Shown piece after piece: positions 1-64,000 of a stretch of 64,000 bases of DNA. This DNA is from an uncultured Clostridia bacterium. Its GTDB lineage: Bacteria > Bacillota > Clostridia > Oscillospirales > Acutalibacteraceae. Made by a program: the position numbers and the translations under genes. The DNA lies in contig CALWIO010000002.1 of NCBI GenBank assembly GCA_944380765.1, positions 1 to 64,000 on the forward strand. The letters run 5' to 3'. The notes beneath the pieces were generated by a model. That model saw only the letters and a list, made by a program, of their open reading frames with translations. It was not told the origin of the DNA and did not search any database. Within the stretch, counting starts at the first letter, position 1; every line of letters starts with the position of its first letter.

Positions 1-738
1 AGCATCCGCAAGGTGGGCGCAATCACTCCGGCACTTGCAAGACCTCTGCCTGACGGCGGCTATGAGTTAATCTCAGGACATAGACGGCTTGCGGCGTGTC
101 AGGTGCTCGGGATCGAAACAATGCCGGTCATCGTCCGTGAAATGTCAGATGACGAAGCGGTGATTGCAATGGTGGACGCTAATCTGCAGAGGGAAACAAT
201 TTTGCCCAGCGAAAAAGCGTTTGCCTATAAGATGAAGCTGGAAGCGATAAAACATCAAGGTATTGCTTCTTCCCAAGTTGGGAAGAAGTTGCTGAGCATT
301 GAAAAAGTCGGAGAGGATAGCGGCGAAAGCCGTAATCAAGTACACAGATATATCCGCTTAACTTACTTAATCCCCGAACTGCTTTCCATGGTAGACGAAA
401 ATAAAATTGCTTTCAACCCTGCGGTGGAAATCTCGTACTTAGAGCAATCGGAACAACGGGTACTGCTGGACGCTATGGAACTGAACGACTGCACGCCTTC
501 CCACGCACAAAGCATACGGCTTAAAAAGCTGTCGCAAGATGGTGTGCTGGACGACCAGATGATTTATACGGTGATGTCGGAGGAAAAGCCGAATCAGCAG
601 GAACAGATAAAGTTCAAGCGCGAGGATTTGAAAAAGTATTTTCCGGCAGGTTATACCGATGAGCAAATACGCCGTGACATAATTAAAGGTTTGGAACTGT
701 TAAAGCGGCAGAGAGAACGAAGCCGTGATGCACGCTGA
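1..738 (+). CDS. ParB-like nuclease-domain protein, 5' end cut by window
   Basis: The frame is open from base 1, so the N-terminus lies outside the window; a GTG at 13 is in frame but there is no reason to take it as the start. The visible N-terminal part carries the ParB/Sulfiredoxin-type motif GGYELISGHRRLAA, followed by a helical helix-turn-helix region (EDSGESRNQVHRYIRLTYL) typical of ParB/Spo0J DNA-binding segments. Mobile-element ParB-like proteins usually bind DNA for partition or element maintenance. It lies just upstream of a tyrosine recombinase on the same strand, so it is most likely cargo or a maintenance gene of the same integrated element rather than the chromosomal spo0J (inference). 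Confidence 0.8.
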   Translation, partial: SIRKVGAITPALARPLPDGGYELISGHRRLAACQVLGIETMPVIVREMSDDEAVIAMVDANLQRETILPSEKAFAYKMKLEAIKHQGIASSQVGKKLLSIEKVGEDSGESRNQVHRYIRLTYLIPELLSMVDENKIAFNPAVEISYLEQSEQRVLLDAMELNDCTPSHAQSIRLKKLSQDGVLDDQMIYTVMSEEKPNQQEQIKFKREDLKKYFPAGYTDEQIRRDIIKGLELLKRQRERSRDAR

Positions 739-861
739 TTCGTATTGATACGAATACGGCGAAACAAATCGCACAGTAGAGAGAACCCCAAACCGATGGT
801 ATACTGGTGCTGTCGGTTTGGAGTTCTGTTCTGCAAATTAAAATTATTGGAGGAATTATAA

Positions 862-2067
862 ATGGTAGCAGGACACTTATCCGTAAAGAACGGCAACTAT
901 TATGCCGTACTCAATTACAAAAATGCCGAGGGCAAACGAAAAACAAAATGGATTTCATTGGGATTGCCCGAAAAGGGCAACAAGCGCAAAGCCGAAGCCG
1001 AGCTTGCTAAACTGCGGGCGGAATTTGAAGTCCCCGAGGAGGTGGGCGATTTAAGCAGCGATATGCTGTTCGCCAATTATCTTCTTGAATGGCTGGAAAT
1101 TGCCAAAGGGCGGCTGGCTGTTGCGACCTATTGTTCTTATACAGCAATGATTAAAAATCCTATCGCCCCATATTTTCGCAAAAAGAAGCTGACGCTTCGT
1201 GAACTTGAAGCAAGGCATTTGCAGATGTTTTATTCCGATCAACTCAAAAAGGTTAAAGCAAACACCGTCATTCATTATCACGCTGTCATCCATTCGGCAC
1301 TCAAATATGCGGTGAAAACCGATATGCTATTGCAGAATGTGGCGGACAAGGTTGACCGACCGAAGAAAAACGACTTTCAGCCGGTATTTCTTTCAGCAGA
1401 GGAAATGCAGAAGATGTTTGAAGCACTCCGTGGAACAAGGCTGGAGCTTCCTGTACTGGTCGCCGCCTTTTACGGCTTTCGCCGTGGCGAGGTGCTGGGG
1501 CTGAAATGGGACGCTATCGACTTTGAGCGTGGTACAATTTCGGTTAAGCGCACGGTAACGACAGTTTCTGTTGACGGAAAGCATAAGGAAATTGAACAGC
1601 AGTCGGCTAAGACAAAATCAAGCTTACGCACCTTGCCGCTTATTGGTAGCTTCCGTGACTACTTTATGCAGGTGAAAGAGGCGCAGGAGCTGAACAAGAA
1701 AATCTGCGGGAACTGTTATAACTACCAATATGATGGATTTGTATTTGTGGATGAAATGGGCGAACGTATGAAATCAAATTATTTAACCTGCTCATTCCCT
1801 AAGTTCTTGGAAAGGCACGGACTGAAAAGAATGCGCTTTCACGATCTTCGGCATAGCTGTGCGAGTCTACTTCTTGCAAACGGCGTGCCCCTCAAGCACA
1901 TTCAGGAGTGGCTCGGGCACAGCGATTTTACCACGACGGCAAATATCTATGCGCACCTTGATTACAGCTCTAAAATTACTTCGGCGCAGGCAATGGAAAC
2001 AGGGCTTGCTTTGCCCGAAAGCGGCGATTTCGGGAGCCGATGGGAGGATGGCGAAGCACAAATTTAG
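862..2067 (+). CDS. Tyrosine recombinase/integrase, Tn916-Int type
   Basis: 401 residues, the normal size for Tn916-family integrases. The N-terminus (GNYYAVLNYKNAEGKRKTKW) looks like the AP2-like arm-binding domain; the middle (about 70-170) is a SAM-like core-binding domain; the C-terminal catalytic domain shows the first Arg in FRRGEVLGLKW, a Lys in KTKSSLRTLPL, the box HDLRHSCASLLL, LGHSDFTTT and the nucleophilic Tyr in NIYAHLD near residue 363. All expected catalytic residues are present, so the enzyme looks functional. The ATG at 862 is preceded by TTGGAGGAATTATAA, a good SD. It sits about 90 bp from tRNA-Ser, consistent with site-specific integration there. No excisionase gene was seen between it and the tRNA. 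Confidence 0.93.
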   Translation: MVAGHLSVKNGNYYAVLNYKNAEGKRKTKWISLGLPEKGNKRKAEAELAKLRAEFEVPEEVGDLSSDMLFANYLLEWLEIAKGRLAVATYCSYTAMIKNPIAPYFRKKKLTLRELEARHLQMFYSDQLKKVKANTVIHYHAVIHSALKYAVKTDMLLQNVADKVDRPKKNDFQPVFLSAEEMQKMFEALRGTRLELPVLVAAFYGFRRGEVLGLKWDAIDFERGTISVKRTVTTVSVDGKHKEIEQQSAKTKSSLRTLPLIGSFRDYFMQVKEAQELNKKICGNCYNYQYDGFVFVDEMGERMKSNYLTCSFPKFLERHGLKRMRFHDLRHSCASLLLANGVPLKHIQEWLGHSDFTTTANIYAHLDYSSKITSAQAMETGLALPESGDFGSRWEDGEAQI

Positions 2068-2122
2068 GAGAGCAAAAATGCGGTATGCTCTGACCACTTG
2101 TTTTCGGAAAAAGACATAAGAA

Positions 2123-2155
2123 AAAAGCCTGCAATCGGCTTGATTACAGGCTTTT
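2123..2155. terminator. Bidirectional hairpin between integrase and tRNA-Ser
   Basis: Inverted repeat AAAAGCCTGCAATC / GATTACAGGCTTTT (one mismatch) with A-runs on one side and T-runs on the other, so it can stop both the integrase transcript and the convergent tRNA transcript. Confidence 0.8.
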
Positions 2156-2158
2156 CGG

Positions 2159-2247
2159 TGGCGGAGAGTGTGGGATTCGAACCCACGGTACCGTGAGGTA
2201 CAACTGATTTCGAGTCAGTCCCGTTATGACCACTTCGATAACTCTCC
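2159..2247 (-). tRNA. tRNA-Ser(CGA)
   Basis: Read on the minus strand: acceptor GGAGAGT pairs with ACTCTCC, then discriminator G and an encoded CCA (2159-2161). The anticodon stem ACTGA/TCAGT encloses the loop CTCGAAA, giving anticodon CGA (decodes UCG). A long variable arm (GTACCTCACGGTACC region) and the T-loop GGTTCGAATCC are as expected for class II tRNA-Ser. The integrase lies downstream of its 3' end, making the tRNA a probable attachment site. Confidence 0.96.
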
Positions 2248-2405
2248 GGGTTTATTTCAATCCGCTTTTTCTTCGCTCAAATTTCACTGGGAAAATTTTT
2301 GGAGAGAAAAGCAGGAGAGAACACTGAAAAATATTCGATTTTTATTTTTGAAAACCCTTATAAATGGGGGTTTTCCGGTGGACGAAACGACCAAGTCGCC
2401 GTAAA
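2248..2405. other. Non-coding spacer between intact and partial tRNA-Ser copies
   Basis: About 160 bases with no convincing gene; a plus-strand frame here is only the complement of the tRNA plus AT-rich sequence. It contains an inverted repeat GAAAACCC / GGGTTTTC (about 2349-2376). On the minus strand I see no good -35/-10 pair directly ahead of the intact tRNA. Confidence 0.5.
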
Positions 2406-2449
2406 ATTTCGAGTCAGGCCCGTTATGACCACTTCGATACGCTTCCGGA
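2406..2449 (-). repeat. Partial tRNA-Ser copy (5' half), direct repeat of 2207-2240
   Basis: Bases 2406-2439 match 2207-2240 (the tRNA-Ser D-arm to anticodon loop) at 33 of 34 positions in the same orientation, at an offset of 199 bp. The match stops at the anticodon loop on one side and breaks down in the acceptor strand on the other, so this copy cannot form a full tRNA. It could be a displaced original 5' half left after an insertion, or a decayed tandem tRNA gene. Confidence 0.8.
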
Positions 2450-2471
2450 TTCAATTTTTTAGCGCCTATGT

Positions 2472-2500
2472 ATTATAGCAAACCGTTGGGACTTTGTCAA
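2472..2500 (-). promoter_or_regulatory. Strong sigma-A promoter for the tRNA-Ser locus
   Basis: On the minus strand, TTGACA (2500-2495) and TATAAT (2477-2472) are separated by exactly 17 bases, a perfect consensus pair. It points into the partial tRNA copy and, through it, toward the intact tRNA-Ser about 200 bp downstream. Confidence 0.85.
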
Positions 2501-2535
2501 TAAAAAGCTAATGTATATTTAATCGCGCGGTTAAA

Positions 2536-2564
2536 TTGACAATTAAAAATTTGTATGATAATTT
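2536..2564 (+). promoter_or_regulatory. Candidate promoter for the sugar kinase/GH4 pair
   Basis: TTGACA at 2536-2541 and TAATTT at 2559-2564 with a 17-base spacer, 35 bases ahead of the kinase start. The -10 is imperfect. Confidence 0.5.
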
Positions 2565-2599
2565 AATATATATTAAAATTTTCTCTAAGGGGTGTTAAT

Positions 2600-3544
2600 A
2601 TGCCGGGGAGTGATTTTGCAGCCGGAGCCGGCTCGGTAAATATTGATTTGCTTTATTACGGCATAGATTCGCTTCCTGTTGAGGGCGAAGAGGTATACAG
2701 CAAGAACTTTTCTGTACAGCTCGGCGGAGGAATACCGGCGACTCTCATTAACGCCGGGCGTCTCGGAGTGCCCGCGAGAATCGCCACAGAACTCGGTGAG
2801 GATATGTTCTCAGAGTTTGCGAAGGGCGAGTTTATCAAAAACCGGGTTGAGCCGATAAATGTGTATAAGGGTAACGGCGGTAATTTTCCGCTTAATATTA
2901 CCAGCGCTATGATTACCGAAAGGGACAGAACCTTTATTTCTTACGGCTGCGGGAGCATTACGGCTGACGACAGGACTCTCGAAGAAATATACGGTATATT
3001 GAAAGGCGCAAAAATCGTGCTTATGGATAACGGCAATCTTTTTCCGGTTTACGAAAAGCTGAAAAAAGAGGGTTCGATTCTTTTGTTTGACTGCGGTTGG
3101 GACAGCGGCATGAGCCTTGAAAAGTATGAAAAACAGCTCGCTCTTGCCGATTATTTTATGCCTAATCAGAAAGAGGCAAAAGCAATCACCAAAACGGATT
3201 CACCCTATAAAGCGCTCGAAATTTTGTCGCGGTATATAGAGAAACCGGTAGTAAAGCTTGACAAAGCCGGCTGCATAGGGCTTGAAAACGGGCGGATTGT
3301 GACCGTGCCGCAGATTGACGAGTACAGGTGCGTTGACTCAACAGGCGCGGGAGACGCCTTTCTTTCCGGATTTGTTTACGGTCTGTTTTACGGATATTCT
3401 TTTGCGGACTGCCTTTTGTTCGGCAACATAACCGGAGGGAAATGCGTGACCGAGGTCGGCTGCTTAGCCGCCAAAATCAGCGAAAACGAGCTTAAAACGA
3501 TGTATTCAAAATACAGGCGGAATATTCAGTATAGTGAGGCGTAA
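2600..3544 (+). CDS. PfkB-family carbohydrate kinase
   Basis: 314 residues, the usual length for ribokinase/fructokinase-type PfkB enzymes, which phosphorylate a sugar or nucleoside with ATP in the cytoplasm. The N-terminal GAGSVNIDLLYYG and the QLGGGIPATLINAGRLG stretch (substrate-side GG motif) and the C-terminal DSTGAGDAFLSGF (about 246-258, catalytic Asp in GAGD) are clear. Start ATG follows GGGGTGTTAAT. It lies two bases upstream of a GH4 glycosidase, so the pair likely processes a sugar released from a glycoside; the exact substrate cannot be told from sequence. Confidence 0.9.
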   Translation: MPGSDFAAGAGSVNIDLLYYGIDSLPVEGEEVYSKNFSVQLGGGIPATLINAGRLGVPARIATELGEDMFSEFAKGEFIKNRVEPINVYKGNGGNFPLNITSAMITERDRTFISYGCGSITADDRTLEEIYGILKGAKIVLMDNGNLFPVYEKLKKEGSILLFDCGWDSGMSLEKYEKQLALADYFMPNQKEAKAITKTDSPYKALEILSRYIEKPVVKLDKAGCIGLENGRIVTVPQIDEYRCVDSTGAGDAFLSGFVYGLFYGYSFADCLLFGNITGGKCVTEVGCLAAKISENELKTMYSKYRRNIQYSEA

Positions 3545-3546
3545 TT

Positions 3547-4911
3547 ATGAAAATTACAGTAATAGGGGGCGGAGGAGTCCGCTCAATGTTCCTTGCAAAA
3601 AGTATAGCGCAAAAGGCGAAAGAGCTTTCTGTTGACGAGCTTTGCTTTATGGACAACAATCCGCAGAAACTCAGAATTTACGGCGGAATGGCGAAAAAAG
3701 TGGCAAATATGATTTGCCCCGAACTGAAATTTATATTGACTGAGGACCCGGTAACAGCGGTAACCGACGCCGATTATGTAATTACCACCATAAGAGTCGG
3801 GGAGGATAAAATGCGCGCCGAGGACGAGAGAATAGCCTTAAATTTGGGCGTGCTCGGGCAGGAAACCACTGGAGCGGCAGGACTTTCTTTCGCAATGCGC
3901 AGCGTGCCGGCGCTTGCTTTTTACTGCGAGCTTATTAAAAAATACTCAAAAAAAAATGCGAAAGTCTTTAATTTTACCAATCCGGCAGGCGTTGTTTCCC
4001 AGACGCTGCGGGATATGGGATATGACTTTACTTACGGTATATGCGACGCGCCTTCGGGAATGCTCAGAACTTTCGCGTCGCTTCTGGGGGCAGACCCGGA
4101 CGAAGTGAGGGGAGAGGTTTACGGACTTAATCATCTCTCGTATTTTGAAAAGATTTATATAAAAGGCCGTGATGTTGTAGACGAACTGATTGAAAATGAC
4201 GAAGCCTATGAGAAAACCGATATGCGTTATTTTGAGAAAGATTTGCTTCGCGACCGCAAATGTATTTTAAACGAGTATCTGTATTATTTTTATTACCGCG
4301 AGCAGGCGGTGGCGAACATACTCAAAGCCGACAAAACGAGAGGGGAGCAGATAGCGCAAATTAACGAGGGAATGACAATGGAACTCTCCTCTATGGATAT
4401 TGAAAACGATTTTGACTCCTGCCTTAAAGTTTTTGAAAAATGGTACGGTATGCGCGAGAGCAGCTATATGGCGAGCGAAACGGGAGTAAAAAGAAAACAG
4501 CAGTGGAAATTTGATGTGTTCAGCCGTGATGACAGCGGCTACGCGGGGGTTGCGCTCAATTTTATAAAGATAGCAAGGAGCGGAAAAACCGACAGTATGA
4601 TTCTTTGCGTGCCCAATAACGGAGCGATTCCCGGACTTTATGACAGCGATGTGGTTGAGATTACCTGCGATATTAAAAACGGCGAATGTGTGCCGCATAA
4701 ATTTGCTAAGATTGACGAACAGAATTTTGAACTTATCCGCAGAGTAAAGAATTACGAGCGTTTGGCTTCCCTCGCTATCCGCACTAAAAGCAAAAGCGCG
4801 GCCGTTCAGGCGCTCGCTTTGCACCCGCTTGTAAACTCATACTCGCTTGCGAAAGAGCTTGCAGAAAAGTATTCCGAGCACAACAGGGAGTACTGCGGCG
4901 ACTGGAAATAA
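3547..4911 (+). CDS. Glycoside hydrolase family 4 (NAD- and metal-dependent glycosidase)
   Basis: 454 residues, normal for GH4, which cleaves (often 6-phosphorylated) alpha- or beta-glycosides by a redox mechanism using NAD and a divalent metal. The N-terminal Rossmann motif VIGGGGVRS binds NAD; NFTNPAGVVSQ, the metal-site Cys in YGICD (about residue 166) and His in GLNHLSY (about 196) match the family. Immediately follows the PfkB kinase with two bases between them, so they are almost certainly co-transcribed. No PTS or sugar permease gene is adjacent, so whether the substrate is phosphorylated is open. Confidence 0.9.
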   Translation: MKITVIGGGGVRSMFLAKSIAQKAKELSVDELCFMDNNPQKLRIYGGMAKKVANMICPELKFILTEDPVTAVTDADYVITTIRVGEDKMRAEDERIALNLGVLGQETTGAAGLSFAMRSVPALAFYCELIKKYSKKNAKVFNFTNPAGVVSQTLRDMGYDFTYGICDAPSGMLRTFASLLGADPDEVRGEVYGLNHLSYFEKIYIKGRDVVDELIENDEAYEKTDMRYFEKDLLRDRKCILNEYLYYFYYREQAVANILKADKTRGEQIAQINEGMTMELSSMDIENDFDSCLKVFEKWYGMRESSYMASETGVKRKQQWKFDVFSRDDSGYAGVALNFIKIARSGKTDSMILCVPNNGAIPGLYDSDVVEITCDIKNGECVPHKFAKIDEQNFELIRRVKNYERLASLAIRTKSKSAAVQALALHPLVNSYSLAKELAEKYSEHNREYCGDWK

Positions 4912-4927
4912 CCCGTAAATAAGATAA

Positions 4928-4957
4928 AAAAACTGCCGGTATCAGCCGGCAGTTTTT
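4928..4957. terminator. Bidirectional terminator between GH4 and the ABC exporter
   Basis: 12-bp stem AAAAACTGCCGG / CCGGCAGTTTTT with a 6-base loop. It ends the plus-strand sugar operon and the converging minus-strand ABC operon, touching the ABC stop codon. Confidence 0.9.
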
Positions 4958-6750
4958 CAGTTGTTGTATTTTTCCGCTTGCAGATTGAACATATAAGCGT
5001 ATGTTCCGCCCTTTTCCATAAGCTCCCGGTGACTTCCGCTTTCAACAATTCTGCCGTTTTCCATTACATATATTTTGTCGGCGTTTACGGTGGTTGAAAG
5101 CCTGTGCGAGATAAATATTACCGTTTTGTGACCGGCGGCTTCCATCATAGCCTGGTTCAGGTTGTATTCCGCAATCGGGTCAAGGTTAGCCGACGGCTCG
5201 TCAAGAATAACATAGGGGCAGTCCTTGTAAAAAGCTCTCGCGACGGCGACTTTCTGCGATTCTCCGCCCGAAAGCATTACGCCATCATCGTCAAATTCCC
5301 TTAAAAGCTCCGTTTCGGTGCCGTTTTTAAGTTCTTTTTCAAAACCGCTGTGCTTTAAGGCGTTTTTTACTCTTTCCCTGTCGGGCGAATCGTCAAGGGC
5401 GACATTTTCGGCAAGAGTGCACGCAAAGGTCTGAAAGTCCTGAAAAACTGCGGCAAAACGGCCGCGGTGAGAGGAGGGGGTAACCGCTTTTATGTTTTCG
5501 CCGTCAATCAGTATTTCGCCCTCGGTCGCGTCATAAAGCCGCAGCAAAAGATTTGTCAGCGTGGTTTTGCCTGCTCCGTTGTAGCCTACAAGCGCTATTT
5601 TCTGATAAGGCTCAATGGTTAAATTGATGTCCTGCAAGGTGGGCTTTTCGTTTCCGGGGTAGGTAAACGAAAGATTTTTTATCTCAATTTTTTTAGGCTT
5701 AGTTAAAGCCGCGGTTTTTCCCGTTTCCTTTATTTTGAAGCCGGCGCTTAAAAATTCCCTGTATTTTTCAATCATTTTAGCGCGCTCCGAAAAGTTCGCT
5801 ATCGCCCATACTGTCAAAAAGTTTATTGACATGGCTATTGAATAGGCGCCGTTGAATGTGGCTACAAAATCGCCGGCGCCGAGGCTTTTTCTGACAATTA
5901 CCGCGTAGCCGAGGTACAAGGGCAGTATAAACAGAAATCCGAGACACTGTATGCCCACATTCTGGATACTGTAAAGAAGCGCGATTTTGGAGTGGTATTT
6001 TTTCTGGTTTGCTATAACATCGTCTGCGGCGTCATTGTAGCGCTCAATAAGCAGAGGCTTAATGCCGTTCATTCTGACTTCTTTCGCGTAGTCCTGTAAA
6101 TAGAATATACGCTGGAAATAGTCGGACCTGCGGTGATAGCGGGTGTTTTCAATACGCCTGCCCATCTGCAAATCGCCGACTTTCAGGCTCAGCGGCATAA
6201 AAATAACAATTATAACAAGTATTATCGCAAGGCATACGGGGTCAATAGCCAAAAGCACCGACGATACGGTAAACAGCGCAATCAGGTTGCCCATATAGTT
6301 GCGCACAAGACCTAAAAGGTTTTGTATGTTATCCGAGGACGATTCAATGGTAAATATAAAGCTGTTGTAAAATTCGGGATTGTCATAGGATTCAAGGTCA
6401 AGGCTCTTTGCCTTTTCGTACAGCTTTTTGTTCAGCCCGTAATAGACCTTTTCGCGTTTGGCGTTCCAGAAAAATTCCCTGAAAAGCCACGAAATCGTTG
6501 TGCTCAGAATCAGCACCGCCGCGATTGCTATAACAGCGTAAATTATCCTTTCCAGATTTTCGCCCGAGGATACCGTGTCAATTATGTATTTAACGCCTAT
6601 AACGCTTATCAGCTTTGAAGGCAGAATCATCAGCACGCCCCATATCATTTCACCTATAACCAGAAGGGGAGAAATGCTGAAAAGCAGGCGTATAAAGTAG
6701 AAAATATTAGAGGGCATTGAGTGTGCCGTTTTTTCTTTTTTGTTTTTCAT
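4957..6750 (-). CDS. ABC exporter half-transporter (permease-ATPase fusion), second subunit
   Basis: 597 residues: an N-terminal membrane domain with about six hydrophobic helices and a C-terminal ATPase domain with Walker A GYNGAGKTTL, Q-loop region VFQDFQTFA, signature LSGGESQKVAVARA, Walker B YVILDEPSANLDP and the switch His in ISHRLS. No N-terminal C39 peptidase domain is present. Its ATG overlaps the stop of the upstream exporter gene by one base, so translation is coupled and the two subunits probably form a heterodimer. The upstream 38-residue peptide gene suggests peptide export (inference). Confidence 0.92.
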   Translation of the reverse strand: MKNKKEKTAHSMPSNIFYFIRLLFSISPLLVIGEMIWGVLMILPSKLISVIGVKYIIDTVSSGENLERIIYAVIAIAAVLILSTTISWLFREFFWNAKREKVYYGLNKKLYEKAKSLDLESYDNPEFYNSFIFTIESSSDNIQNLLGLVRNYMGNLIALFTVSSVLLAIDPVCLAIILVIIVIFMPLSLKVGDLQMGRRIENTRYHRRSDYFQRIFYLQDYAKEVRMNGIKPLLIERYNDAADDVIANQKKYHSKIALLYSIQNVGIQCLGFLFILPLYLGYAVIVRKSLGAGDFVATFNGAYSIAMSINFLTVWAIANFSERAKMIEKYREFLSAGFKIKETGKTAALTKPKKIEIKNLSFTYPGNEKPTLQDINLTIEPYQKIALVGYNGAGKTTLTNLLLRLYDATEGEILIDGENIKAVTPSSHRGRFAAVFQDFQTFACTLAENVALDDSPDRERVKNALKHSGFEKELKNGTETELLREFDDDGVMLSGGESQKVAVARAFYKDCPYVILDEPSANLDPIAEYNLNQAMMEAAGHKTVIFISHRLSTTVNADKIYVMENGRIVESGSHRELMEKGGTYAYMFNLQAEKYNN

Positions 6751-8570
6751 TAAATCTCCTCCTTTCCGGCGCTTTTGTAGCTTGAAGCCTGTAACGCAAA
6801 CATTTTGCTGTATTCGCCGCCGCTGTTCATAAGTTCGCGGTGCGTTCCGCTCTCAATGATTTTTCCGGCTCCCAGTACAATAATTCTGTCGGAAAGCACG
6901 GCGCTTGACAGCCGGTGCGATATGTAAATTACTGTTTTGCCGCGGGTAATTCCGATAAGATTTTTATACATACGGTATTCCGCGATAGGGTCAAGGGCTG
7001 AGCTCGGCTCGTCAAGAACGGCTATTTCAAAATCTTTCGCGAACAGCCTTGCCGTTGAAACTTTTTGATTTTCACCGCCGGAAAGTCCTGCTCCGTTTTC
7101 GTCAAATTCCCTTGTAAGCACCGTGTCGCCTTTTTGGGGCAGGGAATCAATTTTTTCCCATACTCCGCTTTGAATAAGGGCTGTTCTCGCGGCGGCTTTG
7201 TCCTTTTCGTCACATTCGCGGCAGATAATGTTCTCAAAAACGGAAACGGCAAAGTTCCTGTAATCCTGAAATACCGTGCCGTATGCGTTCCTGAGCGATT
7301 CAAGATTATACTCCTTTATGTTGACTCCGTTATAGAGTATTTCACCCTCGTTCGGGTCATAAAAGCGCAGCAGCAATTTCACAAGCGTTGATTTTCCTGC
7401 GCCGTTGACGCCGACTATCGCTACCGTTTCGCTCTTTGTGATTTTAAAGGAAAGATTGTCAAGCGCTTTTTTTGAGGCGTTGGGATATGTAAACGAAACC
7501 GAGCGAAATTCAAGGCTCTCAAATTTGCCGGCGTTTTTATCTCCGTCCTTTATGTGAGGCTCATATTCAAAAAAGTCGCGCAGATTCTGAAAATATAACG
7601 CCATCTGCGTAAGCTCGTCAAATCCCTGCGCTATTTCAAGGGTGGATTCCCTGACGGAATTTATAGAAGAGAGCACTACCGAAAAGCCCGATACTGTAAG
7701 CGTCTTTTTAAATACAAATTCGTATCCTGCGTAGGCGTATGTGCCTATAACTGGTATAAAATCGCTGAAAAGCGAGCTTACCATACTGTAAATAAACAGC
7801 TTGACGCCGTATTTTTTCAGTATTTTCACATTGGCGTCAATCGCCGCCTTAAAGCGTTTCATAAGCACCGCGAAAATGTTTGAAGTGCGCATATCCTTTG
7901 AGTATTCCTTTAAGAACATAGTGCGCTGTATGTACGCTTTTACGCGGTTGTTCTTTGTCATTTTAAGGTCCCGCCGGTAAACCTCCTTGCTTTTGAAGGT
8001 CTCTATAATAAAAACAAGCGTTACGGGCAGCAAAAATAATATGTAAACCGGATTTATAACGGTAACGGTGGTAATAACGCAGATAAATGTGATTATGCCG
8101 GCTATAATTGCCGAAACATTGTAGCAAAGAAGGTCAAAATATCCTGCCGAAAGCACAAGAGTAGCCCTCTGGTAACTGTCGTAAAAAGCCGGGTCCTCGT
8201 AGCAGCCCACATCAAGGGACGCCGCTTTCTTGAATACCATATTGTTGAGCACCTTCAACGCTCTTTTTACGGCTACGCAGCGGTAATAGTTAAACCGGAA
8301 ATAAAGAATTGTCAGCGCCGCCGAAATTAAAAGAAACAAAACAAGATATTTAACATATTCAGAAAAACTGCTGCCGCCGTCTATTAACGAGAGCAGTACC
8401 TTTAAAAACAGAATATTCTGAATAAACAGCGAAAGCACCCGGTCGCTGATAATTGAAACAAGATAACCTATAAGTATCATTTTGTCCGCTTTACATATAA
8501 GGCACAGAGCGTAAAAAATATTTTTGAAAACAGGCACTTTTACCTGTTCGTGCAGTTTAATATACCTCAA
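6750..8570 (-). CDS. ABC exporter half-transporter (permease-ATPase fusion), first subunit
   Basis: 606 residues with the same layout as its downstream neighbour: six-helix membrane domain, then Walker A GVNGAGKSTL, VFQDYRNFA, signature LSGGENQKVSTARLF, Walker B AVLDEPSSALDP and ISHRLS. The LSGGENQK...EPSSALDPIAEY pattern is one I associate with exporters of small peptides in Gram-positives (established in general, assignment here inferred). Start is TTG at 8570, preceded by GGGGTGATTTGTT; no ATG fits. A hairpin plus T-run lies just upstream of the SD, so expression likely depends on read-through from the peptide gene. No peptidase domain. Confidence 0.9.
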   Translation of the reverse strand: MRYIKLHEQVKVPVFKNIFYALCLICKADKMILIGYLVSIISDRVLSLFIQNILFLKVLLSLIDGGSSFSEYVKYLVLFLLISAALTILYFRFNYYRCVAVKRALKVLNNMVFKKAASLDVGCYEDPAFYDSYQRATLVLSAGYFDLLCYNVSAIIAGIITFICVITTVTVINPVYILFLLPVTLVFIIETFKSKEVYRRDLKMTKNNRVKAYIQRTMFLKEYSKDMRTSNIFAVLMKRFKAAIDANVKILKKYGVKLFIYSMVSSLFSDFIPVIGTYAYAGYEFVFKKTLTVSGFSVVLSSINSVRESTLEIAQGFDELTQMALYFQNLRDFFEYEPHIKDGDKNAGKFESLEFRSVSFTYPNASKKALDNLSFKITKSETVAIVGVNGAGKSTLVKLLLRFYDPNEGEILYNGVNIKEYNLESLRNAYGTVFQDYRNFAVSVFENIICRECDEKDKAAARTALIQSGVWEKIDSLPQKGDTVLTREFDENGAGLSGGENQKVSTARLFAKDFEIAVLDEPSSALDPIAEYRMYKNLIGITRGKTVIYISHRLSSAVLSDRIIVLGAGKIIESGTHRELMNSGGEYSKMFALQASSYKSAGKEEI

Positions 8571-8584
8571 AACAAATCACCCCT

Positions 8585-8618
8585 AAAAAAATAAACCGCA
8601 GACTGTCCGCCTGCGGTT
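8585..8618 (-). terminator. Intra-operon terminator/attenuator between peptide gene and ABC genes
   Basis: Minus strand: stem AACCGCAG / CTGCGGTT (8618-8594) with a 9-base loop, followed by TTATTTTTTTA and then directly the SD of the ABC gene. Its position would give much more peptide mRNA than exporter mRNA, as in bacteriocin and signal-peptide operons. Confidence 0.8.
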
Positions 8619-8646
8619 AAAAATCTATATTTATCGCGCTTAAAAA

Positions 8647-8763
8647 TCAATAAATATAAAAATCCACCCACGGAGGAACAGAACAAAACGCACCGGCGCT
8701 GTCCATATCGGAATACGGTCTGCGTGACATCATATCAACTGCGTAAAGCATTGTGTTTTTCAT
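8647..8763 (-). CDS. 38-residue putative exported peptide precursor
   Basis: Begins MKNTMLYAVDMMSRRPYS and ends AFCSVPPWVDFYIY, with DMDSAG between. The ATG at 8763 is preceded by GAAAGGAGGAAAAGTTA, one of the strongest SDs in the window, and by a good promoter (8808-8836). The front half is polar and charged; the last 14 residues are aromatic and hydrophobic with a single Cys and a Pro-Pro, so it looks like leader plus core with a possible break near DSAG/AF (inference). It is not a classical Sec signal peptide. It lies directly upstream of two ABC exporter genes, separated by an attenuating hairpin. No modification enzyme is adjacent. I do not recognise the family. Confidence 0.7.
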   Translation of the reverse strand: MKNTMLYAVDMMSRRPYSDMDSAGAFCSVPPWVDFYIY

Positions 8764-8781
8764 TAACTTTTCCTCCTTTCG

Positions 8782-8802
8782 TCAATTTAAAAAATAAATT
8801 GA
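8782..8802 (-). promoter_or_regulatory. Perfect inverted repeat around the peptide-gene transcription start
   Basis: TCAATTTA / TAAATTGA, 8-bp arms with a 5-base centre, located between the -10 box and the SD, roughly at the expected transcript start. It could be an operator or a 5' UTR hairpin. Confidence 0.45.
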
Positions 8803-8807
8803 TTTAA

Positions 8808-8836
8808 AGAATAGCACAGCTTTTTTTACAAGTCAA
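8808..8836 (-). promoter_or_regulatory. Sigma-A promoter for the peptide/ABC operon
   Basis: Minus strand TTGACT (8836-8831), 17-base spacer, TATTCT (8813-8808), 45 bases upstream of the peptide start codon. Confidence 0.75.
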
Positions 8837-8885
8837 GAAAAATTATAAAATTTATATAAATAAATTTATTTTGGTATATTATTTG

Positions 8886-8914
8886 TTGTTTATTGATTAT
8901 GCTTGTGCTATAAT
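8886..8914 (+). promoter_or_regulatory. Promoter for the MFS transporter gene
   Basis: TTGTTT at 8886-8891 and TATAAT at 8909-8914 with a 17-base spacer, 29 bases ahead of the start codon; divergent from the peptide/ABC promoter. Confidence 0.65.
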
Positions 8915-8943
8915 CCAAAGGAAATTTCAAAAGAGGTGCGCCT

Positions 8944-10125
8944 ATGATACTTCTTCTTGCGGTAATTTATATTGTTTTTATATCTCTGGGACTTCCCGAC
9001 TCGCTTTTCGGAGTTGCTTGGCCGGTAGTGCATACCGAGTTCGGTATAAACGAGGGCTTCGCCTCGGTTTACAGCGTTGTAACGGGCGTGTGTACGGGCG
9101 GAGTCAGCTTTTTTGCCGGCAGACTGCTGAGAAAATTCGGAACCGGGCCGGTTACTTTTGTATCAATAATTTTAACCGTAATCGGCATTGTCGGAATGAG
9201 CTTTTCGCCTAATATTGCGGTGATGATGCTTTTTGCCGTGATTTTAGGCTACGGAGCCGGAGCCATTGATACCGGACTTAATAACTTTGTTTCGCTTCAT
9301 TACAAAGCGCACCACATGAACTGGCTTCATTGTTTCTGGGGAGTGGGCGTTACGGCGAGTCCCCTTATAATGTCGGCGTTTTTAAGCGATGAGTCAGGCT
9401 CGTGGAGGGCGGGCTACCGTGTTATTGCCGTAATTCAGCTTAGTATTGCCGCGCTTGTGCTTTTTTTGCTTAAACGCTGGAAGAAGGTTGAAAACGAGGC
9501 CGAAGAAAAGTCCGAAACCGAAGAAAAGGGGAAGGACAAAACATTTTTTGAGATACTTAAAATCAAAGGCGCAATTACGGGTATTCTCGCCCTCGGGTTT
9601 TACTGCGCTATGGAATTTTTGCTCGGGACATGGGGCGCGAGCTATCTTGTAAATGTCTATTCATTAACGCCGGACGCAGCGGCAAAATGGGTGTCGCTTT
9701 ATTACGGAGGAATAATGCTCGGGCGGTTTGTTTCCGGTTTCGCGGCGTTAAAGCTGTCGGATAAAGCGCTTATAAGAGGCGGAATAGGCTTTGCTCTCGC
9801 GGGAATTGCCGTGCTCGCTCTGCCGCTGGGCAAAGCGTCAATTTGCGGATTTTTGCTTATAGGTATGGGCTTCGGCCCGATTTTTCCGAGCGTTCTTCAC
9901 AGCGTGCCCGACAGGTTCGGGCATAAGTATTCGGCGGACCTCACAGGCTTTCACATGGGCGGCGCCTACGCCGTAGGATTCGGCGCCCAGCTTCTGTTCG
10001 GCTATACCGCCTCAGCCACAACCTTTAAAATTACGCCCTATGTTTTAATGGCGTTTTGTATTCTGCTGATTGCCGCCAATGAGATAACCGTTACTCTGAC
10101 CTCAAAGAGCAAAAGCGGCAGGTAA
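8944..10125 (+). CDS. Major facilitator superfamily transporter
   Basis: 393 residues with about twelve hydrophobic segments and a charged central loop (RWKKVENEAEEKSETEEKGKDK near 180-200), the classic 6+6 MFS arrangement. The loop-2/3 motif appears as FFAGRLLRKFG, a variant of the MFS A-motif, and is echoed in the second half as GRFVSGFAALKLSDK. Substrate cannot be read from sequence; the overall pattern resembles sugar/organic-solute or drug MFS permeases of Firmicutes. ATG follows AGAGGTGCGCCT. Transcribed divergently from the peptide/ABC operon from its own promoter and closed by its own terminator, so it is a single-gene unit. Confidence 0.9.
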   Translation: MILLLAVIYIVFISLGLPDSLFGVAWPVVHTEFGINEGFASVYSVVTGVCTGGVSFFAGRLLRKFGTGPVTFVSIILTVIGIVGMSFSPNIAVMMLFAVILGYGAGAIDTGLNNFVSLHYKAHHMNWLHCFWGVGVTASPLIMSAFLSDESGSWRAGYRVIAVIQLSIAALVLFLLKRWKKVENEAEEKSETEEKGKDKTFFEILKIKGAITGILALGFYCAMEFLLGTWGASYLVNVYSLTPDAAAKWVSLYYGGIMLGRFVSGFAALKLSDKALIRGGIGFALAGIAVLALPLGKASICGFLLIGMGFGPIFPSVLHSVPDRFGHKYSADLTGFHMGGAYAVGFGAQLLFGYTASATTFKITPYVLMAFCILLIAANEITVTLTSKSKSGR

Positions 10126-10142
10126 ATTTAATATGTAAGTTT

Positions 10143-10170
10143 AAAAGTCCCGGTGTTGTCCGGGACTTTT
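10143..10170. terminator. Bidirectional terminator after the MFS gene and the small lipoprotein
   Basis: Perfect 11-bp stem AAAAGTCCCGG / CCGGGACTTTT with a 6-base loop and T-runs on both strands. Confidence 0.92.
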
Positions 10171-10174
10171 TATA

Positions 10175-10492
10175 TCAGTCAAACATATCTCTTAATCCGT
10201 CTGTAACATCTCTCGCAGCGTCTGAAACGCCGTCTGTAACGCCGCTCACAGCGTCTGACGCCATATCGCCGGCGTCGCTCAGCCCTTCGCTTACATCGCT
10301 TGCCGCGTCGCTTAAACCTTCGCTTATATCGTCTTTGGCGTCTGACGCGTCCTCTTTGATGCTGTTTGTATCAGAACTGCTGTTTTCAGTAGCGTTTTCT
10401 GTTATCTTTCCGTCATCGGTATTTGCGCAGCCGGCAAAGAACAGACATATTATTACTGAAACAGCCGCCAGGGCAAGAAGAACTTTTTTCAT
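10175..10492 (-). CDS. Small lipoprotein with 11-residue amphipathic repeats
   Basis: 105 residues. A signal peptide (MKKVLLALAAVSVIICLFF) ends in the lipobox FAGC, predicting lipid anchoring at Cys21-22 on the outer face of the membrane. The rest is Asp/Ser/Ala-rich; from about residue 55 it falls into tandem 11-residue units such as SDAASDVSEGL, SDAGDMASDAV, SGVTDGVSDAA and RDVTDGLRDMF, which would form an amphipathic helix like LEA or apolipoprotein repeats. Start ATG follows a GGAGG SD. It lies just downstream of ypeB on the same strand, so it may be co-expressed in the spore-forming programme (inference). Function unknown. Confidence 0.8.
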   Translation of the reverse strand: MKKVLLALAAVSVIICLFFAGCANTDDGKITENATENSSSDTNSIKEDASDAKDDISEGLSDAASDVSEGLSDAGDMASDAVSGVTDGVSDAARDVTDGLRDMFD

Positions 10493-10548
10493 TTTTTACA
10501 CCTCCGTTTGTTTTTAATATTATCTGCTGTTTTTTCCTTTTTATGCGG

Positions 10549-11892
10549 CTATTTGGTCAGAACTCCGCCGTCGCTGTATAAAAGCAGCAAAAGGTCGGCT
10601 TCTTCTCCGCTTTCACGGTCAATATAAACCAGAATTTCCTGTCCGTTGTCGGTTTTGCAGTGAATTTCATAGCAGTACTTTTCTGTTCCGTAATCCGTGG
10701 GGATAAGGCAGGGGCGGCTGTCAACTATTTCAAGCGAAGAGTTTATTATTTCTCTGGCTTCACTCTCGCTTAAAGCGGTTTTTGGCGCTTCTCTTTCATA
10801 GTGATTTGAAAGGTATCCGGCGGCGTCAAAGGACATAATCTCGCCGTTTTCAAGGTTTACGCTGACCTTTATCAGGTCGGGGTAATATATGATGCCGTCG
10901 CGGTAAGCCGCGAAATTGACCGTGCAAACGCCGTCCTGCGTGTAGTAGTAACTCTCTTTAAGAGAGGAATAGCCGATTTTTTCAAGGTACTGAGCCGCCG
11001 CTTTAACCGCCTCGTCATACTCTGTCTGTATTTCGCCGGCATAACCGGAGTTGAGCATATAAAGAGGGTATCCTCCCTGTTTTGTAATCGCAACGGTGCA
11101 GTTTTCGTTTTGAAATACATAAGCCGGAATGTTTCCGCCTTCCTCAAACGAGTATTCAAGCTCGCCGCCGTCTTTGCATATTTCCTTAGCCTTTTCGAGA
11201 GCCTGTTTTCTTGTGATTTCGCTTTCTCCTTTGAGCATTTTAGGCTGTGCGTTTTCAAGATGGTCCGAAAAAGGACCGTCATAGATAAGCGAGGGAAAAT
11301 CCGAAAGGGACTGCTCAACATCGTCAAACGATTCGCCGAGAGTCGATATATCCCGTCCGTCGTCAAGCAGGTCTGTGTCGGTGCTCTCGAACGAAAAACT
11401 TCCGTTCTGCAAATCAAAACACATAGCCTCAACCTTTTCGGTTACGGTGTTGCAGTATTCAAGCAGGTCTTTAAGCTGTTCCCTTTCCGAATCGGTTATA
11501 GTTTTGCCGGCTGCGCTTTTGCGTTCAAGCGCCATAACAAATTCGCCGGTCTGCGACAGGAATTTATATGTGCTGTCAATGGCTTCTTCGCCTGCGGGCA
11601 GGGCGGCAAGACTGTTTTTGGCGCCCGAAGTTTCTTTCCAGAGCTCGGTTGACAGCTTCGAGAGCATTGTCGGTGTGCTGGCATAGGCGGTCTTTTCAAG
11701 ATTGACCGAAATGTTGTTCATATATTCGTCAAGCGCTATTAAAGCTCTTTGCTTTATCAGGTCGGACTCCCTTTGGTATCTGTTCGCGCGTACCGTCTGA
11801 ACGGTACAAAAAACGGCAAGCGATAAAATAATCGCCGTTAAATATAAAATTATTCTGATTTTTCCGCGCCGTGAAATTGTTTTGCTGCTCAT
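10549..11892 (-). CDS. ypeB: Germination protein YpeB
   Basis: 447 residues, matching YpeB (about 450 in Bacillus). One N-terminal membrane anchor (residues about 12-30, IILYLTAIILSLAVFCTV), a long helical region, then C-terminal PepSY-like units (ITRKQALEKAKEIC..., YDEAVKAAAQYLEKIGY..., LSESEAREIINSSLEI) characteristic of the family. YpeB is made in the forespore and is needed for stability and localisation of the cortex-lytic enzyme SleB in spores. In Bacillus sleB precedes ypeB; here the upstream neighbour is the divergent nifS, so the partner lytic enzyme is not adjacent. Likely forespore-expressed, but I cannot confirm a sigma-G box. Confidence 0.88.
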   Translation of the reverse strand: MSSKTISRRGKIRIILYLTAIILSLAVFCTVQTVRANRYQRESDLIKQRALIALDEYMNNISVNLEKTAYASTPTMLSKLSTELWKETSGAKNSLAALPAGEEAIDSTYKFLSQTGEFVMALERKSAAGKTITDSEREQLKDLLEYCNTVTEKVEAMCFDLQNGSFSFESTDTDLLDDGRDISTLGESFDDVEQSLSDFPSLIYDGPFSDHLENAQPKMLKGESEITRKQALEKAKEICKDGGELEYSFEEGGNIPAYVFQNENCTVAITKQGGYPLYMLNSGYAGEIQTEYDEAVKAAAQYLEKIGYSSLKESYYYTQDGVCTVNFAAYRDGIIYYPDLIKVSVNLENGEIMSFDAAGYLSNHYEREAPKTALSESEAREIINSSLEIVDSRPCLIPTDYGTEKYCYEIHCKTDNGQEILVYIDRESGEEADLLLLLYSDGGVLTK

Positions 11893-11970
11893 TTTTACAC
11901 TCCTTTGACGGTTTGACCTTATTGTTTACAAAAATTTTAAAAATATACCTGTATTTAGGTCAATTTATAT

Positions 11971-11999
11971 TTGCCAAAAAACTTTTTTTGTAGTATAAT
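11971..11999 (+). promoter_or_regulatory. Promoter for nifS-thiI
   Basis: TTGCCA (11971-11976), 17 bases, TATAAT (11994-11999), 36 bases before the GTG start of the cysteine desulfurase. Confidence 0.75.
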
Positions 12000-12035
12000 T
12001 TACGGTGATTAAGTATGTGAAAGGGGGCGGACGCC

Positions 12036-13163
12036 GTGAGCGTTTATCTTGACAACAGCGCGACAACAAAACCTTGCGCCGCGGCGGTTAAAAAAGCCGT
12101 TGAAATGATGAACGAAAACTACGGCAACGCCTCGTCTTTGCATAACTGCGGTTACAGCGCCAAAAAAGAGCTTGACGCGGCACGCTCTGCGCTGGCTTCT
12201 TTTTTGTCCTGCCGTGAAAATGAAATATATTTCACTTCCAGCGGCACCTCGGCAAACAATACCGCGATTTTCGGCACCGCGCTTTCCAAAAAGCGCGAGG
12301 GCAGAAAAATCATCACCACAAAGCTTGAACACCCAAGCGTGTTAAAAAGCTTTGAGCTTTTAGAGCACGAAGGGTTTGAGGCTGTCTATCTGAGCCCCGG
12401 CAAAAACGGCAAGATTAACCTTGACGAGCTTTACAACGCCGTTGACGGCGGCACGGTGCTCGTCAGCGTAATGGCGGTCAACAACGAAATAGGCTCAATA
12501 CAGGAAATCTCAAAAATCAAGGATATAATAAAAGCCAAAAAATCGGGAGCGTACTTTCACTGTGACGCTGTGCAGGCTTTCGGCAAAATTCCTTTAACCC
12601 CCAAAAAGTACGGTATTGACCTTATGAGCGTCAGCGCTCATAAAATCCACGGCGTAAAGGGAGCGGGAGCGCTGTTTGTCAGCAGCGGAGTGAAAATAAC
12701 GCCCGTTACCGTCGGCGGCGGTCAGGAAAACGGTATTTTTTCGGGAACGGAGCCAATGCCCGCTATCTGCGCTTTTGCGGCGGCTGTGGGCGATTTAGGC
12801 AGTATTGACAAGAATCTTGAAAAGGCAGGGGAGCTTAAATCCCTGTTTCTTGAAAAGCTTAAAAACCTTGATAAGGTTTATGTAAACTCGCCCGGTGACG
12901 CTCTGCCGTATATAATCAATATTTCGGTTGAGGGCGTTCCCTCTCAGGTTATGCTGAATTCTCTTTCAGCCGAGGGAATATATGTTTCCGCAGGTTCGGC
13001 CTGCTCAAAAGGGCACAGAAGCTCCGTGCTCGCCGCTGTCGGAGTCGCGCCAAAGCTTATTGACTGCGCGTTGAGAATCAGCCTGTCAAAAAATACCACT
13101 GAAAATGATATGGATTTGCTGTATAATGGAATTGTAAACGCCGTAAAGCGTATCAGGAGATAA
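12036..13163 (+). CDS. nifS: Cysteine desulfurase (NifS/IscS family), partner of ThiI
   Basis: 375 residues. PLP-dependent release of sulfur from cysteine as an enzyme persulfide. Motifs: SGTSANNTAIFG, HCDAVQAFGK, the PLP-lysine box SVSAHKIHGVKGAG and the short catalytic-Cys loop SAGSACSKGHRSSVL near residue 320. GTG start at 12036, preceded by a purine-rich AAGGGGGCGG. It ends one base before thiI, the same pairing as B. subtilis nifZ-thiI, so its main job is probably to feed sulfur to ThiI for 4-thiouridine (established in Bacillus; inferred here). NifS/IscS isozymes are hard to separate by sequence alone. Confidence 0.92.
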   Translation: MSVYLDNSATTKPCAAAVKKAVEMMNENYGNASSLHNCGYSAKKELDAARSALASFLSCRENEIYFTSSGTSANNTAIFGTALSKKREGRKIITTKLEHPSVLKSFELLEHEGFEAVYLSPGKNGKINLDELYNAVDGGTVLVSVMAVNNEIGSIQEISKIKDIIKAKKSGAYFHCDAVQAFGKIPLTPKKYGIDLMSVSAHKIHGVKGAGALFVSSGVKITPVTVGGGQENGIFSGTEPMPAICAFAAAVGDLGSIDKNLEKAGELKSLFLEKLKNLDKVYVNSPGDALPYIINISVEGVPSQVMLNSLSAEGIYVSAGSACSKGHRSSVLAAVGVAPKLIDCALRISLSKNTTENDMDLLYNGIVNAVKRIRR

Positions 13164-13164
13164 A

Positions 13165-14337
13165 ATGAAAGAGATAATACTTATTAAAAACGGCGAGCTG
13201 GCTTTAAAAGGCTTGAACCGTTCAACATTTGAAGATATACTTATAAAAAATATCCGTAGGCGCTTAAAGCCTCTGGGAGAGTTTGAGTACAGAAAAGAGC
13301 AGTCCACGGTCTGCGTTATTCCTGCCGACAGCTCCGTTGATATGGACGAAGCGAGCGCGCGTGTGGGCAGAGTTTTCGGAATTGCCTGCTATTCAAGAGC
13401 GCTGATGGTTGAAAAGAATATGGAGGAGATTTTAAAATATACTCCCGAATATTTATCCTCACAGCTTAAAAACGCCTCAACATTTAAAGTCGAGGGCAAA
13501 AGAGCGGATAAAAAATTCCCGCTTACTTCACCTGAGCTTTCCGCGCTGACGGGGGCGGCCGTTCTGGAAAAATTCCCCCATTTGAAAGTTGATGTAAAAA
13601 ATCCCGAAGTTTTGATTACAATAGAGATACGGGAGAAAAACGCTTTTATCCGCGGCAATCAGACCAAGGGCGCCGGCGGTATGCCCACGGGTACGGCAGG
13701 TAAAGCCGCCGTGCTGATTTCAGGGGGAATCGACAGTCCGGTTGCGGCTTATATGATGGCAAAAAGAGGACTTTCGCTGATCGCCGTGCATTTCGCCTCA
13801 CCGCCTTATACCTCTCCTCAGGCTGAGGAAAAGGTGCATAAGCTTTTGCGCGAGGTGTCAAAATACAGCGGCAATATAACACTGTTTACGGTAGGCTTTA
13901 CCGAAATACAGGAGCAGATAAGGGGTAACTGCCCGGAGGATTTGTTCACTCTTGTAATGCGCAGGTTTATGATGCGTATCGCGCAGCGTATAGCCTGTAA
14001 AGAGGACTGCCACGCGCTGATAACGGGCGAGAGTCTGGGGCAGGTAGCAAGCCAGACGCTTCTTGCGCTCGGCTGCACCGATTCCGTTGTCGATATGCCC
14101 GTTTTCAGACCGCTTATAGGTCTTGATAAGGACGAAATCATTTCTGTTTCAAGAAAGATTGATACTTTTGATATTTCAATAGAGCCTTTCGAGGATTGCT
14201 GTACGGTGTTCACACCAAAGCACCCCAAGACAAAGCCTCAGCAGTCGGTGCTTGAAAACGCCGAAAAACTGCTTGATGTTGACGCCCTTGTTGAAAAAGC
14301 TCTTGAAAATACAAAAGTGATGAATATTTGTTTTTAG
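13165..14337 (+). CDS. thiI: tRNA 4-thiouridine synthase ThiI
   Basis: 390 residues. Makes s4U at position 8 of tRNAs (and may support thiazole synthesis). N-terminal ferredoxin-like and THUMP domains (about 1-165) and a PP-loop ATPase domain with ISGGIDSPVAAYMM near residue 190 and GESLGQVASQT further on. It stops without the C-terminal rhodanese domain found in the E. coli protein, as is usual in Bacillota that use a dedicated NifS partner. The start is separated by one base from the upstream desulfurase stop, indicating co-translation. Followed by the cinA-like gene with a short gap. Confidence 0.94.
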   Translation: MKEIILIKNGELALKGLNRSTFEDILIKNIRRRLKPLGEFEYRKEQSTVCVIPADSSVDMDEASARVGRVFGIACYSRALMVEKNMEEILKYTPEYLSSQLKNASTFKVEGKRADKKFPLTSPELSALTGAAVLEKFPHLKVDVKNPEVLITIEIREKNAFIRGNQTKGAGGMPTGTAGKAAVLISGGIDSPVAAYMMAKRGLSLIAVHFASPPYTSPQAEEKVHKLLREVSKYSGNITLFTVGFTEIQEQIRGNCPEDLFTLVMRRFMMRIAQRIACKEDCHALITGESLGQVASQTLLALGCTDSVVDMPVFRPLIGLDKDEIISVSRKIDTFDISIEPFEDCCTVFTPKHPKTKPQQSVLENAEKLLDVDALVEKALENTKVMNICF

Positions 14338-14346
14338 GAGAATTTG

Positions 14347-14832
14347 ATGTTACCTGAGGAAGAAGCAGTCAGACTTTTAAAGGAGAAAAAACTTGTAGCG
14401 GCTTTTGCCGAGTCCTGCACGGGAGGGCTCATTTCCAAAAGGCTTACCGATGTCAGCGGCTGTTCGGAGGTTTTTAACTGCGGTATTGTAAGTTACGGCA
14501 ACGAAATTAAAACGAGCGTGCTGGGCGTTAAAAAGGAAACGCTTGATAAATTCGGAGCCGTAAGCGAGCAAACCGTCAGGGAAATGGTCAGCGGCGTGCT
14601 TAAACTTTCACGAGCCGATGTGGCGGCTGCCGTTTCGGGAATAGCCGGGCCGTCTTCCGACGATACTTTAAAGCCTGTCGGGCTTATTTATATAGCCGTT
14701 TCCGACGGTAAAAACACAAAGGTTGAGTGCCTTCACAACAATTTTTCCGAAAAGGTCCGCGAGAACAACAGAAAATCCGCGGCGGACAAAGCTCTTTTAA
14801 TGCTTATTGAAATGGTTGGTGAAAAAGCTTGA
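14347..14832 (+). CDS. CinA C-terminal domain protein (PncC-type nicotinamide-nucleotide amidase)
   Basis: 161 residues, only the CinA C-terminal/PncC domain, which deamidates NMN to NaMN in NAD recycling. Motifs: FAESCTGGLISKRLTDVSGCSEVF, GIVSYGNEIKTSVLGV and VSGIAGPSSDD, all hallmark segments of the family. The N-terminal MoaB-like domain of full CinA is absent. ATG at 14347 has TAGGAG six bases before it, better placed than an in-frame TTG at 14344. The stop overlaps the start of the next gene (first class B sortase), so it belongs to the same operon as thiI and the sortase. Confidence 0.9.
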   Translation: MLPEEEAVRLLKEKKLVAAFAESCTGGLISKRLTDVSGCSEVFNCGIVSYGNEIKTSVLGVKKETLDKFGAVSEQTVREMVSGVLKLSRADVAAAVSGIAGPSSDDTLKPVGLIYIAVSDGKNTKVECLHNNFSEKVRENNRKSAADKALLMLIEMVGEKA

Positions 14833-15746
14833 AAAAGAATAAAATGGGGACGGGCAAAAAAGTAATACTCGCGGTCTGCATTATTGTTTTTTTGGTGTCC
14901 TTGTCTTTTCTTGCGAAGGATCTGCTTGACATCAGCGGCAATAAAAACGAGTATGAAAGCATTTCCGAGCTGGTGGAAGAACCTTCTGACGAAACCTCAG
15001 CGCCCGATTTTTCCGAAGTAATCGCGAAAAATTCCGATTTTGTCGGCTGGCTTAAAGTACCGAATACATCTATTAACCACCCCGTTGTTCAGACTGACGA
15101 TAACGATTATTATCTCAACCGTAATTTTGATAAAGAGGTTGACAGGCGCGGCGCGATTTATATGGATTACCGCAATAATCCCGTGGATTTGGACGCTAAC
15201 ACCATAATATACGGGCATAACTGCTATGACACAACAATGTTTTCGCAGTTAACCGAGTATGAGGATATAGAGTTTTATAAAAAAACGCCCGTCTTTGAAT
15301 ACAGCACCACCGAAAGAACTTATAAATTCAAGATTTACGCCGTGTTTATCACAAACGCGAAAGAGAGCGAAGATAACGGGTATGTGTTTTATTACAACAC
15401 GCCCGATATTGATACAAACAATTTTGAAGGCTTTATTGAAGAGGTAAACAAGCGCAGGCTTTATGTAACCGATGTTGACATAAACGAAAACGATAAGATA
15501 ATGATACTGTCAACCTGCGTCAGAGCGCTCGATTTGTATGACAGGCTCGGTCGCACTACATACAGAGCCGACGCGCGCATTGCCATTCTCGCCCGCGCGG
15601 TCAGGGACGGCGAGAGTGAAACCGTAAATACCGAAAAAGCCTATGTTAACGAAAATCCCAAATATCCGCAGCTTTGGTATGATAAGCACGGACTTGACAA
15701 TCCTTATAAAAACGATAAAGGCTGGTCGCCGGGGGAGGCAGAGTAA
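14829..15746 (+). CDS. Class B sortase (first of a tandem pair)
   Basis: 305 residues. One N-terminal membrane anchor (about 10-31) followed by an extracellular sortase domain beginning NSDFVGWLKVPNTSINHPVVQ. Catalytic His in YGHNCYD, Cys in ILSTC and Arg in RIAILAR are present; sortases join sorting-signal proteins to peptidoglycan or pili. After the catalytic domain is a tail with NPKYPQLWYDKHGLDNPY...W.P that recurs in the next gene. Start TTG at 14829 has GGTGA six bases upstream and overlaps the cinA stop by four bases; ATG 14844 is an alternative. No LPXTG-like substrate is seen nearby. Confidence 0.9.
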   Translation: MKKNKMGTGKKVILAVCIIVFLVSLSFLAKDLLDISGNKNEYESISELVEEPSDETSAPDFSEVIAKNSDFVGWLKVPNTSINHPVVQTDDNDYYLNRNFDKEVDRRGAIYMDYRNNPVDLDANTIIYGHNCYDTTMFSQLTEYEDIEFYKKTPVFEYSTTERTYKFKIYAVFITNAKESEDNGYVFYYNTPDIDTNNFEGFIEEVNKRRLYVTDVDINENDKIMILSTCVRALDLYDRLGRTTYRADARIAILARAVRDGESETVNTEKAYVNENPKYPQLWYDKHGLDNPYKNDKGWSPGEAE

Positions 15747-15748
15747 TA

Positions 15749-17092
15749 ATGAACGGCAACGAAAAAAATTATGAAGTGCTTTCCTTTGAGGAACTCAGAA
15801 AAAAACTCGGAATGGACGAACCGGACGCCGGCGCTTCAAAGGCGCGCGGTGCGGACGAAGCCGAGAAAGAACTGAACGATATGCTTGCCGGTTCCGAAAA
15901 AGCGAGCAGGGATTTTGCAGCTGAGGTCGAAAAAGAGCTTGAAAAACAGGCTCAGAGCGAAAACGAGGATACCGGCGAGAAAATAATAACGCAGAACGGC
16001 AAAACTTTTGTCGATATAACCGCTCAGTATGTAAAGAAAAAACCCGAGGAGGCAAAAACCGAGGAAGAACCTCAAAAAGCCCCTCAAAAAAAGCAGGTCA
16101 GAACCTTTAACGAGATTTTTTCCGATTTCTTCAAGAATTTTATTCTTCTTAAAAAAGACAGCGTGCGTGAAAGAATAAGAAAAGTAGTAATGGACATTTC
16201 CATTATCGCCATAATCGGCTGCGCTGTCGCGTTCGGCGAGCTTTACCGCCAGAGGCAGGTTGAGTTAAACCTGGAGGAGGATTTGAAAAATCAGATAGTC
16301 GATACCGTTGATACTGACGCGCAGCAGTACGCGGAAGCGTGGGAAGAGGTTTTCGCCCAGTATCCCGATATGGAATTTCCCGAGGGAATGAACTTGAAAT
16401 ATTCATATCTCTACGCTTTGAATCAGGATTTGGTCGGCTGGATAAAAATCGCAAATACAAACCTTGATGTTCAGGTTGTCCAGAGTGACGATAACGATTA
16501 TTATTTAAGAAGAAATTTCTATAAGGAAAACAGCCGTTACGGCTGTCCGTATATGGATTTCAGAAATGACGCTAAATATCTGTCCGATAACACCGTTATC
16601 TACGGTCACCATATGACAGACGGCCTAATGTTCTCGAATCTTGACAAATATAAAACCCTTGAAGGCTACAAGGATTCGCCGGTTATTCAGTTCGACACCC
16701 TTTACGAAACATATTACTTCAAGGTTTTCGCGGCGTTCATAACCAACGCCGAGGCCGCCGAGGACGACGGCTACATATTCAATTTCACGGTTTCGGAATT
16801 TTCTTCCGATGAAAAATTCTCGTCATTTATTGACGAGGCGGAAAAACGCAGTATTTTCCATACGGGCGTAAATGTTCAGAGCGACGATAAAATTCTTACG
16901 CTTGTAACCTGTTCTTATGAATTTAACGAGGCAAGACTTGTTGTAATGGGAAGGCTTGTCCGTGAAAACGAGGATATAACGGTCGATGTAAGCGCGGCTT
17001 CGCTCAATACGGCGCCTAAATATCCTCAGGCGTGGTATGACGCTAAAAATATGGCAAATCCCTATGAGGACGACGAGGACTGGACTCCGTAA
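15749..17092 (+). CDS. Class B sortase with long charged cytoplasmic N-terminus
   Basis: 447 residues. The first ~135 residues are Glu/Lys-rich and predicted cytoplasmic, followed by a membrane segment (MDISIIAIIGCAVAFGELY, about 150-168) and an external class B sortase domain with DLVGWIKIANTNLDVQVVQ, His in YGHHMTD, Cys in LVTCSYEF and Arg in RLVVMGRLV. The C-terminal tail NTAPKYPQAWYDAKNMANPY repeats that of the preceding sortase, showing duplication. GGGGAGG lies ten bases before the ATG, inside the end of the first sortase. The long inner-face extension is unusual for a sortase and could bind a cytoplasmic partner (inference). Confidence 0.88.
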   Translation: MNGNEKNYEVLSFEELRKKLGMDEPDAGASKARGADEAEKELNDMLAGSEKASRDFAAEVEKELEKQAQSENEDTGEKIITQNGKTFVDITAQYVKKKPEEAKTEEEPQKAPQKKQVRTFNEIFSDFFKNFILLKKDSVRERIRKVVMDISIIAIIGCAVAFGELYRQRQVELNLEEDLKNQIVDTVDTDAQQYAEAWEEVFAQYPDMEFPEGMNLKYSYLYALNQDLVGWIKIANTNLDVQVVQSDDNDYYLRRNFYKENSRYGCPYMDFRNDAKYLSDNTVIYGHHMTDGLMFSNLDKYKTLEGYKDSPVIQFDTLYETYYFKVFAAFITNAEAAEDDGYIFNFTVSEFSSDEKFSSFIDEAEKRSIFHTGVNVQSDDKILTLVTCSYEFNEARLVVMGRLVRENEDITVDVSAASLNTAPKYPQAWYDAKNMANPYEDDEDWTP

Positions 17093-17146
17093 TATAACAG
17101 TATCTGTTAATTATATATTTTGGGTTAGCAAAGAGAGGTAAATTCA

Positions 17147-19324
17147 ATGAAAGTAAGACTGCTTTCGCTTAATGTTGATAAAAATATGCCCTTTGCCAGA
17201 TTTCAGGCGAGGGTTACAAGCAGCATTAAGATTTATTCCGATGAAATCAAATCATTTGAGCATTATGAAAATATGCGCGACTTTTTCGGCGCCTTGCAGG
17301 ACGCTCTCGAAAACGACGAGCTGATTGTCGCCGCCGTTGACACCAAGCATTACTTGAAGATGAAAAACGCGCTTACACAGGCTCTTGAAGCCGATGTGCA
17401 GTATGACGCTTCCGTGCTTAATATGCTTGAATCAAACGAGGATATTGACGATGACAAGAGAAGGGATTTCTCTTCATTCCCGAAACCCGCGACCGTATTC
17501 CTTTCTAAGGACGGTATGTATTCCGGCTTCGGAGTTGAAAACGGCAGTCAGTACCTTATAATGGTGCCTATTGATAACGAGCGCATAAACTTGATACTCA
17601 GAAACGGCGTTGTGCCCTTCCTCTCAAAGCATATTCCAACCGAGCAGTCGGCTTCATTCCTTGCGGAGGATAAGCTGTTTGACAATGAAAAGGTAAAAAA
17701 AGCCGTTGAAAGGCTTATTGATAGCGGCTCTGTCGCGGCTGTTAACGGTACGCAGAACGCCGAGGTTCTCAAAAGCTGCGGCGATAGTGTAGAGCATTTT
17801 GACGATGTGTTTATTTTCACGCCCCATGTCGAGGATAAGGGCGATGTTAACGCCACCGAATACGCGGCTCAGCTTGCGAAAGTGAGCCTTGATTTGTCCG
17901 CCGCAAATATAGGCGCGTCAATAAGCGATATTTATGAGTCGGGCGATACAAAATATGTATGTATTGCAGTCGCAAGCGATGAGTCCGCCACCGTCAGAAA
18001 ACTTTATATGGATAATGACGAATCCGAGGACGCCTTTGTTGAAAGCGCGGCAGTTGAGCTTATCGAGCTTATAGGCGAAAGAGCCTCGGGTATGAAAAGC
18101 GTGGGAATCGAGATTTCCGAAGCGCCTGCTTCAGCGGAAAACGCTATGAAAAAAAGCGGCGGCAAAAAGCCGTTGATAATTTTAGCTTCGGTTCTCGGCG
18201 TAATCATAATACTTTGCGCAGCCCTCGGAATCACCTATAAAATTCAGGGCGAAAACGGGTATGTGGCAAACGCCGTGCGCAGTATTTTCGGAATAACCAC
18301 AACAGCGCCCGAAACCTCAACGGAACCCGAGCAAACCGAAGCGCCGACCGAAGCGCCTACTCAGGCTCAGGCGGCAAATATGAAAATTTCCGACTTTATG
18401 GTTTATGACCTCATTACTCTTGAAAAAACCAGAGCCGAGGAGTCTGAAACAGTCGCGCCTACCGAGGAAGCCGAAGCCGAAAACGGCGAGCAGACTTCCG
18501 AGCCGGCTCAGGAGGAACCGCAGGGAGCGCCCGAAACAATCACGGTTAACGGCGAGGCTATTCCCGCAAAAGAGGCTCTGGCAAGACTTGTAATGACCGA
18601 AATGGGCGACGGCTACAATGTTGAAGCCGTTAAAGCGCAGACAGTAGTTATTTATACTTATCTCAAATACCGTGACAACGGCTTTGTAATTGACGGAGTG
18701 GAAATAAGCGACAGCTACAATGACGAGGTTATGGAAGCAGTTGACGCCGTGTTCGGCGAGTATCTTACATACAACGGCGAGGTCGCGCTGACTCCGTTCT
18801 TTGAAACAGCGGCAAGAAAAACCGCCGGCTCAGAGGGTATTTTCTCAAAATCCTACCCTTATCTCAGAGCTGTTGAACTGACCGGTAATCCCGATACAGC
18901 CGCAGAGAATTACAAGGTTGAAAAAGAATATACCCTCGGTGAAATGAAAGGAATTTTACTTGACTATAACAGCAATTTGCAGCTTTCCGACAGTCCCGAG
19001 GCATGGATAGTGATTTCCCGCCATGACGCCGCGGTTTCTTCCAGTATCGGCTATGTTTCCGACCTGACCGTAGGCTCAACCGAAATGACCGGCATTGATT
19101 TCAGAAAAAATGTTTTGGGACTTGACGCTCTCGCGTCTCACTGCTTTACCGTTTCCTTTGACGAAGCTACAGCCGTGTTTACGGTAACTTCATACGGAAG
19201 CGGACTCGGCGTAGGAATGAGCAAAACCGGCGCTGCTTCCCTCGCTTTGCAGGGTACTAAGTACACCCGGATTTTGTCAACATATTACAGCGGAACAACT
19301 TTGGAAAAGGAGACAAAAGTATGA
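17147..19324 (+). CDS. Bitopic membrane protein with external SpoIID/LytB-like domain
   Basis: 725 residues. About 335 N-terminal residues have no signal peptide and look cytoplasmic; a membrane segment ([20 protein letters not shown]) follows; then a Thr/Glu/Pro-rich linker ([12 protein letters not shown]...) and a C-terminal SpoIID-type domain: [20 protein letters not shown] with the candidate catalytic Glu, and [20 protein letters not shown] resembling the GHGVGMSQYGA box. SpoIID is a lytic transglycosylase acting on denuded glycan in engulfment; LytB-like relatives modulate wall hydrolases. The position between sortases and galE suggests a cell-envelope role. The N-terminal cytoplasmic half is not recognised. 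SD AGAGAGGTAAATTCA precedes ATG. Confidence 0.75.
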
Positions 19325-20340
19325 AAATTTTGGTAACAGGCGGAGCGGGCTTCATAGGCTCTCACACCTGCGTGGAGCTTCTTAATTCCGGCTATGAAAT
19401 CGTGGTAGTGGATAATCTTTACAATTCAAGCAAAAAATCGCTTGAAAGAGTCCGTGAACTGACCGGCAAGGATTTTGATTTTTATGAGTGCGATATCCGT
19501 GATAAAGAGGGTATGCGCAAGGTGTTTTCCGAGCACAAAATCGACGCCTGCATTCATTTTGCGGGACTCAAAGCCGTCGGCGAAAGCTGTAAAAAGCCCC
19601 TCGAATATTATGATAATAACATCGGCGGAACTCTTGCTCTGTGCGAGGTTATGCGTGAATTCGGCTGCAAAAAAATTGTTTTCAGCTCATCGGCGACCGT
19701 TTACGGTATGAATAATGTTTCTCCTTTGAAGGAAACTATGAAAACGGGAGGAACAACCAACCCTTACGGCACAACAAAATATATGATTGAGATTATACTT
19801 GAAGATTTCCATAAGGCTGACAGCGAGTGGGGAGTTACGCTTCTGCGTTACTTTAACCCGATAGGCGCTCACAAGAGCGGCAGAATCGGCGAAAACCCCA
19901 GCGGAATCCCCAACAACCTTATGCCCTATATCACTCAGGTGGCAATCGGAAAGCTGCCCTGCCTTACGGTTTTCGGCAGCGATTACGATACGCACGACGG
20001 AACGGGAGTGCGCGATTATATCCATGTTGTGGATTTGGCCGACGGCCATGTAAAGGCTGTCAATAAGCTGCTAAATTCTGAGCCTGCCGTAAATATTTAT
20101 AATCTCGGCACCGGCAAGGGATACAGCGTTCTCGATATCGTAAACGCTTTTGAACAGGCTTCCGGCAAAAAAATTGAGTATAAAATATCCGAACGCCGTC
20201 CGGGCGATATTGCCACATGCTATGCCGACGCGTCAAAAGCTTATGAGGAGCTTGGCTGGAAAGCGCAGCGCGGACTTCTCGAAATGTGCGAGGATTCATG
20301 GCGCTGGCAGAGCATGAATCCCAACGGATACGACGACTGA
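19321..20340 (+). CDS. galE: UDP-glucose 4-epimerase
   Basis: 339 residues, standard length. Interconverts UDP-glucose and UDP-galactose (or the GlcNAc forms) with bound NAD. N-terminal [15 protein letters not shown] Rossmann motif, SSSATVYG serine/threonine region, the catalytic Tyr-Lys pair in YGTTKYMIE, and RYFNPIGAH are visible. The ATG overlaps the stop of the SpoIID-domain gene by four bases, so it belongs to the same transcript and probably supplies sugar nucleotides for the envelope. Confidence 0.95.
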
Positions 20341-20400
20341 CGGCGTTTGCCGAAAAAAGGAAAGGAGCGGCGCTTGAAATACGCGCCGGGAAATAATGCT

Positions 20401-20973
20401 ATGAAGAAAAAAGGCTTGCTTATCGGAATAGGCGCGGTTGTGCTTGTTATAGTAGTGCTGATAGCCGCCGTGGCTTCAACCTACAACGGTCTTGTTTCAA
20501 AGCGCGAGAGCGTTGACAATGCGGGCGCTCAGATTCAGACTTATCTGCAAAGAAGAGCCGACCTTATTCCCAATCTTGTTGAAACAGTAAAGGGGTACGC
20601 TTCGCATGAGGAGGATATTTATACCGACCTTGCCGAAGCGCGCGCTAAACTCAATTCCGCTTCAAACGCGCAGGAATATACTGAGGCCGACCAGAGCTTC
20701 GAGTCGGCTCTTTCAAGGCTGCTCGTTGTAGTCGAAAATTACCCCGACCTTAAAGCTAACGAGAATTTTATCTATCTGCAAGACGAACTTGCGGGCACGG
20801 AAAACAGAATCGCTACCGCCCGTAAGGATTACAATGACGCGGTAGCCGAATACAACAAAGCTATTAAAAAGTTTCCGGCGGTAATTTTTGCCGGAATGTT
20901 CGGATTTGAGCAGGCGGATTACTTTGAGGCGGCTGACGGCGCCGAGGAAGTACCGACTGTAAGCTTTGAATAA
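20401..20973 (+). CDS. lemA: LemA family protein
   Basis: About 190 residues: one N-terminal membrane anchor (GLLIGIGAVVLVIVVLIAAV) followed by a helical domain with the family signature STYNGLVSKRESVDNAGAQIQ and YLQRRADLIPNLVETVKGYA. LemA-family proteins are membrane-anchored with their helical domain outside; biochemical role unknown. Start is uncertain: TTG at 20374 has a well-placed AAAGGAG six bases before it, while ATG at 20401 gives the N-terminus typical of the family. Directly followed by a TPM-domain protein, a lemA pairing common in Bacillota. Confidence 0.9.
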   Translation: MKKKGLLIGIGAVVLVIVVLIAAVASTYNGLVSKRESVDNAGAQIQTYLQRRADLIPNLVETVKGYASHEEDIYTDLAEARAKLNSASNAQEYTEADQSFESALSRLLVVVENYPDLKANENFIYLQDELAGTENRIATARKDYNDAVAEYNKAIKKFPAVIFAGMFGFEQADYFEAADGAEEVPTVSFE

Positions 20974-20984
20974 TATACTGCGTT

Positions 20985-21749
20985 ATGAAAAAAATAATCA
21001 GTATGATAGTGTTACTCGCGGCAGCTGTCTGGCTTGCCGCGGGCAGCGTGGTTTGTTCTTTCGCCGCGGATTTTCCAAAGCCTCAAACAGGCTTTTTCGT
21101 CAATGACTTTGCTGATGTAATTGACGCCGGAACAGAGGACGAGCTTATGTCAATCGGAGCAAGTCTTTATAAACAGACAACAGCGCAGGTCGCGGTTGTC
21201 ACCGTCGATACCATCGGTGACTATTCGGTCGAGGAATACGCTCTTGAACTCGGAAGAAGCTGGGGAGTCGGCACAGAGAAAAGCAACAACGGCGTTGTTA
21301 TTCTGCTTGCCGTTTCCGAGCGGCAGGTAACAATTCAGGTAGGCTACGGGCTTGAAGGCTGTCTGCCCGACGGAAAAACTGGCAGAATACTTGACGAATT
21401 CGCCGTGCCTTATCTTTCCGAGGACGATTTTTCCACAGGACTTGCCGAGGCGTATAAGGCGGTTGTAACCGTTATATATGAGGAATACGGAGTTACTCCG
21501 GAGATTGAGTACGGAGCCGAAAATTATGCCCAAAGCAGTCAGAGCGATTATCTGGGCATGGCGGCGCCTGTTATAATAATTCTGATACTTATCCTGCTGT
21601 TCGGCGGCGGCCGCCGGCGGGGAAGACATATATTTATAGGTCCGTTTTTCGGCGGAGGTTTTCACGGCGGCTCGTTCAGGGGCGGCGGCGGAGGATTTTC
21701 CGGCGGCGGAGGTTCTTTCGGCGGAGGAGGAGCGTCACGGGGCTTTTAA
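20985..21749 (+). CDS. TPM domain-containing secreted membrane protein (YgcG family)
   Basis: 254 residues. Signal peptide (about 1-28), then the TPM domain starting GFFVNDFADVIDAGTEDELM and running through RSWGVGTEKSNNGVVILLAV and VGYGLEGCLPDGKTG; then a second membrane segment (APVIIILILILLFGGG) and a basic/Gly-rich tail (GGGGFSGGGGSFGGGGASRGF). The domain is extracellular with a short cytoplasmic Gly-rich end. TPM proteins of plants act in photosystem II repair; the bacterial role with LemA is unknown. The tail is low complexity but in frame and typical for the family. Confidence 0.88.
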   Translation: MKKIISMIVLLAAAVWLAAGSVVCSFAADFPKPQTGFFVNDFADVIDAGTEDELMSIGASLYKQTTAQVAVVTVDTIGDYSVEEYALELGRSWGVGTEKSNNGVVILLAVSERQVTIQVGYGLEGCLPDGKTGRILDEFAVPYLSEDDFSTGLAEAYKAVVTVIYEEYGVTPEIEYGAENYAQSSQSDYLGMAAPVIIILILILLFGGGRRRGRHIFIGPFFGGGFHGGSFRGGGGGFSGGGGSFGGGGASRGF

Positions 21750-21764
21750 CGGGGAGGATTGGCG

Positions 21765-22355
21765 TTGAGAGTTTTTGATTTTGACAATACAATTTATGAC
21801 GGCGAAAGCGGTATGGATTTGTTCCTCTATTTCTTAAAGAAAGATTTTAAGGGGCTTATAAAATACGCGCCTAAATTCTTTGAGGGCTTTGTGAAATACA
21901 AACGAGGCATAATTACCATTCAGGAAGTAATGGAGGATTACGGAACAATACTCAGGGATTATTCCGGTAAAGTCAGCGACATTTACGCTGAGTTTGAAAC
22001 CTTCTGGGATAAAAATCAGGGCAAATTAAAGGATTTTTATTTTAAAATGCAGCAGGAAAACGATGTAATCGTTTCCGCCTGTCCCGTCTGCCTGTTAAAA
22101 GTCGTATGCGAAAGGGTTAAAATCAGGAATTACATCGGGTCCGATGTTGACCCCGTAAACGGAATAATAAATTCAATATGCTATAAAGAAAAAAAGGTGG
22201 AAGCTTTCAGAAATGCGTACGGCGATGTTAAAATCGACGAGTTCTATACCGATTCTTTCAGCGACAAGCCTTTAATGGATATTTCCGAAAATGTCTTTAT
22301 GGTAAAGGGAGAAAAAATCAGGCAAATAAAAAAAGACGGAGCGTATATTCAATAA
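21765..22355 (+). CDS. HAD-superfamily phosphatase (HAD-IB type)
   Basis: About 196 residues. Motif I FDFDNTIYDGES (nucleophile Asp and +2 acid), motif II Ser in IVSACP, and a late acidic motif YTDSFSDKPLMD fit the SerB-like HAD-IB subgroup. These enzymes hydrolyse phosphomonoesters; the substrate here is not predictable. TTG at 21765 is placed seven bases after GGGGAGG and gives MRVFDFDNT; a TTG at 21759 would be too close to the SD. Lies just upstream of RNase P RNA on the same strand. Confidence 0.85.
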   Translation: MRVFDFDNTIYDGESGMDLFLYFLKKDFKGLIKYAPKFFEGFVKYKRGIITIQEVMEDYGTILRDYSGKVSDIYAEFETFWDKNQGKLKDFYFKMQQENDVIVSACPVCLLKVVCERVKIRNYIGSDVDPVNGIINSICYKEKKVEAFRNAYGDVKIDEFYTDSFSDKPLMDISENVFMVKGEKIRQIKKDGAYIQ

Positions 22356-22370
22356 TTCAGTTAATATTTT

Positions 22371-22695
22371 GAGCAGGTTGGGCAGTTGCGCAGATTTAAT
22401 CTGTGAGGAAAGTCCGAGCATCACACAGCAGGGTAACGGCTAACAGCCGCCGAGGGCGACCTTAGGGAAAGTGCATAGAAAATTACCGCCGCTTTATGCG
22501 GTAAGGGTGGAAAGGCGAGGTAAGAGCTCACCGGCGTTGCAGAGATGCAGCGGCCGAGCAAACCCTACCCGATGCAACATCGACGGGAGTTGTCAGCTGG
22601 GCAGATACTCCGAGGGATGGCTTCAGGTGCGCGGCAACGCGCATCGCAGATAGATAATTGCCTTAAACGACAGAACTCGGCTTATAGACCTGCTC
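22371..22695 (+). ncRNA. rnpB: RNase P RNA
   Basis: Catalytic RNA that matures tRNA 5' ends. The ends GAGCAGG and CCTGCTC pair to form P1. Conserved core segments are present: GAGGAAAGTCCGAGC, GGGTAACGGCTAACAGCCG, AGGGTGGAAAGGCGAGGTAAG, AGCTCACCGG, GGTGCGCGGCAACGCGC and ACAGAACTCGGCTTATAGACC. About 325 nt with a helix pattern near the common type A form. Followed by a terminator at 22706. Confidence 0.96.
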
Positions 22696-22705
22696 AAAAT
22701 TATTA

Positions 22706-22733
22706 TAGATGGGGTAAAACCCATCTTTTTTGA
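22706..22733 (+). terminator. Terminator of rnpB
   Basis: AGATGGG, loop GTAAAA, CCCATCT then TTTTTT, eleven bases after the P1 helix of RNase P RNA. Confidence 0.88.
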
Positions 22734-22781
22734 TTTAACGCTTTTTATCTCACGGCATATAATGCCATGAGGTGATAATTT

Positions 22782-23126
22782 ATGTTAGACGCGCTTGCGG
22801 GAACGGTATTTGTATTTTTAATTATTTTGGGAACTGTTGCAGTCTGCTATGTTTTTATGTTAAAATTACTTTTGCCGAAATCTTCCGGCAGATATTACAT
22901 AGTAATTCCTTTTGACAGCGGCTGCTCCGATGTGCGCAAAAACGCCTACGGTATGCGTATTAAACTCAATCTTTTGGGTGATGAAAACCGCGCGCAGATT
23001 GTGGTGCTTGACAAAGGGATAGGCGAAGATGAGAAAAAAGATGTTTCGGAAATCTGTACCGAGAAAAACGGTATTTTTATTGTTGAAAACGAAAAAATCG
23101 GGGAATTTTTGAATGGAAGAATTTGA
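22782..23126 (+). CDS. Small membrane-anchored hypothetical protein upstream of recD2
   Basis: 114 residues: an N-terminal membrane helix (about 6-33, AGTVFVFLIILGTVAVCYVF) and an 80-residue soluble part with a beta-alpha rhythm (YYIVIPFDSGCSD, AQIVVLDKGI, NGIFIVENEKIGEFL). ATG follows ATGAGGTGATAATTT, a good SD. Its last 14 bases overlap the start of recD2, so the two are translationally coupled. I do not recognise a characterised family and assign no function. Confidence 0.8.
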   Translation: MLDALAGTVFVFLIILGTVAVCYVFMLKLLLPKSSGRYYIVIPFDSGCSDVRKNAYGMRIKLNLLGDENRAQIVVLDKGIGEDEKKDVSEICTEKNGIFIVENEKIGEFLNGRI

Positions 23127-25335
23127 AACAAAAATCAAGCTTACCGGCTGTGTCAGCGACATAACTTTTTATAATGATACAAACGGCTATACTGTATTTC
23201 TGCTCGATACGGGCGAGGAAGAAATAACGGTTGTGGGAACGGCTTTTGACTTAAAACGCGGCGATAAGGTCGAGGTTGTCGGCGACTATACATATCACAG
23301 CGTGTACGGGCGGCAGTTCAAGGCGGATATGTGCACGGCTTCGCTTCCGGAAACCGCCGACGAGCTTTACCGCTATCTTGCAAGCGGAGCGCTCAAAGGC
23401 GTGCGCGAGTCCACGGCGCGTAAAATAATCGAGCGTTTTAAGGAAAATTCTTTTGATGTGCTTGAAAACGAGCCCGAGCGCCTCGCCGAAATCAAAGGTA
23501 TTTCCCCGAAAAAAGCCCTTGAAATCGGCGCGGAGTATAAAAAACAGTGCTCCACCCGGCGGCTGATTCTTGACTTGTCAAGGCTCGGTATGACAACGGG
23601 CGAAGCCCTTGTTGCTTATGAAAAATTCGGAGCGGCCGCGGCGGATATTATCGTCGAAAATCCCTATTCTCTCTGCGAGGGGGAAAAAAGGCTTTCCTTT
23701 GAACGAGCCGAGCAGATAGCTTCTATGCTTCCTGAGCCTCCCCGAGGCGAATACAGAACTCAGGCGGGCGTTTTGTATGTGGTAACGCATAATTTTTATA
23801 ACGGACACACCTGCGTGCCGCTTGATAAACTCTTTGAACCCAGCGGCAGACTGCTGGAAGCTTCTCGTGACGATTTGGAAATCGCCGTTGACAACCTCTG
23901 CGAAAGCGGCAAAATAAAAATAGAAAAACTCGGCGGCAGGGATTTTGTGTTTCTGCGTGAAGCGTATTCAGCCGAAGCCTCAATAGCAAAGAGAATTAAG
24001 GTGCTTTTAAAATATCCGCCCGAAAATCCCATGGATGTGGAGTCATATATTGAAAAGCTCGAAAAAAAGCACAACATTTCCTACGCTCAAAAGCAAAAAG
24101 AGGCTATTGTTACAGCGGTTAACCGGGGAATTTTAATTCTGACCGGCGGGCCGGGCACAGGCAAAACAACAACCTTAAACGGCATTATCAGTATGTTCGA
24201 AAAAGAAAATCTTAAAATTTCCCTGTGCGCGCCGACAGGCAGAGCGGCTCAGCGAATGACCGAGGCGACAGGGCGAAAAGCCGCTACAATTCACCGCCTT
24301 TTGGAGGTGGAGTGGGACAGCCGCGACAAGCCGGTTTTCAGGCGCAATCTGCGCAACCCTCTTGACTGCGAGGCGCTTATTGTCGATGAGATGTCAATGG
24401 CGGACATCTTTCTTTTTTCCAGTTTGCTTGACGCGGTTCCCTTCGGCTGCCGCCTTATAATGGTAGGCGACAGCGACCAGCTTCCGTCAGTCAGCGCAGG
24501 AAATGTTTTAAAGGATTTGATAGACAGCGGACTTCTGCCGGTTGTAAAGCTTACGGAAATTTTCCGTCAGGCTATGGAAAGCCATATTGTATGCACGGCT
24601 CACGCCATAGTAAACGGCGAAAAAATTAAAACCGATTATAAAGACGGCGACTTTTTCCTGTTGCAGCGCACTACTGGAGCCGCCGCGGCAAAAACTATCG
24701 TTGACCTTTATTGCTCCCGTCTGCCGGAAGCGTATTCTATTGACAGTGTTTCGCAGATACAGGTGCTTTGCCCTTCAAAAAAGGGGGACGCGGGCAGCGA
24801 AAACCTTAACCGCTTGCTGCAAAACGCCGTTAACCCGAAAACTCCGGACAAAACAGAATATAATACCGGGTACCGTGTTTTCAGAACCGGCGACAAGGTT
24901 ATGCAGATAAAAAATAACTATAACATTGTCTGGGAGTCTGAGTTTGAAGAGGGCGAGGGAATTTTCAACGGCGACATAGGATTTATCGAGAGCATTGATT
25001 TAAGAAATGACGCCGTTGTAATTGATTTTTCGGGTAAAAGAGCCGCGTATTCAAGGGAACAGCTATCCGAAATAGAGCTTGCCTATGCGGTAACGGTTCA
25101 TAAAAGCCAGGGCAGCGAGTTTGACGCGGTAATAATGCCTGCCGTCGGCATAAACAGCAGGCTGTGTTACCGAAATCTCCTTTACACCGCTGTTACAAGA
25201 GCAAAAAAGCTTATGATAATTGTGGGAACTCCCGCGTGCGTTGAGAATATGGTAAATAACTGCAAAGCGCAGCTTAGATATTCCGCGCTGAGGTATTTCC
25301 TGCTTGACAACTGCGAAAAAGAGAGTATAATGTAG
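23113..25335 (+). CDS. recD2: RecD2-type 5'-3' DNA helicase
   Basis: 740 residues, normal for RecD2 (RecD-like helicases without RecBC partners). An N-terminal OB-like domain and helix-hairpin-helix region (about 80-170) precede the SF1 core: Walker A LTGGPGTGKTTTLNGI, motif II IVDEMSMAD, motif III GDSDQLPSVSAGN, motif IV/V region and VTVHKSQGSEFDAVI, then YTAVTRAKK (motif VI). Such enzymes act in recombination and replication-stress tolerance. ATG at 23113 lies inside the preceding small gene. The last codons also contain a promoter for the thiamine riboswitch downstream. Confidence 0.93.
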   Translation: MEEFETKIKLTGCVSDITFYNDTNGYTVFLLDTGEEEITVVGTAFDLKRGDKVEVVGDYTYHSVYGRQFKADMCTASLPETADELYRYLASGALKGVRESTARKIIERFKENSFDVLENEPERLAEIKGISPKKALEIGAEYKKQCSTRRLILDLSRLGMTTGEALVAYEKFGAAAADIIVENPYSLCEGEKRLSFERAEQIASMLPEPPRGEYRTQAGVLYVVTHNFYNGHTCVPLDKLFEPSGRLLEASRDDLEIAVDNLCESGKIKIEKLGGRDFVFLREAYSAEASIAKRIKVLLKYPPENPMDVESYIEKLEKKHNISYAQKQKEAIVTAVNRGILILTGGPGTGKTTTLNGIISMFEKENLKISLCAPTGRAAQRMTEATGRKAATIHRLLEVEWDSRDKPVFRRNLRNPLDCEALIVDEMSMADIFLFSSLLDAVPFGCRLIMVGDSDQLPSVSAGNVLKDLIDSGLLPVVKLTEIFRQAMESHIVCTAHAIVNGEKIKTDYKDGDFFLLQRTTGAAAAKTIVDLYCSRLPEAYSIDSVSQIQVLCPSKKGDAGSENLNRLLQNAVNPKTPDKTEYNTGYRVFRTGDKVMQIKNNYNIVWESEFEEGEGIFNGDIGFIESIDLRNDAVVIDFSGKRAAYSREQLSEIELAYAVTVHKSQGSEFDAVIMPAVGINSRLCYRNLLYTAVTRAKKLMIIVGTPACVENMVNNCKAQLRYSALRYFLLDNCEKESIM
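25304..25331 (+). promoter_or_regulatory. Promoter for the TPP riboswitch/thiT unit, inside recD2
   Basis: TTGACA (25304-25309), 16-base spacer, TATAAT (25326-25331), ending two bases before the recD2 stop; transcription would start at about 25338, just ahead of the riboswitch. Confidence 0.8.
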
Positions 25336-25350
25336 AAAGCCAAGTAAATA

Positions 25351-25441
25351 GTGCGTGGGGGCTGACGGCAGTCGGCTGAGATTAAGGCTGTTCCGCCTTT
25401 GACCATTGAACCTGATACGGATAATGCCGTCGTAGGAAAGT
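25351..25441 (+). promoter_or_regulatory. TPP riboswitch (thi-box)
   Basis: Contains the conserved thi-box parts in order: GGGGGCTG, CGGCTGAGATT, then CATTGAACCTGATACGGATAATGCCGTCGTAGGAAAG. The pairing CGG...CCG around GATAATG and the GAACCTGAT strand match the TPP-binding arms. It is followed by a terminator hairpin and then thiT, so binding of thiamine pyrophosphate should stop transcription of the thiamine transporter. The outer ends are approximate. Confidence 0.93.
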
Positions 25442-25443
25442 TT

Positions 25444-25477
25444 AATCAGCCTTGCGGTATTCCCTTGGCTGATTTTT
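25444..25477 (+). terminator. Riboswitch-controlled terminator
   Basis: AATCAGCC / GGCTGATT with a 15-base loop, then TTT; starts three bases after the aptamer, as expected for a TPP expression platform. Confidence 0.88.
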
Positions 25478-25495
25478 TACATTTGGAGGAAAATT

Positions 25496-26152
25496 ATGAA
25501 AAAAGAAAAACTCTATTGGCTTGTTGAAAGCGCCTTGATGATTGCTTTGGCGGTCGTTTTGGAGCTCGTTTCAAAAATGTTTGTGCCCGAAATGCCTTTC
25601 GGCGGACAGGTTACAATAGTCAGTATGCTTCCCGTAATTCTGGTAGCGTGGAAATACGGCATAGGCAGGGGACTCGTAACCGGTTTTGTATATTCTCTTG
25701 TGGAGATGATGCTCGGCACAAAAACAATTTCCGCGGCGTTTCTTCCCGTTGAGGACGACGGACTCGGCGTGTGGGGCGCAATACTTATGATGATTCTTGA
25801 CTACATACTCGCATTTACCGTTCTCGGACTTGCGGCTATGTATAAAAAAGCCGTTAAAAAGAACTGGCTCTCGCTAATGCTCGGCGCTTTCACGGTACTT
25901 GTAATGCGCTATCTCTGCCACATAGCTTCCGGCTATATCCTTTACGGCGCGTGGGCTGAGTGGTTCTTCTCGCAGGAGGGCTTCTATTCGTGGGGACAGA
26001 CAATTCTTAATAAATACAGCGGAAAAGCCCTTTCGCTTGTTTATTCTGTAATTTACAACGGATTCTATATGGTGCCTGAAATCGTAATCACAACAATAGT
26101 TGCCGGCGTAATAGGCAGAATACCTCAGATAACAAGAAAAAAAGCCGGCTGA
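25496..26152 (+). CDS. thiT: ThiT, thiamine-binding S component of an ECF transporter
   Basis: 218 residues with about six hydrophobic helices. ThiT binds thiamine with high affinity and works with the shared EcfA/A'/T module, whose genes are not in this window. Features seen: conserved glycine-rich GYGIGRGLVTGF-like segment (KYGIGRGLVTGFVYSLVEMMLG), aromatic thiamine-site region WAEWFFSQEGFYSWG and YNGFYMVPE near the C-terminus. GGAGGAAAATT precedes the ATG. The TPP riboswitch upstream gives independent support for thiamine specificity. Single-gene unit with a terminator at 26183. Confidence 0.93.
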   Translation: MKKEKLYWLVESALMIALAVVLELVSKMFVPEMPFGGQVTIVSMLPVILVAWKYGIGRGLVTGFVYSLVEMMLGTKTISAAFLPVEDDGLGVWGAILMMILDYILAFTVLGLAAMYKKAVKKNWLSLMLGAFTVLVMRYLCHIASGYILYGAWAEWFFSQEGFYSWGQTILNKYSGKALSLVYSVIYNGFYMVPEIVITTIVAGVIGRIPQITRKKAG

Positions 26153-26182
26153 TTTCTGCCTGACAGATTATATGGAATAATT

Positions 26183-26218
26183 ACGGGATTGCAAAAAATG
26201 CGGTCCCGTTAAATTTTT
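26183..26218 (+). terminator. Terminator after thiT
   Basis: ACGGGA / TCCCGT stem with an internal GC pair, followed by TAAATTTTTT. Confidence 0.65.
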
Positions 26219-26288
26219 TACAGATTTATATTGAAATTATTTAATATATTTGTTAAAATTTAATAAAAAGGATTGTGAGGTATGAATA

Positions 26289-27137
26289 ATGATTTGTAAA
26301 AATTGCGGCGCGTTAAATAATGATAACGCAAAATTTTGCGCTGTGTGTGGCTCTTTGGTATCCGCAGGCCCGGCAGAACCTGCCGTTCCTCAGCCGGAAC
26401 AGCCCGTTTTTCAGCCTTATGCTCAGCCGGATGCACAGCCGTTTGCTCATGCTCCCAAGAAAAAGCCCTCGAAAAAGAAAATTATAATCGGGGTTGTTGC
26501 GGCGGTTGCGGCTATAGTACTCATTGTTGTTGCCGGAACGCTTGCGGTATATTTCAGCGGAGCAGAACAGCGTAAATTTATCGGAACATGGCGCGCTACC
26601 GTCGATATGACCGACCTTGTTCAGGAAGAAATGCAGGATATGCCCTATATTTCCGATTACATAACGGTTACGGATTTCTCATGCGATTTGATTTTTACAT
26701 GCAACGAAAACGGCACATATTCACTGGCCTTTGATGATGACAGCATTGATAAAGCGACAGACAATCTTTTGCTGGATATTAAAGACGCCTTTTATGATTA
26801 TTTTGAAAATGAATTGCGCGAGGAATACGGCGCGGATATTTCATTGGAGGATGTCATGGCATATGCCGGAACAAGTATTGACGATCTCATGGACGAGGAT
26901 TTCTCCAATGCTTTCAGCGAAGCCCTACGCGAGGAATTGTCTGAAGAGGTGTTAGCAGGTAATTATTCGGTAAGAAGCGGTAAGCTTTACTTGACCGATG
27001 ATTACGATGACGACATTGACCTTGACGATTATGATACTTACCGCTTTGACGGTGAAAAATTGGTGCTTACAGGTTCTTCGGATTCGGATCCGGACGATAT
27101 GTTAGGCTATCCTATTGAGTTTGAAAAAGTAGGCTGA
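26289..27137 (+). CDS. Zinc-ribbon membrane protein with acidic external domain
   Basis: 282 residues. N-terminal zinc ribbon (CKNCGALNNDNAKFCAVCG), a Pro/Gln/Ala-rich linker (about 30-55), a basic stretch and membrane helix (KKKIIIGVVAAVAAIVLIVVAGTLAVYF), then about 190 external residues. The last part is notably acidic (DDYDDDIDLDDYDTY...) and contains a lipocalin-like beta pattern (FIGTWRATVDM..., YSLAFDDDS..., LYLTDDYDDD). Zinc-ribbon plus single-helix proteins with varied outer domains are common in Clostridia; their function is mostly unknown. GAGG lies nine bases before the ATG. Closed by a strong terminator. Confidence 0.8.
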   Translation: MICKNCGALNNDNAKFCAVCGSLVSAGPAEPAVPQPEQPVFQPYAQPDAQPFAHAPKKKPSKKKIIIGVVAAVAAIVLIVVAGTLAVYFSGAEQRKFIGTWRATVDMTDLVQEEMQDMPYISDYITVTDFSCDLIFTCNENGTYSLAFDDDSIDKATDNLLLDIKDAFYDYFENELREEYGADISLEDVMAYAGTSIDDLMDEDFSNAFSEALREELSEEVLAGNYSVRSGKLYLTDDYDDDIDLDDYDTYRFDGEKLVLTGSSDSDPDDMLGYPIEFEKVG

Positions 27138-27154
27138 CAACTAATTATAAATAT

Positions 27155-27192
27155 AAAAGCCTTTTTCCCGAATTACCGGGAAAAAGGCTTTT
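27155..27192. terminator. Strong bidirectional terminator
   Basis: Perfect 16-bp stem AAAAGCCTTTTTCCCG / CGGGAAAAAGGCTTTT with a 6-base loop, serving the zinc-ribbon gene (+) and comM (-). Confidence 0.93.
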
Positions 27193-27197
27193 ATCGT

Positions 27198-28724
27198 TTA
27201 TTCTTCAAACCGTCTGTCAAAGCTGCGGTACTGAATCGCTTCGGTAATATGGGGCAAATCAATTACCGGCGCCGAGTCAAGGTCGGCTATCGTCCTCGCG
27301 ATTCGCAGTATTTTGTCATACGCTCTTGCCGAAAGGGAAAGGCGTTCAAAAGATAATTTCAATATTCTTTGCGCGCTTTCGGTCATCACGCAGAACTGTT
27401 TAGTAGCGGCGGAGTCCATTTTAGCGTTGCAGGTAATCTTTGTGCCTTTAAACCTCTCCGCCTGAATTGCTCTCGCTTTTTCCACTCTCGCTCTTATGTC
27501 GGCGGATTTTTCACCCGCCTGCTTACCCGAAAGCTCCTCAAATTCCACGGGAGGCACTGAAATATGTATGTCCAGTCTGTCAAGCAGGGGGCCGCTGACC
27601 TTGGATAAATACCGTTTTGCCGCGCTCTCGGTGCAGGTGCATTCCCTGGTCGGGTGACCGTAATATCCGCAGGGGCAGGGATTCATAGCGCATACCACCA
27701 TAAGACTGCAAGGATATGTAAACTTTGCCGCCGCTCGTGATATGCTTATAACTCCGTCCTCAATAGGCTGGCGCAGAGATTCAAGAGTGCTTCTTGAAAA
27801 TTCCGGAAGCTCGTCTAAAAACAGCACTCCGTTGTGCGCCAATGACACTTCTCCGGGTCTCGGCACAGCGCCTCCGCCCGTAAGTCCTGCCGAGGAAACG
27901 GTATGGTGCGGCGAACGGAACGGCCTTGAACGCATAAGCGAAATATCTTTCGGCAATTCTCCGGCTATTGAGTATATATTTGTGGTTTCAATGGATTCTT
28001 CAAAGGACATCTGCGGCAAAATTGACGGAAGGCGTTTCGCAAGCATACTTTTGCCGGAACCGGGAGGGCCTGACATTAGCACATTGTGACCGCCCGCCGC
28101 GGCAACCTCTAAGGCTCTTTTAGCCTCGGTCTGACCTTTTACATCGGCAAAATCGGGCAGATTTTCATAGCCGTAAAGCTCTTTGTAGCTGCTTTCGCTG
28201 ACAGGGCTTATCAGCGCTTTGCTGTTAAGATGGTCTATAAGCGAAGAAACATTTTTTACGGGAAAAACATCAATACCCTTAACTACCGCGCCTTCCCCCG
28301 CGTTATCCTCCGGTATGAAAATCCTTTTTATCCCTGAGTTTTTAGCGCAGAGAATCATCGGCAAAACGCCCCTGATTCTTCGCAGCTCACCGTCCAGAGA
28401 AAGCTCGCCTAAAAATGCCGTGTCCTCATTTACACCGCTTAACTGCCCGTTAGCGCACAAAAGCGATATTAAAATCGGTAAATCGTAAATAGCGCCTTCT
28501 TTTTTTAACCCGGCGGGCGCAAGATTAACCGTAATCCTGCTGACGGGATATTGCAGACCGGAATTTTTAATAGCGGCTCTTACTCTTTCTTTGCTTTCCG
28601 AAACCGCCGTGTCGGGCAGCCCCACAACATCAAATCTCGGAAGTCCGCCTGAAATATCGGCTTCAACAATAACTTTGTACGCTTCGATTCCGAAAAGACC
28701 GAAGCTGATAATCTTTGAAAACAA
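27198..28724 (-). CDS. comM: ComM/YifB-family AAA+ (Mg-chelatase-like) protein
   Basis: About 508 residues. N-terminal Lon-protease-like fold region (GIEAYKVIVEADISGGLPRF, GLPDTAVSESKERVRAAIKN), central AAA+ with Walker A SGPPGSGKSMLAKRLP and Walker B LFLDELPEF, a CXCG-type insertion (CAMNPCPCGYYGH) and a C-terminal lid. ComM is a hexameric helicase promoting branch migration in natural transformation. TTG at 28724 is taken as the start: GGAGG sits seven bases before it and the resulting MFSKIISFGLFGIEAY matches the family start; the upstream in-frame ATG would place the SD inside the gene. Confidence 0.9.
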   Translation of the reverse strand: MFSKIISFGLFGIEAYKVIVEADISGGLPRFDVVGLPDTAVSESKERVRAAIKNSGLQYPVSRITVNLAPAGLKKEGAIYDLPILISLLCANGQLSGVNEDTAFLGELSLDGELRRIRGVLPMILCAKNSGIKRIFIPEDNAGEGAVVKGIDVFPVKNVSSLIDHLNSKALISPVSESSYKELYGYENLPDFADVKGQTEAKRALEVAAAGGHNVLMSGPPGSGKSMLAKRLPSILPQMSFEESIETTNIYSIAGELPKDISLMRSRPFRSPHHTVSSAGLTGGGAVPRPGEVSLAHNGVLFLDELPEFSRSTLESLRQPIEDGVISISRAAAKFTYPCSLMVVCAMNPCPCGYYGHPTRECTCTESAAKRYLSKVSGPLLDRLDIHISVPPVEFEELSGKQAGEKSADIRARVEKARAIQAERFKGTKITCNAKMDSAATKQFCVMTESAQRILKLSFERLSLSARAYDKILRIARTIADLDSAPVIDLPHITEAIQYRSFDRRFEE

Positions 28725-28855
28725 CTTTAATCCTCCAAACATTACTTATAGTTTATAATATATAATAAATTCAGAGGAATTTCAAATAATTTTTTGTTTA
28801 CATTTAGGAAAAATTGGAGTAAAATATTTGTGAAAAATTTTCTGGAGGGTATTTT

Positions 28856-30574
28856 ATGAACGATATCAACGCGCTGTATAAGCAGTGGCTTGAATGTGCT
28901 TCTGCCGATAAGGATTTAATTGAGGAGCTTAAAGGTATTGAGGGCGATAACGACGCCATACTTGACAGGTTTTATAAAAATCTTGAATTCGGCACCGCCG
29001 GACTTCGCGGAGTAATCGGCGCCGGCACTAACCGAATGAATGTATATACGGTCAATCAGGCTACGCAGGGACTTGCCGACTATCTTAACGCCAACTTTAA
29101 AGAGCCGTCGGTTGCCGTTGCCTATGATTCAAGAATCAAATCTGATGTTTTCGCAAAAAGCGCGGCAGGCGTTCTTGCCGCTAACGGAATAAAGGTATAT
29201 ATTTACCCCGAGCTTGTTCCTACTCCCATGCTTTCCTTTGCCGTCAGAAGACTGAACTGCGCTTCGGGTATTATCATAACAGCCAGCCATAACCCTTCCA
29301 AGTACAACGGCTACAAATGCTATGACCCGAACGGTTATCAGATGACCGATGAAGCCGCCGCGGCTACTTACAGCTATATTCTCAAAACCGATATGTTTAC
29401 CGGCGTAAAAACAATGGATTTTGACGAAGCCGTTAAATGCGGAAAAATCGAGTATATTGAAGAGTGGCTCATAAATGAATTCTATGAAAAAGTTTTGGCC
29501 TGCCGCGTAAATCCCGACGCCGTCAAAAAAGCCGGTTTAAAGGTGATTTATACGCCTCTTAACGGTACGGGCAACAAGCCTGTCCGCAAAATTCTTGAAC
29601 TTGCCGGCGTGGGTGAGGTTACGGTTGTAAAAGAGCAGGAACTGCCCGACGGCAATTTCCCAACCTGCCCGTATCCCAATCCCGAAATCCGTCAGGCGTT
29701 TGAGTGCGCCATAAAAACAGCCGAGGGGACTGAAGCCGACCTGCTGCTCGCTACCGACCCGGACTGCGACCGTGTAGGTATAGCCGTGCGTGACGGCGGC
29801 GATTTCGTGCTTATGACCGGCAACGAAGTGGGCGCTATGTTCTGCGAGTATCTTCTCAGCGCTCTCAAAGAGAAAAACGAGCTTCCCGAAAATCCCGTAG
29901 TAGTGAAAACTATCGTTACTACGCCTTTGATTGAAGCTATTGCCTCAGCGTATAACGCCGAGGTTGCCGATTTGCTCACAGGCTTTAAATATATAGGTGA
30001 GCTTGTAACAAACCTTGAAAAGAAAGGCGAGGAAAACCGCTTTATAGTCGGTATGGAGGAGTCTTACGGATATTTAAGAGGTACTCACGCCCGTGATAAA
30101 GACGCAGTTGTGGCTTCGCTGCTTATATGCGAAATGGCGTCCTATTATAAGCTTAAAGGTATGTCCTTAAAGCAGTTTATGGACAGTATTTATGAAAAAT
30201 ACGGTATGTATCTCAACACCGTTCTCAATTTTGCCTTTGAGGGCGCCAGCGGTATGCAGAAAATGAGCGAGATTATGACAACTCTCCGCGCTAACGCGCC
30301 TGAGGAATTCGCGGGTATGGAAGTCGTTAAAATTTCGGATTACAGTTTAAGCGTCAGCCGTGACCTTAAAAACAATACCGAAACCGAAATTACTCTGCCC
30401 AAGTCAAATGTGCTTTCTTATGTGCTTACCGATTCAAGCAAGGTCATTGTCCGCCCGTCGGGAACCGAGCCCAAGATTAAAGCGTATATAACCGCCTGCG
30501 GCGCTACCCGCGCTGAATCCGAGAAAAAGGAAAAGATAATAGGCGAGTCTGTTTCAAAAATTTTGGGAGTGTAA
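28856..30574 (+). CDS. Phosphoglucomutase/phosphomannomutase (alpha-D-phosphohexomutase)
   Basis: 572 residues, the length of the PgcA-type alpha-phosphoglucomutases of Bacillota. Interconverts glucose-1-P and glucose-6-P, feeding UDP-glucose and wall/capsule precursors. Four signature loops: phosphoserine loop TASHNPSKYNGYK, metal loop ATDPDCDRVGIAV, sugar-binding GMEESYGYLRGTHARDKDAV and phosphate-binding RPSGTEPKIKAY. Start ATG follows TCTGGAGGGTATTTT. A 31-residue microprotein gene follows four bases after the stop. Confidence 0.95.
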   Translation: MNDINALYKQWLECASADKDLIEELKGIEGDNDAILDRFYKNLEFGTAGLRGVIGAGTNRMNVYTVNQATQGLADYLNANFKEPSVAVAYDSRIKSDVFAKSAAGVLAANGIKVYIYPELVPTPMLSFAVRRLNCASGIIITASHNPSKYNGYKCYDPNGYQMTDEAAAATYSYILKTDMFTGVKTMDFDEAVKCGKIEYIEEWLINEFYEKVLACRVNPDAVKKAGLKVIYTPLNGTGNKPVRKILELAGVGEVTVVKEQELPDGNFPTCPYPNPEIRQAFECAIKTAEGTEADLLLATDPDCDRVGIAVRDGGDFVLMTGNEVGAMFCEYLLSALKEKNELPENPVVVKTIVTTPLIEAIASAYNAEVADLLTGFKYIGELVTNLEKKGEENRFIVGMEESYGYLRGTHARDKDAVVASLLICEMASYYKLKGMSLKQFMDSIYEKYGMYLNTVLNFAFEGASGMQKMSEIMTTLRANAPEEFAGMEVVKISDYSLSVSRDLKNNTETEITLPKSNVLSYVLTDSSKVIVRPSGTEPKIKAYITACGATRAESEKKEKIIGESVSKILGV

Positions 30575-30577
30575 CCG

Positions 30578-30673
30578 ATGAAGAGAGATAAGTTTGTTAA
30601 AGGTATGGCTATTTTTCTTGCCGCCATTATGATTTTGAGCACCGCAACCGTACTTGTTCAGATCTTTTTATAA
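30578..30673 (+). CDS. 31-residue single-helix membrane microprotein
   Basis: Basic start MKRDKFVKGMAIFL followed by a membrane helix that fills the rest (AAIMILSTATVLVQIFL). Starts four bases after the phosphoglucomutase stop and ends just ahead of a terminator, so it is in the same transcript; TTGGGAGTG supplies a possible SD. Size and layout resemble Prli42-like and DUF4044-like microproteins of Bacillota, but sequence this short cannot settle it. Function unknown. Confidence 0.6.
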   Translation: MKRDKFVKGMAIFLAAIMILSTATVLVQIFL

Positions 30674-30679
30674 TCGCTT

Positions 30680-30707
30680 AACCGCCGTGTACCGCGGCGG
30701 TTTTTTC
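30680..30707 (+). terminator. Terminator after phosphoglucomutase/microprotein
   Basis: AACCGCCG / CGGCGGTT stem, loop TGTACCG, followed by TTTTTTCTTTTTT. Confidence 0.9.
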
Positions 30708-30757
30708 TTTTTTGCTTTAAAATAAGAAATTTTATATATTTTATACAAAATTTTCTG

Positions 30758-30786
30758 TTGACAATAATATTATTTTGTGATATGAT
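30758..30786 (+). promoter_or_regulatory. Promoter for the SigH-like sigma gene
   Basis: TTGACA (30758-30763), 17-base spacer, TATGAT (30781-30786), 60 bases before the TTG start. Confidence 0.75.
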
Positions 30787-30846
30787 TTTTAAGAATTACG
30801 GGAATAATATTATATTGTTGTTTTTTACCGTATTTGAGGTGCCGCT

Positions 30847-31410
30847 TTGAACAGTAATGCTGATGAAAATAAACTTGTCGCTCTTGCGAAAGACGGCAGC
30901 AGCGAAGCGTTAGCTGAGCTTATAGGCAGGTATTCAAAAGCGATATTTAAAAAGGCAAATTCTTTTTGCAGTCTGAGCGGCATTGAAAATGAGGACCTGT
31001 ATCAGGAGGGTATGCTCGGTTTTTTAAACGCCGTAAAAACCTATGATGAGGCGCGCGGCGTTAAATTTTCAGCTTACGCTTTAACCTTGGCTTCAAGGGG
31101 TATCCTATCGGCCGTTAAAAAAGCCAACGGCAAGGGTAATATTCCACTCAGGTCATATACTTCACTCGACGGCGAAACGCAGCTTTACTCTTTGGCGCCC
31201 ACTCCAGAGGAAACCCTGCTTTACAGCGAGGAGCTTAACGCTGTCAGCAGCTTTGTTGAGAATAACCTTTCAAAAACCGAGAAAAAGGTGTTTAAGCTCA
31301 GCGTGCTCGGAATGTCATATAATGAAATTGCGGAGATTCTTGAATGCAGCGAAAAATCGGTTGACAACGCTGTTCAGCGTATTCGCAGGAAACTGCGCAA
31401 TATCAAATAA
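30847..31410 (+). CDS. Sigma-70 family factor, SigH-like
   Basis: 187 residues. Region 2: EDLYQEGMLGFLNAVKTYDEARGVKFSAYA (core binding and -10 recognition); region 4: NNLSKTEKKVFKLSVLGMSYNEIAEILECSEKSVDNAVQRIRRKL (helix-turn-helix for the -35). The lack of regions 1 and 3 and the spacing fit SigH, the transition-state factor that starts sporulation, but other small sigma factors are not excluded. TTG start follows GAGGTGCCGCT. A zinc-ribbon protein and spoVAE follow on the same strand. Own promoter upstream resembles the housekeeping consensus. Confidence 0.8.
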   Translation: MNSNADENKLVALAKDGSSEALAELIGRYSKAIFKKANSFCSLSGIENEDLYQEGMLGFLNAVKTYDEARGVKFSAYALTLASRGILSAVKKANGKGNIPLRSYTSLDGETQLYSLAPTPEETLLYSEELNAVSSFVENNLSKTEKKVFKLSVLGMSYNEIAEILECSEKSVDNAVQRIRRKLRNIK

Positions 31411-31494
31411 AAATGCCCTTTTAGTAAAACATTGTTTCAATGCTTGCGGTGCAAATCCGTATGGGGTAAATAATTTAAGCGAGGTAGCAAAATA

Positions 31495-31770
31495 ATGTAC
31501 GAAGACAAAACACTTACCTGCAAAGATTGCGGAAAAGAGTTCGTTTTTACGGCAGGTGAACAGGAATTTTACGCAGAGAAAGGATTAGTAAACGAGCCGC
31601 AGAGATGCAAAGAGTGCCGTGTCGCGCGTAAAAACGCAATCCGCGGCGCGAGAGAGTATCATACTGCCGTGTGCGCTGCTTGCGGCGGCGAGGCAAAGGT
31701 TCCTTTTACACCCAAGGACGACAGACCGATTTATTGCAGCGAGTGCTACGCAAAAATGAAGGGCGAATAA
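31495..31770 (+). CDS. Small double zinc-ribbon protein
   Basis: 91 residues with two zinc-binding units: CKDCGKEFVFTAGEQEFYAEKG...CKEC (the zf-trcl-like 'probable zinc-binding' motif) and CAACGGEAKVPFTPKDDRPIYCSEC. No membrane segment; cytoplasmic. Similar small proteins occur widely in Clostridia and other phyla and are thought to bind nucleic acid or protein, but function is not known. Start ATG at 31495 follows AAGCGAGGTAGCAAAATA. Ends with its own terminator at 31784. Confidence 0.85.
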   Translation: MYEDKTLTCKDCGKEFVFTAGEQEFYAEKGLVNEPQRCKECRVARKNAIRGAREYHTAVCAACGGEAKVPFTPKDDRPIYCSECYAKMKGE

Positions 31771-31783
31771 GAAATCAAATATT

Positions 31784-31808
31784 AAGCCGGGTTTTACCCG
31801 GCTTTTTT
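31784..31808 (+). terminator. Terminator after the zinc-ribbon gene
   Basis: AAGCCGGGT / ACCCGGCTT stem with a TTT loop, then TTTT. Confidence 0.88.
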
Positions 31809-31856
31809 GTATATATATTCCTCCCGGCGGCAAACTATACAAAGGGAGGAGTGCAA

Positions 31857-32210
31857 ATGATTTTTCTTAAAGCGTTTTTGGTGGGCGGTTTGATTTGCGT
31901 AATCGGTCAGCTTCTTATTGATTACACTAAACTAACGCCTGCGAGGATATTGGTTATCTTTGTAGTGACGGGCGTAATTCTCGGCGGACTGGGCGTTTAT
32001 CAGCCGCTTGTTGAGTGGGCGGGGGCGGGAGCTACCGTACCGCTTACAGGCTTCGGCAACGCTCTCGCTCAGGGTACCAAGGAGATAATTCGCGAAGAAG
32101 GCGCTCTCGGAATAATAACCGGGCCGCTTTCATCTTCGGCGGCAGGCATAACCGTAGCGCTTGTCTGCGGACTTATTGCTTCATTTATTGCAAGACCTAA
32201 ATCAAAATAA
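31857..32210 (+). CDS. spoVAE: Stage V sporulation protein AE (SpoVAEb)
   Basis: 117 residues, almost wholly hydrophobic, with the family segments KAFLVGGLICVIGQLLIDYTKLTPARILV, GVYQPLVEWAGAGATVPLTGFG and GPLSSSAAGITVALVCG. SpoVA proteins form the inner-spore-membrane channel that moves Ca-dipicolinate into spores and out at germination. The ATG at 31857 has AAAGGGAGGAG six bases upstream. In Bacillus this gene sits in a spoVA operon with spoVAC and spoVAD; here it stands alone between unrelated genes, so those partners must be elsewhere or absent. Confidence 0.9.
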   Translation: MIFLKAFLVGGLICVIGQLLIDYTKLTPARILVIFVVTGVILGGLGVYQPLVEWAGAGATVPLTGFGNALAQGTKEIIREEGALGIITGPLSSSAAGITVALVCGLIASFIARPKSK

Positions 32211-32223
32211 ATCAAAGAGAGCA

Positions 32224-32251
32224 TAAAAAAAGCAGGACAAAAGTCCTGCTT
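32224..32251 (-). terminator. Terminator of the small membrane protein gene (minus), possibly bidirectional
   Basis: AAGCAGGAC / GTCCTGCTT stem with a 4-base loop; on the minus strand it is followed by TTTTTTT. Weaker T-run on the plus side for spoVAE. Confidence 0.85.
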
Positions 32252-32269
32252 TAAAATTATATTGTCTTT

Positions 32270-32449
32270 TTACGCAACTGTTTCCGAAACAAAGCTGTCG
32301 TCACAGCAAGAGCAGGAAATATAATTTTCAGCGTCATTGCCGATTACAACCTTTTTGCTGTCAACATATTTTTTAACAATGATATAACCCGCAACCATAG
32401 CGCCTGCAACTGCCGCGAGAATTGCGATAACTTTCAATGCCTTTTTCAT
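32270..32449 (-). CDS. 59-residue membrane protein with CSCC motif
   Basis: Starts MKKALKVIAILAAVAGAMVA: one N-terminal membrane helix, then a basic stretch (VKKYVDSKK) and the tail NDAENYISCSCCDDSFVSE with three clustered cysteines. ATG at 32449 follows GGGAGGTTTTTT and the gene is closed by a strong terminator, so it is a real, independently expressed small gene. The Cys cluster could bind a metal or form disulfides (inference). Not recognised as a named family. Confidence 0.75.
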   Translation of the reverse strand: MKKALKVIAILAAVAGAMVAGYIIVKKYVDSKKVVIGNDAENYISCSCCDDSFVSETVA

Positions 32450-32531
32450 AAAAAACCTCCCGAATTACTTTTGAATTTAGCTTAATTATACACAAAAACA
32501 TTTAAAAAGTCAATGTAAAGTTAAAATAAAA

Positions 32532-32554
32532 TGCCGCGGACTTTGTCAGCGGCA
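32532..32554 (-). terminator. Terminator of rpsT
   Basis: Minus strand TGCCGC-TGAC-AAA-GTCC-GCGGCA hairpin followed by TTTTATTTT. Confidence 0.75.
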
Positions 32555-32569
32555 AAATACTTTGTACTG

Positions 32570-32827
32570 TTACGCCTTGTTAAGCTTTGTAACGAGGGCG
32601 GACTTTTTACGGGCTGCATTGTTTTTATGAAGCAGACCTTTTGCGGAAGCCTGGTCAATCTTTTTAACAGCAACCTTTACAAGCTCCTCTTTATCCGCGG
32701 CGTTAGCCTCAATAGCAGCGTTAGCCTTTTTAATGGCGGTTTTAAGCGCAGAATTTGTTGATTTGTTGCGCTGTGCCTTTGTCTTGTTAACAAGAACACG
32801 CTTTTTAGCTGATTTAATATTTGGCAT
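32570..32827 (-). CDS. rpsT: 30S ribosomal protein S20
   Basis: 85 residues, Lys/Ala-rich and helical, with the family start MPNIKSAKKRVLVNKTKAQRN and later ANAADKEELVKVAVKKIDQASAKGLLHKN. S20 binds 16S rRNA early in 30S assembly. ATG is preceded by GAAGGAGGTGTGACGA, a full-strength SD. Transcribed alone on the minus strand, divergent from gpr, an arrangement (rpsT next to gpr) common in Bacillota. Confidence 0.97.
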   Translation of the reverse strand: MPNIKSAKKRVLVNKTKAQRNKSTNSALKTAIKKANAAIEANAADKEELVKVAVKKIDQASAKGLLHKNNAARKKSALVTKLNKA

Positions 32828-32964
32828 TCGTCACACCTCCTTCGCATTACAGATACATATATTATCACGAAACAAAATAAAAATCAAGTTATTTTTTTAA
32901 AATGACTATTATTTTTTGCGCTGTCAATAATATAAAAGAAAATACGGGCGAAAAGAGTGAAAAT

Positions 32965-33831
32965 ATGAGTTTAAGAACTGATTTAGCGGTTGAAATGCGC
33001 GAAATTTTAACCGAAAGCGAAAGAAGCGGCGTAGAGGTAAAAAAATGGAAGATTGAAAACGCCGAAGTAACTCAGGTTGAGATATTGACCCCTGAGGGGG
33101 AAAAGGCTATGGGCAAGCCGAAAGGCAAATATATAACCGTTGATCTGCCGGAGTTTTCCCACGAAAGCGAGTTGCTTGACGGCAGACTGACCGCTCTTAC
33201 AAAAACTCTCAGGGAACTTTTGCCGCAAAATTGCAAAAGCGTGCTCGTAGCGGGTCTCGGAAACGAAAACATAACGCCGGACGCGCTCGGTCCTATGTGC
33301 GCAAAACAGATATTCGCTACCCGCCATATTGAAGAAACCGCGAAAGATGAACTGGGAATAGCCTTTCTGCGGCCTGTCTGCGCCGTGTCAACCGGCGTTT
33401 TGGGACAGACCGGAATAGAAACCGCCGAATATATCGCCTCAATGGTAAAACTTGTAAAGCCCGACGCGGTGATTGTAGTTGACGCGCTCGCTTCAAGAAA
33501 GCTGTCAAGAGTCGGCAAAACGGTTCAGCTTTCGGACACTGGAATATCGCCCGGCTCGGGAGTCGGCAACGCCAGAGCAAAAATAAACGCGGAGAGCGCA
33601 GGCGCTCCGGTTATAGCGGTAGGCGTTCCGACCGTTGTTGACGCGGCGACAATAGTAAGCGAGCTGACAGACGGCAATGATAATTCCGTAAAAGGCGAGG
33701 CGTCAGAAATGATGGTAACCCCGCGCGATATTGATACAGTAATTTCAAGAGCGGCAAGGCTTTTGTCGCTGAGTATTAACTGCGCTTTGCAGCCGGAAGC
33801 CGAACCGCAGCTTTTTTTGGAGATTATGTAA
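32965..33831 (+). CDS. gpr: Spore protease GPR
   Basis: About 288 residues. GPR degrades small acid-soluble spore proteins at germination after self-processing of its propeptide. Motifs: MSLRTDLAVEMRE at the start, VLVAGLGNENITPDALGPMCAKQ and ALASRKLSRVGKTVQLSDTGISPGSGVGN in the core, and the C-terminal LTDGN/EMMVTPRDID segment. ATG at 32965 is chosen because the family begins right there (RTDLAVE) and AAAGAGTG precedes it; an upstream in-frame ATG at 32902 gives an atypical extension. Followed by spoIIP, the usual order; one of its substrates, a SASP, is encoded at 39144. Confidence 0.95.
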   Translation: MSLRTDLAVEMREILTESERSGVEVKKWKIENAEVTQVEILTPEGEKAMGKPKGKYITVDLPEFSHESELLDGRLTALTKTLRELLPQNCKSVLVAGLGNENITPDALGPMCAKQIFATRHIEETAKDELGIAFLRPVCAVSTGVLGQTGIETAEYIASMVKLVKPDAVIVVDALASRKLSRVGKTVQLSDTGISPGSGVGNARAKINAESAGAPVIAVGVPTVVDAATIVSELTDGNDNSVKGEASEMMVTPRDIDTVISRAARLLSLSINCALQPEAEPQLFLEIM

Positions 33832-33876
33832 TGTTCTTTTTTTTGGAATATCTGCATAAATTTAAGCAGTATTCCA

Positions 33877-35037
33877 TTGAAAAGAGCTGATATTTTGAAA
33901 AAAGGGACAAACACCGATTCCGCAGTTAAACAAATTATTTTCAATAAACTTGTGCCGCTCGCGGCGGTAATTTGTCTCTTATTTTCCGGCGGCGCTGGCG
34001 CGCTGCCGCTTCGGGCTGTTTACGCGGGAACGGCGCTTGCCTTTCCTTCTGATTTTATATCCTCATTTCTTAAAACAGACGAGGCAAAACCTGCCGTCTC
34101 TTCTGAAAAAACACAGGGAGAGGTGCAAAACCAGAACACGCCCGTTCAGACCGAAAGCACAGGCGGTAATTCAGAGCCTTTCAGCGTTCCCGAAGATGTA
34201 GCACAGCTTATGGTGGAAGCCGAAAGGAAATACGCGGATTCCGCGCATGACGGAGATATTACCGAGGCGGATTACTCAAAACAGAACGCCACAGCAATGC
34301 TCGGCGGTATTTATATTAAAAACGCCACATCAAAGACCGATTTGGATTTTTCGGATTACGCCGACAGGCAGGCTCAGCTATGTGTGGATAAATCAAAGCC
34401 GGCTGTACTCATTTATCACACCCACACAAGCGAATCTTATGAGCTGCTTGATAAGGGATACTATACAAACGAGCGCTCGGTCAGAAGCGGCAGCGAATCC
34501 GAAAATATGATAAGAATAGGCGAGGAGGTGTGCCGCGTTCTGACTGCCGCTGGATATACCGTGATTCACGATAAGACCGTATATGATTCGCAGTACAGCG
34601 GCGCGTATGAGCGTTCAAGGGAAAATGTAATAAAAATTTTAAAGGAAAATCCTTCAATACAGCTTGCGCTGGATATTCACCGGGGTTCAATTTACTTAAA
34701 AGACGGGTCAAGAATCAAGCAGGTATTCAATTACAACTCCCAGAAAATCTCACAGATAACCGTTATAACCGGCTGTGAGGACGGCAATGTTACCGATTTT
34801 CCTAACTGGGAAAAAAATCTTACAATAGCCTTAAAGCTGCAAAGCAGGCTCGCGGCGGATTGCCCCGGCTCGGTTACTCCTTTGCTTTTTTGCAGCCGAA
34901 AATATAATCTCGATATAATGCCGGGCGCCTTGCAGATTGAAATAGGAACGGACGCGAACACTCTGCTTGAATCGGTGTTCTCGGCAAGGATTTTTGGCGA
35001 ATCAATAGTAAAACTCTTAAATGAGTCGGAGGTATAA
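33877..35037 (+). CDS. spoIIP: Stage II sporulation protein P (amidase/endopeptidase)
   Basis: About 386 residues. SpoIIP cleaves the wall during engulfment, working with SpoIID and SpoIIM. An N-terminal membrane anchor (NKLVPLAAVICLLFSGGAG, about 24-42) is followed by a variable linker and the catalytic domain: PAVLIYHTHTSESYE, IQLALDIHRGSI, QITVITGCEDG and ALQIEIGTDANTLLES near the end, with the metal/catalytic His and Glu residues in place. The start is uncertain: TTG at 33877 or TTG at 33895; neither has a strong SD. A hairpin-forming repeat (GGAATATCTGC / GCAGTATTCC) precedes it. Confidence 0.93.
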   Translation: MKRADILKKGTNTDSAVKQIIFNKLVPLAAVICLLFSGGAGALPLRAVYAGTALAFPSDFISSFLKTDEAKPAVSSEKTQGEVQNQNTPVQTESTGGNSEPFSVPEDVAQLMVEAERKYADSAHDGDITEADYSKQNATAMLGGIYIKNATSKTDLDFSDYADRQAQLCVDKSKPAVLIYHTHTSESYELLDKGYYTNERSVRSGSESENMIRIGEEVCRVLTAAGYTVIHDKTVYDSQYSGAYERSRENVIKILKENPSIQLALDIHRGSIYLKDGSRIKQVFNYNSQKISQITVITGCEDGNVTDFPNWEKNLTIALKLQSRLAADCPGSVTPLLFCSRKYNLDIMPGALQIEIGTDANTLLESVFSARIFGESIVKLLNESEV

Positions 35038-35038
35038 A

Positions 35039-35164
35039 ATGAGCGAATTAACAAAAATCGTCAAAAACTTTTTGCTGACTTCAATTTTGATTTTGCTGGC
35101 GACAGCGGTTTTGTGCGGAGTTTTTATCGCAAAAACGGGAACCGAAAATATGCTTTTCGGCTAA
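35039..35164 (+). CDS. 41-residue single-helix membrane protein after spoIIP
   Basis: Begins MSELTKIVKNFLL and continues into one membrane helix (TSILILLATAVLCGVFIA) ending KTGTENMLFG. The ATG lies one base after the spoIIP stop, with GGAGG seven bases upstream inside the end of spoIIP, so it is translationally linked to it. I do not recognise it; a spore-related role follows only from position. Confidence 0.7.
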   Translation: MSELTKIVKNFLLTSILILLATAVLCGVFIAKTGTENMLFG

Positions 35165-35171
35165 AAGCTTG

Positions 35172-35200
35172 TTGCAATAAGTCCTTTTGCGTTGTATAAT
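35172..35200 (+). promoter_or_regulatory. Promoter for yhaM
   Basis: TTGCAA (35172-35177), 17-base spacer, TATAAT (35195-35200), 30 bases before the ATG. Confidence 0.78.
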
Positions 35201-35230
35201 TTTTTTATAATAAGCGAAAGGACATTTTTT

Positions 35231-36199
35231 ATGAATTTTACTGAAATAGGTCACAACGGGCAGGTCGAGGCTTTTGCCGTAATAAAACAGTGCGACAGAA
35301 AGACCGCTAAAAACGGCAATTTTTATCTTGATATGATTTTAAGCGACAAGCAGGGCGAAATTTCCGCGAAACTGTGGGATTACAACGAGGTTTCCCACGG
35401 CAGGTACGAGGCGGATATGTTTGTAAAGGTGAGGGGAACTCTCTTAAAATATAACGGAAGCGACCAGCTCAGAGTCGAGCGAATTCGTCCCGTCTGCGAC
35501 AGCGACAATGTAAATATTGCCGACTATGTTAAATCCGCCCAGTACAGCGGTGAAGATATGTACTCGGCGCTTTACGGTAAAATCCGGAATTTCAGCGATG
35601 AGGAGCTTAAAAAGCTCGTCTTGTATCTGCTTGACGAAAATAAGGAACAGCTTTTGTATTTTCCTGCCGCTTACCGGCTGCACCACGCTATCAGAGGCGG
35701 ATTATTGATGCATACTTCCGCTATTGTGAAGCTGTGCGAGGGCGTTTGCAAAGTGTATCCCTTTGTTGACAGGGAATTGCTGATTTCCGGCGCTGTTCTG
35801 CATGACATAGCTAAAACCAAGGAGTTCAGCGTCAGCGCTTCCGGTATTGCTTCCGGCTATACGGTTGAGGGCAATCTCATAGGACATCTTGTAAAAGGCG
35901 CTATGATGATTGAAAAGGCTGCGCAGTCACTTTCGGTAAGTGAAGAAAAATCCATGCTTTTGCAGCACATGGTGCTTTCCCACCACGGGGAGCCGGATTT
36001 CGGCGCGGCGGTAAGACCTCTTTTTCTTGAAGCGGAGCTTCTTTCGGAACTTGACCTTATGGACGCGCGCGTTTATGAGATTATGAACGCTGTTGACGGG
36101 CTCGAAAAAGGCTCGTTTTCACAAAGACAGTGGGAGCTCGATAACAGAAAGATTTATAAGCATAACGACGCTTCGCTCGAAGTTGATATTCTTGACTGA
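35231..36199 (+). CDS. yhaM: 3'-5' exoribonuclease YhaM (OB fold plus HD domain)
   Basis: 322 residues, the usual YhaM length. An N-terminal OB-fold (KNGNFYLDMILSDKQGEISAKLWD, KVRGTLLKYNGSDQLRVERI) binds nucleic acid; the HD phosphohydrolase domain follows with metal ligands in HHAIRGGLLMHTSAIVKLC, GAVLHDIAK and LSHHGEPDFG. YhaM trims RNA (and DNA) from the 3' end. ATG at 35231 is chosen over an in-frame upstream ATG because AAAGGA lies eight bases ahead and the family begins here. Single-gene unit with own promoter and terminator. Confidence 0.93.
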   Translation: MNFTEIGHNGQVEAFAVIKQCDRKTAKNGNFYLDMILSDKQGEISAKLWDYNEVSHGRYEADMFVKVRGTLLKYNGSDQLRVERIRPVCDSDNVNIADYVKSAQYSGEDMYSALYGKIRNFSDEELKKLVLYLLDENKEQLLYFPAAYRLHHAIRGGLLMHTSAIVKLCEGVCKVYPFVDRELLISGAVLHDIAKTKEFSVSASGIASGYTVEGNLIGHLVKGAMMIEKAAQSLSVSEEKSMLLQHMVLSHHGEPDFGAAVRPLFLEAELLSELDLMDARVYEIMNAVDGLEKGSFSQRQWELDNRKIYKHNDASLEVDILD

Positions 36200-36263
36200 A
36201 AAGGCTGTACAGCGTCATTTTAACCGGCAGTAAATATTGAAACACTTATAAAATAATAAAGAC

Positions 36264-36306
36264 AAACACCCTCTATGGTAAACGAGTTACCGCAGAGGGT
36301 GTTTTT
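36264..36306 (+). terminator. Terminator after yhaM
   Basis: AACACCCTCT / AGAGGGTGTT outer stem with a nested GGTAA / TTACC inner stem, followed by TTTTT. Confidence 0.9.
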
Positions 36307-36410
36307 TGTAAAAAATCGAAACGCAAAATCAGAAACTCTGTAACAGATATGTAAATAAAAAGCGTAATAAAAACCTCATCGTTTTTAAGTGCGTTTGTCG
36401 CGGAATTATT

Positions 36411-37253
36411 TTATTTTATTCCTATTCCTTTCAAAACCTCGTTGGTAGTAATGCCGTTATATGTGTACGGAATATCTTTCAAGGTAAACGGGAGTGATAC
36501 TGTTCCTTTAAGTTTTATTAGCTTATAATTTGTTTTCAGTTTGTCGGTATTTCTGATTATGGACTCTCGTATAGATGGTTTCCTGATTGATTTTGCATTC
36601 AGAAGCACATTTTCAAGATTTTCAAATTCGCAGAGAAGCATAGCCGCTGTTTTCGGACCAACCTTATCGGCGCCTTTAATGTTATCTGAAGCATCACCGG
36701 TAAGGGATTTAAGGTCTGCATACTGACTCGGGTTAATGCCGAATTTCTCAATAATGAAATCAGGAGTACAGATAACGCTATTATTACCTCGGTATCTTAG
36801 AATAGATACATTCTCGGAAATAAGCTGAAAAAAGTCGCTGTCTAAGGATGACACTGTAATTTTGGTGTTTTCTCCGTATGTATGAGCATATCCGGCAATC
36901 CAGTCATCTGTTTCACAGGCTGTTGTTTCAGCATGCTTGATTCCCATATAATCGAGCGCAGCATACACATCGTTAAGCTGTGAAAAAGGTGAGTCTTCCT
37001 CAGGAACCAGACTGTAATCAATGCGGTTGGCTTTGTAGTCGGCGTCAATTTCCATTCGCTCATTCTCATGCTTACCATCAAACAAAACCACAATGTGTGT
37101 TGGCCCTGTTATGAGGATAATCTTGATAAGCGCACCAACAAATCCGAGGGTGCCTTGGATTGCTTTGCCATCTGAATTTGTTATTCTCGACGGCATTCCG
37201 AAAAACATTTGGAACAGCAAATTGCTGCCGTCAACTATAAGTAGCCGATTCAT
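36411..37253 (-). CDS. Stand-alone 5'-3' exonuclease (Pol I N-domain/FEN family)
   Basis: 280 residues, the size of a lone 5'-3' exonuclease domain without polymerase. Motifs: LLIVDGSNLLFQMFFGMP at the start, VVLFDGKHENERMEIDADYKANR, ETDDWIAGYA, VSSLDSDFFQLIS and SLTGDASDNIKGADKVGPKTAAMLL (helix-hairpin-helix), covering the acidic metal sites. Such enzymes remove flaps/RNA primers; many Gram-positives carry one in addition to Pol I. Its codon use (many TTA, AGA, ATA, AAT codons) and AT-richness differ from the neighbours, which may mark a later arrival (inference). The ATG is followed upstream by only a weak SD (AAGTTATAT). Confidence 0.9.
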   Translation of the reverse strand: MNRLLIVDGSNLLFQMFFGMPSRITNSDGKAIQGTLGFVGALIKIILITGPTHIVVLFDGKHENERMEIDADYKANRIDYSLVPEEDSPFSQLNDVYAALDYMGIKHAETTACETDDWIAGYAHTYGENTKITVSSLDSDFFQLISENVSILRYRGNNSVICTPDFIIEKFGINPSQYADLKSLTGDASDNIKGADKVGPKTAAMLLCEFENLENVLLNAKSIRKPSIRESIIRNTDKLKTNYKLIKLKGTVSLPFTLKDIPYTYNGITTNEVLKGIGIK

Positions 37254-37342
37254 ATAACTTACCTGCTTAAAATATTTGAGTTATAAGATTTTCTAAAATC
37301 TTCTTAGTTTTTCATTTACAGAAAAGTCTTTTTGCCATTGTT

Positions 37343-37846
37343 TTACTGGTCTCCCCAGTGATAGCTCCTTAATTCTCCGCTTTCCAAAAGCTTCGGGAAA
37401 TCCCATTGTCTGAGCGCCTCGTAAACGCCTATCGCCACAGCGTTTGACAAATTAAGGCTTCTCGCCTCGTCAATCATGGGTATTCTTACGCATCTTTCCT
37501 CGTTTTCAAAAAGCAGCTTTTCGGGAAGCCCCGCGGTTTCTTTCCCGAAAACCAGATAGCAGTTGTCCGGGTATTCGATATCCGTGTGCCTGCGCGGCGC
37601 TTTTGTCGAAAAATAAAAGAAATTTCCGCCTTGATTTTTCATAAAAAATTCTTCAAGCGAGTCATAATAGGTAATGTCGAGAAGATACCAGTAATCAAGA
37701 CCGGCTCTTTTCAGCTTTTTATCGTCGGGAGTAAACCCCATAGGCCCTACAAGGTGCAGCCTCGCTCCGGTAGCGGCGCAGGTGCGGGCTACATTACCCG
37801 TGTTCTGGGGAATTTCAGGCTCAACCATTACTATGTTCAGCGTCAT
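37343..37846 (-). CDS. trmL: tRNA (cytidine/uridine-2'-O-)-methyltransferase TrmL
   Basis: 167 residues, SPOUT superfamily. Methylates the ribose of the wobble base (position 34) of tRNA-Leu isoacceptors. Motif 1 MVEPEIPQNTGNVARTCAATG, motif 2 LVFGKETAGLP and motif 3 IPMIDEARSLNLSNAVAIGVYEALRQ (the knotted SAM site) are complete. The ATG at 37846 has AAACAGGTGATAAA just before it and gives the family N-terminus MTLNIVMVEPE; a longer in-frame start at 37882 lacks an SD. Confidence 0.94.
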   Translation of the reverse strand: MTLNIVMVEPEIPQNTGNVARTCAATGARLHLVGPMGFTPDDKKLKRAGLDYWYLLDITYYDSLEEFFMKNQGGNFFYFSTKAPRRHTDIEYPDNCYLVFGKETAGLPEKLLFENEERCVRIPMIDEARSLNLSNAVAIGVYEALRQWDFPKLLESGELRSYHWGDQ

Positions 37847-37984
37847 TTTATCACCTGTTTTTGTTTTTTTAAAGTATAACATTTTTTACAATAATTTTAA
37901 ATAGCGTTTTATAATTTTTCACTTCTTTTTTCAAAAAATATTATTGCTCTTTTCAGAGTAATTTGAAAAAAAGGAGGAAAAAAC

Positions 37985-38161
37985 ATGAACTCAAATATGT
38001 ATAAAATGGTAGGCGCCGGCATGCTCGCCGGAACAGCCGCACTTGCCATAACGGGGGCTGTAAGCAAAAATTCGACCAAGAGAAAAATGAAAAAGACGGT
38101 AAAAAAAGCGGTCAATACTTTTTCCAACGCGGTTGACAACATGAGCCAGATGATGAAATAA
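37985..38161 (+). CDS. 58-residue small protein upstream of pdaA
   Basis: Starts MNSNMYKMVGAGMLAGTAAL, a Gly/Ala-rich weakly hydrophobic helix, then a basic stretch (KNSTKRKMKKTVKKAVN) and an end rich in Asn/Met (SNAVDNMSQMMK). ATG follows AAAGGAGGAAAAAAC, a very strong SD, and the stop is ten bases before pdaA, so the pair is likely co-transcribed. Resembles short YtxH-like proteins with one helix and a charged tail. Function unknown. Confidence 0.72.
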   Translation: MNSNMYKMVGAGMLAGTAALAITGAVSKNSTKRKMKKTVKKAVNTFSNAVDNMSQMMK

Positions 38162-38171
38162 GGTGCGGTGA

Positions 38172-39053
38172 ATGAAAAAAGCAGTTAAAGCGCTGTGCCT
38201 TGTGCTGTCAGTCTGTACGCTTTGTTCGTGCGCAAAAAATGACTACGAAAAAGCACCTGAAAACAGCTCCGGTACAAGCCCCGAAACAAGCGTTTCACCT
38301 GAACCTGTTGCCGAAAACAGTTCAGCCGCAAGTCAAAACGGCAAACAATTGTCCACCGAAAAAATCGCTCACAGCTACGGAGTAGCAAAAAACGGAGAAG
38401 CGCACGATATTTCCAAAAACGCCCAAAGCTTTTTTGAAACTAACGGCTTTAACGCCTTCTGCCTTGACACAAAGAGCGAAAAAAAGGTGCTATACCTTAC
38501 CTTTGACTGCGGTTATGAAAACGGTTATACCTCAAAAATTCTTGATGTGCTTAAAGAAAAAGATGTAAACGCCGCGTTTTTCTGCACTCTGCCCGAGGTC
38601 AGGCAAAATCCCGAGCTTATCAGGCGCATGATTGACGAGGGGCATATAGTTGGCAATCACTCGGTAACGCATCCGTCTTTTGCCGAAATCAGCGAAAGCA
38701 GTATGAAAGAGGAAATAACCGGAATGGCGGATTATCTCAAAGAAAATTTCGGTTACAGCGAGCCGTATTTCAGGTTTCCTAAGGGCGAATACAGCGAAAA
38801 AGCCCTTTCGGTGGTGGGCTCTATGGGATATACCAGCGTTTTCTGGTCGCTGGCTTATGAGGACTGGGATTTAAACAATCAAAAGGGCGCGCAGTACGCT
38901 TATGAAACGGTTATGTCAAGGCTTCATCCGGGAGCGGTTATTCTGCTTCATTCCGTTTCACCCGACAACGCCGAAGCGCTGCCGAGGATAATTGATAAGG
39001 CACGAAAAGAGGGCTATACCTTTTTGTCGCTTCGGGATTACCCGAAAAATTAG
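38172..39053 (+). CDS. pdaA: PdaA-type polysaccharide deacetylase lipoprotein
   Basis: 293 residues. Signal peptide ending in a lipobox (LCSC, Cys near 18), a Ser/Glu/Pro-rich linker, then an NodB-type deacetylase domain: TFDCGYENGYTSKILDVLK (catalytic Asp), GNHSVTHPSF (metal His pair), FRFPKGEYSEKAL and HPGAVILLHSVSPDN. The TFDCGYENG variant and domain pattern are those of PdaA, which makes muramic delta-lactam in spore cortex by de-N-acetylation. This fits the spore genes around it (SASP next, gpr/spoIIP nearby). ATG follows AAGGTGCGGTGA. Confidence 0.9.
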   Translation: MKKAVKALCLVLSVCTLCSCAKNDYEKAPENSSGTSPETSVSPEPVAENSSAASQNGKQLSTEKIAHSYGVAKNGEAHDISKNAQSFFETNGFNAFCLDTKSEKKVLYLTFDCGYENGYTSKILDVLKEKDVNAAFFCTLPEVRQNPELIRRMIDEGHIVGNHSVTHPSFAEISESSMKEEITGMADYLKENFGYSEPYFRFPKGEYSEKALSVVGSMGYTSVFWSLAYEDWDLNNQKGAQYAYETVMSRLHPGAVILLHSVSPDNAEALPRIIDKARKEGYTFLSLRDYPKN

Positions 39054-39143
39054 CAAATTTTTTCAATAATAAAAAAGCCGCAAAGCGATAACACTATTAC
39101 TGCAAACGCAATCAGATATTAAATTGATAAGGGGTGTATTAAG

Positions 39144-39338
39144 ATGTCAAGAAATTCTAAGAGCGTAGTGCCCGAAGCACGCGAGGCTCTCAATAAGTTC
39201 AAGATGGAAGCCGCTAACGAAGTCGGCGTAAATCTTAAACAGGGCTATAACGGCGACCTTACCTCTAAGCAGGCTGGTTCTGTCGGTGGCCAGATGGTTA
39301 AAAAGATGATTAAGTCTTATGAAGAAAGCATGAAATAA
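39144..39338 (+). CDS. Alpha/beta-type small acid-soluble spore protein
   Basis: 64 residues. Shows the family pattern: VPEAREALNKFKMEAANEVG (region holding the GPR cleavage site), the loop LKQGYNGDLTSKQAGSVGG (DNA-binding helix-turn-helix with the conserved GDLTS and GG) and a basic end MVKKMIKSYEESMK. These proteins coat spore DNA and switch it to A-like form, protecting against UV and heat. ATG follows AAGGGGTGTATTAAG. Its degrading protease GPR is encoded at 32965. Monocistronic, with its own terminator. Confidence 0.95.
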   Translation: MSRNSKSVVPEAREALNKFKMEAANEVGVNLKQGYNGDLTSKQAGSVGGQMVKKMIKSYEESMK

Positions 39339-39361
39339 ACCGTAATCGGTAAATTTCAGCG

Positions 39362-39396
39362 CCCGGCGGAAAATATTCCGCCGGGTTTGCTTTTTT
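39362..39396 (+). terminator. Terminator after the SASP gene
   Basis: CCCGGCGGAA / TTCCGCCGGG stem with a 4-base loop, then TTTGCTTTTTT. Confidence 0.92.
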
Positions 39397-39490
39397 AAAA
39401 AATAATCCTGAAAAATTTCAAAAAACTATTGGAAAACAGAAGTATATGTTATATAATTATTTTAAATATATATTAGTGGGAGGCGGCGCT

Positions 39491-40459
39491 TTGGTTACCA
39501 AATACTCGGTGTCCCTTGAAAAGGTAATAAATGAATACGGATATGAAACTCTCTATCTTCCGCGCGACGCGTCGGAGCTTTCGATTGTTTCTCAGGAGGT
39601 TAACCGTCCCGGCTTGCTGCTTGCGGCAAACGACGATTATTTTGACCCTGCCCGCGTTCAGTTTTTAGGACTTTCCGAAATGGAATTTATAAAAACTTTT
39701 CCTCAGGAGCAGCAGCTTGAAAAGCTCGACAGGCTTTTAAGCAAAAGACCTCCCGTTGTTATAATTACAAGAAATCTCGAACCTATCAGCGGCATGCTTG
39801 CGCTGGCGGAAAAATACGAGGTGCCCGTTCTGCGTTCTTCCGAGCCTACTTCCGAGTGTATGGCTTCGCTTATATATTATCTCGGCACGGCGCTTGCCGA
39901 GCGCATTACCCGTCACGGCGTGCTTGTTGAGGTTTACGGCGAGGGCGTGCTTATTGTGGGCGACAGCGGCGTAGGCAAGAGCGAAACCGCCATTGAGCTT
40001 ATAAAGCGCGGTCACCGTCTTATTGCCGACGACGCGGTAGAGATACGAAAGGCGTCCGCAAAAACCCTTGTCGGCTCGGCTCCTGATAATATCCGTCATT
40101 TTATTGAGCTGAGAGGAATAGGAATAATTAACGCGAGAAGAATTTTCGGTATGGGCGCGGTAAAGCTCACCGAAAAAATAAATATGGTTGTTCAGCTTGA
40201 ACCCTGGGACAGTTCAAAAGTTTATGACCGTATGGGGCTTGATACCGAGTACATAACAATAATGGGCATTCAGGTTCCGCTTACCGTAGTTCCGGTAAAA
40301 CCCGGCCGTAATCTCGCGGTAATAATCGAGTGTGCCGCTATGAACAACCGTCAGAAAAAAATGGGATACAATGCCGCCCGTGAGCTTATGCATCATCTCG
40401 GTATGGATGACGGCTATGAGCCTCAGGCGCAGGAAGTGGATATTTGGCAAAACTATTAA
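39491..40459 (+). CDS. hprK: HPr kinase/phosphorylase
   Basis: About 322 residues. Bifunctional enzyme that phosphorylates/dephosphorylates Ser46 of HPr, the switch for carbon-catabolite control. P-loop VYGEGVLIVGDSGVGKSETAIELIKRG with the following catalytic His in GH and acidic LIADDAVEIR; signature IELRGIGIINARRIFGMGAVK; and C-terminal RNLAVIIECAAMNNRQKKMGYNAA. TTG at 39491 is taken as the start because GGGAGG lies seven bases upstream and the translation MVTKYSVSLEK begins the domain; an upstream ATG at 39446 would put the SD inside the gene. First gene of the glk-murB-rapZ-whiA run. Confidence 0.94.
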   Translation: MVTKYSVSLEKVINEYGYETLYLPRDASELSIVSQEVNRPGLLLAANDDYFDPARVQFLGLSEMEFIKTFPQEQQLEKLDRLLSKRPPVVIITRNLEPISGMLALAEKYEVPVLRSSEPTSECMASLIYYLGTALAERITRHGVLVEVYGEGVLIVGDSGVGKSETAIELIKRGHRLIADDAVEIRKASAKTLVGSAPDNIRHFIELRGIGIINARRIFGMGAVKLTEKINMVVQLEPWDSSKVYDRMGLDTEYITIMGIQVPLTVVPVKPGRNLAVIIECAAMNNRQKKMGYNAARELMHHLGMDDGYEPQAQEVDIWQNY

Positions 40460-40471
40460 GGGGGATTAAAA

Positions 40472-41428
40472 ATGTATAAGATTGGTGTTGACTTAGGCGG
40501 AACGAACATTGTTGCCGGAGTTGTTGACGAAAGCAACAGCATTGTTGGCAGGGGTACTGTTAAAACCCCTAAAACCCGTTCGCAGGACAGAATTATCGCG
40601 GATATCAAAGAGTCGATAAGAATTGCCGTGTCAAACGCGGGTGCCCAGTGGAGCGACATTTCTTCCATCGGTATCGGCACGCCGGGCTCTGTTAACCTGC
40701 AAGAGGGCATAATCGAATACGCAAACAATCTGGATTTTGAAAATGTTCCCATGAAACAGATTATGGAGGACGAATTCAAAGTTCCCGTGTACATTGAAAA
40801 TGACGCCAACTGCGCGGCTCTCGGCGAGGCGGTCGCAGGCGTCGGCAACGGAGTCGATAATTTTATTGCCATAACTCTCGGCACAGGCGTAGGAAGCGGC
40901 ATAGTAATAGACGGCAAAATTCTTCACGGCTGTAATGACGCCGCCGGCGAAATGGGGCACATGGTTATAAAATTCGGCGGTGAACGCTGCACCTGCGGCA
41001 GAAGAGGCTGTTGGGAGGCCTATTCCTCGGCAACTGCGCTTATCCGCCAGACTCAGGATAAAATGAGCAAAAACTTTGACTCGATAATGTGGGATATGGT
41101 AAGCGGCGATATAAGAAATGTTGACGGCGAAACAGCTTTTCAGGCTATGCGCCAGGGGGACAGCGCTGCCCGTGATGTAGTCAACAATTATGTATATTAT
41201 CTGTCGGTCGGCATAGTAAATGTAATAAATATCTTCCAGCCGAAAGTCCTCTGCATAGGCGGCGGTATCGGCAACGAGGGCGAGGAGCTTCTTAACCCCA
41301 TAAGATATTATGTAAATAACGAGCACTATTCGCTCAACAGCGACAAGCAGACGATTCTCTGTTCGGCAATTCTCGGAAATGACGCCGGCGTTATTGGCGC
41401 GGCGTTGCTTGAAACTCATAATAATTAA
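40472..41428 (+). CDS. glk: ROK-family glucokinase
   Basis: 318 residues. ATP-dependent cytosolic phosphorylation of glucose. Phosphate loop MYKIGVDLGGTNIVAGVVD; sugar site IENDANCAALGEA with the catalytic Asp; GTGVGSGIVIDGKILHG; the zinc motif CTCGRRGCWEAYSS typical of ROK kinases; and IGGGIGNEG. SD AAGGGGGATTAAAA precedes the ATG. Sits twelve bases after hprK, which makes sense for carbohydrate metabolism and catabolite control. The long antisense frame here is just a codon-pattern shadow. Confidence 0.94.
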   Translation: MYKIGVDLGGTNIVAGVVDESNSIVGRGTVKTPKTRSQDRIIADIKESIRIAVSNAGAQWSDISSIGIGTPGSVNLQEGIIEYANNLDFENVPMKQIMEDEFKVPVYIENDANCAALGEAVAGVGNGVDNFIAITLGTGVGSGIVIDGKILHGCNDAAGEMGHMVIKFGGERCTCGRRGCWEAYSSATALIRQTQDKMSKNFDSIMWDMVSGDIRNVDGETAFQAMRQGDSAARDVVNNYVYYLSVGIVNVINIFQPKVLCIGGGIGNEGEELLNPIRYYVNNEHYSLNSDKQTILCSAILGNDAGVIGAALLETHNN

Positions 41429-41442
41429 GCGAGGTTATATAA

Positions 41443-42351
41443 GTGTACGGTAAAGCGGCTTTATACGCAAAAAGCATTGGCGCGGCGGTTATGGAAAACG
41501 CGCCGATGAAAAATTACACAAGTTTCAAAACCGGCGGCAGCGCCCGTATGCTTGTATCTCCCGTGTCGGCTGACTGCCTTTGCAGTCTTATAGCCTATCT
41601 CGGCAAAAATTCGGTGCCGTTTACTGTAATCGGTAACGGCACGAATCTTTTGGTGCAGGACAGCGGTTATGACGGCGTTGTCGTAAAAATCGGTTCGGAA
41701 CTTTCAAAAACAGAACTGATTGATGAAACAACCGTATTTTGCGAAGCCGGCGCCTCAATGAAAAGCCTTTGTATGTTCGCTATGGAACACTCTCTTTCCG
41801 GACTCGAATTTGCTTACGGAATACCCGGCACTCTCGGCGGAGCGGTATATATGAACGCCGGCGCGTACGGAGGAGAAATGAAAGATGTGCTGCTGAGCTG
41901 TAATCATATTGATAATGAGGGCAAACAGGGCTCCCTTTCCGGAGCGGAGCTAGATTTAGGCTACCGCCACAGCGCTTACTCCGACAACGGCTTTGCGGTT
42001 GTTTCTGCTGTGCTCGCCCTTAAAAAAGGCGATAAAGATAAAATCAAAGCCGAAATGAACGAAAATTTAGGCAAACGAAAATCAAAGCAGCCTCTTGAAT
42101 ATCCAAGCGCGGGCAGTACATTTAAAAGACCGGAGGGCTATTTTGCCGGAGCGCTTATTGAGGGAGCCGGACTTAAAGGCTTTTCGGTAGGCGGCGCGCA
42201 GGTCAGCGAAAAGCACGCCGGGTTTGTGATAAATAAAGATAAGGCTACTTCGAGCGATATTATGTCGCTGATTAAGCATATACAGGAAACGGTTTATGAA
42301 AAATACGGCGTAATGCTTGAGCCGGAAGTAAAAATACTTGAAAGCAGGTGA
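41443..42351 (+). CDS. murB: UDP-N-acetylenolpyruvoylglucosamine reductase
   Basis: 302 residues. FAD enzyme making UDP-MurNAc, the first committed peptidoglycan precursor. FAD-binding motifs: YTSFKTGGSARMLV, TVIGNGTNLLVQDSGYDGVV, GLEFAYGIPGTLGGAVYMNAGAYGGE; catalytic Ser region PSAGSTFKRPEGYFAGALIEGAGLKG. The lack of the E. coli-type extra loop fits the type II MurB of Gram-positives. GTG start at 41443 after AAGCGAGGTTATATAA. Its stop overlaps the GTG of the next gene, so murB-rapZ are translationally coupled. Confidence 0.95.
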   Translation: MYGKAALYAKSIGAAVMENAPMKNYTSFKTGGSARMLVSPVSADCLCSLIAYLGKNSVPFTVIGNGTNLLVQDSGYDGVVVKIGSELSKTELIDETTVFCEAGASMKSLCMFAMEHSLSGLEFAYGIPGTLGGAVYMNAGAYGGEMKDVLLSCNHIDNEGKQGSLSGAELDLGYRHSAYSDNGFAVVSAVLALKKGDKDKIKAEMNENLGKRKSKQPLEYPSAGSTFKRPEGYFAGALIEGAGLKGFSVGGAQVSEKHAGFVINKDKATSSDIMSLIKHIQETVYEKYGVMLEPEVKILESR

Positions 42352-42357
42352 GTGCTT

Positions 42358-43218
42358 GTGCAGCTTGTAATTGTAACGGGAATGTCGGGAGCGGGAAAGT
42401 CAAGAGCCATTGACAGCCTTGAAGATATAGGATTTTTCTGCGTCGATAATATGACTCCTCAGCTTATTCCCACTTTTGTGAAAATTCTTGAAGATTCTTC
42501 CGAAACCCGTGAAAAAGTGGCTATCGTTGCCGATGTAAGGCTCGGAGACTCATTTTCGGAGCTTTTTAAAGCGCTTGACGAACTGCGTCTTATGCGCTGC
42601 AATTATAAAATTCTGTTTATTGACGCAGATAATGAAGTTATACTGCGCCGGTATCAGGAAACAAGAAGAAAGCACCCTCTTTCTACCGCGGATTCCTCGG
42701 AGGAGCTTCTGGACATTATTATAAGAGAGAGGAAAATGCTTAAAAAAGCGCGCGATATCGCCGATTACATAGTCGATACCTCTATGCTTTCTACCTCTCA
42801 GTTAAAAGAGCGGATTTCTGAGCTTTTCCTTGAAAATGTCGCCAACTCCCTTAAAATAAATGTTGTTTCTTTCGGATTTAAATACGGAATACCAAAGGAT
42901 TCCGACTTGGTTTTTGATGTGCGCTGTCTGCCTAATCCTTTTTATGTGCCTGAACTTAAAAACAAAACGGGGCTTGACAGCGAAGTAAGGGATTATGTAA
43001 TGAAATTTCCCCAGGCGAAAGAGCTCCGCCCAAAGCTTCTTGATTTGATTGACTATCTTGTGCCCCTTTACAGAGCCGAGGGCAAAAGTCAGCTCACAAT
43101 TTCGGTTGGCTGCACCGGCGGAAAACACCGCTCGGTTGTTTTCGCGGAACTTGTTCATAAGAATATTAAGGATAACGGATACAGCTGCGCTGTGTATCAC
43201 CGTGATATAAAAAGGTGA
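42358..43218 (+). CDS. rapZ: RapZ/YvcJ-type nucleotide-binding protein
   Basis: 286 residues. N-terminal P-loop LVIVTGMSGAGKSRAIDSLEDIGFFCVDN, IADVR-like VADVRLGDSF, and the C-terminal domain with FGFKYGIPKDSDLVFDVRCLPNPFYVPELKNKTG and SVGCTGGKHRSVVFAELV. In E. coli RapZ is an RNase adapter controlling GlcN-6-P synthase; in B. subtilis YvcJ binds nucleotides and affects competence. Two GTG starts (42352, 42358) are possible; 42358 has AGGTGA six bases before it and gives the usual MQLVIVTGMSG. Confidence 0.94.
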   Translation: MQLVIVTGMSGAGKSRAIDSLEDIGFFCVDNMTPQLIPTFVKILEDSSETREKVAIVADVRLGDSFSELFKALDELRLMRCNYKILFIDADNEVILRRYQETRRKHPLSTADSSEELLDIIIRERKMLKKARDIADYIVDTSMLSTSQLKERISELFLENVANSLKINVVSFGFKYGIPKDSDLVFDVRCLPNPFYVPELKNKTGLDSEVRDYVMKFPQAKELRPKLLDLIDYLVPLYRAEGKSQLTISVGCTGGKHRSVVFAELVHKNIKDNGYSCAVYHRDIKR

Positions 43219-43222
43219 TACA

Positions 43223-44125
43223 ATGTCATTTTCAGCGGATGTAAAAAATGAGATTCTTTCAATAGAAAATGAAAAAGAGTGCTGCCGGCACGCCTTTGCC
43301 TACGGTCTTATGCTTTTTTCGAGGGGATTTTCTCACTATGATATTTCGCTTTTGACTGAAAACGGCAGAATTGCCGGGGTTTACTGCGAAATGTTAAGAG
43401 AAGTTTGCAAAGTCGAGCCGCGTCTTGTCTGTTCCGAAGCGGGCAAATATAAAGCCGAGGTGACCTCTTCTGCCGACAGGGAAAAGGTGCTTTCCGTATT
43501 CGGCTACGGCAAAAGTGGTACTTCAAGGCTTAATTGGGGCAATATTTCTGACGAGTGCTGTAAAAACGCTTTTTTAAGAGGCGCTTTTTTAACCTGCGGC
43601 ACAATCAATAACCCCAATAAGGGCTATCATCTTGAATTTGTGGTGCCGTATCTCCATCTTTGCCGTGATTTTAAGCGCTTTCTTTCCGATTATGACGATT
43701 TAGCGGTTACTCCTAAAAGTATTACGCGCAACTCGAATTATGTTATATATTTTAAGGACAGCGAATCAATTGAGGATTTGCTGACCGTAATGGGCGCGGT
43801 CAGCTCTTCGCTTGAAGTTATGGGCGTTAAGATGTATAAGGATATGCGCAACAATGTCAACAGGCGCTTAAATTTTGAGAGCGCCAACCTTGATAAGACT
43901 ATTGACGCCGCCGCAAGGCAGATTGACGCCATAATGTATATAAAAGAAACGGTCGGTCTTTCATATCTTGACGGGGAGCTTCGCGAGCTTGCCCGCCTTC
44001 GTCTTGAAAATCCCGATATGTCGCTGCGCGAATTGGGCGACAGCCTTTCCGAGCCTATTTCCCGCTCAGGTGTTAATCACAGGCTGAAAAAAATTTGCGA
44101 TATAGCGCGGTCGTTAAAAAAATAA
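43223..44125 (+). CDS. whiA: DNA-binding protein WhiA
   Basis: 300 residues. Two LAGLIDADG-fold units without nuclease activity (start SFSADVKNEILS, then CKNAFLRGAFLTCGTINNPNKGYHLEFV) and a C-terminal helix-turn-helix (ARLRLENPDMSLRELGDSLSEPISRSGVNHRLKKI). WhiA is a regulator linked to cell division and sporulation in Gram-positives; the hprK/murB-rapZ-whiA order is conserved. ATG four bases after rapZ stop with AAAGGTGATACA as SD. Confidence 0.95.
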   Translation: MSFSADVKNEILSIENEKECCRHAFAYGLMLFSRGFSHYDISLLTENGRIAGVYCEMLREVCKVEPRLVCSEAGKYKAEVTSSADREKVLSVFGYGKSGTSRLNWGNISDECCKNAFLRGAFLTCGTINNPNKGYHLEFVVPYLHLCRDFKRFLSDYDDLAVTPKSITRNSNYVIYFKDSESIEDLLTVMGAVSSSLEVMGVKMYKDMRNNVNRRLNFESANLDKTIDAAARQIDAIMYIKETVGLSYLDGELRELARLRLENPDMSLRELGDSLSEPISRSGVNHRLKKICDIARSLKK

Positions 44126-44151
44126 ACAGTATATTCTGACAGGTGATGCAA

Positions 44152-44742
44152 TTGAGAAGAAAAGAAGAATACGAGTTTTCGTTTAAAGAACCGGAATTTG
44201 CCGCCGAAAAGAAAGGCGTATGGGCGTTTATTTATGACTGGATGGATTCGCTTATCTATGCGGTCATTCTGCTTTTGCTTGTGTTTACCTTTTTATTCCG
44301 TGTTGTGGGGGTCAGCGGCTCTTCCATGAACCCAACTTTAAACAACGGCGACTGGCTGACCGTCAGCGCCGTACCCGGCGAGATTTCCGTGGGCGATATT
44401 GTTGTAATCACACAGCCGAATTCTCTTAACGAGCCGCTTATCAAGCGGGTTATCGCCAAAGGCGGAGATACGGTTGATATCGACTTTTTAGAGGGTACGG
44501 TAACAGTCAACGGTCAGGTGCTCTCAGAGCCTTATATAGCGGAAGCTACCCAGACTATGGGCGACTATGTTTACCCTCAGGTGGTGCCCGAGGGGATGCT
44601 CTTTGTAATGGGCGATAACCGCAACAACTCCGTTGACAGCCGCAGCAGGGCAATCGGTTTTATTGACGAGCGCTATGTTCTCGGCGTTGCTCAGGTAAGA
44701 ATTTATCCTTTCGGTGATTGGAAGATAGACGATTATGAATAA
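44152..44742 (+). CDS. Type I signal peptidase (first of two)
   Basis: About 196 residues. Removes signal peptides from secreted proteins. A cytoplasmic lead, one membrane anchor (DSLIYAVILLLLVFTFLF), catalytic Ser in GVSGSSMNPTL, catalytic Lys in LIKRVIAKGGDTVDI, and the late box VMGDNRNNSVDSR. TTG at 44152 has AGGTGA five bases before it and gives MRRKEEYEF; in-frame GTG 44143 and ATG 44146 are possible but would overlap the SD. Overlaps the second signal peptidase by eight bases. Confidence 0.88.
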   Translation: MRRKEEYEFSFKEPEFAAEKKGVWAFIYDWMDSLIYAVILLLLVFTFLFRVVGVSGSSMNPTLNNGDWLTVSAVPGEISVGDIVVITQPNSLNEPLIKRVIAKGGDTVDIDFLEGTVTVNGQVLSEPYIAEATQTMGDYVYPQVVPEGMLFVMGDNRNNSVDSRSRAIGFIDERYVLGVAQVRIYPFGDWKIDDYE

Positions 44743-45283
44743 TAAAAAAGTTTTATCCTATGTGTATGATTTAGCGTCAATTTTGCTGACTGCCGTTCTG
44801 GTGGTCAGTATTATATTTACTTTTATATTCAAGGTGTCAACCGTTTCGGGAGAGTCAATGGAAAACACGCTCAGTAACGGCGACAGCTTAATTATAACCG
44901 CCGTAACCGGTGAAATTAAGTACGGCGATGTTGTAGTTATATCCCAGCCGAACGGATATGACAAGGTGCTTATAAAAAGAGTAATTGCCACGGGCGGGCA
45001 AACCGTTTCGTTCAACAGATTTGACAACAGCGTTCTGGTTGACGGCAAAAAATTAGACGAGCCGTATATTAAAGAGCCCATGAGGTTTTTGTATTCTATG
45101 AACGAGACCTACGAAGTGCCGGAGGGCATGCTTTTTGTAATGGGCGACAACCGCAACGAGTCCGCCGACAGCCGCGACAGGGAAATAGGGCTTATAGACG
45201 AGCGCTATGTTGTCGGAAAAGTAATATACCGTCTGGGCGATACTCACATTTTTAACAGTGACTTTACTTCGTCACAGGAGTGA
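44735..45283 (+). CDS. Type I signal peptidase (second of two)
   Basis: 182 residues. Same architecture as the preceding gene: membrane anchor (DLASILLTAVLVVSIIFTFIF), Ser in VSGESMENTL, Lys in LIKRVIATGGQTVSF and VMGDNRNESADSRDREIGLIDERYVVG. Starts inside the 3' end of the first peptidase gene, so the pair is a tandem duplicate that has diverged, possibly with different substrate preference (inference). Confidence 0.92.
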   Translation: MNNKKVLSYVYDLASILLTAVLVVSIIFTFIFKVSTVSGESMENTLSNGDSLIITAVTGEIKYGDVVVISQPNGYDKVLIKRVIATGGQTVSFNRFDNSVLVDGKKLDEPYIKEPMRFLYSMNETYEVPEGMLFVMGDNRNESADSRDREIGLIDERYVVGKVIYRLGDTHIFNSDFTSSQE

Positions 45284-45313
45284 GAAGTAATACCCGTGTA
45301 AAGAAGTGATTAA

Positions 45314-46198
45314 ATGGCAAATGAAGAAAAAGGTTTTCAAAGAACAAATATAAACTGGTTCCCCGGTCACATGGCGAAAACACGCCGTATTATTAAGGAG
45401 AGCCTTTCGCTGGTTGACGCCGTAACCGAGGTTATTGACGCGAGAATACCGTTAAGCAGCTCTAATCCCGAGCTTTCCTCACTTATAAGCGCCAAGCCGA
45501 GAATAGTGCTTCTCAACAAGTGCGATTTGGCCGATAAAAACACAACTGATAAATGGATAAGTTATTACAAAAAGTCGGGGGTTGCCGCCCTTGCGGTTGA
45601 TTGCAGAACGGGCAAGGGTTTAAATAAATACGCCGATACCGTGCGTGAGATTTTAAAGGACAAAATCCGCCAGAACGAAGAAAAGGGTATGCCCGGCAAG
45701 GCGCTCAGAATAATGGTTGTGGGCATTCCTAATACCGGAAAATCCTCTTTTATAAACAGAATGGCGCGCGCGGCAAAAACAAAGGTTGCCGATAAAGCCG
45801 GAGTCACAAGAAGAAATCAGTGGGTGCCGCTGGGCAACGGCTTGGAACTGCTCGACACACCGGGAGTACTCTGGCCTAAGTTTGAGGACCCGGCGGTAGG
45901 CGAAAGACTCGCTTTTATAGGCTCTGTCAAGGACGAAATACTTGACACTCAGCTTTTGGCGGTCAGATTTTTGGAGGTTATGAAAGCCGATTACCCCGAG
46001 CGCCTTGAAGAACGCTATAAAATCAGCGGATTTGAAAACAGCGAACCGTGGGAAATACTTGAAATGATAGGCAAAAAACGCGGAATGATTATAAAAGGCG
46101 GTGAAATTGACGCCGAAAGAGCCGCGGTAACCGTTCTTGACGAGTACCGCGCAGGAAAACTCGGAACAATTTCCCTTGAAAAGCCGGAGAATGTGTAA
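45314..46198 (+). CDS. rbgA: Ribosome biogenesis GTPase RbgA (YlqF)
   Basis: 294 residues. A circularly permuted GTPase: G4 (LLNKCDLADK) comes before G1 (VVGIPNTGKSSFINRM), and G3 is DTPGVLWPKF. An N-terminal INWFPGHMAKTRR segment is the family signature. RbgA is required for late assembly of the 50S subunit in B. subtilis. Start ATG after AAGAAGTGATTAA. Its last base is shared with the rnhB start region, the same rbgA-rnhB order as in Bacillus. Confidence 0.95.
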   Translation: MANEEKGFQRTNINWFPGHMAKTRRIIKESLSLVDAVTEVIDARIPLSSSNPELSSLISAKPRIVLLNKCDLADKNTTDKWISYYKKSGVAALAVDCRTGKGLNKYADTVREILKDKIRQNEEKGMPGKALRIMVVGIPNTGKSSFINRMARAAKTKVADKAGVTRRNQWVPLGNGLELLDTPGVLWPKFEDPAVGERLAFIGSVKDEILDTQLLAVRFLEVMKADYPERLEERYKISGFENSEPWEILEMIGKKRGMIIKGGEIDAERAAVTVLDEYRAGKLGTISLEKPENV

Positions 46199-46806
46199 TG
46201 GATTATAAATATGAGCAAAACGCCGCCCTTAAAGGCTTTAAAGTTATTTGCGGCATTGACGAGGCAGGCAGGGGGCCGCTGGCAGGGCCTGTGTTCGCCG
46301 CGGCGGTTGTACTGCCGGCAGGCCTTGAAATAGAGGGGCTGAACGACTCAAAAAAGCTCAGCGAGAAAAAACGCGAGCAGCTTTTCGGCATAATATGTGA
46401 AAAAGCCGTGGATTTCGGCATAGGCTCGGCAAATGAAAAGGAAATTGACGAAATAAATATTTTAAACGCCACTTTTCTCGCTATGAAAAGAGCCGTAGCC
46501 GCTCTTAAAACAAAACCGGATTACGCCCTTATCGACGGAAACCGCAGTCCGGGACTTGACGGGACTTCGGAGGAACCCGTCATAAAAGGAGACGCGCAGA
46601 GTATGAGTATTGCCGCCGCTTCAATTCTCGCTAAGGTCAGCCGTGACCGCTATATGCTCGAAATGGCTCAAATATATCCGCAGTACTGCTTTGAAAAGCA
46701 TAAGGGATACGGCACAAAGCTGCATTATGAGATGATAAAAAAATACGGCGTGTCCGAAATACACAGAAAAACTTTTCTCAAAAACCTGAGTGAGCATTAT
46801 GGATAA
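46198..46806 (+). CDS. rnhB: Ribonuclease HII
   Basis: 202 residues. Cuts RNA in RNA-DNA hybrids and removes misincorporated ribonucleotides. Signature GIDEAGRGPLAGPVFAAAVVL with the acidic pair, LIDGNRSP, SIAAASILAKVSRDRYM and KHKGYGTKLHYE complete the active site. ATG at 46198 overlaps the rbgA stop (ATGG/TAA junction), and the 3' end overlaps yraN by eight bases, so translation of the three genes is linked. Confidence 0.95.
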   Translation: MDYKYEQNAALKGFKVICGIDEAGRGPLAGPVFAAAVVLPAGLEIEGLNDSKKLSEKKREQLFGIICEKAVDFGIGSANEKEIDEINILNATFLAMKRAVAALKTKPDYALIDGNRSPGLDGTSEEPVIKGDAQSMSIAAASILAKVSRDRYMLEMAQIYPQYCFEKHKGYGTKLHYEMIKKYGVSEIHRKTFLKNLSEHYG

Positions 46807-47164
46807 GAACTTACTCGGTTATTACGGCGAGATTACCGCTTCAAGGTATCTGCGCAGACACGGCTACCTTATTGTTGACGCGCAGTATTCGGTCAGATTC
46901 GGCGAGATAGATTTAATCGCCGAGGACAAAAAATATATAGTTTTTGTTGAGGTCAAGTCAAGAAGCGAGGGTATGATGTACGCTCCTGCCGACGCGGTTG
47001 ACTTTAAAAAACGCTCGCGTATTATTGCCGCCGCAAAGTTTTATTTAAGCGGCTACACCGAAAAAAGACAGCCGAGGTTTGATATAATCGAGGTATATTT
47101 TAAAGATGACCGTCCCGTTAAGATAAATCATATAGAGAACGCTTTTGACGCCGACGGAAAATAA
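46799..47164 (+). CDS. YraN/UPF0102 endonuclease-like protein
   Basis: 121 residues. Endonuclease-like fold with LGYYGEITASRYLRRHGYLIVDAQYSVRFGEIDLIA and the PD-(D/E)xK pattern GEIDLIAEDKKYIVFVEVKSR. Function in bacteria is not established; it often follows rnhB. ATG at 46799 gives the typical start (MDKNLLGYYGE); an upstream GTG at 46790 is also in frame. Confidence 0.9.
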   Translation: MDKNLLGYYGEITASRYLRRHGYLIVDAQYSVRFGEIDLIAEDKKYIVFVEVKSRSEGMMYAPADAVDFKKRSRIIAAAKFYLSGYTEKRQPRFDIIEVYFKDDRPVKINHIENAFDADGK

Positions 47165-47176
47165 TTCCGAATACGG

Positions 47177-47205
47177 TTGAAATAGCTGCTGATATGTGTT
47201 AGAAT
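47177..47205 (+). promoter_or_regulatory. Promoter for thrC
   Basis: TTGAAA (47177-47182), 17-base spacer, TAGAAT (47200-47205), 25 bases before the ATG. Confidence 0.7.
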
Positions 47206-47230
47206 ACCACACGAAAAGGAAGTGTTTGCA

Positions 47231-48724
47231 ATGTTTTACACAAGTACAAGAGATAAATCGGTAAAGGTTACAGCCGCCGAAGCTATCGCAAAGGGCATTT
47301 CGTCCGACGGCGGACTTTTTGTTCCCGTGGAGATTCCGCAGATTTCTCTTGAATTTATAGAAAAGCTCATTCCCGTGAGCTATATTGAAAGGGCAAAAAA
47401 TGTTTTAAGCCTTTATCTTACCGATTTTTCCGAAGAGGAAATTTCAATGTGCGTTGAAGGCGCGTACAAAAAAGGCAAATTCAGCAGCGATAAGGTCGCT
47501 CCCTTGCATAAATTGTCGGATACCGCCGATGTGCTGGAACTCTGGAGAGGGCCTACCTGCGCTTTCAAGGATATGGCGCTTCAGCTTTTGCCGTATCTTC
47601 TGACCGTTTCGGCGGGCAAGACGCTTAAAGACACTCAGATAGTTATTCTTGTAGCTACATCGGGCGATACCGGCAAAGCCGCTCTTGAAGGCTTTAAAGA
47701 TGTGCCGAATACAAAAATACTTGTTTTCTATCCCGTTGACGGCGTCAGCCCCATGCAGAAGCTCCAAATGACCACGCAGGAAGGCTCAAATGTCAGCGTT
47801 TGCGCCATTGAGGGCAATTTTGACGACGCGCAAAGCGGCGTCAAGAAAATTTTCACCGACAGGGAAATTGAGAAAAGGTTTAAGGAAAACGGACTCGCGT
47901 TTTCCTCCGCTAACTCCATTAACTGGGGCAGACTCGTTCCGCAGATTGTTTATTATGTATCCGCTTACTGCGATATGGTTGAGTCGGGCGAGCTGAAATT
48001 AGGCGAGCCTATGAATGTTGTTGTGCCCACCGGAAATTTCGGAAATATTTTGGCAGCCTATTACGCAAAGCGAATGGGTGTTCCCGTAAAAACGCTCGTC
48101 TGCGCTTCAAACGCCAATAATGTTCTTACCGATTTTCTCACAACCGGAACTTATAATAAGAACAGAAATTTCTACTGCACCACCTCACCGTCAATGGATA
48201 TTCTTATTTCAAGCAATCTTGAAAGACTGCTTTTCCATCTTTACGGCGATAATGACGCCGAAATCAGAGAGCTTATGAAAAATCTGGCCGAGGACGGAAA
48301 ATATGCCGTAAGCGGCGAGGTCGAAAATAAAATCAAAGCGCTGTTCGCGGCTGGCTGCTGCGACGATGACGCCACCCGTGAAACAATCGGAAAGGTATTT
48401 TCCGAGGAAAAATATCTTATCGATACTCATACGGCTGTCGCCGTTAAGGTCTATGAGGAATACAAGAAGTCAACAGGCGACAGCACGCCGACCGTTATAG
48501 CTTCAACCGCCAATCCTTATAAATTCTCCGCAAGCGTTCTCGCGGCTATTGAGAGTGAAATTAAGGCAGACAACGAGTTTGATATGGTTGAGGAGCTTTA
48601 TGAAAAATCAGGCGAACCCGTACCCGCGCAGCTTGCTGATTTAAAAGGCAAAGAACCGAGATTTAAAGGCGTTTGCCGCAAAGAGGATATGAAGCAGGTA
48701 GTATTTGATATGCTGGGACTTTAA
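47231..48724 (+). CDS. thrC: Threonine synthase
   Basis: 497 residues, the longer class of threonine synthases. PLP enzyme converting O-phosphohomoserine to threonine. PLP Lys in WRGPTCAFKDMALQLLP, phosphate-binding ATSGDTGKAAL, and VPTGNFGNILAAYYAKRMG match the family. ATG at 47231 has AAGGAAG eight bases upstream; the GTG at 47222 would sit on the SD. Single gene between its own promoter and the hairpin at 48740. Confidence 0.94.
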   Translation: MFYTSTRDKSVKVTAAEAIAKGISSDGGLFVPVEIPQISLEFIEKLIPVSYIERAKNVLSLYLTDFSEEEISMCVEGAYKKGKFSSDKVAPLHKLSDTADVLELWRGPTCAFKDMALQLLPYLLTVSAGKTLKDTQIVILVATSGDTGKAALEGFKDVPNTKILVFYPVDGVSPMQKLQMTTQEGSNVSVCAIEGNFDDAQSGVKKIFTDREIEKRFKENGLAFSSANSINWGRLVPQIVYYVSAYCDMVESGELKLGEPMNVVVPTGNFGNILAAYYAKRMGVPVKTLVCASNANNVLTDFLTTGTYNKNRNFYCTTSPSMDILISSNLERLLFHLYGDNDAEIRELMKNLAEDGKYAVSGEVENKIKALFAAGCCDDDATRETIGKVFSEEKYLIDTHTAVAVKVYEEYKKSTGDSTPTVIASTANPYKFSASVLAAIESEIKADNEFDMVEELYEKSGEPVPAQLADLKGKEPRFKGVCRKEDMKQVVFDMLGL

Positions 48725-48739
48725 GCCCGTAAAATGTTT

Positions 48740-48768
48740 GCGGAACCGGGCGCAATACCCGGTTCCGC
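48740..48768. terminator. Bidirectional terminator between thrC and the DUF1540 gene
   Basis: Perfect 11-bp stem GCGGAACCGGG / CCCGGTTCCGC with a 7-base loop; plus strand is followed by TTAATTTTT. Confidence 0.85.
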
Positions 48769-48775
48769 TTAATTT

Positions 48776-48946
48776 TTATTTGCAGTTGTTTGAATCCGCC
48801 TTCATCTTGAATGTCGCGCATCTTGTGTCGTCGCAGCAGCAGGCGTTCTGTGTGCCTACCTTTATACCGTCGGCTGTGCAGTTCATGTTGCCGTCGTTAT
48901 AAGCGCAGTGGCAAGCGTCGCAAGTAATGTTTGTGTACTTATCCAT
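48776..48946 (-). CDS. DUF1540 cysteine-rich small protein
   Basis: 56 residues. Cys pattern ITCDACHCAYN...CTADGIKV...ACCCDDTRCATF is that of the DUF1540 domain (C-x-A-x-x-C-x-Y-N ... C-x-A ... C-x-x-T-x-C-x-T-F), probably metal-binding. ATG at 48946 follows AGGAGGTAACAATA, a strong SD. DUF1540 proteins are frequent in spore-forming Clostridia; their role is not known. Separate minus-strand unit ending at the shared terminator. Confidence 0.85.
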   Translation of the reverse strand: MDKYTNITCDACHCAYNDGNMNCTADGIKVGTQNACCCDDTRCATFKMKADSNNCK

Positions 48947-49014
48947 TATTGTTACCTCCTTTCACTTATATCTTTTGCCGCGCAGCCTTTATTATTCATA
49001 GGAGTTATTTCACA

Positions 49015-49701
49015 ATGTCTGTTTTTGTAATTGCCGATACTCATCTGTCTTTTTCAGCCGATAAGCCGATGAATGTGTTTAAAGGCTGGGACGATTATGT
49101 TTCCCGCCTCCAAAAAAATTGGCAAAAAATTGTTTCCCCCGGCGACACGGTAGTAATCCCCGGCGATATTTCCTGGGCAATGAGCCTTGAACAGGTAAGA
49201 GCGGACTTTGCGTTTCTCAACGCTCTAAACGGCAGCAAAATAATTTTAAAGGGTAATCACGATTATTGGTGGAATACCGTTTCAAAAATGGAAGCTTTTG
49301 TAAAAAAAGAAGGCTTTAATACAATAAGTTTTCTTCATAACAATGCCCAAAAAGCCGGCGGCTTTGCCCTTTGCGGCTCCCGCGGCTGGCCTTTTGACGA
49401 TGACTCCGCGGAGGGCTTGAAGATTCTCTCGCGCGAGTGCGGCAGATTACAGCGCTCTCTGCAAAGCGCGTCAAAGCTCGGCGGCGAACCCGTTGTTTTC
49501 CTTCATTATCCGCCGGTCGGGTATGACAGATACTGCGAACCCATTATAAAAATCCTGAAAGATTACGGTGTTAAAAGATGTTTTTACGGACATCTGCACG
49601 CCGGAGCCGCAAAAGCCGCGTTTAACGGTGAAAAAGAGGGGATAAAGTTTAAGCTCATTTCGGCTGATTATCTACAATTTTGTCCGCTTTTAATAGTATA
49701 A
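49015..49701 (+). CDS. Calcineurin-like metallophosphoesterase
   Basis: 228 residues. Metal-site blocks in order: IADTHLSFS, VVIPGDISWAM, ILKGNHDYWW, VFLHYPPVG and CFYGHLHAGA. This order is the full metallophosphatase motif set and the protein resembles the YkuE/uncharacterised phosphoesterase group; substrate unknown. ATG at 49015 follows GGAGTTATTTCACA; an upstream in-frame ATG at 48931 overlaps the DUF1540 gene and adds a non-family extension. Confidence 0.92.
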   Translation: MSVFVIADTHLSFSADKPMNVFKGWDDYVSRLQKNWQKIVSPGDTVVIPGDISWAMSLEQVRADFAFLNALNGSKIILKGNHDYWWNTVSKMEAFVKKEGFNTISFLHNNAQKAGGFALCGSRGWPFDDDSAEGLKILSRECGRLQRSLQSASKLGGEPVVFLHYPPVGYDRYCEPIIKILKDYGVKRCFYGHLHAGAAKAAFNGEKEGIKFKLISADYLQFCPLLIV

Positions 49702-49773
49702 AGCTTTTTTTCGGTTTGATTTTGCGGAATTTTGCAAATTTTAATAAATTTGAATAAAAACTTGCGGAAAATA

Positions 49774-49802
49774 TTGTATTTAACTTTTTTCTGTGATATA
49801 AT
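49774..49802 (+). promoter_or_regulatory. Promoter for tig
   Basis: TTGTAT (49774-49779), 17-base spacer, TATAAT (49797-49802), 53 bases before the start of trigger factor. Confidence 0.7.
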
Positions 49803-49855
49803 GAATAGACTTTTGAGGTAATTATGTAATTGATAATATTCAGGAGGAATATTTA

Positions 49856-51277
49856 ATGTTAAAATCATCAAACAAGGTAGAAACAAATGTCTATCAGCTT
49901 GAAATCTCTATTGACGGTGAAAAGTTTGAGGAAGCCGTACAGCAGGCTTATCTCAAACAGCGCGAAAAGATAACCGTTAAAGGATTCAGAAAGGGTAAAG
50001 CTCCCCGTTCGTTTATTGAGAGAATTTACGGCGAAGGCGTTTTCTATGAGGACGCGCTTGAAATAATTTATCCTGACGCCGTCAGCGACGCTATTAAAGA
50101 AGCAGAGCTTGATGTTGTCGGCAATCCCACCGACCTTGAAGTTCCCGAAATAGGCAAAGACGGAGTAACTCTTAAATTAAAGGTTACCGTTAAGCCTGAG
50201 GTTAAACTCGGAAAATATAAGGGACTTGAAGCCACAAAACCCGCCGTCAAGGTTACCGCTGACGAGGTAAAGACTGAGCTTGCAAAAATGCAGGAGCAGA
50301 ACTCCCGTATGATAAGCGTTGATGACAGAGCCGTTAAAAAAGACGATACGGTAGTTATCGACTTTGAGGGATTTGTTGACGGAAAAGCCTTTGAGGGCGG
50401 CAAATCCGAAAATTATAACCTCACAATCGGCAGCGGCGCGTTTATTCCCGGATTTGAGGACCAGATTATAGGCCACAAAACCGGTGATGAGTTTGATGTA
50501 AATGTTACTTTCCCCGAGGAGTATAACGAGGACCTCGCTTCAAAAGACGCCGTGTTCAAAATCAAGCTTCACGAAATCAGAAAGAAGGAGCTTCCCGCTC
50601 TTGATGATGAGTTCGCCAAAGATGTAAGCGAGTTTGACACACTTGACGAGCTTAAAAAGAATATTAAAGCCGACCTTGAAAAGGCCAAAAAAGAAAGCGC
50701 TGACAGCAAAGTTTCCAACGAACTTCTCGAAACTGTCGCGAATTCCATTGAGGCTGAAATTCCCGGCGTTATGATTGAAAACGCTATTGACAATATTGTC
50801 AATGACTTTGCGTACAGACTTCAGGCTCAGGGACTGGACCTCGGCACATATCTTAAATATACCGGTATGGAAATGGATAAGTTCAGAGAGGGCTATAAGG
50901 AGAACGCCGAGGCTCAGGTTAAGCTTCAGCTTGCCCTTGAAGCCATCATCAAGGCTGAAAATATCGAAGCTACCGACGAGGATATTGACGCTGAGTACGA
51001 AAAACTCGCTAAGCTTTACAATATGGAAGCCGATGTTATTAAGAAATCGCTTTCCAAGGATGCTGTCGCAGGCGATGTAAAGACTCAGAAAGCTATCGAT
51101 TTAATTAAGGATTCCGCTAAAATAACCGAGGAAAAGGCCGTCGCCAAGAAACCGGCCGCCAAGAAAGAAACCGCGGCTAAAAAAACAGCGGCTAAAAAGG
51201 ACGCGGGCGATAAGGAAACAGCCGAAAAGAAGCCTGCCGCAAAGAAAACAACAAAGAAAAAAGCTGACGAAGAATAA
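49856..51277 (+). CDS. tig: Trigger factor with a lysine/alanine-rich C-terminal extension
   Basis: 473 residues. Ribosome-bound chaperone and prolyl isomerase. Ribosome-binding GFRKGKAPRSFIERIYGEGVFYEDAL, PPIase domain around DTVVIDFEGFVDGKAFEGG...FIPGFEDQIIGHKTG, then the helical C-domain. Normal trigger factors end at about residue 425; here an extra ~48 residues (AVAKKPAAKKETAAKK..., KKPAAKKTTKKKADEE) form an alternating Lys/Ala tail like histone H1/AlgP-type tails. It is in frame with no gap, so it is probably real. ATG at 49856 has AGGAGGAATATTTA. First gene of the tig-clpP-clpX run. Confidence 0.95.
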   Translation: MLKSSNKVETNVYQLEISIDGEKFEEAVQQAYLKQREKITVKGFRKGKAPRSFIERIYGEGVFYEDALEIIYPDAVSDAIKEAELDVVGNPTDLEVPEIGKDGVTLKLKVTVKPEVKLGKYKGLEATKPAVKVTADEVKTELAKMQEQNSRMISVDDRAVKKDDTVVIDFEGFVDGKAFEGGKSENYNLTIGSGAFIPGFEDQIIGHKTGDEFDVNVTFPEEYNEDLASKDAVFKIKLHEIRKKELPALDDEFAKDVSEFDTLDELKKNIKADLEKAKKESADSKVSNELLETVANSIEAEIPGVMIENAIDNIVNDFAYRLQAQGLDLGTYLKYTGMEMDKFREGYKENAEAQVKLQLALEAIIKAENIEATDEDIDAEYEKLAKLYNMEADVIKKSLSKDAVAGDVKTQKAIDLIKDSAKITEEKAVAKKPAAKKETAAKKTAAKKDAGDKETAEKKPAAKKTTKKKADEE

Positions 51278-51377
51278 TTTTCAACACAAATAATAAATAT
51301 GTATAAGTATTGAAGAATTGTCCAATAATTCAGGGGCGATTCTTTAATGCTATTACAAGGTTAACAGGAGGTTATTT

Positions 51378-51959
51378 ATGGCACTCGTTCCTTATGTTGT
51401 TGAACAGACAAGCAGAGGAGAAAGATCATACGATATTTTCTCAAGACTTTTAAATGACAGAATAATTGTCCTTTCCGATGAGGTAAACGACGCGACAGCT
51501 TCGCTGGTTGTGGCTCAGCTTCTTTATCTTGAAGGTCAGGACAGCGAAAAGGATATCAGCCTTTACATCAACAGCCCCGGCGGCTCAGTGTCAGCGGGAC
51601 TTGCCATTTATGATACTATGCAGTATATCAAATGCGATGTATCCACTATTTGTATGGGTATGGCTGCAAGTATGGGAGCGTTCTTGCTTTCCTCAGGCGC
51701 TAAGGGTAAAAGATTTGCCCTTCCCAACAGCGAAATTATGATTCATCAGCCCTCAGGCGGAGCGCAGGGGCAGGCGAGCGATATTAAAATTACCGCCGAC
51801 CATATCCTTAAAACCCGTGAAAGGCTGAATAAAATTCTTTCCGAAAATACCGGAAAGCCTCTTGAAACTATCGCTGCCGATACCGAGCGCGACAACTTTA
51901 TGTCCGCCGAGGAGGCAAAGGAATACGGCCTTGTTGACAAGGTACTGTACAAGAGATAA
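51378..51959 (+). CDS. clpP: ClpP protease subunit
   Basis: 193 residues. Serine peptidase that forms the ClpXP barrel. Catalytic Ser in [19 protein letters not shown] (about 98), His in [12 protein letters not shown] (about 123) and Asp in [11 protein letters not shown] (about 172) are all present; start [20 protein letters not shown] is typical. ATG follows AACAGGAGGTTATTT. Lies between trigger factor and clpX, the classic protein-quality cluster. Confidence 0.97.
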
Positions 51960-51973
51960 TCAGGGAGTAATTT

Positions 51974-53287
51974 ATGGCAAGAGAAAACGATAAAGAGAGA
52001 AGCGTTCACTGTTCTTTCTGCGGCAAAACGCAGGAACAGGTCGATAAGCTTATTGCCGGCCCGGGAGTTTATATCTGTGACGAGTGCATAGAGCTTTGCA
52101 TGGGCATCATAGATGAAAACAACGAACGCGCCCATTCCAGAAACTCCAAAAGAGTAAAGCTGGAGGAGAAAGTTCTTCCCAAGCCTCAGGAGATTAAAGC
52201 GGCGCTCGATGAATATGTCGTCGGGCAGGACGAGGCGAAAAAAGCGCTCAGCGTTGCCGTTTACAATCATTATAAAAGAATTTATCACGGGAACGATTCC
52301 GATGTTGAAATTCAGAAAAGCAATGTTGTTTTGCTCGGCCCCACGGGAGTGGGCAAAACCGTTCTCGCCCAGACGCTTGCGAAAATCATTGATGTTCCTT
52401 TCGCTATCGCAGACGCCACAACTCTTACGGAGGCGGGCTATGTCGGCGAAGATGTTGAGAATATCCTTCTTCGCTTGATACAGGCTGCGGATTTTGATAT
52501 TGAAAAAGCCGAGCGCGGCATAATTTATGTTGACGAAATTGACAAAATCGCCAGAAAAAGCGAAAACCCCTCAATAACCCGTGATGTCAGCGGCGAGGGC
52601 GTGCAGCAGGCTCTTTTAAAGATACTTGAAGGCACGGTTTCAAATGTACCCCCGCAGGGAGGCAGAAAACACCCTCAGCAGGAGTTTATACAGATTGATA
52701 CTTCAAATATTCTCTTCATCTGCGGCGGCGCGTTTGACGGAATTGAAAAGATTGTTGAAAAGCGAATGGGTAATTCCTCGCTCGGTTTCGGCGCGGAAAT
52801 CAAGAGTAAATCTCAGTTTGAAAAAGAAGATGTTTACTCAAAGGTTATCGCTCAGGACCTTGTTAAATTCGGACTTATACCCGAGCTTGTAGGCAGAGTT
52901 CCGGTTATAACCGCCTTGCGTCAGCTTTCAAAGAGCGATTTGATAAGAATACTTTCAGAGCCTAAAAACGCGCTTTTAAAGCAGTTTAAAGCGCTGTTCA
53001 ATATGGACGATGTGGAGCTTGAATTTACCGAGGACGCGCTGGACGCTATCGCCGAAAAGACTCTTGAAAAGAAAACGGGCGCGAGAGGTCTCCGCGGCAT
53101 TATGGAAGATGTCCTTATGCCGGTTATGTATGACACTCCCTCCGATTACACAATCGCGAAAGTCATTATAACCCGTGAGTGCGTAAACGGCGAGGCTGCT
53201 CCCGAAATTATCCGCGACGAGAATAAAAAGCCCAATATTCTCACTTCAAAGAGCGCTCCTAAGGGCAGTCCTAAAAAGGCAATTTAA
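51974..53287 (+). CDS. clpX: ClpX ATPase subunit
   Basis: 437 residues. Unfoldase for ClpP. N-terminal zinc domain [29 protein letters not shown]+ Walker [19 protein letters not shown], Walker [14 protein letters not shown], pore loop region GYVGEDVEN, the ClpP-binding loop near [10 protein letters not shown] and sensor-2 [14 protein letters not shown]. Fourteen bases after clpP, so co-expressed. Followed by a hairpin at 53306. Confidence 0.97.
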
Positions 53288-53305
53288 AATTTCAGAATTA
53301 ACTTA

Positions 53306-53333
53306 ATAAGCCACGGAGCTTTCCGTGGCTTAT
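53306..53333 (+). terminator. Hairpin after clpX
   Basis: 12-bp stem ATAAGCCACGGA / TCCGTGGCTTAT with a 4-base loop; only a weak T-run follows, so termination strength is uncertain. Confidence 0.6.
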
Positions 53334-53353
53334 GGTTTGCAAGGAAGTTGTGT

Positions 53354-54259
53354 ATGAAAGTAAAAGTACAGTCAACCGTCCTTTTGTTCCTGACGGCTAT
53401 AATATGGGGATTTGCGTTTGTAGCTCAGCGTGTCGGCGCTGATTATGTAGGAACATTTACCTTTAACGGAATCAGATTCCTGCTCGGTTCTTTTTCTCTG
53501 ATACCCGTTATCCTCATCTTTGAGCGTGAGGCTGCGGATAAGAAAAAGCTTTTAAAAACATTTTACATATCTCTTGCGGCAGGCACGGTTTTGTTTATTG
53601 CCGCTTCATTGCAGCAGTACGGCGTAGAACTTACAGGCAGCGCGGGAAAAGCCGGATTTTTAACGGGACTGTATACTGTGCTTGTACCCGTGTTCAGGTT
53701 TTTCCTCGGCAAAAAAACAAGCGTTTTGACTTTCATCGGCGCTTTTTTTGCGATCGGCGGCCTTTTCTTTCTGTGTATGACCGGCAATTCCGTTTCGTTC
53801 GGAAAAGGTGACATAGTGCTTATAATCGGCGCGGTGTTCTGGGCTTTTCATATACTTATTATCGATAAGTTTGTAAACGATGTAAGTCCTCTTAAATTCA
53901 GTATGATGCAGTTTTTCGTCTGCGGCGTTTTAAGCGTTATCGGAGCGCTTTTAACCGAAACTGTCGAGATTTCCTCCGTTAAAGCGGCGGCGGTGCCGAT
54001 TCTGTACGGCGGTATTATGTCTGTCGGCGTTGCTTATACCTGTCAGATACTCGGGCAAAAGCATTCCGACCCGACTTTCGCCTCCATAGTTTTTTCTACC
54101 GAATCGGTTTTCAGCGCGGTGGGCGGAGCGCTTTTGCTCAATGAGATAATGACCGGCAGAGGCTACTTCGGCTGTGCGCTCATTTTTGTGGGCATAGTGC
54201 TTTCACAGATAAACTTTCAGCAGATAAAAGAAAAATTCAACAAAAAACAGCAATACTAA
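53354..54259 (+). CDS. EamA/DMT-family transporter
   Basis: 301 residues with about ten membrane helices in two EamA repeats (first LLFLTAIIWGFAFVAQRVGADYVG, second VLIIGAVFWAFHILIIDKFVND). Drug/metabolite transporters export or import small metabolites; substrate not predictable. The GTFTFNGIRFLLGS and FASIVFSTESVFSAVGGALLLNE segments are typical for the family. ATG at 53354 has AAGGAAG eight bases upstream. No terminator of note before the next promoter. Confidence 0.9.
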   Translation: MKVKVQSTVLLFLTAIIWGFAFVAQRVGADYVGTFTFNGIRFLLGSFSLIPVILIFEREAADKKKLLKTFYISLAAGTVLFIAASLQQYGVELTGSAGKAGFLTGLYTVLVPVFRFFLGKKTSVLTFIGAFFAIGGLFFLCMTGNSVSFGKGDIVLIIGAVFWAFHILIIDKFVNDVSPLKFSMMQFFVCGVLSVIGALLTETVEISSVKAAAVPILYGGIMSVGVAYTCQILGQKHSDPTFASIVFSTESVFSAVGGALLLNEIMTGRGYFGCALIFVGIVLSQINFQQIKEKFNKKQQY

Positions 54260-54293
54260 ATATGACACAATTATTACATTTGACGGTATAATA

Positions 54294-54322
54294 TTGACAA
54301 ATATTGTTATTTAAAGTAAAAT
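54294..54322 (+). promoter_or_regulatory. Promoter for the sugar transferase gene
   Basis: TTGACA (54294-54299), 17-base spacer, TAAAAT (54317-54322), 33 bases before the ATG. Confidence 0.75.
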
Positions 54323-54355
54323 TTCCGCAGTAACATATATTCCTACGGAGGCATT

Positions 54356-55726
54356 ATGAGTTTTCTGAATAAATTTCAAAAAACGGTTGTTTTCTTGCTG
54401 AAAGCGTTGCTGTATCTGTGTTTAATCGGTACTTTTTTTGTAATATTCGGAACTGAATTTGAATGGATTTTAAGAGCTTCAAGAACAACCGCTGTGTTAT
54501 TGGTAACATTCTGCGGACTTGAGGTATGCTTAATTTCCGTTTACGGGGGATATCTTATCGGCAAGCTGAAAAGCAAGCCTATTGTAATGTCGATTTCGCT
54601 CGCGACTGTTATTACCGACCTTGTTACGCACCTTCAGCTTTGCATAATGAATGTAAACGCTAACAATAATCCGCATTTTATATATGAAGCTCCCCATTTG
54701 CTGCTGCTCGTCATCTGTATCCAGATAGCGCTGATTATACTTTTTACCTATTTCGGCAACTATGTATATTTCACAATCAACAAACCGGAGCGCTGCTGCA
54801 TTATAACAAGCTCCGAGGAGTCGCTCAATAATATTGTTGAAAAAATAAAGAGATATAAAAAGCAGTACTGTATAACGGATATGGTGCATTATTCCACAAA
54901 GGGCGTATTTGATATAATAAACAGCTGCGACACCGTTTTTATATACGATGTTCCCGTTAAGGAAAAGGCTCTTATATGCGAGTATTGCTACGCTAAAAAT
55001 AAAAATATTTATTATAATTTTGAAATGAGCGATATTTTATCTCTCGGCGCAAAATCTGTTGTGCTGGTTGATAAGCCGCTTATGTCCGCCGTAGTCCGTG
55101 ACCTGACCTTTGAGCAGCGTTTTATTAAAAGGACTATGGACATTATCATTTCTCTGGCCGCGCTTATAGTCTGCGGGCCGCTTATGCTTGTCTGCGCGGC
55201 TTTAATTAAGCTTGAAGACGGAGGACATGTTTTTTTCCGCCAGTACCGCGCCACCAAGAACGGGAAGCTGTTTAAGGTCTATAAATTCCGGACTATGAAA
55301 GAGCAGGACAGCGTAAACCGTTCTGTTACCGACGATGACGACCGAATTACTAAAATCGGCGCGTATCTCAGGAAATTCCGGATTGACGAACTGCCTCAGT
55401 TTATAAATATACTAAAAGGCGAAATGAGCGTTGTCGGCCCTCGTCCCGAAATGGTTGAAAATGTGGATAAATACACAAAGGATTTGCCGGAGTTTGCTTA
55501 CAGACTGCGTGTCAAGGGCGGACTTACCGGGTACGCCCAGATAGCGGGCAAGTATAACACCTCGCCCAAGGACAAGCTTGTGCTCGACTTAATGTATATT
55601 GAAAAATACAGCTTGTGGCTTGACTTTAAGCTGATTTTGCAAACGGCGACTGTATTTCTGCGGGCTTCCGACAGCACGGAAGCGTTTTCAAAGCACAAAA
55701 AGAAATATCATTTTACCCAAAAATGA
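54356..55726 (+). CDS. Polyprenyl-phosphate sugar-1-phosphate transferase
   Basis: 456 residues. N-terminal half has about four membrane helices and a Rossmann-like linking region; the C-terminal bacterial sugar transferase domain has RTMDIIISLAALIVCGPLMLVCAALIKLEDGG, FFRQYRATKNGKLFKVYKFRTM, IGAYLRKFRIDELPQFINILKGEMSVVGPRPEM and GLTGYAQIAGKYN. These enzymes load the first sugar phosphate on undecaprenyl phosphate to start exopolysaccharide or surface glycan synthesis. No other glycosyltransferases lie nearby, so it is a lone initiator here. ATG follows ACGGAGGCATT. Confidence 0.93.
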   Translation: MSFLNKFQKTVVFLLKALLYLCLIGTFFVIFGTEFEWILRASRTTAVLLVTFCGLEVCLISVYGGYLIGKLKSKPIVMSISLATVITDLVTHLQLCIMNVNANNNPHFIYEAPHLLLLVICIQIALIILFTYFGNYVYFTINKPERCCIITSSEESLNNIVEKIKRYKKQYCITDMVHYSTKGVFDIINSCDTVFIYDVPVKEKALICEYCYAKNKNIYYNFEMSDILSLGAKSVVLVDKPLMSAVVRDLTFEQRFIKRTMDIIISLAALIVCGPLMLVCAALIKLEDGGHVFFRQYRATKNGKLFKVYKFRTMKEQDSVNRSVTDDDDRITKIGAYLRKFRIDELPQFINILKGEMSVVGPRPEMVENVDKYTKDLPEFAYRLRVKGGLTGYAQIAGKYNTSPKDKLVLDLMYIEKYSLWLDFKLILQTATVFLRASDSTEAFSKHKKKYHFTQK

Positions 55727-55727
55727 G

Positions 55728-55760
55728 CAGAGCCTGCATTTTTTGCAGACTCTGTTTTTT
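55728..55760 (+). terminator. Terminator after the sugar transferase gene
   Basis: CAGAGCCTGCA / TGCAGACTCTG stem with one mismatch, then TTTTTT. Confidence 0.88.
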
Positions 55761-55856
55761 CCTATTGTTAATCGGCAGTAATTGTGATATACTAATAAAC
55801 TGTATAATTGATTGATTGTGAGGTATGCCTGCCGGCTGCGGCGGCGTAATTTTAAT

Positions 55857-56672
55857 ATGAGTAAAAAAAACAACTTGTTTAAAAACAGCGGCGATAACAA
55901 AGGCCGTTTAAAATATTTCATACTGTCTTTTGCCGTGTTTATTGTGATTTTGTCGGCGCTGTCGGTACTGCTGTTTATGAATTATATAGATTTTGATTTC
56001 GGGAATATTGTACCAAATACCGAGGAAGCCTCAGAATCCGGAACCGAGCCCGAACCGGTAACCCATTCTGTCAGTGAGCTGACAGGTAAAACAAAGCTAC
56101 TTTTTGTCTGTGAGAACGAAGGCGAAATGGAGTACGCCTTTACCGTTACAACCGATTATGACAACAAATTTATGAGAGTTACGGGCTATGATAAAAGCTC
56201 TGACAACGCGGCAGAGGCTTACCGCTCGGAAAAAATTGACGGTTTAAAACAGGCTGTTCTTTCAGCCGAAGGCGAAGCGGTTGACAAGTATGTTCTTTTT
56301 GACAGCGACTCTTTAACCGATTTTCTGTCGCTGTTTACCGATATTTCCGTTGAAGTACCCGATAATGTGTCATGGAACGGGCAGGATTTTAAGCTCGAAC
56401 TTAATAAGGGCAGGCAGTACCTTTCGGCGGATTATACCGCAAAACTCTTGTTAATAAGCGATAACAGCACCCGGGAAAGCATAATCTGCGATATTATTAA
56501 CGCCGTGCTGACCGAGGAAAATGTGTCAGAGTCTTATGACCTGTTCACAAATTTTGTAAATTTATCAAAAACCGATATTTCCGTTATCGACTATTCAAAC
56601 GGTTTAGGGAATATAGAAATATATGTAAATTCCGACGATAAATTCTTTCCTGAAACTTCTGCTGAGGGTTGA
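55857..56672 (+). CDS. Membrane-anchored protein, weakly LCP-like
   Basis: About 271 residues. A cytoplasmic start (MSKKNNLFKNSGDNKGRLK), one membrane helix (FILSFAVFIVILSALSVLLFMNYI) and an external domain. The stretch FTDISVEVPDNVSWNGQDFKLELNKGRQYLSADYTAKLLLI recalls the second half of LytR-CpsA-Psr domains (the beta region before YSRxR), but the acidic and arginine residues that bind the lipid phosphate are not seen, so enzyme activity is doubtful. The start is not settled (ATG 55857 has only a weak SD; a TTG at 55812 is in frame). Next to a transglutaminase-like gene two bases on, so they likely form a pair. Confidence 0.6.
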   Translation: MSKKNNLFKNSGDNKGRLKYFILSFAVFIVILSALSVLLFMNYIDFDFGNIVPNTEEASESGTEPEPVTHSVSELTGKTKLLFVCENEGEMEYAFTVTTDYDNKFMRVTGYDKSSDNAAEAYRSEKIDGLKQAVLSAEGEAVDKYVLFDSDSLTDFLSLFTDISVEVPDNVSWNGQDFKLELNKGRQYLSADYTAKLLLISDNSTRESIICDIINAVLTEENVSESYDLFTNFVNLSKTDISVIDYSNGLGNIEIYVNSDDKFFPETSAEG

Positions 56673-56674
56673 AT

Positions 56675-57838
56675 ATGAAAAAGATTTTTTCACTCATTTT
56701 TGTGTTTTGCGTGCTGTTTGTCGTTTCATACGGCGCGGTGAAAGTAGTTACTCCTGCCGTTAAGAATTTTGTTTCCGAACAGTCTTACGCTCCCAGTGAC
56801 GAAGATATAGCAGCATTTGAAAAGGAACTCGGCGAGCGTCCGTTTTATTACTACAAAGCGCTTGATTATGATAAGCAAAAGGCGTATATAATGCTCTATA
56901 ACGCGGTTTTAAAGCAGGAGCCGGCCGTAAATCTGATTGTAGAAGAAAAGGACCTGCTTTCGGTTTTTACGGCGGTTTTGTATGATAATCCCAAAATTTT
57001 CTGGGTAAGTCTTGAATATACATATTATGATTACGGCAATTATGTAGAATTTAACCCTGAATATACTTTTACTGCCGATGAGGCGGGAAAAATAAGCAAT
57101 CAGATAAACGCTAAGGTTGCCCAAATAGTATCTGATGCCCAAAACTGCGCCGACGATGTTTCAAAGGAACTCTTTTTTAACGATTATATCTGCAATAACT
57201 GCGTTTATGACGATACCCTTTCCCAAACTTCCGGCAATACGGTTTACGGCGTGTTTATAGAGGGACGCTCCGTCTGCGAGGGGTATTCAAAAGCTATGCA
57301 GATGCTGCTTGACGAGGTTGGTATATATAACTATCTTGTAGTGGGTGACGCAATTTCTGACGGTGAGCCGGGACCGCACATGTGGAATCTCATCAAGCTT
57401 GACGGTCAGAATTACTATGTAGATGTTACCTGGAATGACGCCGACAGCGAGTATAATCCGCACCTGTATTTTAATGTTAACGAAGAATATCTCAGCAGAA
57501 CTCACTCAAATATAGTCCCTGCGGAAAATTTCTGCAATTCAACGGATATGAACTTCTTTGTAAGGCAGAAAACCTATGTTACCGATTTTAACGGCTTTAA
57601 GGAATATACCGATATTACAGCGGATATATTGAGTAATTCGGTTTACAGCGTTGAATTTCAATTCGCAGACGAGGAATCGTACCGCAGCGCGCTTGACGAG
57701 CTTGACGGCGGCTATGAGGTGTTTTATTTTATTGAAGACGCCGTCAGAAAAAGCGGAAAAAATCTTGTTACAGACGAAATTGAATATTCCAGCATTGACG
57801 AATACAGATTTATTTCAATAAACTTCAAGGAAGGTTAA
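56675..57838 (+). CDS. Secreted transglutaminase-like protein
   Basis: 387 residues. Signal peptide or N-terminal anchor ([19 protein letters not shown]) and an external papain-fold transglutaminase core: Cys in [20 protein letters not shown], His in [12 protein letters not shown] and Asp in [12 protein letters not shown], giving a full Cys-His-Asp triad. A C-terminal beta-rich part follows. Such proteins may cross-link or cleave wall/peptide substrates; role unknown. ATG at 56675 has GAGGG six bases before it. Paired with the weakly LCP-like gene and followed four bases later by folE. Confidence 0.85.
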
Positions 57839-57842
57839 TATT

Positions 57843-58406
57843 TTGGATAAAGAAAGAATAGAGCGGGCTTTTCGCGAAATTTTGCTTGCGATAGGCGAGG
57901 ACCCCGACCGTGAGGGGCTTGTTGAAACTCCCCGGCGTGTCGCCAATATGTATGAGGAAATTTTTTCGGGACTTTATGAGGACCCCAAAACTCATCTTAA
58001 AATGTTCCGCGAGGGGCAGAGCGATGAAATAGTCATTGTGCGTGATATACCGATGTATTCAATGTGCGAGCACCATTTTCTGCCTTTTGTGGGAAAGGCT
58101 CATATAGCCTATATACCGAACGATGAAGGACTTGTAATAGGCCTTTCAAAACTGGCGAGAATAGTTAATACTTACGCGAGGCGTCCTCAGTTGCAGGAAA
58201 GGCTGACGGCGCAGATTGCCGATTTCATATACAGGGAAATGAAACCGCAGGGCGTAGCCGTAGTTGTTGAAGCGGAGCATTTGTGTATGACTATGCGCGG
58301 TATAAAGGCGGCAGGCTCAAAAACTCAGACTTCGGCGCTCAGGGGAACAATCAGAAAGGACGCAAGAACAAGAGCAGAGGTTATGGCTCTTTTGGGAACA
58401 AAATGA
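57843..58406 (+). CDS. folE: GTP cyclohydrolase I
   Basis: 187 residues. First step of folate synthesis: GTP to dihydroneopterin triphosphate. Zinc and active-site residues in [21 protein letters not shown] and in [47 protein letters not shown] is the multimer/active-site helix. TTG start at 57843 with AAGGAAGG upstream. Its 3' end overlaps folP by four bases. Confidence 0.96.
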
Positions 58407-59233
58407 GATTTCGCGGTAAAGGCTTTGACTTTGAATTAGGCAAAAAAACCTATATTATGGGCATTTTAAATGTCACACCCGATTCGTTTTTTGACGGCGG
58501 ACTCTACAACAACCCTCACTCCGCGTGCGGCAGGGCCGTTAAGATGCTGCAAGAGGGCGCTGATATAATAGATATAGGAGCGCAGTCAACAAGACCGGGG
58601 CATAAGCTTCTTTCACAGAATGAGGAACTGGAAATAATAAAAAGCTATTTGCCCTTGATTTACGAAAAGACCGGCGCTGTGATTTCGGTTGATACTTTTT
58701 ATCCCGAGGTCGCCGCATACGCGGCTTTAAACGGAGCGGCTGTTGTCAATGATGTAAGCGGTATATTCAATCCTCAGATGGCGCAAACCGTCCGCAAGTA
58801 CGGTATGGGCTGGGTTATCACTCATACGGGCGGCGGCAATTCCGACACCGTGCGGGAGTATAGCGGGGGAGTGACGGCCGATATTATCGATTTTTTTGAA
58901 AGCTCCCTTGAAAAATGCGGCGAATACGGAATTTCCAGGGAAAATATTGCCCTTGACATAGGCATAGGTTTCGGTAAAACATACGAACAGAATATTGAGG
59001 CTCTTAAAAATCTTAATGTCATAAGTCAGAGCGTGAACTGCGCTGTGCTTACGGCTCTCTCAGCCAAAAGAATGGTGGCAGAGGCGACTGGAGCCGAAGG
59101 ATATGACCGCGTGTACGGTACGGTTGCGGCGAATACTGCCGCCGTTGCAGGTGGAACCGACATTCTCAGGGTGCATCATATAAAAGAAAACGCCCTTGCC
59201 GCAAAAATGGCGGACGCTCTTTACAGACTTTGA
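58403..59233 (+). CDS. folP: Dihydropteroate synthase
   Basis: 276 residues. TIM-barrel enzyme joining pterin pyrophosphate and p-aminobenzoate; the sulfonamide target. Motifs: [46 protein letters not shown] and [16 protein letters not shown] at 58403 overlaps the folE stop (ATGA), which fixes the start; the in-frame sequence upstream is folE in another frame. The usual final box appears as TDILRVHHI. Confidence 0.95.
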
Positions 59234-59250
59234 ACGAACGGAAAACGGAT

Positions 59251-59637
59251 ATGGATAAAATAATCGTAAAAAACTTAAAAATTTTTGCCTATCACGGCGT
59301 AAATCCCGAAGAAAAGGAAAACGGGCAGAATTTTATATTCGATATCGAGGCTTCTCTTTCACTTGCTGTGCCTTGCAAAACCGATAATGTTGAGGATACG
59401 GTAAGCTACGCGAAAATCATTAAAACCGTAACAAGAACTGCGCTCTCGCAAAAAGACGATTTGCTTGAAAGAGTATGTCAGCGTGTAGCGGACGCTTTGT
59501 TCGAGGAGTTTGAGAAAATTCACGCTCTTAAAATTACATTAAAAAAACCCGAAGCGCCCATAAAGGCGGATTTTGATTATGTGGCGGTTGAGATAGAGAG
59601 GAAACGCAATGAAAGCATATTTGGGAATGGGGTCTAA
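59251..59637 (+). CDS. folB: Dihydroneopterin aldolase
   Basis: 128 residues. Cleaves dihydroneopterin to 6-hydroxymethyl-dihydropterin. Family motifs: KNLKIFAYHGVNPEEKENGQNFIFDI (with the active-site Glu), DTVSYAKIIKTV and ALKITLKKPEAPIKADFDYVAVEIER. ATG at 59251 gives the normal N-terminus MDKIIVKNL; a TTG at 59230 is in frame. Overlaps folK by 29 bases. Confidence 0.95.
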   Translation: MDKIIVKNLKIFAYHGVNPEEKENGQNFIFDIEASLSLAVPCKTDNVEDTVSYAKIIKTVTRTALSQKDDLLERVCQRVADALFEEFEKIHALKITLKKPEAPIKADFDYVAVEIERKRNESIFGNGV

Positions 59638-60106
59638 TTTAGGCGATAAAGAAGATAATCTGCAAAAAGGGGTAGAAGCTCTGAACCGTCTGCCCGGCAC
59701 ATCGGTAACGGCGGTTTCGGATATTTACATTACAAAGCCGGTGGGGTATGATAATCAGGACGATTTTTTAAATATCGCCGTTGAGGTTTCAACCGAGCTT
59801 GAAGCAAAAGCTTTGCTCGGAGCGGCACTGGGAATTGAGGCGGCTCTCGGCAGAGTGCGCGGCATTAAAAACGGGCCGCGTACTGTTGACATTGATTTGC
59901 TTCTGTACGGAAACGAAAAGTACTACTCGTCTTTTATAACCGTACCGCACCCGCGTATGTTCGAGCGCGGTTTTGTAATTAAGCCTATGCTTGATTTGCC
60001 GGTTGACAGCGCCTTGTTTGACGCCGAAGCCATTAAAACCGCCGTGGATTTTGACGGCGTGCGGTTTTATAAAAGCCGAAAATTTTTTGAGAATGGGAAT
60101 AAATAA
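59609..60106 (+). CDS. folK: Hydroxymethyldihydropterin pyrophosphokinase
   Basis: 165 residues. Transfers pyrophosphate from ATP to the pterin, making the substrate of FolP. Motifs: YLGMGSNLGDKEDNLQKGVEAL, RVRGIKNGPRTVDIDLLLYG (catalytic acidic pair) and VPHPRMFERGFVIKPMLDL. ATG at 59609 has GAGAGGAAACGCA as SD inside folB, so the folE-folP-folB-folK set is one coupled folate operon. No pabA/B or folC in this window. Confidence 0.96.
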   Translation: MKAYLGMGSNLGDKEDNLQKGVEALNRLPGTSVTAVSDIYITKPVGYDNQDDFLNIAVEVSTELEAKALLGAALGIEAALGRVRGIKNGPRTVDIDLLLYGNEKYYSSFITVPHPRMFERGFVIKPMLDLPVDSALFDAEAIKTAVDFDGVRFYKSRKFFENGNK

Positions 60107-60112
60107 TAAGAT

Positions 60113-60988
60113 ATGCACTACATAATTATGGACCTTGAATGGAATAACGCTTATTCCAGAACAAGTCAGAAATTTATCAACGAAATAATTGAAATCGGAG
60201 CCGTAAAGCTTGATGAAAAGTTAAATGTCGCAGGCACATTCTCACAGCTTGTAAAGCCGGTTATTTCAAACAAACTCCGCGCGAGAATAAAAGACCTTAC
60301 GCACATCACAAATGATGAAATCCGCGCGGGAAAGCCCTTTGCCGATGTTATAGAGGAGCTTAAAAACTGGGCAGGAAACGACTGTATCTTTATGACATGG
60401 GGCGATACGGATATAAGAACAATGCTTACTAATTTCAAGATTTTTCTTAATAAAAACAGCATTGATTTTATAGAAAAATACGCCGACCTGCAAAAATACT
60501 GTCAGCGCTTTATTGATATGAAGGATTTGTCGCAGGCGGGGCTTTCCTATGCCGCCGAGTGCCTTAATATTGATCCCGAGCAGTTCCCTCATCACAGAGC
60601 GCTCGATGACAGCAGATTAAGCGCCGAGTGCTTTAAAAAAGTATTCAACAGCGATATTCTTTTTGAAGATACCGTTTTGTGCGACGGCGATTTTTACTCC
60701 CGCCTGGTCTTTAAGCCGTTTTATATAACCGATAAAAACGACCCGCTTATTGATAAAGGCATTTTTAACTGTTACTGCGATATGTGCGGAGCAAAAGTAA
60801 CCGTGATGAAAGACTGGAAATACGGCAATCAGTCTTTCAGAGGCGATTTTTACTGCGAAAACTGCAACCGCGAATTCAGGGTTGCCCTTCGCATAAAGAA
60901 GAATTACGATTATCTTGATGTAAAGCGCCGATATTTTGAAAAAATACGCGCAAAAGCGCTAACTCAGTCCGGGCAGCAAGACGAATAA
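60113..60988 (+). CDS. DEDDh 3'-5' exonuclease with C-terminal zinc-ribbon-like module
   Basis: 291 residues. An RNase T/DnaQ-type exonuclease: ExoI MDLEWNNAY and INEIIEIGAVKL, ExoII FMTWGDTDIRTMLT, ExoIII HHRALDDSRLSAECF (His and Asp), as in KapD/Eri1-like proteins. After it is a module with CDMCGAKVTVMKDWKYGNQSFRGDFYCENCNREF, two CxxC pairs that could hold zinc. Substrate (RNA or DNA) is not known. Begins six bases after folK, so it may be carried in the folate transcript; SD is weak. Confidence 0.88.
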   Translation: MHYIIMDLEWNNAYSRTSQKFINEIIEIGAVKLDEKLNVAGTFSQLVKPVISNKLRARIKDLTHITNDEIRAGKPFADVIEELKNWAGNDCIFMTWGDTDIRTMLTNFKIFLNKNSIDFIEKYADLQKYCQRFIDMKDLSQAGLSYAAECLNIDPEQFPHHRALDDSRLSAECFKKVFNSDILFEDTVLCDGDFYSRLVFKPFYITDKNDPLIDKGIFNCYCDMCGAKVTVMKDWKYGNQSFRGDFYCENCNREFRVALRIKKNYDYLDVKRRYFEKIRAKALTQSGQQDE

Positions 60989-61020
60989 ACATATAAGCGG
61001 TGCTATTTAATCACTGTTTC

Positions 61021-61058
61021 AAAAAAGCGATACCGGCCTTGTCCGGCGTCGCTTTTTT
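61021..61058 (+). terminator. Terminator after the folate/exonuclease operon
   Basis: AAAAAAGCGA / TCGCTTTTTT outer stem with an inner CCGG / CCGG stem; strong T-run. Confidence 0.9.
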
Positions 61059-61171
61059 AATTGTAATTCATTTTAAATATTTTTTAAATTATAACTGTAA
61101 AATAAATAATTATGGGTTTTTTTGATATTTTGTGTATAATTATATGAAAGAAGTTTTGAGGGGGCGATGAT

Positions 61172-61714
61172 ATGGACGAGCGAAAAATTGTTGAAATGCT
61201 GACGAACAAAGACGAAAAAGGCATGGAAGAATTTCTCTTTGAGTACAGCCCGTTAATGAGATATATCATCGCCCCGATTTTACCTACCGAACAGGATAAG
61301 GAAGCCTGCCTTTATGAAGCGGCAATGCAGGTGTGGCAAAAAATTGAAAGTTATGACTCGTTGTTAGGCAGCTTTAATTCCTGGCTGACCGCGGTTACAA
61401 GAAATTATGCGCTCAATTTCAGAAGAAATAATTTAAATCATATCAATACAAATTCTGTACCGTCAGATACGCCGTCGCCTGATTTGAACCCCGAGGAAGC
61501 GTTTATAATAACTGAACAGAAAAAAGCCTTGAAACAGGCCTTGAAGTGCCTTTCCGAAAAGGAAAGAATATTGCTTTACAGAAAGTATTACTATCGTCAG
61601 ACAACAGCGCAGATTGCGTCTGAAATGTGTATGACCGTGAGGGCTGTTGAAGGGAAGCTTTACCGAATTAAAAAGAAGCTTCGCAAAGAGCTGGGAGGTG
61701 AAAGCCGTGAGTAA
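61172..61714 (+). CDS. ECF-type sigma-70 family factor
   Basis: 180 residues. Region 2 (YSPLMRYIIAPILPTEQDKEACLYEAAMQVWQKIESYDSLLGSFNSWLTAVTRNYALNF pattern, described only in outline) and region 4 (CLSEKERILLYRKYYYRQTTAQIASEMCMTVRAVEGKLYRIKKKLRKEL, HTH). Short two-domain layout is the ECF pattern. ATG follows GAGGGGGCGATGAT. Its end overlaps the next gene, a polytopic membrane protein that may act as its anti-sigma factor (inference from coupling). Confidence 0.9.
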   Translation: MDERKIVEMLTNKDEKGMEEFLFEYSPLMRYIIAPILPTEQDKEACLYEAAMQVWQKIESYDSLLGSFNSWLTAVTRNYALNFRRNNLNHINTNSVPSDTPSPDLNPEEAFIITEQKKALKQALKCLSEKERILLYRKYYYRQTTAQIASEMCMTVRAVEGKLYRIKKKLRKELGGESRE

Positions 61715-63194
61715 TTGCCGTAATGAAAACATCAGCGATAAAGAGTTAGAGGCTCTGTTTGAGGAAAGCGCCCCCAATATGCCGCCGGAGGACATTTCTT
61801 TAAAAGTCAATCCGTGGAAAAAGTCAATGTACAGGGTTTTATCCGGAGCGATAATGTCCACCGTTACTTTAAATTATTTATGTATGAATTATATTTTGCC
61901 TGTTGCCGGATTTGTGCTGATGCTGCTCGGATTGCGGGTTCTGCGCCGTGAAAATAAATGGTTCCGGCGCTGCTTTGCCGTGTTGATTGTCGAAACGGCT
62001 TATATATGGATACTGTATATATTAAATACTTCTCTTTTTGGCAGTATGCTGGTCAATTCCGAAATTCTGATTGTGCTTTATATATTCAGCTCCTTGCTGC
62101 GTATAATTGTTTATATATTTCTCAGTCTCGGCTTAGCGTCTGTGCAGAAAAATGCCGGTAAGCCCGCAAATTTTCTCAGAACAGCGTGTTTGCCCGTTTG
62201 CTATGCTGTTATTTCTGCTTATGGACTTTTGCAGCTTAGCGGCTTCATAATTCCCGGTATATTGCTTATCATGTATATTTTGATTTTTTGGGGAATGTAT
62301 AAAACCGTGAAAAATCTGAATATAACCGGATATTCAATAAAAACGGCAGTCATCAAGGTAAGCGACGGCTTTATAGCGATAATTCTTTCATTGGTATTGA
62401 TTTTCGGCGGCGCGTGCGGTTATTTGTTTTGCGGCGGGTACCCCATGGATTGGTCGCCGGTCAATGCTGATGAAGATGCCGAGGTGGAAACAATAAAAAG
62501 TCAGCTCGCAAAGCTCGGATTTCCCGAGTATGTTTTAAATGACCTTACCCCGGAGGATATATCCGCTTGCGAGGGAGCGCTGCAAGTTGTGTCTGATGTT
62601 ATTTATGAGAGTATCGGAAGCGGCCTGCTGGAAACAGGTGAGGATGATGAGCTCATGCTCACAGGAGTGGGCGTGCAGGTGCCCGGAGAAAATATGAGTT
62701 GGATTGTATTTCATCATTTTCTTTGGACAACCGACCCTCAGTTTTACGGAACTGAATCAATTCAGCTTTGGCCGCCTTATGATTCAAGTTCGGATGTCTG
62801 GAGTCCGGCAGGTGAAGTGACGGGGCGCGTTTTGTTTGACAGGGGGGCGGATACCTTTGCGGCCAATTATTACTCGCTCGGACCTCAGATATATACTTCT
62901 GACAACGCTGTTTTCGGAGAACAGACTGCTATGGATATTTTTGCGGAATTTTCATTGCCGAAAAACGGGGAAAATTGCAGGGGATATGTTGCCTATCCGG
63001 TTTATCAGACAATCAGCAATTCTATTTTAAGCAGCTGGGCAAATTATACTCATCAGAAAAGCTGGGCTCAGTATCCCGTAATGTCCGCAACACAAAGAAG
63101 AATTACTGAATTTTCTAATTCTGACGCAGCGTTCACAACTGTACAGAGCGCTTTACAGTTTGACGCTAAAAAGGAAGCGGAACTTTTGCGGTAG
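61707..63194 (+). CDS. Polytopic membrane protein, probable partner of the ECF sigma factor
   Basis: About 495 residues. A short cytoplasmic N-terminus (SNCRNENISDKELEALFEESAPNMPPED type, sigma-binding region candidate), then about seven to eight membrane helices up to residue about 255, and a long external C-terminal domain of about 240 residues with no recognised motif. GTG at 61707 has GGGAGGTGA ahead of it and overlaps the sigma stop by eight bases, so translation is coupled. The pairing and N-terminus fit an anti-sigma factor with an outer sensor domain; this is inference. The last domain has a Trp/Tyr-rich region (LWPPYDSSSDVWSPAGE). Confidence 0.8.
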   Translation: MSNCRNENISDKELEALFEESAPNMPPEDISLKVNPWKKSMYRVLSGAIMSTVTLNYLCMNYILPVAGFVLMLLGLRVLRRENKWFRRCFAVLIVETAYIWILYILNTSLFGSMLVNSEILIVLYIFSSLLRIIVYIFLSLGLASVQKNAGKPANFLRTACLPVCYAVISAYGLLQLSGFIIPGILLIMYILIFWGMYKTVKNLNITGYSIKTAVIKVSDGFIAIILSLVLIFGGACGYLFCGGYPMDWSPVNADEDAEVETIKSQLAKLGFPEYVLNDLTPEDISACEGALQVVSDVIYESIGSGLLETGEDDELMLTGVGVQVPGENMSWIVFHHFLWTTDPQFYGTESIQLWPPYDSSSDVWSPAGEVTGRVLFDRGADTFAANYYSLGPQIYTSDNAVFGEQTAMDIFAEFSLPKNGENCRGYVAYPVYQTISNSILSSWANYTHQKSWAQYPVMSATQRRITEFSNSDAAFTTVQSALQFDAKKEAELLR

Positions 63195-63235
63195 TTTCAG
63201 AAAACATAGATTATTAAGCGGATATTTTAACATAA

Positions 63236-63267
63236 AAAAGCGGTATGACTTTTGTCATACCGCTTTT
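63236..63267. terminator. Bidirectional terminator between the sigma/membrane pair and serA
   Basis: Perfect 14-bp stem AAAAGCGGTATGAC / GTCATACCGCTTTT with a TTTT loop. Confidence 0.92.
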
Positions 63268-63310
63268 CTGTATAATGTTCTGTTGAGTTAAAGTAAAGAG
63301 TTTATGACAC

Positions 63311-64000
63311 TTACTTTATAACTCTTACGCGGATTATGGATTCAAGTCCGCACACAGCGCTAATCGCTTCTTCCGAAACATCTGTATCTGTATCAATCAT
63401 GGTGTAAGCGTATTCGCCTCTTGATTTGTTCACCATGTTGTCGATGTTTACATTCTCCGAAGCGAGAGTCGATGTAATGCTGCTGACGATTCCGGCAACA
63501 TTTCTGTGAATGATTGTCATTCTGTGTTTGCCGTTTCTGTCAACCGAAACCGCAGGAAGATTAACAGAATTGGTAATGTTTCCGTTTTCAAGATAGTCGG
63601 AAACCTCGTTTACAGCCATAACTGCGCAGTTGTCCTCGGATTCGGGAGTGGAAGCGCCCAGATGAGGTACGGCTATAACTCCGGCGGCGCCGATAAGCGA
63701 CTCGTTCGGGAAGTCGGTTATATACGAAGCGACTTTTCCGTTTTCAAGAGCGGCAATCATATCGGCTGTGTCAACAAGCTCGCCGCGGGCAAAGTTAAGA
63801 ATTCTGACATTGTCCTTCATAACGGCTATGCTGTCTTTGCAGATAATGGCTCTTGTGTCGTCGGTAAGCGGCACATGAAGGGTGATGTAGTCTGATTTTT
63901 CAAATATTTCATTTACCTGGGCGGTTACCGCAACGGCAGGGCTGAGAGCCGCCTTGCTTTTTTCAGAAAGGAAGGGGTCATACCCGATTACATTCATACC
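63311..64000 (-). CDS. serA: D-3-phosphoglycerate dehydrogenase, cut by window end
   Basis: 229 codons visible; the frame is open at base 64000 so the N-terminus lies outside. First step of serine synthesis from 3-phosphoglycerate. The visible part has the end of the NAD-binding domain (MNVIGYDPFLSEKSK), YITLHVPLTDDTRAII, LNFARGELVDTADMIAALENGKVASYITDFPNE and VPHLGASTPESEDNCA (catalytic His region), then a C-terminal ACT domain (MTIIHRNVAGIVSSITSTLASENVNIDNM), the serine-sensing regulatory fold. Confidence 0.93.
   Translation of the reverse strand, partial: GMNVIGYDPFLSEKSKAALSPAVAVTAQVNEIFEKSDYITLHVPLTDDTRAIICKDSIAVMKDNVRILNFARGELVDTADMIAALENGKVASYITDFPNESLIGAAGVIAVPHLGASTPESEDNCAVMAVNEVSDYLENGNITNSVNLPAVSVDRNGKHRMTIIHRNVAGIVSSITSTLASENVNIDNMVNKSRGEYAYTMIDTDTDVSEEAISAVCGLESIIRVRVIK

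Follow-up and report, generated by a model that had tools for sequence, protein, structure and literature searches.

Does a short open reading frame (ORF) in front of a pair of ABC exporter genes encode a peptide that the pair exports, or does it control the genes behind it? Short ORFs led by a Shine-Dalgarno sequence (SD) and placed before ABC exporters are easily mistaken for peptide precursors, and the question arises for one such frame of 38 codons in the 64,000-nucleotide stretch of DNA analysed here (hereafter the window), from an uncultured Clostridia bacterium. An earlier sequence-only reading regarded this frame as a precursor gene with an exported core of 14 residues. By comparative and folding analyses of the window and its relatives, we arrived at a different answer: the presumed peptide gene is most likely an RNA switch and not the source of an exported peptide. 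We assign a probability of about 0.8 to a ribosome-mediated transcription attenuator that controls a two-subunit ABC exporter, with a drug as the presumed trigger and efflux as the presumed function.

Organization of the locus

All features of the operon lie on the reverse (-) strand. A sigma-70-type promoter recognized from its sequence (TTGACT-17-TATTCT with an extended -10 TG; 8808..8836) is followed by the leader SD GGAGGAA (8770..8776), the 38-codon leader ORF (MKNTMLYAVDMMSRRPYSDMDSAGAFCSVPPWVDFYIY; 8647..8763), and an intrinsic terminator or attenuator hairpin with a T run (AACCGCAGGC-GGACA-GTCTGCGGTT-TATTTTTTT; 8594..8618). Downstream, a putative SD region assigned by eye (AGGGGTGA; 8577..8584) precedes ABC1 (6750..8570; TTG start, 606 aa), which overlaps ABC2 (4957..6750; 597 aa) by one base, and the operon ends in a bidirectional terminator (4927..4958). 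The sequence-only reading had recognized the promoter, the strong SD, the ORF, the T-run hairpin and the two overlapping ABC genes, all of which are present where it had placed them, and its description of the whole as an operon in which an internal, attenuator-like terminator precedes an ABC exporter pair was likewise borne out. Of 35 comparable leaders in relatives, 29 are preceded by a promoter of the same form, with 1.5 expected, and the match is therefore not due to chance. Terminator-like sites numbered 15 in the region against a shuffled mean of 5.0, and the hairpin at 8618-8594, with 10 pairs, was among the strongest. The 38-codon frame by itself is unremarkable, and its significance derives from its position, its SD and its recurrence in relatives.

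The genome assembly comprises 1.73 Mb in 31 contigs, and its closest named relatives are metagenome-assembled Clostridia/Oscillospiraceae, chiefly from herbivore guts. The neighbours of the operon are housekeeping or unrelated genes (a GH4/PfkB pair, an MFS gene, YpeB, cysteine desulfurase and ThiI), and no RiPP maturation gene or other maturation enzyme was found among those scanned. An Rfam search of the region returned sub-threshold chance matches only.

The ABC exporter pair

ABC1 and ABC2 are both half-transporters, and by modelled fold the pair is a two-gene type IV ABC exporter. The structure model of ABC1 (pLDDT 73, pTM 0.58) matched MsbA, TmrAB, TM287/288, PCAT1 and BmrCD alike, which identifies the fold class only and not the substrate. 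The membrane part is divergent: the Pfam family ABC_membrane scored below cut-off in ABC1 and was absent from ABC2, and the transmembrane part on its own had no match at 1e-5 in a profile search of the PDB. Sequence comparison revealed consensus Walker A/B, LSGGE and H-loop motifs in both subunits, hence two consensus nucleotide sites; with the Walker B Glu, LSGGE and the H-loop His kept in each, the pair does not display the one degenerate site of characterised heterodimers. Neither protein carries a C39 peptidase domain, and domain and neighbour scans confirmed the previously noticed absence of C39 peptidase, radical SAM and cyclase genes nearby.

Leader ORFs among orthologous operons

Orthologues of ABC1 at 57-72% identity occur in many relatives. 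From 117 distinct loci, some of them belonging to an ABC subgroup that is more distant (46-49% identity), we collected the upstream DNA and applied an automatic filter that required an SD-led ATG ORF of 15-60 codons with a terminator behind it. Among the 38 non-redundant leaders that passed, three (L068, L075 and L108) were judged false and dropped, leaving 35 including that of the window. The filter was passed by 43 of the 95 close orthologues with enough upstream DNA, and a relaxed scan added one further leader, present at two loci (L099 and L162). A strong SD and ORF, and thus a predicted translated leader, precede the terminator in the window and in 34 other non-redundant leaders, and an intrinsic terminator separates leader and structural genes in all of these. 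Such a leader ORF is missing from about half of the orthologous pairs, which argues that the exporter is independent of the peptide. The pattern AGGAGGCAGAA-N75..105-TTCTGCCC, sought in 150 genomes as a sign of the same leader before other genes, had zero matches, a result of little weight because the pattern was over-strict and the genomes sampled may not have included carriers.

Conservation of the leader peptide

Leader length varies between 18 and 45 codons, and the sequences are unrelated except within subgroups, of which one reads ...MDSVNIVFCPER... and another ...PVIVSASC; the MDSAGAFCSVPP of the window resembles the first by eye. A tblastn search with the window peptide against 300 genomes of the family, including three congeners sampled there, gave chance-level matches only, and searches of NCBIfam, Pfam and PHROGs gave none. 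Pooled over twelve close pairs, some of them not independent and with small counts (about 20 synonymous and 71 non-synonymous changes), leader pN was 0.072 and pS 0.079, for a pN/pS of 0.92. ABC1 in the same pairs displayed a pN of 0.063, a pS of 0.436 and a pN/pS of 0.14, so that among close relatives the synonymous divergence of the leader is 5.5-fold lower than that of its neighbour gene. Leader DNA is therefore held about equally at both kinds of site, which is what an RNA element would show and a selected peptide would not, and this substitution pattern indicates that the nucleotides of the leader are constrained and its peptide is not.

These results bear directly on the view that the ORF encodes a precursor, that the ABC pair exports its aromatic C-terminal half as a bacteriocin or signal, and that the terminator sets only the stoichiometry of precursor and exporter. 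The gene order fits this view, internal terminators set stoichiometry in clostridial ABC operons (PMC9045158), and some leader subgroups have residues in common (MDS..FC; PVIVSASC in L042-L048). However, these shared residues fall on the anti-SD and antiterminator strands described below, half of the orthologous exporters lack such an ORF, and the missing peptidase or modifying enzyme and the empty family searches also count against it. Among the outcomes that the sequence-only reading had itself named as speaking against a precursor are a small frame unconserved upstream of orthologous ABC pairs, and synonymous and non-synonymous changes of equal frequency. Since the peptide is unconserved and its pN/pS is close to one, the bacteriocin-precursor reading fails these tests of its own; no conserved precursor peptide under purifying selection was found in the leader set, and we consider this explanation very improbable.

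RNA pairing across leaders

When the leaders are read side by side, almost all SD regions prove complementary to a segment in the 3' part of their own ORF, and both change together: GGCAGAA/UUCUGCC, GGUGAACA/UGUUCACC, GGCGAACA/UGUUCGCC, AGCGGGCGU/ACGCCCGCU and GGUGGACAAAA/UUUUGUCCGCC in relatives, and GGAGGAA/UUCCUCC in the window. The leader SD of the window would accordingly form the 5' arm of a helix with the anti-SD UUCCUCC in codons 29-31 (8672..8678; p=0.01 against shuffles) whenever no ribosome is there. For 27 of the 35 non-redundant leaders, SD:ORF pairing was stronger (p<=0.05) than in dinucleotide shuffles. Furthermore, we used a partner-swapping permutation that cancels composition effects on both sides: SD:own-ORF pairing summed to -547.8 against -412.5 for permuted partners (sd 14.3, z=-9.5), the own partner being favoured at 34 of 35 loci, and the control with the region upstream of the SD gave p=0.19.

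The rising arm of the terminator also complements an overlapping or nearby part of the ORF in many leaders, such as L093 (CUGUCCG/CGGACAG), L067 (UCUGCCC/GGGCAGA), L105 (UGCCAAC/GUUGGUA) and L076 (CAAUUUGCCG/CGGCAGAUUG), and the corresponding swap test gave -424.9 against -369.9 (sd 12.4, z=-4.4, p=4e-5), with p=0.09 for its control. The p-values of these tests are optimistic, as the loci share descent; the swap test itself is conservative, as close relatives sit among the swapped partners. In the window, the candidate antiterminator strand CUGUUCCUCCGUGG (8668..8681) overlaps the anti-SD, within the codons once supposed to encode the exported core. By its sequence, this strand can pair with either of two partners, the leader SD and the rising arm plus loop of the terminator (8616-8603); divergent leaders of orthologous operons repeat this double pairing, with covariation. 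By present evidence, the frame would thus be the sensor of an attenuator and not a precursor peptide.

State-dependent folding

The window leader was folded with its 5' end masked stepwise, mimicking the position of a ribosome. The probability of the terminator was 0.95 unmasked, fell to 0.10-0.00 with the first exposed base at -7 to +41, returned to 0.87-0.96 from +47 to +59, dipped to 0.46 at +71, and was 0.97 from +101 on. The front edge of a ribosome lies about 15-16 nt beyond its P site, and the ribosome that gives the on-window would therefore sit somewhere from the start codon to about codon 9. The minimum-energy fold of the early-stalled state joins 8681-8668 to 8616-8603, and CGCAGAC in codons 14-16 (8724-8718) to the falling arm GUCUGCG. 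Among 300 dinucleotide shuffles of the leader that kept its SD and terminator, none displayed a switch as large. The window arm:ORF duplex alone is within chance (p=0.32; +2.9 kcal after double-centring), so the switch of the window rests on the whole-fold calculation and not on a simple duplex. A mutually exclusive antiterminator built from leader-ORF sequence is seen in the covariation across the family together with the state switch of the window.

Switching at equilibrium reached p<0.05 in 12 of 35 leaders, with a mean drop of 0.154 against 0.010 in shuffles. At equilibrium, most leaders thus fold with the terminator intact although the SD is covered, as would be expected if read-through were constitutive, the terminator merely lowering pump expression and the SD:anti-SD helix only limiting translation of a meaningless ORF. 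The covariation of the rising arm with the ORF would, however, be superfluous for a plain terminator, and we regard constitutive read-through as very improbable. Under the attenuator reading, the antiterminator of the non-switching two thirds would have to form ahead of transcription of the falling arm, through co-transcriptional kinetics; in a partial transcript ending before that arm, the rising arm was paired upstream with probability 0.41 when free, 0.59 with a ribosome stalled early, and 0.26 with one at the stop codon.

Early codons of the leaders

Across leaders, K/R residues number 70 in codons 2-11 against 34 in codons 12-21, and +X+ motifs, of the kind found in known macrolide-stalling leaders, occur in 12 leaders against 4.5 expected; the window leader has none. 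This early enrichment fits drug-dependent stalling and may partly reflect A-rich initiation regions or early codons. The same RNA logic, in which ribosome position is decisive, would also serve an attenuator of the trp/ilv type that senses amino-acid or tRNA shortage instead of drugs, the pump then exporting a metabolite. Codons 1-9, however, hold no single-amino-acid run shared among leaders and have early basic residues and +X+ motifs instead, and no biosynthetic pathway is found among the neighbours, which leaves amino-acid sensing very improbable.

Proposed mechanism and significance

From its pairing topology, the leader is predicted to switch the operon on only with a ribosome held early on the ORF. 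With no ribosome, the SD would pair with the anti-SD, the terminator would form and the pump would be off; a ribosome that translates quickly as far as the stop codon would cover the anti-SD, and the terminator would again form and keep the pump off. A ribosome that stalls at the start codon or anywhere up to about codon 9 would cover the SD and leave the anti-SD free, whereupon the freed strand would pair with the rising arm of the terminator and codons 14-16 would pair with the opposite arm, allowing RNA polymerase to read through and turning the pump on. We infer that the trigger would be an early stall of elongation caused by ribosome-targeting antibiotics or other compounds. By analogy with bmrB-bmrCD, antibiotics would act on the attenuator of the window and the ABC pair would be an inducible efflux pump. 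Against this reading stand the leaders that do not switch at equilibrium, the chance-level arm:ORF duplex of the window, the missing leader at about half of the orthologous pairs, and the consensus state of both nucleotide sites.

What was presumed to be a bacteriocin gene is thereby recast as a switch that probably responds to antibiotics and controls an efflux pump. Attenuators of this kind are already known; the present one belongs to a family of diverse leaders across many uncultured gut Clostridia, whose member in the window matches no Rfam model. Swap-partner covariation, pN/pS set against the pS of a neighbour gene, and ribosome-state folding are tests that tell a switch from a precursor. 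It is conceivable, though rather doubtful, that the exporter clade of herbivore-gut Clostridia holds a large natural collection of leaders in which the first ~10 codons diversify freely while the RNA switch is kept, each leader being a stalling sensor tuned to different ribosome inhibitors encountered in the gut, including undiscovered natural products.

Comparison with known systems

A transcriptional attenuator before patAB of Streptococcus pneumoniae was reportedly described by Baylay and Piddock in 2015. Like the proposed window attenuator, it would precede an ABC exporter pair, which is a heterodimeric multidrug one in patAB. One nucleotide site of PatAB is degenerate (PMC9541285), whereas both are consensus in the window pair. 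The uORFC-6-1 and similar RNA motifs also join a uORF to covarying structure with predicted antibiotic-induced stalling (PMC8632094, PMC11109978); excerpts of these two sources contain no match to the present ABC operons, and the window leader lacks an Rfam match.

The same ribosome-position logic is established for the mef(E)/mel attenuator (PMC4335068). Like the present leaders, the macrolide attenuators of mef(E)/mel, msr and erm(K) combine an AGGAGG-led leader peptide, basic residues, alternative hairpins and a terminator that lies upstream of the resistance or efflux genes (PMC4335068). Their leaders, however, have 8-15 codons and a MRLR-type stall site, in contrast to the window leader with no +X+ motif, and they control MFS/ABC-F or methylase genes, whereas the window attenuator precedes an ABC exporter pair.

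In Bacillus subtilis bmrB-bmrCD, ribosome-targeting antibiotics were shown experimentally to induce a heterodimeric multidrug exporter, and leader translation is required (PMC4191407). Drug induction is thus experimental in that system and predicted in the window, and the likeness is one of layout. In bmrB the leader coding region contains the terminator, whereas in the window the terminator lies past the stop codon, with the anti-SD inside the ORF; a further difference is that both nucleotide sites of the window pair are consensus. Both systems nevertheless have a short leader ORF, an intrinsic terminator with an alternative antiterminator, and two ABC exporter genes, the position of the ribosome deciding, in the window by prediction, between the two folds.

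Leaders and promoters of related ABC pairs

Consensus nucleotide sites are kept in both half-transporters of the operon, ABC1 (6750-8570, minus strand) and ABC2 (4957-6750, minus strand), although the two share only about 34% identity, and they constitute a putative heterodimer. Among the loci collected from related genomes, the upstream regions L042-L048 (e.g., L044, upstream of an ABC match) carry a second leader type, which is shorter (18-24 codons), ends in ...PVIVSASC and precedes a more distant subgroup of ABC pairs. The conserved codons of these leaders contain UCCGG, the complement of the terminator arm, as well as GUGUCC, the complement of the Shine-Dalgarno sequence, so that the peptide conservation may be only apparent, and conservation of the RNA can lie behind it. 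Some orthologous ABC pairs lack a leader; upstream of four of these (L037, L120, L132 and L133) the end of another coding frame directly precedes the pair, and judging from this arrangement, transcription would seem to be driven by the promoter of the other gene.

Genes flanking the operon

At 8808-8944, the attenuator promoter lies in an intergenic region that it has in common with a divergently transcribed MFS transporter gene (8944-10125); co-regulation of this gene and the attenuator-controlled ABC operon is possible. At the start of the window, the region 13-2456 includes a ParB-like gene, a tyrosine recombinase gene (862-2067) and tRNA-Ser(CGA) (2159-2247, minus strand), and 51 nt of the tRNA region are repeated at 2406-2456 as an 84% copy. 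These features suggest that an integrated element ends here, with tRNA-Ser as its insertion site and the copy as an att-like repeat.
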